DNA from: a virus
DNA: 24,728 nucleotides
Direction: 5' to 3' (one strand)
IMG/VR virus record: IMGVR_UViG_3300047300_000446
Coordinates: 1-24,728 of that record
The notes below the pieces were generated by a model. That model worked only from the letters and a program-made list of their open reading frames with translations, was not told the origin of the DNA and did not search any database. Positions 1 through 24,728 of the stretch are shown piece by piece. The position numbers and the translations under genes are program-made. The first letter of the stretch is position 1; each line of letters begins with the position of its first letter.

Positions 1-2
1 CT

Positions 3-83
3 CAGTTGGGATATACAGAGGAGAGATTGGCAGAATTGAAAAAGGCATGGGATAATTCATATGGCTATGATCTTGAATCTTGA
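3..83 (+). CDS. C-terminal end of an upstream protein (partial)
   Basis: An open frame enters from the left edge and ends at TGA 81-83, giving 26 residues that finish with YGYDLES. It is the only one of the three forward frames that stays open past position 60. It overlaps the next start by about 20 nt, in keeping with the dense packing of this operon. Too short to recognise; the body of the gene lies outside the window. Confidence 0.5.
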   Translation, partial: QLGYTEERLAELKKAWDNSYGYDLES

Positions 84-237
84 ATACCCCAAAAAATTCA
101 TCTGTGTGCAGAGCTCTTCTCTGCCACAGCATGAGCTCTCCTTCAATGAGATTGCAGAGCATATTGCAAACCATACCAACCGCACCCCTCTGGAAAGGAT
201 GGAAGATCTATTGAGTGAAAAAACATACAAGAGATGA
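61..237 (+). CDS. small hypothetical protein, 58 aa
   Basis: A 58-codon frame starting MAMILNLEYPKKF and ending at TGA 235-237. The stop overlaps the ATG of the SSB-like gene as ATGA, the junction used again and again in this operon, which supports it as a real gene. A second ATG at 67 is an equally good start. No signal peptide, membrane segment or known motif is visible. The position just before SSB suggests an early gene, but function is unknown. Confidence 0.55.
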   Translation: MAMILNLEYPKKFICVQSSSLPQHELSFNEIAEHIANHTNRTPLERMEDLLSEKTYKR

Positions 238-836
238 AATCATATCAAGAGATGACCACAGATGAGCTTGAGGAAGCATTGGCTCGCAAATTCAATGCAA
301 CATCAGACAGAATTCAATCACAAATAAATCAAAATAAAAACAGCATGAAAACTGCAAAAATCACAAAATGCGATTTCAATCGCGAATGGACAGGATCCAA
401 TGGAACAATTTACTATCACTCTATTGAGTTGGATAATGATGACTATGGAGACATTGGCACAAAGGAGAAGCTTCCAGCAAAGCTCTCACCCGGATCAGAA
501 GTTACATATGAAATCACAGCTGATGGTGAATTCAAAGGCAAAAAAAAGTTCAAAATTAAGTTGGTAAGCAATTGGAATGGTGGCAATGGTGGTGGCAGCT
601 CTGCTCCTCGCACTTATGCAGCACCTCAATCGAAAGAGAAAGATGAAGCTATTGCCAGAGCAGTTGCTTTGAAAGCTGCTGTGGATTTGAGAAATTCAGA
701 TGATCCATTCCAAATCATTGCTGTTGCTCAGCAATTCGAGCACTATCTAACCACTGGTAAAAATCTGAATGGTGATGCTCAGGACAATGCTCGCACCAAT
801 GCTCAGATGGATGCCAATGATGATTTGCCATTCTAA
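234..836 (+). CDS. single-stranded DNA-binding protein (SSB-like)
   Basis: 200 aa. Residues about 38-112 are rich in alternating beta-type residues and read as an OB-fold (KTAKITKCDF..., then a VTYEITADGEFKG strand-turn-strand and KKKFKIKLV). A Gly/Ser/Pro linker follows (114-125), then a helical region and the C-terminal tip DANDDLPF. An acidic tail ending in D-D-x-P-F is the hallmark of SSB, used to dock host and phage replication and repair enzymes. The core is not close enough to classical SSB to name it by sequence alone, so the call rests on OB-like pattern, tip and context (DnaA-like and replisome-organiser genes downstream). It would coat single-stranded DNA during phage replication. 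An 8-A run at 540-547 encodes a Lys triplet. Confidence 0.75.
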   Translation: MKSYQEMTTDELEEALARKFNATSDRIQSQINQNKNSMKTAKITKCDFNREWTGSNGTIYYHSIELDNDDYGDIGTKEKLPAKLSPGSEVTYEITADGEFKGKKKFKIKLVSNWNGGNGGGSSAPRTYAAPQSKEKDEAIARAVALKAAVDLRNSDDPFQIIAVAQQFEHYLTTGKNLNGDAQDNARTNAQMDANDDLPF

Positions 837-848
837 AATTCAAGCAAG

Positions 849-1196
849 ATGAAAATAAAGGACAGCACAAAGCTCAAAGTACAAGCACTCATTCATGACC
901 TGATGACATTCAGGATCATGGATGGGACAGCTGGAGAGATATCAATCAAATACAATACTAGCTGTGAGCACCTTCATGAATTGAAGAGGAGAGGAATGGT
1001 CATCTATGATAGGCAAAATAGGACTATTGAATGGATTGGTGGCCATACAGATATCAATCATCTCACCAGCATATTGATGAAGTCATATGAGCTTAGACAT
1101 CAAGACCAAAACAAAAAAACAGCAACAATGAAAGCTCTGCCATCACCATCTTGGTGGCAGAGAATCGCAAACAAAGTAAAGCAATGGAGCAAATAG
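849..1196 (+). CDS. small basic protein, possible winged-helix fold
   Basis: 115 aa, not recognised as a named family. Residues about 25-65 (GTAGEISIKYNTSCEHLHEL then KRRGMVIYDRQNRTIEW) look like helix-turn-helix followed by a beta hairpin, the usual layout of a small winged-helix DNA-binding domain. The C-terminal 25 residues are basic and Trp-rich (PSWWQRIANKVKQWSK). It sits 12 nt after the SSB-like gene and overlaps the next gene by 13 nt. A role in transcription control or replication is only an inference from fold pattern and place. Confidence 0.6.
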   Translation: MKIKDSTKLKVQALIHDLMTFRIMDGTAGEISIKYNTSCEHLHELKRRGMVIYDRQNRTIEWIGGHTDINHLTSILMKSYELRHQDQNKKTATMKALPSPSWWQRIANKVKQWSK

Positions 1197-1468
1197 AGAG
1201 AATATACAATGCGCAAGCTGATGCCTATGAAGGCCGCAACATCAAGTTCATGTCACTGATCAGCACATATTTCAAAAGCACCTATGAGATGGCTCAGATT
1301 TTATCTGTGACATGGCCCACAGCTCGCAGATGGGAGAAGTATCCGGGCATGATGACAATAGGTGATATCAAAAAGCTTGCTGATCATTGCCGAATGGATA
1401 TCAAAGAGATGGCATCATTCATCTATGAGTGCCAGTATGTATCACAATCTAATGAGACAGACCTATGA
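1184..1468 (+). CDS. small helix-turn-helix protein (Cro/repressor-like)
   Basis: 94 aa from ATG 1184; an in-frame ATG at 1151 would add 11 residues but would deepen the overlap with the previous gene, so the shorter start is preferred. Residues about 33-80 (TYEMAQILSVTWPTARRWEK, then TIGDIKKLADHCRMDIKEMASF) fit a Cro/phage-repressor type HTH: a helix, a recognition helix beginning at the Thr/Pro turn, then a helix pair. The ORF ends with an ATGA overlap to the DnaA-like gene. It may regulate this operon or help initiate replication; the operator is not visible. Confidence 0.6.
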   Translation: MEQIERIYNAQADAYEGRNIKFMSLISTYFKSTYEMAQILSVTWPTARRWEKYPGMMTIGDIKKLADHCRMDIKEMASFIYECQYVSQSNETDL

Positions 1469-1983
1469 TTAAGCATGAACTAGAAGCCATGATGGCCATC
1501 ATCCCAGATGAAATCAAAGCAGATGTATACTATCGCATCAAAAAGATGGTAGGAGCAATCATTGATGAGATTGTCATAGATGTTGAAAAGCATGAATTCA
1601 AGCACAGCACTCAGAGCTCTATGGATAGGATTGGCACAATGATGTCAATCATTGAGATTGCTGCAAAAGATATGAATGTGAATGCAGATATGCTTTGGTC
1701 TCCAAAAAGGAATGCTGAATATGTGCAAATGAGGCAAATGCTCATGTGGTTATTCCGCACACAATATCCCCAGCTGCCTTTGCGCATGATTGGCGATATG
1801 TTCAAAAGAGACCATGCAACCATCTTGCACGCAATGCGCCAAGTTGAAGGAGCAATATCCACAGATCCAGTATTCAGAGGAGTGCTCAAGAATCTCATTG
1901 ACCTGATTCATCAGCATGATTTTGATATGTCCAATGCTTTGTTTATTTTTGAAAAACTAACAAAAAAAGCACTTGTGAAATGA
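1465..1983 (+). CDS. stand-alone DnaA domain IV-like DNA-binding protein
   Basis: 172 aa. Residues about 78-128 match the C-terminal (domain IV) DNA-binding module of DnaA: a helix with R90-Q91 followed by MLMWLFR, LP...IG at 104-110, and the signature loop-helix F-K-R-D-H-A-T-I-L-H-A at 113-123, equivalent to GGRDHTTVLHA of DnaA. There is no Walker A or B motif, so it cannot be a full AAA+ initiator. The first 75 residues are helical and unassigned. In DnaA this module reads DnaA boxes; here it may recognise a phage origin or compete at host DnaA boxes. It lies between an HTH gene and a replisome-organiser-like gene, with ATGA overlaps on both sides. Confidence 0.82.
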   Translation: MIKHELEAMMAIIPDEIKADVYYRIKKMVGAIIDEIVIDVEKHEFKHSTQSSMDRIGTMMSIIEIAAKDMNVNADMLWSPKRNAEYVQMRQMLMWLFRTQYPQLPLRMIGDMFKRDHATILHAMRQVEGAISTDPVFRGVLKNLIDLIHQHDFDMSNALFIFEKLTKKALVK

Positions 1984-2552
1984 AGCTACCGGCAAAAATC
2001 TACAGCTGTGATATGTACAGCATTGGTCTCTATGTATGGCTCACCCATCATCTATCTTCCCAAGATATGTGGAAGCTCTGCTCTAAATCTGAATTGATAT
2101 CCAAGCACATTGCGATGGTGAATGGGATGGCTGCAGCTGATGTGGACAAAGCACTCACTCATCTGGAGCAGAAGGAGCTTATCATCTATGATGAAGATTG
2201 TGTAATCATCAAAGCTCTTCAGGGCAATACCACCAATCCTGATTTGATTGGCAAGCTGGATGGTATGTGGGATGAATGGCTCAGATATCGCAAGACAATG
2301 AAGAGGAATTATATTGACCATATCTCTGAGCAGCGACAATATGACAAGCTGATCAGTGAATGCTTAGGGGATTCTGAGCTGGCAAAAAATGTCCTAGCCA
2401 ATGCCATAGCTCGCAAATGGCAAGGATGGAACACAGCCGTATATTTGGAGGAAAAAAACAAAATCAAAGCACAGCACTCAAATGGAACAAAACAAGATAC
2501 AATTGGCCGTATCTCAAGATCAGCACTTGAGCAATGGGTACACGAAGGATGA
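1980..2552 (+). CDS. replication initiator/replisome organiser-like protein (winged helix)
   Basis: 190 aa. The N-terminal 75 residues look like a winged-helix module (SELISKHIAMVNGMAAADVD, then ALTHLEQKELIIYDEDCVII). The C-terminal part contains SELAKNVLANAIARKWQGWN, the helix plus W-Q-G-W pattern found near the end of phage replisome organisers and DnaD-like proteins. Such proteins bind the origin and help load the replicative helicase. It starts in an ATGA overlap with the DnaA-like gene. The 3' end overlaps the next gene by 71 nt if that gene uses its first ATG. No helicase is present in the window, so the phage either encodes it elsewhere or uses the host's. Confidence 0.6.
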   Translation: MKLPAKIYSCDMYSIGLYVWLTHHLSSQDMWKLCSKSELISKHIAMVNGMAAADVDKALTHLEQKELIIYDEDCVIIKALQGNTTNPDLIGKLDGMWDEWLRYRKTMKRNYIDHISEQRQYDKLISECLGDSELAKNVLANAIARKWQGWNTAVYLEEKNKIKAQHSNGTKQDTIGRISRSALEQWVHEG

Positions 2553-3246
2553 GAAGCAATATGTGGAAGCAAATGCTGGGCAGCTTATCAGAGATATGTC
2601 TCCCCAAGATTTGCGCCTAGCATTTGTCAAGCCTATGACCATGCATGGCATCAAGCAATTTCCTTCACCAGAGGAGATGGAGATGATGCGCATGATGATT
2701 ACCAAGCACTATGGACATCTCACTCATGGTCATTTTCACCTAGCATTTGAGCTCAATATATTGGGCTCTCATTGGGAGAAAATATCACCATATGGAATGA
2801 TGAGTGCTGAATTCATTGCATCAGTCCTGAAGGCATACAATGAGCACATGAGATCTGTGTGGAAAACATTGCGCCACAAAATCAATGATAACATGCTTGA
2901 ACTTGCACCAGTGAATGAGGAGGATGCCATCTCTATTTTGATGAACATCATCAAAGCTGACCATGACAATCCATCCTCAGCTACAGATACCATTGCATGT
3001 CATATGATTACCAAGCTGTACACTCGCAATATCATCAATGATGAATGGTGGACAGATGCTGAATGGGATGCATTCAAGGATCAGTCAAAGAGGAATGTGT
3101 ATGCAGAAGCATTCAGAATTCAATCACCTTTCAATTGGAAGCAATTGGTAAAGAATGAGAGAATCTATGAGCTGAAGAGATTGCTGTATAGAGATTTGCT
3201 TGGGCATAAGTATGATAAGTTAATGCAAAAAATGGAGGAGCTATGA
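2482..3246 (+). CDS. hypothetical protein of the replication block, 254 aa
   Basis: Mostly helical 254 aa protein. Residues 65-120 carry a pattern I associate with hypothetical proteins of Bacteroidota phages (MITKHYGHLTHGHFHLAFEL, then YGMMSAEFIASVLKAYNEHM), with no catalytic motif. Placement directly after the organiser-like gene makes a helicase-loader or primosome partner role possible, but that is inference from order only. The ATG at 2482 gives a 71-nt overlap with the previous gene, much longer than usual here. The next in-frame ATG is at 2596 (216 aa, no overlap) and a TTG lies at 2527, so the start is uncertain. It ends in an ATGA overlap with the methyltransferase. Confidence 0.7.
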   Translation: MEQNKIQLAVSQDQHLSNGYTKDEKQYVEANAGQLIRDMSPQDLRLAFVKPMTMHGIKQFPSPEEMEMMRMMITKHYGHLTHGHFHLAFELNILGSHWEKISPYGMMSAEFIASVLKAYNEHMRSVWKTLRHKINDNMLELAPVNEEDAISILMNIIKADHDNPSSATDTIACHMITKLYTRNIINDEWWTDAEWDAFKDQSKRNVYAEAFRIQSPFNWKQLVKNERIYELKRLLYRDLLGHKYDKLMQKMEEL

Positions 3247-4445
3247 TAATAGTTGGATCTGATTTCTCAGGAGTAGGAGCATTCAATCAAGCATTGATAC
3301 GATTGGGCATTGAATACAAAGAGATATTTGCATGTGATATGGACAAATATGCTAGGCAGACATTCATTCACAATTATGGTGAGCCTGAATACTATCCATC
3401 CAATGTCTATGATAGAGACATTCCATCAGAATCTTTGGATATCTATATGACATCACCACCATGTCAAGCATTCTCTCTTGCTGGAAAAAGAAAAGGAAAG
3501 AGTGACAAAAGAGGAATTCTCTTTTTCAATTCGCACGAATTCATTCAAAAAAACAAACCGAGATTTTTCATATTTGAGAATGTCAAAGGATTGCTTTCAG
3601 ATGATGGTGGCCGCACATTTAATGAATGGGTCAATATGTTGGGAGGAAAATCAGTCAATGGATGTCCTATCTTATTTCCTCATGAGGATGCTGTGCCATA
3701 TCATTTGTATCATACAGTGTTGAATGCAAAAGATTTCAATGTACCTCAAAATCGGGAAAGAGTTTTTTTGATTGGCATCAGGGATGATTCTGAAAATTCA
3801 TTTCAATTTCCTGCCCCCATTCATCTCACAAAAAGATTGAAGGATGTGCTTGAGTCAGATGTGAATGAAAAGTATTTTTTGTCTGAAAAATTGAAGCACT
3901 GGATTGTGATGCATAGAGAAAAAAGGCAGTCATCCAATCCATATCCCATTTTTGATGATGCAATATCATCTCCTTGTATTACATCTCACTATGGCAAATG
4001 TGGAGCTGAAGATCCATATATTGCTATCAAATCAGCAACATCTTCAGGATATGAAATTGCCCATGAAGGTGATTCAATCAATCTTTCACAAATGTCATCT
4101 GAAACAAGGAGAGGAAGAGTTGGAAAGCAATGTGCTCAGACCTTAGATACATCATGCAATCAGGCTGTCATGATTGGTGATTATCGAACTGATGAAGGAT
4201 TCCGATGGCGAGAGGATGGTAATTCTCCAACAATTTGTGCTAGGGCAAGGCAAGATGGCAATGGCCAACCATTAGTAGCTGATGGGCATCATATAAGAAG
4301 GCTAACACCCAGAGAATGCTTCAGATTGATGGATTTTCCTGATTCATTCACATGGCCAGTATCAGATTCTCAAGCATACAAACAAGCTGGGAATTCAATT
4401 GTAGTGGAAGTATTATATCAAATTATTAAAAGATTGAAATTATGA
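3243..4445 (+). CDS. DNA (cytosine-5-)-methyltransferase
   Basis: 400 aa, full length for the family with the main motifs in order: motif I DFSGVGAF (7-14, AdoMet binding), motif IV SPPCQAFS with catalytic Cys74, motif VI ENVKGL (112-117), motif VIII QNRERVFLIG (169-178), a variable target-recognition region about 200-345, motif IX around RRLTPRECFRLMDFPD (352-367) and motif X AGNSIVVEV (382-390). It transfers a methyl group to C5 of cytosine in a specific site; the target cannot be read from the sequence. No restriction endonuclease lies beside it, so it is an orphan phage enzyme, probably for protection from host restriction. It is joined on both sides by ATGA overlaps inside the replication operon. 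Confidence 0.95.
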   Translation: MIIVGSDFSGVGAFNQALIRLGIEYKEIFACDMDKYARQTFIHNYGEPEYYPSNVYDRDIPSESLDIYMTSPPCQAFSLAGKRKGKSDKRGILFFNSHEFIQKNKPRFFIFENVKGLLSDDGGRTFNEWVNMLGGKSVNGCPILFPHEDAVPYHLYHTVLNAKDFNVPQNRERVFLIGIRDDSENSFQFPAPIHLTKRLKDVLESDVNEKYFLSEKLKHWIVMHREKRQSSNPYPIFDDAISSPCITSHYGKCGAEDPYIAIKSATSSGYEIAHEGDSINLSQMSSETRRGRVGKQCAQTLDTSCNQAVMIGDYRTDEGFRWREDGNSPTICARARQDGNGQPLVADGHHIRRLTPRECFRLMDFPDSFTWPVSDSQAYKQAGNSIVVEVLYQIIKRLKL

Positions 4446-4627
4446 AAATATATGATCAAATAATTGCTGATCTTATCAATAGAGAAGCAATGGGAATCAA
4501 AAAATATGGCACATCTGTGGATGATGCCCCACTCACTGAGGAGCAATGGATGCAACATGCCTATGAGGAGGCACTTGATTTTGCAGTATATTTGAAAAGA
4601 ATGATGAATAAAAAAATTGATAAATGA
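4442..4627 (+). CDS. MazG-like mini protein (all-alpha NTP-pyrophosphohydrolase-like)
   Basis: 61 aa. It carries KYGTSVDD (21-28) and HAYEEALDFAVYLKR (39-53), with E42, E43 and D46 arranged like the metal-binding E-E-x-x-D helix of all-alpha NTP pyrophosphohydrolases (MazG/dUTPase-like). Small phage proteins with the K-Y-G ... hAyEEaLD.avYLk pattern are common. At 61 aa it has only part of the four-helix core, so activity, if any, would need oligomerisation. A role in nucleotide-pool control next to the replication genes is plausible. ATGA overlaps on both ends. Confidence 0.6.
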   Translation: MKIYDQIIADLINREAMGIKKYGTSVDDAPLTEEQWMQHAYEEALDFAVYLKRMMNKKIDK

Positions 4628-4863
4628 AACAGCCAGCACAAACATTCCAAGCACTTGTGGAGAAGCTCCGCGATGACAAGCTAAAGAGATCCATGAATAC
4701 ATACAATTCTGGATATGTACAAGCACTCAATGACCTTGAGGAGCACATTGAAATTCTCATTTTTGATGAGAGAGATCATCTTGAATCAGCATGTGAGCTA
4801 GGTCAAGAGGATGAAGGATCATCATCTGAATGGCTAATAAATAACAGATATGGAAAGCTATGA
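4624..4863 (+). CDS. hypothetical protein, 79 aa
   Basis: Not recognised. A helical, charged N-terminal half (QALVEKLRDDKLKRSMN, QALNDLEEHIEILI) is followed by an acidic tail (CELGQEDEGSSSEW). No membrane segment or catalytic motif. It starts in an ATGA overlap with the MazG-like gene and ends in one with the next gene, so it is translated as part of the operon. Function unknown. Confidence 0.6.
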   Translation: MKQPAQTFQALVEKLRDDKLKRSMNTYNSGYVQALNDLEEHIEILIFDERDHLESACELGQEDEGSSSEWLINNRYGKL

Positions 4864-5087
4864 TTGACCATCTATTCAAATCACCAAAGGCCAGAGCAAA
4901 AGAGATGCTCAAGACAGCTGCACGCATGCTGAAGGAGAATGATATCATAGCCACAAGAGATGCCATCAAGCAATCATGCATTGAAGCTTGTGACAAGGTC
5001 ATTGCTCACCAGAGTGGTGATGAAGTCACTCAGCGAGCTGGCACTAAGTATTGGACAAAAGTCAAAAATGAATTGATAAAGCTATGA
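4860..5087 (+). CDS. hypothetical protein, 75 aa
   Basis: Not recognised. Basic, helical protein (KSPKARAKEMLKTAARMLKE at 8-27, then a helix with two Cys, QSCIEACDKVIAHQ). The ATGA junctions on both sides support it as real. Helix content and basic charge would fit a small DNA- or protein-binding factor, and its place shortly before the large terminase leaves open a small-terminase role, but no HTH signature supports that. Confidence 0.6.
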   Translation: MIDHLFKSPKARAKEMLKTAARMLKENDIIATRDAIKQSCIEACDKVIAHQSGDEVTQRAGTKYWTKVKNELIKL

Positions 5088-5311
5088 CAAAGTCTGAGCT
5101 ATTCAAGATGATAAAGATGTCCAATATCAAGCGGAAAGATATTGTGCTTGATGATGGCAAAGCTGTGAGAAGATATAGAGCAAAGATTGAAGATAAGTAT
5201 GTGGCATATGAGACTGATGGCACTCCATGCAGACCTCACTTATCTGTGTATGAATTCATTGCTTTTGCTAAAGCAAATTATATCACAAGATTAGTGAATG
5301 ATACATTATGA
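5084..5311 (+). CDS. hypothetical protein, 75 aa
   Basis: Not recognised. Very basic N-terminus (KMIKMSNIKRKDIVLDDGKA), a short beta-like centre (RRYRAKIEDKYVAYETDGTP) and a helical C-terminus. It is the gene immediately before the large terminase, joined by ATGA, the usual slot of the small terminase subunit; however it is shorter than usual small terminases and no helix-turn-helix is evident, so I do not call it one. Confidence 0.6.
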   Translation: MTKSELFKMIKMSNIKRKDIVLDDGKAVRRYRAKIEDKYVAYETDGTPCRPHLSVYEFIAFAKANYITRLVNDTL

Positions 5312-6723
5312 TTGAATTTCTCCCCAAGCAAAAGGAAGCATTGGTATATCTACACAATACATCTCCAGCCACAATGATTCTCTATGGTGGAGCTGCTGGT
5401 GGCGGCAAGACAAGATTGGGATGTATATGGCAGATACAAAGGAGATTGAAATATCCTGGCACTAGGTCACTCATTGGCAGAGCAAAGCTTGACACATTGA
5501 AAAAGACCACAATGGCCAGCTTTTTTGAAACCACCAAGCAAATGGGATTGCAAGCTGGCATTCACTACACATACAATCAGCAAAGCAATACAATCACTTT
5601 TTTCAATGGCTCAATCATTGTGCTTGCTGACCTTGCATACAAGCCATCTGATCCACACTATCAAGATCTTGGTGGATTGGAGCTCACTGATGCATTCATT
5701 GATGAAGCTGCTGAAGTTCATCCAGCTGCCATCACTACCACTACATCTCGTATCAGATACAAACTCACCAACTTTTGCAAGGAGTGCGCAGCTGAGAATC
5801 TTGATCAGGGAGAAATCAGTGCAAGAGATGACAAAGGTAAAGCTGTGGAATGGAGATGTGGAGCTTGTGGAGATTGCAATGGTGGACTAGTGCCCAAGAC
5901 ATTGATGTCATGCAATCCAGCAAAAGGATATCTATACAATGAATTCTATCACCCACATAGAGAAGGAATTCTTACACCTGATAAGGCATTCATTCAGGCA
6001 TTCTCCACAGATAACTACATGCTACCATCTGCATACATTGATGTGCTGAATAGATTGCCTGAAGTTGACAGAAAAAGATTGCTAGATGGCGATTGGGATT
6101 TTGATACATCAGATGACAGATTCTATTCATATGAGGAATTGGCCAGAGCATTCAGGGAGAAATCTGACCAATCAAATGAATGGTATATCACAGCTGATAT
6201 TGCACGATTGGGAAAGGACAGAACTATCATCTGCATCTGGCATGGAGCTCATCTTGAAAGGATGGAAAGCTTCCTCCATAAAAGAGTGAATGAAGTTGCT
6301 GACATCATCAAAGGATTCATGGATCAATACAAGATACCACTGCGCAATGTGCTGGCAGATGAGGATGGCATTGGAGGAGGAGTATGCGACATCACGCGAT
6401 GTGTTGGATTCATGAATGGCTCTAAGCCATACAGAGATGCATACAAAAATCTCAAGGCTGATTGCTACTATAAATTGGGTGAAATGATTGACCAGAATCA
6501 AATCACATTCAATGCTAAGTACAAGGATGTAATCATCAAGGAGCTGGAGTTGGTAAGGAGAGATAGAGTTGGTCAAGATGGCAAGCTGATGATAATCTCA
6601 AAGCAAGCCATTGCAGCCAAAACTGGTGGCCTATCTCCTGATGTCGCTGATGCCATAATGATGCGCAGCTATTTTGAAGTATCAGGAGGAAATGGAGTAT
6701 ATCACATTAGAGGAAGGTACTAA
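5308..6723 (+). CDS. terL: terminase large subunit (TerL)
   Basis: 471 aa, the ATP-driven packaging motor with its nuclease. ATPase domain: Walker A GGAAGGGKT (27-35), Walker B AFIDE with D132-E133, coupling motif SCNP (201-204). Nuclease domain (RNase H fold): ITADIAR with D297, LADEDGIGG with D351/D353, and LSPDVADA with D445/D448 supply the metal ligands. Between Walker B and the coupling motif is an insertion (about 152-195) with C157-x2-C160 and C184-x2-C187 plus C190, which looks like a zinc ribbon; family members I recall have only a short loop there. It starts by ATGA overlap and its stop overlaps the stop of the convergent late operon by 4 nt. No small subunit was recognised. Confidence 0.95.
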   Translation: MIEFLPKQKEALVYLHNTSPATMILYGGAAGGGKTRLGCIWQIQRRLKYPGTRSLIGRAKLDTLKKTTMASFFETTKQMGLQAGIHYTYNQQSNTITFFNGSIIVLADLAYKPSDPHYQDLGGLELTDAFIDEAAEVHPAAITTTTSRIRYKLTNFCKECAAENLDQGEISARDDKGKAVEWRCGACGDCNGGLVPKTLMSCNPAKGYLYNEFYHPHREGILTPDKAFIQAFSTDNYMLPSAYIDVLNRLPEVDRKRLLDGDWDFDTSDDRFYSYEELARAFREKSDQSNEWYITADIARLGKDRTIICIWHGAHLERMESFLHKRVNEVADIIKGFMDQYKIPLRNVLADEDGIGGGVCDITRCVGFMNGSKPYRDAYKNLKADCYYKLGEMIDQNQITFNAKYKDVIIKELELVRRDRVGQDGKLMIISKQAIAAKTGGLSPDVADAIMMRSYFEVSGGNGVYHIRGRY

Positions 6724-6947
6724 TTTTCTTTTACCTTTGCTCTGATTACAATTCTTTCTTTCTCTTGCATGGCTGCCATCATTGCCATGATTCCTCTCAT
6801 TTCTTCATATGTCAGCTGTGCTATGAATTCATCCTCCTCATTCAGTATCTGAATGCCTTCCTCAGTGATGGTGATTGTGGCCATGTGATCCTCTTCATTG
6901 CCAAGCAAATCTCTTTCTGTGTATATGCCAGCTTTGATGTATATCAT
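6720..6947 (-). CDS. hypothetical protein, 75 aa, last gene of late operon
   Basis: 75 aa starting MIYIKAGIYTERDLLG. The frame is open back to an ATG at 6983, but ATG 6947 forms the typical ATGA overlap with the stop of the upstream gene and is preferred. The middle is beta-like (ATITITEEGIQILNEEDEFI), followed by a Met-rich helix (EEMRGIMAMMAAMQEKERI). Not recognised. Its stop (6720-6722) interlocks with the terminase stop on the other strand. Confidence 0.6.
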   Translation of the reverse strand: MIYIKAGIYTERDLLGNEEDHMATITITEEGIQILNEEDEFIAQLTYEEMRGIMAMMAAMQEKERIVIRAKVKEN

Positions 6948-7198
6948 AGGGCCAATGCAATTGTGGATACCAATAGAATGCAAGAGATGCCTAGTGCGAT
7001 TGTGCGCTTGCGCAATTTGTCATGCATAATCTGATTCTCTTTGCTCAATTCATTGTGCAATTTTGTTGCATCCTCAGCTTCCCTCTTCATTCTGGCAATG
7101 ATTTTCAAATCAATATCATGCTGCTCTTGAGAGATTTCCAGCTGTTGCTTTTTTAGCACATATTGATTCCTCCAGTGCTCATGCGCATAGAAATCCAT
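6944..7198 (-). CDS. coiled-coil protein with C-terminal membrane anchor (spanin-like?)
   Basis: 84 aa from ATG 7198, which lies 10 nt after the upstream stop. Residues 1-62 are charged and heptad-like (QLEISQEQHDIDLKIIARMK, ELSKENQIMHDKLRKR); the last 18 are a membrane segment (ALGISCILLVSTIALAL). The frame is open upstream to ATG 7327; that longer 127 aa form would begin with a signal-like stretch (KRLPFMILCCWIASHMGYC) inside the preceding gene, resembling the overlapping Rz/Rz1 layout or a one-piece spanin. The shorter start fits the gene spacing here better. A role in disrupting the outer membrane at lysis is inferred from architecture and neighbourhood only. Confidence 0.55.
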   Translation of the reverse strand: MDFYAHEHWRNQYVLKKQQLEISQEQHDIDLKIIARMKREAEDATKLHNELSKENQIMHDKLRKRTIALGISCILLVSTIALAL

Positions 7199-7208
7199 GA
7201 TGATCAGT

Positions 7209-7595
7209 TCATTGATTCGTGATGGTTTCAAAGTATCTTGCTCTGTCCATTGAATCGAGCTTGAGCAATATCCCATGTGCGATGCTATCCAGCAGCATAG
7301 TATCATGAATGGCAATCTCTTTGACATATTGTATCTTGTTTTTTGTAATGATTTTCACCTCTGTTTCTCTGTGCTCCAATGAATCAATGATATGATTCAT
7401 CACATCATGCTGCCATTGAAATTCCAACAGCTCGCGCTTTTGCTTGAAATCAATTTCAGCCATTTCTGTCCGAAGATGATTGTATCTATTGGACAGCCTG
7501 ATGATGACTGCAAACATTGCTATGTATAGCGCAATCATCAGAATCATCATGTATGCTTCACCCTTAGAATATTTCATCATTCTCAATCTTAACAT
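7209..7595 (-). CDS. inner-membrane spanin-like protein (i-spanin/Rz-like)
   Basis: Up to 128 aa. It has a single N-terminal membrane helix (MMILMIALYIAMFAVIIRLS, residues 16-35), then a long heptad-like region (EMAEIDFKQKRELLEFQWQH...) and a soluble end (IHDTMLLDSIAHG..., DRARYFETI). One N-terminal TM plus periplasmic coiled coil is the layout of i-spanins, which with an outer-membrane partner fuse the membranes in the last step of lysis of Gram-negative hosts. The first ATG gives a 32-nt overlap with the phosphoesterase; ATGs at 7580/7577 or 7550 are alternatives, the last placing the TM right at the N-terminus. Found in the lysis region, but no sequence motif proves the role. Confidence 0.55.
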   Translation of the reverse strand: MLRLRMMKYSKGEAYMMILMIALYIAMFAVIIRLSNRYNHLRTEMAEIDFKQKRELLEFQWQHDVMNHIIDSLEHRETEVKIITKNKIQYVKEIAIHDTMLLDSIAHGILLKLDSMDRARYFETITNQ

Positions 7596-8544
7596 TTTTC
7601 ACTCTGAACTTTTTGCCATCTCTGATCAAGATTGCAGCTCCATGATTCCACTGATTCACTGGTCTGTATCTTGGGGATAGGTCGCAGAGACATCCCACTG
7701 ACCATGTAGTGACATTGTTTCCATTGATGTCCTTCTCATTATGCTGTGATGTCTGATGCCAATGTCCACAGATTGCAAATGCTTTGGCTCTGGTATACAA
7801 TCCTCTCGCGATGTTTACCGGGGAGAATACATTCTGCCCAAATTCATGACCATGAACCACATTGAGATTATTGAACTTGGCAATAGTCCTCCCATCTACC
7901 CATTCAATTCCATATTGCTCCAGCCATAGCAAGCTCTGCAATGAGAATGCTTCAATCTCTGCCAGCTCTGGAGCATGTGATGATAGGTATCTCCAATATC
8001 TCTCCTCATGATTCCCCTCCTTATAATACACTTTTTTGAATAGCGTGCTCACTAACTTGAGGAATGCTCTCACTGATTCAAGCTCTTCACTGAATGACCT
8101 TGCCTCAGGATCCTTCTCCCATCTGGATAGTGTATGGCAATCCAAGATATCACCATTCAGGTACAATGTATCACATCCTTCATCCACTCCCCACTTGAGT
8201 GCTGTGCTCAATGCTTCCTCATCGTGATATGGGAAATGAATATCTTTGAGCAAAAGCACTTTCTCACCTTTGATTTGCAATGGCATCCTCTTTTCAGCAT
8301 AACTTTTCGGTAAATTGAAGTAAGGTGATTTCTCTACAAAGAGAGATTTATCACTTGTTTTCTTTCTATGCTCATCTCCTTTCTGTCCTCTGATAATTCT
8401 GATTATTGTGCGAGCTGATTCAACATCTTTAAACAGCAATGAGTGCTGAGCTTTCAGCATTTTTGCAAGAGTTAGATGTGGCACATCTTTGTGTTGCTTG
8501 CAATACTGCTCTGCAACCTCTCTCGCTTTTGTTTTTTTAGTCAT
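7564..8544 (-). CDS. calcineurin-like metallophosphoesterase
   Basis: 326 aa. The C-terminal two thirds carry the complete metallophosphoesterase motif set: D101-I-H103, N130-G-D132, G177-N-H179-E, H231-G-H233 and G260-H261-W-H263, which bind the di-metal centre. The first 75 residues are a separate helical, basic domain (REVAEQYCKQHKDVPHLTLA...) with a possible HTH, suggesting nucleic-acid binding. Substrate is unknown; such phage enzymes may act on nucleic acids or nucleotides. It starts 8 nt inside the end of the lysis-enzyme gene and is followed by spanin-like genes, an odd place for an enzyme of DNA metabolism. Confidence 0.88.
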   Translation of the reverse strand: MTKKTKAREVAEQYCKQHKDVPHLTLAKMLKAQHSLLFKDVESARTIIRIIRGQKGDEHRKKTSDKSLFVEKSPYFNLPKSYAEKRMPLQIKGEKVLLLKDIHFPYHDEEALSTALKWGVDEGCDTLYLNGDILDCHTLSRWEKDPEARSFSEELESVRAFLKLVSTLFKKVYYKEGNHEERYWRYLSSHAPELAEIEAFSLQSLLWLEQYGIEWVDGRTIAKFNNLNVVHGHEFGQNVFSPVNIARGLYTRAKAFAICGHWHQTSQHNEKDINGNNVTTWSVGCLCDLSPRYRPVNQWNHGAAILIRDGKKFRVKNVKIENDEIF

Positions 8545-9082
8545 TCAGTAATGTATAGGTGAATTTCTTTTGCTTGGATGCTTCACATTTGCTGATTAGG
8601 AATGCAAAATCTTCAGGATTGGCAAGCACTTGACAGCCAGCACTCCACTTGTCTACCAATTGAGAGATGACTGATGGATTGCTTCTGTGTATATTGATGC
8701 CAAAGATTCCTTTATCTTCTGTTCCTTGAGCTTCAGCTATCTCATCTTTATCATTGTCCCTGAATACAACCACTGGAGCACACTGAGTGAGTGCCTTATA
8801 TTTGCCCTGATGCATTCCCAATTGCCATGTGTCTATGTATTGCCCAGCCTTGAGCACTGCTGCTCCCTTTGGATTGGCTAAATTCAACAGCCAATGCTTA
8901 CCCGGTCTAGTGGTAGCATTGAATGTATATCCCACATCACCATCAATCAAGATAATCATGTCATCAAATCTGTTGGGCCTTCCACCATTCCACCTCACAC
9001 CAACCAAATGAAATGGCATCCATTGATATCCATGCTCTTTGAATCTCTCTTTGATCCAGCTGATATTTTTGATTGTATTCAT
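8537..9082 (-). CDS. L,D-transpeptidase (YkuD)-like cell-wall enzyme, putative endolysin
   Basis: 181 aa from ATG 9082, fixed by an ATGA overlap with the upstream holin candidate. The C-terminal half holds GINIHRS...WSAGCQV: H132, fourteen residues, then S147-A-G-C150, the spacing and residues of the YkuD active site (H-x14-17-[ST]-x-G-C) with Cys150 as nucleophile. Upstream are the conserved-looking TTRPGKHWLL (57-66) and GKYKAL (93-98). No signal peptide, so release would need a holin. Phages normally do not build peptidoglycan, so a hydrolase or exchange activity against cross-links is inferred. Next to a 2-TM mini protein, it is the best endolysin candidate of the window; no lysozyme, amidase or CHAP domain was seen. 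Confidence 0.7.
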   Translation of the reverse strand: MNTIKNISWIKERFKEHGYQWMPFHLVGVRWNGGRPNRFDDMIILIDGDVGYTFNATTRPGKHWLLNLANPKGAAVLKAGQYIDTWQLGMHQGKYKALTQCAPVVVFRDNDKDEIAEAQGTEDKGIFGINIHRSNPSVISQLVDKWSAGCQVLANPEDFAFLISKCEASKQKKFTYTLLND

Positions 9083-9258
9083 TTCTCCTTGATTTTCTGA
9101 ATGTGATATACAATGCTGGTCACGCCAGCGACAATGGCCACAAATGCAGCCATGATTCTCATCCATGCTTCCACATATTCCAGATTCGCAATCACTGCCA
9201 TTGATATGGCTGTCACAGCTCCCACAATGCCATCACTATCATGATTTGGATTTATCAT
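9079..9258 (-). CDS. two-TM mini protein, putative holin
   Basis: 59 aa, starting MINPNHDSDG. Two hydrophobic stretches follow, about 11-27 (IVGAVTAISMAVIAN) and 33-51 (MRIMAAFVAIVAGVTSIVY), separated by a short charged turn, then a basic tail HIQKIKEK. Small size, two TM helices and a charged C-terminus fit class II holins. Its TGA overlaps the ATG of the L,D-transpeptidase-like gene (ATGA), the typical holin-endolysin pairing. A second candidate for the holin is the two-TM protein at 14879-15124. Confidence 0.6.
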   Translation of the reverse strand: MINPNHDSDGIVGAVTAISMAVIANLEYVEAWMRIMAAFVAIVAGVTSIVYHIQKIKEK

Positions 9259-9352
9259 TTTTCTTTTGTTGCTTGTTCATGAATGTTTTCATCTTCTCTT
9301 CATAGACCTTGCGCAGCTCTACTTTATTGGAAGTACATCGTTTATTGACCAT
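9239..9352 (-). CDS. possible 37-aa basic peptide (doubtful)
   Basis: A 37-codon frame starting MVNKRCTSNK and ending KKNDKSKS fills the 60-nt gap between the connector-like gene and the holin candidate, overlapping the first by 34 nt and the second by 20 nt. It is very Lys-rich with no recognisable motif. It may be real because all other gaps here are shorter than 90 nt and filled, but it may equally be chance. Confidence 0.25.
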   Translation of the reverse strand: MVNKRCTSNKVELRKVYEEKMKTFMNKQQKKNDKSKS

Positions 9353-9891
9353 CTGATTCTGTTTTGTTTATATCCACCACTGAATGCAATTCCCGTTTGT
9401 GTATACACTTGATGATATGGATTCTTGTCTGGCCATGTGTTATCTGTGTATTCTGGAAAGTCAGCTGAATTGGCACAGACATAATCAATCATTCTCTGTG
9501 TATAGAATTTTGCATTGTCCATCGCAGCACTCATCATCTTGCTCAATTCAGCTTCACTGATGCTTGATGTATCTTCAGATGTGCGAATCACTATGCTGCC
9601 ATTGTCATGCTTGTAAACCAATGATGGATAGAGCTCAATCATTGTCCACCACAAAAGAGATTTCATCACATATTCATTGAGCAATGTATCATATACACCA
9701 CTCAAAGAATCAGTATCCACATCTGATTTCAATTTGTTCACCAATGCAGTGCCCAAATAATTGACAAGATATTTGTCTTGCGCCAAATAGATGCAAGGTC
9801 TGATGAGATTAGTATCTACAGCTTCATTGAGCTGTGTATATTTTTTGATGATTTGCTCATTGATGAGCAATATTTCAGGATTCAATGCCAT
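9319..9891 (-). CDS. head-tail connector-like (gp6-type) protein
   Basis: 190 aa. Helical, with an N-terminal region IIKKYTQLNEAVDTNLIRPC ... YLAQDKYLVNYLGTALVNKL (14-54) and a Trp-rich middle SLLWWTMIELYPSLV, a pattern of adaptor proteins in Bacteroidota phages that sit under the portal. The end FSGGYKQNRIRWSIN is polar. It lies 12 nt after the portal gene, the normal place of an adaptor. Not recognised from a catalytic motif; the call rests on pattern and order. Confidence 0.55.
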   Translation of the reverse strand: MALNPEILLINEQIIKKYTQLNEAVDTNLIRPCIYLAQDKYLVNYLGTALVNKLKSDVDTDSLSGVYDTLLNEYVMKSLLWWTMIELYPSLVYKHDNGSIVIRTSEDTSSISEAELSKMMSAAMDNAKFYTQRMIDYVCANSADFPEYTDNTWPDKNPYHQVYTQTGIAFSGGYKQNRIRWSINDVLPIK

Positions 9892-9903
9892 TGCTTTTGT
9901 ATT

Positions 9904-12234
9904 TTATTCCAATAATCTAGTGGGAGTTGCTGCTGTAGCATAGTCATATTCACCATCCTTGATGGGCACTCCCTTGATGATTGCTTCAATCACCCCAATC
10001 TTAGTATAGTTCTCTGGCTCATCTGGGAGGAATCCCTTCTGACCTTTACCAGTTGCTAACTTTCTTTTGAAAATCAATCTCCTGAAGGCATGATAGCAAT
10101 TTTTTCCTCCCTTGAATTTCCAGATATCGTACACACTTTCACCAGCTTTTGCAAATTGAGAATTCACTCCGCTGTCACTCATGTTGAATTCAGGTGAATC
10201 AAGAGATAGATCCTCCCATCTGAATACAATTCCTTGTTGAGACATGCTCACCATCTTTTTGCAGAATTCTCTGCTATTATCTCTTAGGCCCAATGTATAG
10301 GCATATCTCACTTTGTAGAGACCAGCATCCATCCTTGATCTTTTGTCCAAGCCTGATGCATATTTTTTATATCCACTAGCTTGCATTGTATTGATGATTT
10401 CATGCTCTGTATCAATATCATCAATTCTCTCCTCAGATACAAGCTCATATTCATCCTCACTCAATTGCTCTCCAATTGTATCAAGATGATTCACCCACCA
10501 CTGCTCTTGCTCAGGTGAGAAATCATCATCTTCAGCACTCATGCATAGGCATGTGCTTTGTTCCATTCTCTTCAGGATTCTATTTGCCCAATCTCTGCCC
10601 GGATCTCCTCCCCACAATTGCCATGCTATTCTCCCATTGGATGGGAATCCATCCTCTCCCTGATTCCACCCTTGAGCTTGCTTATCCACTTCATGTCTTG
10701 AAAAGTAGCTGCTCATTCTTTGGATTGTATCAAGAGATAAATTTCGTTTATTACTTATATCACGAGCTCTGGCTACACCAATCTCTGTCCCTCCTCTGCC
10801 ATATTCAGATCTCCATTTCAATCCCAATTCTGCCTCTGCAGCCATCTCATCTGTTGGCTCAAAAGATTCCTCAGCTAAATGGTCTTTTTTTTTTAATGAT
10901 TGCACCACTTGAGCTGGATCAATCACCACCGGTGAAAGATTGTCAAAGATGGAATTTACCACATCTTCTGATAGCATTGGGAATGATGCTTTTGTGATTG
11001 CCTTTGCTGATGGAATAGTCAGCACATTGGCTGTGGTTTGCACAATGATTTCAAGCAATGATGCAATCTGTGCTCCATTCAATGCTTGAGATGCCACATC
11101 TACAGATGTCACAGCTCCAGCACCATCTGATACCACAGTTTGCTCTTGCATCAAGATGTCATTTTGCACAATCTCAATCTCAGCAGCAGCTCCATTGTAT
11201 TCCAATGCCTGAGCAATGCCATCCAAGATGATGCGCTGGAATGGCTCAATCACTTGCTTTGAGAATATCTGCAATGCAGTTTTCATCTCATCAGTATTGC
11301 TTCCCAATCCACCACCATCTCTCACGCCCATCAGGATAGGAGATGTCACTCTATGAGCTACAATGATTTGATCTCTTGCTTCAGTGCTCAGATAGTCATA
11401 TGTCTTGTCTGCATTATTAGTTGGGAATGGCTCAAGCTTTGGAGCTTCATCTGCATTGCGATTGAATGTCGCAAAGAATTTTCCAGCATTGGATGTGCCA
11501 CTGATATTTCTCTCAAGGTCTCTGATGATTGCTCTCTCAGCTTCTGGTGATGGCACTCCATTGGTGAATGCGATGTGAAAAGATGGAAACAATCCATTGA
11601 GAATATTGTTCACATGGAATTCACTGATATGCTTTGTGAGCTCAATCCAATTGATTGCTGAATAATAGTCAGGTCTTGGATAGTACAAGCTGCCCGGAGT
11701 AAGCATATCACAGAAAATCACTTGTCTTGCTTGGGGATTTAATGGATCAAATACTGGCACATATTCAGGTCTATTTTTGACCTTCCTTGTATCTTCCCAA
11801 TCGCGTGAATACCAAATGCCAGTGATGCAATCATTCTCATCAGATACAGCTCTTCTGCAGTTCTCAAATGGAAGGTGATTCACTTGCACAATTGTGCGCA
11901 TGTCCATGCTCATAATGAGCTCCAAATAGAATCCTCCTTGCATCTTCAAATCAATGGAAATAGATGGCAATATATTGTTGAGATTCCACTTGTCAATCCA
12001 TTGCTGAGTGCTAGGATTCATTGATTGAAATCCTTTCCCAGCAATCATGAATGCAATCGAATTGATCAGTGATCCATGCACTGATGAATTGGAATACAAA
12101 TCAATAATGTATTGTGGAAATATATTTTGCTCACCATATTCTGCCCACCCTTTTGGGGTTTCCTTTTCGATGGGTTCAATCTTATTGTATTTGGCCATCT
12201 GTATATTGACCATCTTTGCACTATTCTCAGCCAT
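9904..12234 (-). CDS. portal protein with long C-terminal extension
   Basis: 776 aa. Residues 1 to about 450 are the portal core, the dodecameric ring of the packaging vertex: SVHGSLINSIAFMIAGKGF (51-69), GGFYLELIMSM (100-110), a YYSAINWIELT clip-like region and VAHRVTSPILMGVRDG (292-307), the conserved portal segment. From 451 there is an extension with two modules: ARDISNKRNLS...GRIAWQLWGGDPG (489-546), a block seen in several phage head proteins, and a Cys/His-containing end (REFCKKMVSMSQQ, ...VYDIWKFKGGKNCYHAFRR, 655-719). A 10-A run sits exactly at the junction (codons 447-450). The usual portal length is 400-520 aa. It starts 8 nt inside the preceding gene and precedes the connector. 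Confidence 0.85.
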   Translation of the reverse strand: MAENSAKMVNIQMAKYNKIEPIEKETPKGWAEYGEQNIFPQYIIDLYSNSSVHGSLINSIAFMIAGKGFQSMNPSTQQWIDKWNLNNILPSISIDLKMQGGFYLELIMSMDMRTIVQVNHLPFENCRRAVSDENDCITGIWYSRDWEDTRKVKNRPEYVPVFDPLNPQARQVIFCDMLTPGSLYYPRPDYYSAINWIELTKHISEFHVNNILNGLFPSFHIAFTNGVPSPEAERAIIRDLERNISGTSNAGKFFATFNRNADEAPKLEPFPTNNADKTYDYLSTEARDQIIVAHRVTSPILMGVRDGGGLGSNTDEMKTALQIFSKQVIEPFQRIILDGIAQALEYNGAAAEIEIVQNDILMQEQTVVSDGAGAVTSVDVASQALNGAQIASLLEIIVQTTANVLTIPSAKAITKASFPMLSEDVVNSIFDNLSPVVIDPAQVVQSLKKKDHLAEESFEPTDEMAAEAELGLKWRSEYGRGGTEIGVARARDISNKRNLSLDTIQRMSSYFSRHEVDKQAQGWNQGEDGFPSNGRIAWQLWGGDPGRDWANRILKRMEQSTCLCMSAEDDDFSPEQEQWWVNHLDTIGEQLSEDEYELVSEERIDDIDTEHEIINTMQASGYKKYASGLDKRSRMDAGLYKVRYAYTLGLRDNSREFCKKMVSMSQQGIVFRWEDLSLDSPEFNMSDSGVNSQFAKAGESVYDIWKFKGGKNCYHAFRRLIFKRKLATGKGQKGFLPDEPENYTKIGVIEAIIKGVPIKDGEYDYATAATPTRLLE
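10885..10894 (-). other. A10 homopolymer in portal gene (possible slippage site)
   Basis: On the coding (-) strand ten A in a row span the end of Leu447 (TTA) and Lys448-450. Loss of one A would give KKKTI then TAG; gain of one A would give KKKRPFS then TGA. Either would end a protein of 452-454 aa, the size of a normal portal. It is the longest homopolymer I saw in the window. Confidence 0.5.
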
Positions 12235-12634
12235 TGTATATCTTATCTTCAGGGATGTTTATTGTTGGTGATGAGTAGTATATCTGTGATGAATTTGCTT
12301 CAATCCATCCTTTCTCTACCATTCCAATTGAGAGAGATTCATCAAGATTGGTATCACTATTCTGTGCATAAATCTCATATGAATATCTGCCCGGATCAAT
12401 CATCAAGATTCCACCATTCTCAGCATCATCTACATTGGTATCAATCACCAGCTGAGTGATGCGAGCATCTTCACTTGCCACAATTGGAATGCATCTGTAT
12501 ACCTTGGATGTGGCATCATGCGTAAGCTTCACCAAATAATTAGTGTAAGCTTCACCCAAAAGCAAAGCTCCTTCCTTTAATGTAAGGAGGAGCTGTTGCT
12601 GGGCAGTATTTGTTTGAACATATTGCATGCTCAA
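12227..12634 (-). CDS. small structural protein, 135 aa
   Basis: 135 aa, beta-rich: QQQLLLTLKEGALLLGEAYT (13-32), YLVKLTHDATSKVYRCIPIV (33-52), and PGRYSYEIYAQ (81-91), a strand pattern I associate with small virion proteins of Bacteroidota phages. The role (neck, tail or decoration) cannot be told. It sits between tail tube and portal. Its stop overlaps the portal start by 8 nt (ATGGCTGA). ATG 12628 is an alternative start two codons in. Confidence 0.6.
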   Translation of the reverse strand: MSMQYVQTNTAQQQLLLTLKEGALLLGEAYTNYLVKLTHDATSKVYRCIPIVASEDARITQLVIDTNVDDAENGGILMIDPGRYSYEIYAQNSDTNLDESLSIGMVEKGWIEANSSQIYYSSPTINIPEDKIYNG

Positions 12635-12644
12635 AGATAGTCAA

Positions 12645-13178
12645 TTATAGAGTAGGTGATGTGATAGTACCATCAAAATCAGTCACCAATGCATCAGCCA
12701 ATCTGTATGCTTTGTTTTTCTCTTCAGCAGTGAATGTGATGCTGTATGAATTTGCATCACCTTTTGCTGTTCCAGTATCAGTGGTTTCAGCAGATACCTC
12801 AGCACCATCCAAATATCCAACCAACCAGTAGTTGTCATTGTTATCTTGCACAATCAATGCATGACGTCCTTTGCTGAATGTATTCACTTCCTTTCTGCGA
12901 GCAGCTGACAAGCCATGAAAATTGGCAAGAATGGTCTGCAAATAGAAAATAGTATTGTTCTCTTTGCTCACCTGAGCTTCCTCTTTGAAGTTGCTTGTGT
13001 GTGGTTTCAAATCAAACTGCACCCATGCAGCAGTTGGTAGAGCAGTCACTTGCTCAGTGCTTGCATCAATGGTGGCAGCACCTTTGATTGTTGCATATGG
13101 GCCCACCCATAATGCTTTTACCCCTCCAATTGTAGATTTACAATTGACTAGGAATCCGTTTGTAGCTAAACATGCCAT
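12645..13178 (-). CDS. major tail tube protein
   Basis: 177 aa, beta-rich. The order of features fits the tail-tube family of Bacteroidota siphophages: ATNGFLVNCKSTIGGVKALW (5-24), an EAQVSKENNTIFYLQTILAN strand pair, RRKEVNTFSKGRHALIVQDN (94-113), NYWLVGYLDGAEVSAETTDTG and YSITFTAEEKNKAYRL. Many copies would stack around the tape measure. It follows a terminator and an A-rich leader and lies downstream of the capsid, far from the tape-measure gene, an unusual arrangement. A Bacteroidota tail-tube call rests on recognised pattern, not on a search. Confidence 0.72.
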   Translation of the reverse strand: MACLATNGFLVNCKSTIGGVKALWVGPYATIKGAATIDASTEQVTALPTAAWVQFDLKPHTSNFKEEAQVSKENNTIFYLQTILANFHGLSAARRKEVNTFSKGRHALIVQDNNDNYWLVGYLDGAEVSAETTDTGTAKGDANSYSITFTAEEKNKAYRLADALVTDFDGTITSPTL

Positions 13179-13210
13179 CGTATATGAATTTTTTTATTGT
13201 TATTTTATAC

Positions 13211-13241
13211 AAAAAAGGTGGGCATGTTTACCCACCCTTTT
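13211..13241 (-). terminator. Rho-independent terminator after the capsid gene
   Basis: Read on the - strand, an A-run and GGGTGGG are followed by the loop TAAACAT and GCCCACC, then six T. GGTGGG/CCCACC pair perfectly, extended by G-U and A-T pairs to about 10 bp. It lies in the 86-nt gap between capsid stop and tail-tube start. The A-run on the other flank means it could also stop + strand transcripts. Confidence 0.75.
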
Positions 13242-13264
13242 CAGTTTATTCAATTAGCTATTGC

Positions 13265-14212
13265 TTAGTATCCAATTGCGATGTCACCAGCAAATCCTAC
13301 TTGTGTACCTACGCGATATTTCATCACTACACGCACATTGTCAGATCCATCTGTGTTGCTCATGTCAATCAATCGAACTTCATTCATATCAGATACCAAA
13401 TCAGTACCCACATGCAAGTTGCTTGGCTGAGCAAACATGATCACATCATTGCTAAATCCGGGACATACATAGATTTCATATCCATATACGTTATTGATCA
13501 TTTCCAATGATGCTGGAGTCAATGGGCCACCTACTGACAATTGATTCATCAAAGCTTGCTTGTACAATTGAGCTGTCTTGGGGCTCATGTAGCACTTAGT
13601 GTTTGGTGATCCAATCAATGCAGTTGGGATGGTAGCAACCACACCATCAATTGCAGTCATGATGTTAGCTGTAGTCAATGCAGCAGCAATGTTGTAATCT
13701 GGAGCACCTTTGGCTGCAGCAATCTTGGTCAATAGACCATCGAAAGATGTGAAGCCAGAAGCACCACCTACAGATGCACTGAAGTTACCTACCCAGATTT
13801 GAAATTCAATGTTAGCAGAGATTTCCAATGCTAATCTAGCCATCAAGAAATCAGCAAATGTGCTGGGCAATGTATCATTGATGAATCCAGCTCCAGTGGT
13901 TTTTGCTTCCCATTGACGAGCAAATTGATTTTTGCACAATTCCAAATTGGTTTTAAGGTCTTTCACTTGCAATACAGCTTCAGTCAAGCCAGCAGTGGAT
14001 ACACCTTTTTCAAAATCACAATTATCACCACCTGATGCATCTTGCACCAATGATGCCAATGCTAATTTGGAGATGTTTGCTTTGTACTTTACATTCTCAT
14101 GTAATGTCACATATCCCTTTGCGATAGTATCGCCAGAGATGATTGCAGCTGCTACATAGGGCAGTGCTAATTCACCAGCATAATTGCTTGTGATTGATAA
14201 ATCTGATGCCAT
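13265..14212 (-). CDS. major capsid protein (HK97-like fold)
   Basis: 315 aa, Ala/Gly-rich, without signal peptide or enzyme motif. Order of features fits HK97-type capsids of Bacteroidota phages: helical N-arm (SNYAGELALPYVAAAIISGD), a region FEKGVSTAGLTEAVLQVKDL, the FADFLMARLALEISANIEFQ spine-like helix (138-157), KCYMSPKTAQLYKQALMNQL (206-225) and VYGYEIYVCPGFSND near the A-domain. It directly follows protease and scaffold genes in transcription order, the standard head-assembly set. An A-rich leader precedes its ATG and a strong hairpin terminator follows, as expected for the most abundant virion protein. No delta-domain precursor is fused to it; the scaffold is separate. Confidence 0.88.
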   Translation of the reverse strand: MASDLSITSNYAGELALPYVAAAIISGDTIAKGYVTLHENVKYKANISKLALASLVQDASGGDNCDFEKGVSTAGLTEAVLQVKDLKTNLELCKNQFARQWEAKTTGAGFINDTLPSTFADFLMARLALEISANIEFQIWVGNFSASVGGASGFTSFDGLLTKIAAAKGAPDYNIAAALTTANIMTAIDGVVATIPTALIGSPNTKCYMSPKTAQLYKQALMNQLSVGGPLTPASLEMINNVYGYEIYVCPGFSNDVIMFAQPSNLHVGTDLVSDMNEVRLIDMSNTDGSDNVRVVMKYRVGTQVGFAGDIAIGY

Positions 14213-14233
14213 TTTTTTCTATTATTAAGTTAG
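14213..14233 (-). promoter_or_regulatory. A-rich translation leader of the capsid gene
   Basis: On the - strand the 21 nt between scaffold stop and capsid ATG are almost only A and T and end AATAATAGAAAAAA before ATG. No Shine-Dalgarno is present. In Bacteroidota, A-rich leaders rather than Shine-Dalgarno sites favour strong translation. The tail-tube leader is likewise A-rich (AACAATAAAAAAATTC). Confidence 0.4.
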
Positions 14234-14869
14234 TTATTTGCGATTGATTATCTCATTGATTCGGCCTTGCACTGAATCAATTTGATTGATTTTCTTTGGA
14301 GCTGTTACAGCTGTTTGCTTCACTGATACAGCAGCAGCTTGCTTGCTCAATTCAGCGCGAGCTTGCTTCTCTGCATTCAATTGAGAATTCAATTTGCTGA
14401 TTTCCTCATCCTTTGCAGATAGCTCAGCCTTGAATGAATTCAATGCATCACTGATCATTGATTCAACATCAGCTTTTGTGAAGGTCTCAGCATCTTGCTC
14501 TACCTCTTCAGCTGTCTCTTCAGCCATTTCAGCTTCAGATTCAATTTCAGATGGAGCAATTGTCACCACTCTTCCACCAGCAACAGAGATGACTGATCCA
14601 TCAGCTGTCTTGATATCACCATCTGGCACTGGTACCATGTTGCCATCTGCATCTTTGACGAAGATTTCAACACCTTCACCCCATGCTTCCGCTGGAGTAT
14701 ATACAATTGTGCCATCTTCCAATGCAGCCTCTGCCATGAATTTCATTGCTTCAGCCTGATCAGCTACTTCCTCAGCTGATAATTTCAACCCATGTGCATT
14801 CAATTTAGCATTGAATTTATTGATGATTGAATAGATTTTATTTTCAGTATTCATAATATCCTTTGACAT
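14234..14869 (-). CDS. capsid scaffolding protein (putative)
   Basis: 211 aa, acidic. A beta-like block (DGTIVYTPAEAWGEGVEIFV, then DGDIKTADGSVISVAGGRVV, 52-105), an acidic stretch (SEIESEAEMAEETAEEVEQD) and a coiled-coil helix (about 131-175, ALNSFKAELSAKDEEISKLN), then a basic tail KKINQIDSVQGRINEIINRK. A long coiled coil with a basic C-terminal hook right before the capsid gene is typical of scaffolds, which guide shell assembly and are then removed by the prohead protease, here encoded two genes upstream. Start at ATG 14869; a second ATG lies five codons in. Confidence 0.72.
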   Translation of the reverse strand: MSKDIMNTENKIYSIINKFNAKLNAHGLKLSAEEVADQAEAMKFMAEAALEDGTIVYTPAEAWGEGVEIFVKDADGNMVPVPDGDIKTADGSVISVAGGRVVTIAPSEIESEAEMAEETAEEVEQDAETFTKADVESMISDALNSFKAELSAKDEEISKLNSQLNAEKQARAELSKQAAAVSVKQTAVTAPKKINQIDSVQGRINEIINRK

Positions 14870-14878
14870 TAGTATATT

Positions 14879-15124
14879 TTATCCCTTTCTTTTTTCAATA
14901 AGTTTGTCAAGGATGGTCATCCCCATTCCACTGCCAGCCATCAAGCACAATGAATCGTACATGAATTCTGGGCAGATGTGATTCTCATCTGATGCCACAG
15001 CAATGAATGCCATGATGATGACCATGAGCAATGTGAAGAGTGATGCAGTGCGCTTGCTTGATACATCACTACCTGAGCTGAGCAATCTTGACAGCCAATT
15101 CTTAGTTGATTCCGAGCTCATCAA
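14879..15124 (-). CDS. two-TM membrane protein, holin-like
   Basis: 81 aa. A polar N-terminus (SSESTKNWLSRLLSSGSDVS), TM helix about 27-45 (ASLFTLLMVIIMAFIAVA), a short acidic loop, second hydrophobic segment 53-73 (MYDSLCLMAGSGMGMTILDK) and a basic end EKRKG. Size and topology fit a small holin, but it is sandwiched between prohead protease and scaffold genes, not beside the lysis enzyme, so this is uncertain. The start overlaps the protease stop by 23 nt; ATG 15121 is the next choice. Confidence 0.6.
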   Translation of the reverse strand: MMSSESTKNWLSRLLSSGSDVSSKRTASLFTLLMVIIMAFIAVASDENHICPEFMYDSLCLMAGSGMGMTILDKLIEKRKG

Positions 15125-15713
15125 TCAATTCATTCAAGATATCATCCACCTCATTCATTGGCATCATGGTTTCTTCTGATGGTTTAAACCATCCTTCCAA
15201 AGAGAATCCCTTGAATGTGCCTTGCTTGACCTCATCCCATATCTCATCAGATGTGACATGACCTCCAATGTACCATGTGCCGGGAGGAGTAGTGAATCCA
15301 AGCTCTTTGCTTTTGTCCATCTCTCCCATCTGTATCCATGATTCAACAAAATCAATTCCATCTGTGGCATTGAGTTCATTGTGCTCAAGATTTGCATTCT
15401 GATGCATATTCAATCGCAGCCATTTGTGCGCCACTTTTTTGATGACATCAGCTGGATATTGTGCATACCATTCATCCTTTGTATCAGGATCATATCTGTA
15501 GATGAGCTGATCAGGAATCAGCACCGGGCCATACAGCATGCGCTGCTCATTGCTTTCAACAGCTTTGAATTTCACTTGTTGCTTTGCACTTTTTGACAAT
15601 GCAACAAAATCCAGCATGATTGCTGGCTCTTTTACCAATGACATGCAGTACACTCCATCCAAGAGATTCTGCTCATCAATGTCATAGGTCACTATCTTGA
15701 TTTTCTTATCCAT
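15102..15713 (-). CDS. prohead protease, XkdF-like serine peptidase
   Basis: 203 aa from ATG 15713, which overlaps the tape-measure stop by 8 nt (ATGGATAA); upstream in-frame residues are the shadow of that gene. Family pattern: LLDGVYCMSLVKEPAIMLDF (17-36), YGPVLIPDQLIYR (61-73), NANLEHNEL with His111, VESW with Ser125, GFTTPPGTWYIGGHV (139-153), and KGFSLEG (168-174). These are the features of the XkdF-like peptidases of phage head modules, in which the His and Ser form the active site. It would cleave scaffold and capsid during maturation. Scaffold and capsid genes follow downstream, the expected order. Confidence 0.85.
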   Translation of the reverse strand: MDKKIKIVTYDIDEQNLLDGVYCMSLVKEPAIMLDFVALSKSAKQQVKFKAVESNEQRMLYGPVLIPDQLIYRYDPDTKDEWYAQYPADVIKKVAHKWLRLNMHQNANLEHNELNATDGIDFVESWIQMGEMDKSKELGFTTPPGTWYIGGHVTSDEIWDEVKQGTFKGFSLEGWFKPSEETMMPMNEVDDILNELIDELGIN

Positions 15714-17592
15714 TATTATAAATGTTAGCTTGATTTTTGATTTTGAAATCAGCTTGCTGAGCAGAGCTGACAGCTCCAGATACCACATATGTCTGCAATG
15801 GCTGTGGCTTTGTTGCTTGATTATTCAGGAATGAAAGATTGAGTGCATTAGGTGATGCTGGTGATGGGCCAGATGATGCTCCACCTCTATTGCTTCCTCC
15901 CACATTTGTAGATGGTGGAGTGCCTCCTCCAAATTGAGTTTGATTGATCTTCACCAAATTTGCCACACCAGCAGCTGCCACTACAGCAGCAGATGCAATC
16001 TTTTGTACCATTGTCACATTGTCTGGCGCAGAGAAAGCTCCAACAATTCCACTGGCCATATTGATGACAGCCATTGCTTTCTGTAGTTTTTTATTCCTCT
16101 CAAATGCTCTTCGCTGTGATGCTTCATCACCTTTGGCAGTTGCTTCATTGAGTGATGTCAGCACAGCCATTGCTTGCTGCGCAAGTTTTAATCCTGAATT
16201 CCACTTGTCTGCCTGAATTTGCTTGAGCTTCTCAGCTTGCTCTTTTGCAGCTGCAGCTTCAGCATCATCATATGTTTTATTGATTTCCTCTTTTTTCTTT
16301 CGCATCTCTTCCTCAAGCACTGATGCATCCAATCCATATTTGTTGGCTGTCTCTATTTTGACATTGAATTCATCTTGCACAGCTTGCAATTCAGCAGCTC
16401 TTGCTCCCATTCTGATATTCTCAATCTCCTGAGATAATTCCTCCTCTTCTGTGATTGCTTCCATCCTCATCTGATTCAATAAGTCAGCATTGGCTTTTGC
16501 CACATCTTGCTGTCTCTTGATTTCAGCATCTGCATATTTTTGGCGAATAGCATTCTGCTCTGCAGTCAATGAATCAGTGAGTGCTTTCTCTTGGGCAGCA
16601 TTGCCATGTGCCAGCTTCATCTTTGCATCATAGTTCACTTGCACTTGTCTCAGCTCTCTGTCCATTTCAGTGAGTGATGCTTGGAATCTCTTCTCATTCT
16701 CTTCCTTAAGAAAGTCAGTCACTTGCTTCTGATCAGATTGAATCTGCTCTCTTCTCTTTTTTGCTTCCTCATTGGCCTTCTCTTGATCCGCTTTCGCATA
16801 TCTATCATTGATTGATTGTAGCTCTTCCCTGTATAGCTTCTGAATCTGACTACCATCTTGACCAAATTCTGTGGCCTTATCCAGCATCTCACCATATTTC
16901 TTTTTCAGGTCATAGATTTCCTTCTCCTGAGCAGATAGATTCTTAGTGCGATTTCTTTCAGATGCTTCATCAAGGAATTTGTCCATATCCTCTCTGAATT
17001 TCTTTACATCTTCCATTCTCTTTTTTGCAGCTTCAGCTCTTGCTTCAGCTTGACTATCTGTCAATCCAATGGCATCACTGAATGCTATCATGCCTTTCTT
17101 AACAGCATCCAATGTATCACCAATGAATGAGAATACCTTGCCCACCAATCCTCCAGCTTTTGTCAATGCTTCAAAGTTCATGACAATGGCAATGATGGCT
17201 GTTGCTAGGAGGAAGATTGGATTTGTGAGCAATGCTTTACCCAATGATCCCAATCCACTTGTCACTGATTTGATACCATTCCCCATCTCCTTGAATGAGA
17301 TGCTCTTCACATTCGTGCCCATCCTCTTCAGAGATTCCCCAAATCCAGTCAAATCTAGAGATGAAAGCTGTCCCTGAGCTATGACCAAATTATTCCCAAA
17401 GGTCTCAATGGCTGGCCCAGCATTCGCGCTGACAGCTTCCTTGACATCCTTCATCTTATCTCTCAGCTCTCCAGCTCGCGCAGCTAATTTGATGAATTCT
17501 TCACTGCCAGTATCTAGCATTGCAAGCTGATCCTGAATCCCCTTCAGCTCTGATTTGATTGCTTTTAGTCCAGTTAGAATTGGCTCTGCCAT
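15706..17592 (-). CDS. tail tape measure protein
   Basis: 628 aa. Short helical N-terminus, then Gly/Leu-rich amphipathic region, a clear membrane segment NPIFLLATAIIAIVMNF (124-140), a very long coiled coil rich in Lys/Glu/Gln (about 175-490, for example AEARAEAAKKRMEDVKKFRE), a second hydrophobic Ala-rich region (about 505-552) and a Gly/Pro/Ser/Asn-rich low-complexity tail. This is the layout of tape measures, whose helix sets tail length and which help DNA cross the inner membrane. At about 1.5 angstrom per helical residue the tail would be under 100 nm, a rough family rule. Start overlaps the previous gene by 19 nt. Confidence 0.88.
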   Translation of the reverse strand: MAEPILTGLKAIKSELKGIQDQLAMLDTGSEEFIKLAARAGELRDKMKDVKEAVSANAGPAIETFGNNLVIAQGQLSSLDLTGFGESLKRMGTNVKSISFKEMGNGIKSVTSGLGSLGKALLTNPIFLLATAIIAIVMNFEALTKAGGLVGKVFSFIGDTLDAVKKGMIAFSDAIGLTDSQAEARAEAAKKRMEDVKKFREDMDKFLDEASERNRTKNLSAQEKEIYDLKKKYGEMLDKATEFGQDGSQIQKLYREELQSINDRYAKADQEKANEEAKKRREQIQSDQKQVTDFLKEENEKRFQASLTEMDRELRQVQVNYDAKMKLAHGNAAQEKALTDSLTAEQNAIRQKYADAEIKRQQDVAKANADLLNQMRMEAITEEEELSQEIENIRMGARAAELQAVQDEFNVKIETANKYGLDASVLEEEMRKKKEEINKTYDDAEAAAAKEQAEKLKQIQADKWNSGLKLAQQAMAVLTSLNEATAKGDEASQRRAFERNKKLQKAMAVINMASGIVGAFSAPDNVTMVQKIASAAVVAAAGVANLVKINQTQFGGGTPPSTNVGGSNRGGASSGPSPASPNALNLSFLNNQATKPQPLQTYVVSGAVSSAQQADFKIKNQANIYNNG

Positions 17593-17786
17593 ATTGTGAA
17601 AATTAGTGTAGTGATTATTAGTATACCCCAGATTGCTTTTGTGATGCGCATTGATTTTCTAGTGGGAGCTGGGAGATGGCACTTGCCTGATGCTAATCCA
17701 TAGTACATTGTAGATCCCTTCACTCCATTGCGCAAAAGATTCAATGCATCAATGATTTCCTTTGGTTCTATTTGGTCATATCTCAT
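17574..17786 (-). CDS. small tail-anchored membrane protein, 70 aa
   Basis: 70 aa: a helical N-terminus (EPKEIIDALNLLRNGVKG), a polar middle with one Cys, a basic stretch TRKSMRITK (42-50) and a C-terminal membrane helix AIWGILIITTLIFTIW (51-66). It starts in an ATGA overlap with the large tail gene and runs into the tape-measure start. Its slot before the tape measure is where tail-assembly chaperones are often found, but a C-terminal TM does not fit that role; function unknown. Confidence 0.6.
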   Translation of the reverse strand: MRYDQIEPKEIIDALNLLRNGVKGSTMYYGLASGKCHLPAPTRKSMRITKAIWGILIITTLIFTIWQSQF

Positions 17787-20700
17787 ATTGTGCCGATTTG
17801 ATTCACTTCAATTGTTGCTGTGAAATAGTAATCTGATGCAGATGGATAGGTCAATCCACTGAGTGATTGAACAAATAGAATCGCTTCACTTGTCGCACCC
17901 ATATCAAATCCCACTAGCCATTCCCCTCCAGCATCGCATGTGCTGATGATTTCATCAAGAGGATCCTGAACAGATAGCACTCCTGATGCATCAGATGAAT
18001 ATACACCATGTCCCATGAATGTCCATGTATTGATTGGTAGACCTGAGCTTAACTGAGTGCCAGTGATAGTCACTCTGGCTGTGAATACAGATGAGATAGG
18101 AATCAGGAATGCATCAAAATCAAGCCTATCCAATGCAGCATTGAATACACCTTGCATCTTGAATACCATCACTCCCCATGCAGCTCTATTGTTTAGCGTA
18201 TCAGCTCCACCACCATACCACACACCACTCTTGTATACATCCACATTCTCTCCAAATGCTGCTGTGTATGGAGCAGATTTCAATACCTTGATATCTTTTC
18301 CAGCAAGCAATGATGCTACAGCCAAAGGATCCTTTACTAGTGTTGGATTGGATGTCACATTCACTAAACCATCAATGGCATGAGTGCTGATTGGCTTTCC
18401 TCCATTTGGCTCTTTTGGATCTTTAATTGATATGTTGCAAGCATTTGCGATGGGATCCCAATAGTACCCCAATTTGGAGCAGCATATCTCTGTGCCAGTT
18501 GCTGGATTGCTGTCAGCATCCACCCATTGCACAATGCCCAATGCATTGACAGATGATGGAGTGAGTTGGCATGATTCAGGAATGTTCACTGAGTCAAGCT
18601 TTCTGATGAGCTTGCACTTTGTAACCTGATTCTCACCTAGTGTATAGTCATTCACCTCAAGGATGCGCCAATATGAATCCTTGATGAAGATGCTTGTATT
18701 GTATTTCAGATTAATGATGTCAGATACATTGAGCATGAATGATGCATGCATCACCTTGCTCTCCTCTGAATAGAGCTCTGCGAGATATTCAGAATAGTAT
18801 CTGTAGAATAGTGTGTTGAATGATGTCTGAGTGACTGGATGCAATGGTATCTCTTGACCAAAGTTCAAATCTTCTGTGTTGAATGTTGGAATAGGCTCAT
18901 AGTATTGGCCCACATGATTCACCTGAAAATATTGCTTGAATGCTCCATCAGCTACAGATGACCATACACTCTCAAGGAATGCATCTCTGATGCTCAAGTC
19001 ATATGTGAAATTGCGATTGATGTATAGCATTCTAGGGCCCGGAGCTACATATGCATATTCATCATTGATGAACTTTGGCAAAGTCCATTCACTATCACCC
19101 CACAGCAATTGATTTGGAGTGCTGCATGCTGTCATGCTGATGACATTCTCATCTTGAGTGAAATCACTCTTTGTATCATATAGCTCTAGATATCCAAATG
19201 TACGCCCAGCAGATGTGTATGCTTTGCTTGCTGCATCTGCTCCCTCAGCCCATGAGAATTTCTGTCTGCGCTTTTGATATTCAGATGATGGAGTGATTGT
19301 GATTGGCTCATCCATGTGAAGCTTGTCACTCCAATCTTCAATGTCACCAGTGCTCAGATATTCATTCAATGGTATCATGTCAATGGTATCAAAACCTGAG
19401 TGATCGGGAATCAATACAGCATTGTGCATCTTCATCAAATCTCTGAGGAAATCAGTGAGCTTGTATTGAGGAGCATTGACAGCCAAGTCAATTGATGCAC
19501 CCAACACTTCATGCTTGCTCATTGTAAATTGCAATATATTGACATCTTGCACTGATCCATTGGCTGATGGATTGGCTGTGCTCACCACTTCAATTGATAC
19601 CTCATCACCAGCAATCAAAAAGATACCTTCACTTGCATTGACAGCATTCCCTCCATACACGAAAGGAGAGAATGGAGCTGTATTCACTGACATCAATGTC
19701 TGAGTATCTGATGTACCCATTGATGCCTGAGCAGTATCAGCAACATTCAGTGCATTGTAGTATGTGGTAGAGCTCAATGTGGGAGATACCACTTTGATGC
19801 GAGGAGTGATCTCTGAAGCTGGCGCACCCAATGATGCTCCAATAGAGCTCTCAATGAATAGGCGAAAATTGAATAGATATACACCACTCTGCTCTATCAC
19901 ATATGTTTTAGTGCCAGTATTGAATGCATCTTCTGTATCTTGATTTTCTGTCAATGTGGGAATTGATGCTCTGTATAGTCCACCACTCAAGCTCCATGAA
20001 ATTGTGTATGGAGTTGTAATGCCGGCAAAGAATCCGATATTTGTATTCAATCCTTTCTTTGTCTCTTTGGAATTGCTGAATGGGATGTATAGCTTCTCTC
20101 TGATATGTGAGATGATTGATGCACTCAATACAATTCTGCGCTGATTGAATAGCAGCTGAGAATTGATGAGATTGATAATCCACTCCACTGATACCATAGG
20201 AGTCAAATCTTGAGGAGTCATCACATTGCTGGTCATGATTGCACCAGCTGAATCTCCTATCCATTCATTCAGTGGATAGTCCACAATCTTGCCTACACCA
20301 TCGAATCCATATCTGCGAAATGCTTGACCTTTGTCAATCAATTGCCAGCTCACTTTGTGATCATATGTGCCAGAGTTATGGTCATTCATATCAGTGAGAT
20401 TCATGATGATATCATTCTCTGTATAGTCCAAATCTTTGAGCTCCAGATCACCCAGAGCACTCATCAATGTAGTACTTCGCCCATAGAAAACAATGCTGAA
20501 ATCACCTAGCATTCCATCTTTCAATGTGGCAGATTTGAATTGCACATATCCCTCAAGGAGTGGAATGGTATTCACTGCGATATAGGCAAAGAATTTCCTC
20601 CTGATATTTTTGGTCAGTCCATTGGAGCTGAAATCATTGGGAAGATGCTGATATCCAAATATCTTGCAATTATTCTCTGTCGCTGGAATGGTGAAAGCTT

Positions 20701-20839
20701 TTGAAAGTTCACTCTGATTTGCCAATGTCTCAATGGCAGTGAATGAATAGCTCATTGATATGGTATCTTCCCCATATAGATCCACAATGGCTCTCCCACC
20801 ATCAGAATCTTGAATCATAAGTTGCACTCTTGCTTCCAT
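17783..20839 (-). CDS. large tail protein, 1018 aa
   Basis: 1018 aa, beta-rich. The N-terminus holds DLYGEDTISMSYSFTAIETL (20-39), then SELSKAFTIPATENN (43-57) and LEGYVQFKSATLKDG, a signature I associate with large baseplate/tail proteins of Bacteroidota phages. The middle carries many Trp/Tyr-rich strands; the last 200 residues (after about 800) look like separate beta-sandwich modules with Gly/Ser/Thr turns, as in host-binding tail-tip proteins. It is probably part of the tail tip; enzyme motifs were not seen. Preceded by the other large tail gene with 1-nt spacing and followed by an ATGA junction. Confidence 0.7.
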   Translation of the reverse strand: MEARVQLMIQDSDGGRAIVDLYGEDTISMSYSFTAIETLANQSELSKAFTIPATENNCKIFGYQHLPNDFSSNGLTKNIRRKFFAYIAVNTIPLLEGYVQFKSATLKDGMLGDFSIVFYGRSTTLMSALGDLELKDLDYTENDIIMNLTDMNDHNSGTYDHKVSWQLIDKGQAFRRYGFDGVGKIVDYPLNEWIGDSAGAIMTSNVMTPQDLTPMVSVEWIINLINSQLLFNQRRIVLSASIISHIREKLYIPFSNSKETKKGLNTNIGFFAGITTPYTISWSLSGGLYRASIPTLTENQDTEDAFNTGTKTYVIEQSGVYLFNFRLFIESSIGASLGAPASEITPRIKVVSPTLSSTTYYNALNVADTAQASMGTSDTQTLMSVNTAPFSPFVYGGNAVNASEGIFLIAGDEVSIEVVSTANPSANGSVQDVNILQFTMSKHEVLGASIDLAVNAPQYKLTDFLRDLMKMHNAVLIPDHSGFDTIDMIPLNEYLSTGDIEDWSDKLHMDEPITITPSSEYQKRRQKFSWAEGADAASKAYTSAGRTFGYLELYDTKSDFTQDENVISMTACSTPNQLLWGDSEWTLPKFINDEYAYVAPGPRMLYINRNFTYDLSIRDAFLESVWSSVADGAFKQYFQVNHVGQYYEPIPTFNTEDLNFGQEIPLHPVTQTSFNTLFYRYYSEYLAELYSEESKVMHASFMLNVSDIINLKYNTSIFIKDSYWRILEVNDYTLGENQVTKCKLIRKLDSVNIPESCQLTPSSVNALGIVQWVDADSNPATGTEICCSKLGYYWDPIANACNISIKDPKEPNGGKPISTHAIDGLVNVTSNPTLVKDPLAVASLLAGKDIKVLKSAPYTAAFGENVDVYKSGVWYGGGADTLNNRAAWGVMVFKMQGVFNAALDRLDFDAFLIPISSVFTARVTITGTQLSSGLPINTWTFMGHGVYSSDASGVLSVQDPLDEIISTCDAGGEWLVGFDMGATSEAILFVQSLSGLTYPSASDYYFTATIEVNQIGTI

Positions 20840-20840
20840 A

Positions 20841-22655
20841 TTAGCAGCCTGTTCCTTCGCCTATTGTTATGTCAAAATATCCAGTGAATGCACTTGATAA
20901 TGGTGGCAATCTCAAAAAGAAATTAGCTCCATATGTACCACATACCATGTCCATTGACACTGGCAGTGATGCATCATTGAATGTGCCTATTGTTCCACCA
21001 GCTCCAGTTGTCTGATTCTGAATTCCCAATCCAAACCATGCCACGCCACCGGGCAATGTTGGGGTGATTGCTCCTCCTACTTTGGTGATTGTGACCTTAT
21101 ATGTACTTCCAGCTGTGAGCATATTGCCCAATGATGAATTGACAGAGAATCTAACATATCCACCCGTAGCAGCAACCACACTCACTCTTGCTGTATTGCC
21201 AATTGTGCTGACTGAATATGGTGAATTGCCTCCTAATTTGATAAATGTATCATAGTATGTACATTGCAGATTTACCTTTGTTGGCACTGGTACTTCATAA
21301 TCAATGGCAGCATAGCTCTTTGAATATTTGAATCTGAATGTGACATTGTACTTTTTTGAATTTCTCTCTCTCCTCATGACAAAGCTATTGTCTACCATTA
21401 CCAATGGCTCACTCACTCCTTGCTGTAGGTGATTGATCACGCGCACATGCTCTGATGTGACCAGATGCTTCAGGTATTCAAATTCCTTCTCTGTTATCCA
21501 GTCAGAATTCACCTCAATGAACTGAGTGACCTTTGGCTCTCTTGATACAATTCCTCTATCATCTAGGGGATTGGTTTTGAATGCACCTATCTCTCCCACT
21601 CCAGCATCAATTCCCAATGTGCCATAGTTCCCATATTCCCTCTTGAATTCCATCCTTTCAACCTCAATGCTTTTCTCATTGCGCTTGATGAAATTGTAGA
21701 ACTGCCATGCACCATTCCTTCCTATCCAAGTCAATTGCACATTGTCATGTCTGCAATCTTCCTCCTCAATCACGAATGTATACAGCGCACTGAATGGAGC
21801 ATTGCCAGGCTTATCTTCCTCTAATTGTATTGTATAGAATGCTGTTGCACTATCCCATGCACCAAGCAATGTGAGGATGGATTGAGGATGGCTTGGCACA
21901 TATGCCTGATGTCCATCAGCTTCCTGAAATGAAGCTCCAGTGCTTGTGCTCAATAACACACCATCAATGTCATAAAAAGAATATTTCACTCGCACATCTG
22001 TGTTGGTATGAAAAGCACAATATGTACCATTGTCTGCATTGAATGTCAGATGGCCATAGTTGGTGATGGCCACTGGCATGTATATGCTAGTGGATGACCT
22101 GAGTGAATCAGGCAATATCCAATTCAATCTATCAAAGAATGTGCTCTCATCTGCATCTTGATATCCCTTTGTAGCATGACCAGTTGTATTGAATGCTGGT
22201 GATTCCAGTGCATTTTGATATCCCTGATATGCCATGACATCAATCTGTTGCACTCCTATTGAATCAGGATCCTCAGTGAATACACCACCCACTGCCCATC
22301 CTTCATACACTTGCACTCTGACATGCACACCCATTGCTGTTGCTGATGTCTGAATTGCATCTCTGTTCCAGATCCATGGATATGCATCTGTTGGCGCAAT
22401 CTTAATCTGTGCCCACAATGCCTCCATTAGAATCTGTCTCATGTTTAGAATTCCTCTGCCATATGGATTGGGCTGAATGCGCTGGGCAATAGTCCTTTCC
22501 ACACCATAAAAATCAGTATACCCAATATACACCACATATCTGAATGCTGTATTTGCATATTGATCTGAATACATGGTGATGACATTGTCCACACCACCTC
22601 TGTGCATGATATCGTATTGATCAGTGCCAGATGTTTTTTCTATAATTAGTGCCAT
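20841..22655 (-). CDS. large tail/virion structural protein, 604 aa
   Basis: 604 aa, beta-rich. Residues 307-328 (LTWIGRNGAWQFYNFIKRN...) match a conserved block of virion proteins in Bacteroidota phages in which an L-T-W-x-x-R-x-G-x-W strand is followed by an aromatic/Lys run; the RREPKVTQFIEVNSDWITEK-like stretch later also reads as a tail domain. The last 125 residues (GNSPYSVSTIG..., GTYKV-type strands) resemble an added carbohydrate-binding-like beta sandwich. It probably forms the distal tail with the 1018 aa protein. Function inferred from family pattern and place. Confidence 0.68.
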   Translation of the reverse strand: MALIIEKTSGTDQYDIMHRGGVDNVITMYSDQYANTAFRYVVYIGYTDFYGVERTIAQRIQPNPYGRGILNMRQILMEALWAQIKIAPTDAYPWIWNRDAIQTSATAMGVHVRVQVYEGWAVGGVFTEDPDSIGVQQIDVMAYQGYQNALESPAFNTTGHATKGYQDADESTFFDRLNWILPDSLRSSTSIYMPVAITNYGHLTFNADNGTYCAFHTNTDVRVKYSFYDIDGVLLSTSTGASFQEADGHQAYVPSHPQSILTLLGAWDSATAFYTIQLEEDKPGNAPFSALYTFVIEEEDCRHDNVQLTWIGRNGAWQFYNFIKRNEKSIEVERMEFKREYGNYGTLGIDAGVGEIGAFKTNPLDDRGIVSREPKVTQFIEVNSDWITEKEFEYLKHLVTSEHVRVINHLQQGVSEPLVMVDNSFVMRRERNSKKYNVTFRFKYSKSYAAIDYEVPVPTKVNLQCTYYDTFIKLGGNSPYSVSTIGNTARVSVVAATGGYVRFSVNSSLGNMLTAGSTYKVTITKVGGAITPTLPGGVAWFGLGIQNQTTGAGGTIGTFNDASLPVSMDMVCGTYGANFFLRLPPLSSAFTGYFDITIGEGTGC

Positions 22656-22656
22656 A

Positions 22657-23262
22657 TTAAATCAATCCAGTTCTTTTGAATACATTGAGCAATTGCTTCT
22701 CTAAATCACTATTGAGTCCTTTCTGTAGTATCTTGATTTTCTCTGCTTTCACATCCTCGTATGCATGCTCAAAGTAATGCAATCCCACTCTTCCTCTCCT
22801 CTTCATTGCTCTTGCAATAGTATAGGCCATCCCTTGCATCTGTGATTCTGATGGTTTGCTGATGAACTTCCCATCCTTGTCTCTGAATCTGAATCCACTT
22901 CTCTTTTTCATCCACTTCAAAATCACTTTTGATGGTGGCATCTTTTTCATCTTGAATCTACCAGTTGGCATGTAGTAAGGATCATCAGTGGGAGCTTCAC
23001 TTGCACCCATCTGACCTTCCTCAATGATGGATGCATATTTCTGAGCTGCTCCAATAGCATAGAAATCAATGCTCAAATCTTTATTCACTTTATGTCTCAG
23101 TGAACTTTTGAGCTTGCCAGTATACACAAAATTCTTCCTAATCTTCCTTGAGATTTTGAACTTGCTCACTGATTGAGTTGCACCAATATTCTTTTGTGCC
23201 TCAAGCACCACCGCTTTGGCGAATTCATCTACAGCTTTTTTGAGCTCAGTGAAATCAGCCAT
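22657..23262 (-). CDS. HK97 gp10-like neck/tail-completion protein
   Basis: 201 aa from ATG 23262 (MADFTELKKA), which overlaps the upstream stop by 8 nt (ATGGCTGA); 14 further upstream in-frame residues lie inside the previous gene. Strongly basic. It shows YTGKLKSSLRHKVNKD (about 62-77), IDFYAIGAAQKYASIIEEGQ and a C-terminal LHYFEHAYEDV, the order seen in HK97 gp10-like proteins that complete the head-tail joint. It is placed with tail genes rather than with the head genes. Confidence 0.65.
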   Translation of the reverse strand: MADFTELKKAVDEFAKAVVLEAQKNIGATQSVSKFKISRKIRKNFVYTGKLKSSLRHKVNKDLSIDFYAIGAAQKYASIIEEGQMGASEAPTDDPYYMPTGRFKMKKMPPSKVILKWMKKRSGFRFRDKDGKFISKPSESQMQGMAYTIARAMKRRGRVGLHYFEHAYEDVKAEKIKILQKGLNSDLEKQLLNVFKRTGLI

Positions 23263-23455
23263 TGAATGCAGTGAATTTGGTGAATGCTGTGTTGCTGTCC
23301 TCAATCAATAGGTCAATGAATGCATCAATGCCTTTGATTTCCAATCCCTCTCTAAATGCCAGATAGTCATCACTCATATCATATCCAAAGAATATGTTTT
23401 GCTCAAGTACATGAATGATGGTCAGACCATCCTTCTCAATTATCCGGTATCTCAT
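23255..23455 (-). CDS. hypothetical protein, 66 aa
   Basis: 66 aa, acidic: MRYRIIEKDGLTIIHVLEQN then FGYDMSDDYLAFREGLEIKG and a helical end. Not recognised. It starts in an ATGA overlap with the tail-fibre gene and its stop overlaps the gp10-like start, so it is coupled to both. Confidence 0.6.
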   Translation of the reverse strand: MRYRIIEKDGLTIIHVLEQNIFFGYDMSDDYLAFREGLEIKGIDAFIDLLIEDSNTAFTKFTAFNG

Positions 23456-24672
23456 ATTGTGATTTTATATCCAGTTCCAGATGATGCAGCTGCTGCTGCG
23501 CTGCCTACATTTTTGTATTCCATATTGAATCCATCACCAGCTGCAAATGTCACTGAATTGGCTGTATTGGAATAAGTACCAGCTGCAGATCCTCCAGCAA
23601 TGGTCAATGTCACTGCTGTTGCTACACCATTTTTGAAGATGGTCACAGCCAATGATGCACTAGCATTCATTGTCGCTGTAGTTCGCACATACAAATCACT
23701 CATGATACATGGCACTGATATGGGCAATCTGTTTTGAGATTCAGCTGTAGTACCAGCGACATTGCCATATCTAGTAGTAGTTGCTGCCAATCCAGTAGCA
23801 GAACCAACAATTGTCTGAAATGATGTACCTCCACCACTGCTCACTTTTGAATTGAGCTGTGTTTGAATTGCCGATGTCACTCCACTGAGATATCCCAATT
23901 CAGTGGATGTCACAGCATTTGTTGCAACCTTCCCACTTCCATCACTGATCAATGCTCTTGATGCTGTCAAGTTAGAGCTGACAATTGATGTTGCTGCTCC
24001 GGTGATTGTATCTTGTTTACCGCTCAGTGCATTGCTATTCTCCCACAATCCACTTGTGGAATTATATTTCAGGATGTCATTATTGGCTACAGATGTAATT
24101 TCCACCCCATGCAATTCAGTGAGCTCATATCCATTCTGAATGGCAAGCACCACCCTCCCCAATGTTGGTGATGACCTTGCCACATATCCAATGAACACAG
24201 AATGATTTGGCTCTGCTGGTGGAGTATTAGCAACCATCCCTCCAGCAGTTGTGGCACTCAGCCACAATGTATCTCCAGCTGTGAATGCACTTGTATCAAG
24301 GTCATGCAATGATCCATTCACTGCCACATATCCATCTGCATTGTTGGCAATGTTAGCTGTCACCATTCCAATGGTCTTGGATGATGTTGCTTCAGCATCA
24401 GCTTTGGCTAGCAATGCATTTGGTCTATTGCCAGTTGCTCCACTCAGATACACTATCTGACCTTTGCCCAATGTTGCTCCAGTGCTATTTCGCACAATGA
24501 TTCTGATTGTCTCAGCAGCATCTACCACTCCATCATTATCTGTGTCATATGTGCTCTTTGACATATCACCACCACCACTCCCTCCGGGGATTGGTTTCCA
24601 AGTTCCATCAGCTGCTACATAGTCAGTGGTAGAGCTAGGGCTGTTAGTTGTATATGCAAGCTTTTTGCTCAT
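23452..24672 (-). CDS. tail fibre/receptor-binding-type protein
   Basis: 406 aa from ATG 24672 (MSKKLAYTTN), fixed by an ATGA overlap with the preceding partial gene; ATG 24690 is less likely. N-terminus: short adaptor, Gly-rich linker GGSGGGD, then a perfect EF-hand-type loop D43-x-D45-x-D47-G-x-V-D51-x2-E54. Next a beta module (IRIIVRNSTGATLGKGQIVY, TGNRPNALLAKAD, SKTIGMVTANIAN) known from phage fibres, then the fibre-type stretch DILKYNSTSGLWENSNALSG and LTASRALISDGSGK..., ELGYLSGVTSAIQTQLNSK, and a Thr/Ala/Ser-rich beta knob. It would sit at the tail tip and contact the host surface. Confidence 0.78.
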   Translation of the reverse strand: MSKKLAYTTNSPSSTTDYVAADGTWKPIPGGSGGGDMSKSTYDTDNDGVVDAAETIRIIVRNSTGATLGKGQIVYLSGATGNRPNALLAKADAEATSSKTIGMVTANIANNADGYVAVNGSLHDLDTSAFTAGDTLWLSATTAGGMVANTPPAEPNHSVFIGYVARSSPTLGRVVLAIQNGYELTELHGVEITSVANNDILKYNSTSGLWENSNALSGKQDTITGAATSIVSSNLTASRALISDGSGKVATNAVTSTELGYLSGVTSAIQTQLNSKVSSGGGTSFQTIVGSATGLAATTTRYGNVAGTTAESQNRLPISVPCIMSDLYVRTTATMNASASLAVTIFKNGVATAVTLTIAGGSAAGTYSNTANSVTFAAGDGFNMEYKNVGSAAAAASSGTGYKITI

Positions 24673-24728
24673 GTAGTTGGAACTAAACAATAGTTAGCAT
24701 CAAAATCAATGATGAGGTCAATGCTTCC
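24669..24728 (-). CDS. C-terminal end of an upstream late protein (partial)
   Basis: The - strand frame from the right edge encodes GSIDLIIDFDANYCLVPTT and stops at TGA 24671-24669, overlapping the fibre ATG as ATGA. Only 19 residues are visible; the late operon therefore continues beyond the window. Not recognisable. Confidence 0.55.
   Translation of the reverse strand, partial: GSIDLIIDFDANYCLVPTT

Follow-up and report, generated by a model that had tools for sequence, protein, structure and literature searches.

A conserved poly-A run in a phage portal gene as a likely site of transcriptional slippage yielding short and long portal subunits

In a portal gene carried by a 24.7-kb virus record (24,728 nucleotides in all, hereafter "the window"), a run of ten A's lies at the joint between the portal core and a long C-terminal extension. 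We consider it likely that this run is a conserved site of programmed transcriptional slippage, through which a single gene would yield both short and long portal subunits. For the family of portals to which this gene belongs, the following are shown: the run itself, the fact that it is conserved as nucleotides, the stop codons that follow in both shifted frames, the optional domains of the extension, and the absence of frame-breaking indels at the run. The slippage, its efficiency and the occurrence of both forms in virions are inferred from sequence, and there are no RNA or protein data.

The portal gene occupies positions 9904-12234 of the window on the minus strand, and its single open reading frame encodes a long form of 776 aa, core plus extension. 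The criterion for portal-family membership, a profile match over the core, is met: residues 9-367 are matched by two PHROG portal families, phrog_33693 (E=9e-58) and phrog_11226 (E=4e-38). The 776-aa portal is also matched by TIGR01540 (portal_PBSX, E=7e-12), and its core by PF04860, each under its curated cut-off; a sequence search with the portal against solved structures (PDB) gave nothing useful. The genomic place among head and packaging genes, as expected of a tailed-phage portal, is met as well, the window also holding genes for a terminase large subunit (5308-6723), a structural protein (13265-14212), a protease-like protein (15102-15788) and a tape-measure-like protein (15706-17592). 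It should be mentioned that, as called, the protease-like ORF has 83 bases in common with the end of the tape-measure-like ORF, and that the true start of the protease-like ORF possibly lies further in.

The ten A's are on the sense strand at 10894-10885 (10885-10894, minus strand) and span codons 447-450 of the portal ORF, in the context GTG CAA TCA TTA AAA AAA AAA GAC CAT TTA GCT GAG; the slippery stretch proper is TTA AAA AAA AAA G. If one A is lost, the reading becomes KKKTI followed by TAG (10875-10877) and a portal of 452 aa is predicted; if one A is gained, which gives the same frame as a -1 ribosomal shift, it becomes KKKRPFS followed by TGA (10871-10873), with a predicted portal of 454 aa. 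The portal core that would be retained in such a short form corresponds to 10895-12234. A first-pass annotation, made without database searches, had placed the run at these codons, had read the same two immediate stops with products of 452-454 aa, and had called the run the longest homopolymer; the first two claims held exactly and the third held for the window, where the runner-up is an A8. Dinucleotide shuffles of the window predict 0.08 A10/T10 runs, and 5 of 100 shuffles contained one or more. The run is thus only moderately surprising in a single window, and the weight of the case comes from its conservation.

Relatives were gathered by scanning viral contigs, which gave several hundred; 281 loci span the site, and clustering at 95% core identity reduced them to 83 lineages spanning the joint. 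In the first set of relatives, every joint-spanning locus except one (L088) had A9-A12 at this place. Across the 83 lineages, at least nine A's are present at the joint in 59 (31 with A10, 24 with A11, two with A12 and two with A9). On a tree of the cores, the run is found in 54 of the 58 lineages of the window's clade and in 5 of the 25 lineages of a clade resembling Nonlabens phage P12024S; one of the latter (L290) has its A10 inside a long inserted stretch (EKKN), where it is probably coincidental, and was excluded from the deep tests. The four lineages of the window's clade without the run (L088, L167, L187, and L228) all lack the Lys triplet. Much else changes around the run. Its codon phase shifts 11 times on the core tree, and an optional extension domain switches state 12 times. 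The codon that precedes it may be TTA, GTA, CTA, ATA, GAA, CAA, GGA or others, and the core upstream of it comes in two lengths, about 380 and about 450 aa, depending on an optional module of roughly 65 aa. Because the run persists through phase shifts, turnover of the flanking codons, and loss of the following domain or the preceding module, it outlives everything around it.

An independent control came from a scan that took the extension domain, and not the portal, as its anchor; it found 80 copies. All 75 copies fused to a portal core in one ORF had A9-A12 shortly upstream, and neither of the two copies in non-portal proteins had a run; of the remainder, two copies at contig edges look like the run-bearing ones and one is cut off. 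In the 332 kb of coding DNA of the portal-bearing loci, only six other runs of nine or more A's occur. One criterion of transcriptional slippage, a coding-strand homopolymer of at least nine A's kept at the nucleotide level, is therefore met.

The codons indicate that the bases, and not merely the amino acids, are kept. The first two Lys codons of the run are AAA in 116 cases and AAG in none (58 lineages), in comparison with an AAA:AAG ratio of 1305:1080 (AAG 45%) for the other Lys codons of the same portal genes. When only 16 lineages that are at most 70% identical are considered, the count is still 32 AAA to 0 AAG (Fisher p about 8e-9). Where the last Lys is coded AAG, the preceding codon ends in AA and ten A's are preserved. 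Elsewhere in the same genes, none of 45 KKK triplets forms a run, a count that omits triplets right at the gene's 3' terminus, and an RKKKN stretch near residue 155 is typically coded AAA AAG AAA. From the amino acids one would expect 15.9 sites with at least nine A's, and 59 are observed; these 59 sites had been chosen for having the run, so this last comparison is on selected sites. We saw no lineage that had KKK at the joint but lacked the run, and no relatives with K-K(AAG)-K or K-R-K there. The first-pass annotation had named the use of AAG codons by homologues as a refutation of its idea of a built-in ratio of short to long portals; the test favours that idea, since the first two codons are AAA in all 58 lineages and A9-A12 persists as the phase and the flanks change. 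The idea is thus supported by conservation and codon use, with slippage, its efficiency and both forms in virions still inferred.

As a separate observation, a second A9 run is found at the extreme 3' end of the portal gene (RKKK-stop) at 6377-6385 of L006 and at 2448-2456 of L031, where slippage would alter the tail of the protein only.

The stops in the shifted frames are closer than coding alone would place them. After loss of one A, the first stop comes at a mean of 6.7 codons, against 10.6 for random synonymous coding (58 lineages), and after gain of one A at 3.5 against 7.0. Stop proximity holds when lineages are clustered at 80, 70 and 60%, with P 0.013 or less per frame; over four cluster depths in all, P is at most 0.013 for the frame of the TAG and at most 0.012 for that of the TGA. 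The lineages share ancestry, so that these P values, derived from a synonymous null, are approximate only. Since the stops are near in both shifted frames, which run for at most 28 codons, slippage in either direction predicts a truncated portal and not an alternative tail. A further criterion of transcriptional slippage, close stops in both shifted frames, is thereby met. Among 54 family members the predicted slipped products measure 371-484 aa and the long forms 539-1171 aa. The portal of Bacteroides phage BS-TP3, a relative without the extension, has 395 aa, and the portal profile matches in the window stop near residue 367; the earlier claim that the run lies where a normal-size portal would end is supported by the BS-TP3 portal and by the sizes of the slipped products.

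The extension of the window's portal is about 320 aa long, and Pfam and NCBIfam searches gave no name for it. Two parts can be recognized. The optional domain (residues 465-562, positions 10549-10842, minus strand) matches part of phrog_2859 (E=5e-25), and the C-terminal domain (residues ~640-725, positions 10060-10317, minus strand) is defined by invariant alignment columns (R.FC..M ... GG.NC.H). The C-terminal domain is present in 278 of the 307 loci with a portal core and is common to family members with and without the run; the far C-terminal part of the window's portal is also shared with Nonlabens phage P12024S. The phrog_2859-like domain also opens the "major capsid protein" genes of CRP-811 and S-CBS3, and a slippery run was looked for at the junction of the portal and "major capsid" genes of CRP-811, with none found. 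It should also be mentioned that this domain (WGGD.G..WA) is portable, being found at major capsid starts, in proteases, in genes annotated as methyltransferases, and in the present portals (positions 10549-10842 of the window; L009, L010, and L012).

Several P12024S-like portals (L287, L290, L292, and L296) carry large inserts in the extension, which open with a repeated LAGFDP.QKR..DG.WGSG linker and add several hundred aa. By eye, the inserts include ADP-ribosyltransferase-like (VYHGSTHDFTEF) and JAB-like (THNHPNNSSFSRQDL) motifs, and L292 and L296 have the C-terminal domain in a different frame. It is possible that the portal tail is a slot for cargo domains.

The relatives of the window's terminase and structural protein are found in phages of Flavobacterium, Cellulophaga, Bacteroides and Nonlabens, and we therefore infer that the virus probably infects a member of this phylum, the Bacteroidota. 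Searching about 85,000 species genomes with patterns revealed no prophage relatives, and hence no host genome or named host is tied to the run; metagenomic virus contigs, by contrast, gave hundreds of relatives, which suggests that the portal family is mainly lytic and uncultured. A DNA-level search of deposited phages found nothing, and no cultured phage with the run was found, all run-bearing contigs being metagenomic.

We propose the following mechanism. RNA polymerase would slip on the A10 run, leaving a share of the transcripts with one or more A's extra or missing. Transcripts that are unslipped, or changed by a multiple of three, would encode the long 776-aa portal, and the remaining transcripts would stop within a few codons and give a portal of normal size, about 452-454 aa, without the extension. 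One gene would in this way supply two portal subunits in a set ratio. A portal ring has twelve subunits, and the C-terminal extension, which would face the capsid interior if this portal is like others, would presumably be borne by only some of them. The extension may be bulky in twelve copies, and having fewer copies through slippage would allow the ring to form and yet keep the extension. Polymerase slippage at the run (including whether a Bacteroidota RNA polymerase slips on A10), its frequency, the entry of both forms into one ring, and the function of the extension are all inferred. Against the two-form portal being essential in every relative, the extension occurs with no run in four lineages of the window's clade and in most of the P12024S-like lineages; a two-form ring is therefore favoured, not obligatory.

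That transcription can slip on tracts of at least nine A's is established. In Thermus dnaX, an A9 run with stops in both frames gives about half short product (PMC1088944, PMC5009743). As in Thermus thermophilus dnaX (tau/gamma), the portal run is on the sense strand of one long ORF, with the in-frame product long and the products of both other frames short (PMC1088944, PMC5009743); unlike the portal, that gene encodes a cellular clamp loader and has A9 where the portal family has A10-A11, and its slippage has been demonstrated whereas that of the portal is inferred. In Citrobacter tssM1, with A11, RT-PCR products had 10-15 A's, and both protein forms and their ratio were needed for function (PMC4256274). 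The tssM genes of Citrobacter rodentium and Yersinia resemble the portal in that a poly-A run (A11) yields a long and a short version of a single structural component within a large assembly (PMC4256274); the difference is that slippage in tssM restores the full-length frame, the unslipped product being short, whereas the unslipped portal is long. Among phages, T7/T3 gene 10A/10B, the head and tail proteins of A2 and PSA, and lambda G/GT likewise derive two versions of a virion or assembly protein from a single gene at a set ratio, one short and one with a C-terminal extension (PMC5009743); these, however, use ribosomal frameshifting, usually gain the extension in another frame, and are capsid or tail genes. 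The portal of Nonlabens phage P12024S/L has the same core and the same C-terminal domain in one ORF, but has no A run and no inserted domain, and a single form of 560 aa is predicted.

The main rival explanation is programmed -1 ribosomal frameshifting on an A_AAA_AAA or A_AAA_AAG heptamer within the run, which would give the same short portal. A model is E. coli dnaX, whose -1 shift uses an A-rich heptamer with a stop right after the shift to make a short product (see also PMC5009743). In favour of this rival, a usable heptamer is present in every site and the -1-frame stop, the one reached on gain of an A, is very close, as given above; the criterion of an X_XXY_YYZ heptamer with a close -1-frame stop is thus met. 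Folding near the run is also slightly more stable than in shuffled sequences (mean z -0.68 downstream and about -0.6 upstream, versus -0.13, or about -0.1, at control places) and could serve ribosomal frameshifting. However, a heptamer needs only seven bases and two Lys codons, whereas the run always has at least nine A's, and ten or more in 57 of 59 sites. Nor does this mechanism need nearer-than-expected stops in the other shifted frame, which are nevertheless present. The E. coli site is an A6G heptamer with stimulators; the criterion of a Shine-Dalgarno-like stimulator upstream is not met here, 56 of the 59 sites having none and three having one. We therefore regard ribosomal frameshifting as unlikely, though it is the strongest of the alternatives.

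A second rival holds that KKK is a basic linker, selected at the protein level between the portal core and the extension, with incidental codons. KKK is indeed found at nearly all run-bearing sites, between two protein parts, and Lys is coded AAA in 55-58% of cases generally. On the contrary, AAG is entirely absent from the first two Lys codons in 58 lineages, the codon before the run has A as its last base in nearly all cases, other KKK triplets of these genes are interrupted by AAG, and, where KKK is lost, the run is lost too, KKK never standing at the joint without it. This reading, and also the neutral Lys run that the first-pass annotation had offered as an alternative, are made very unlikely by the codon statistics.

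We give equally little credence to a third possibility, that the run is a recombination joint between modules (the core, the optional 65-aa module and the optional domain), kept as an exchange point. The modules on either side do come and go, the domain changing state repeatedly on the tree, and the cores upstream of the run fall into two length groups, near 380 and 450 aa. However, ten identical bases are a poor homology tract for recombination, an exchange point has no need of close stops in both other frames, and L167, L187, L228 and L088 keep the joint without the run.

Two further explanations are all but excluded. A-rich leaders aid initiation in Bacteroidota, and the stretch might be a translation start signal for a separate internal extension protein, as members with the domain carry an in-frame ATG some 30-60 nt beyond the run; however, an in-frame ATG, GTG or TTG lies 3-18 nt past the run in only 1 of 59 sites, and members that lack the domain usually reach their first in-frame ATG only after about 200 nt, so that the spacing of start codons largely refutes an internal start. 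Long homopolymers mutate and are error-prone, which would allow DNA-level phase variation or an assembly artefact (the latter also raised by the first-pass annotation, and very unlikely with the frame intact at the run in every contig), but in over 200 loci from many samples the run and the extension are in frame with no break at the run, the extension is in frame with the core in 276 of 278 loci with both breaks away from the run, and the criterion for a phase-variable repeat, frame-changing length differences between close relatives, is not met at the run in any locus.

Recoded phage capsid and tail genes are known, through ribosomal frameshifting (PMC5009743). The open-access literature that we searched contains no report of a portal gene with transcriptional slippage or a programmed frameshift, and none in which a structural gene of a phage shows poly-A transcriptional slippage as a conserved trait, though a report that we have not seen is possible; PMC5009743, as far as it was consulted, does not mention portals. 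The kind of site is therefore known, both as poly-A slippage and as recoded virion genes, and its use in a phage portal gene appears to be new, on the understanding that slippage itself is inferred and has not been observed.

If slippage is confirmed, it would explain how large and variable domains can be attached to a ring that must still assemble, and it would offer a simple test system for portal subunit ratio and symmetry. It would also mean that gene callers, and the cloning of such portals, will overlook a second product. A bolder reading, likewise inferred and for which we see no clear balance of evidence either way, is that throughout an entire phage family the portal ring is assembled from subunits of two sizes, in a ratio set by polymerase slippage on poly-A, so that only part of a nominally twelve-fold ring carries an exchangeable C-terminal cargo or packaging domain. 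Were that reading true, the stoichiometry of a virion machine, and possibly its asymmetry as well, would depend on polymerase slippage.
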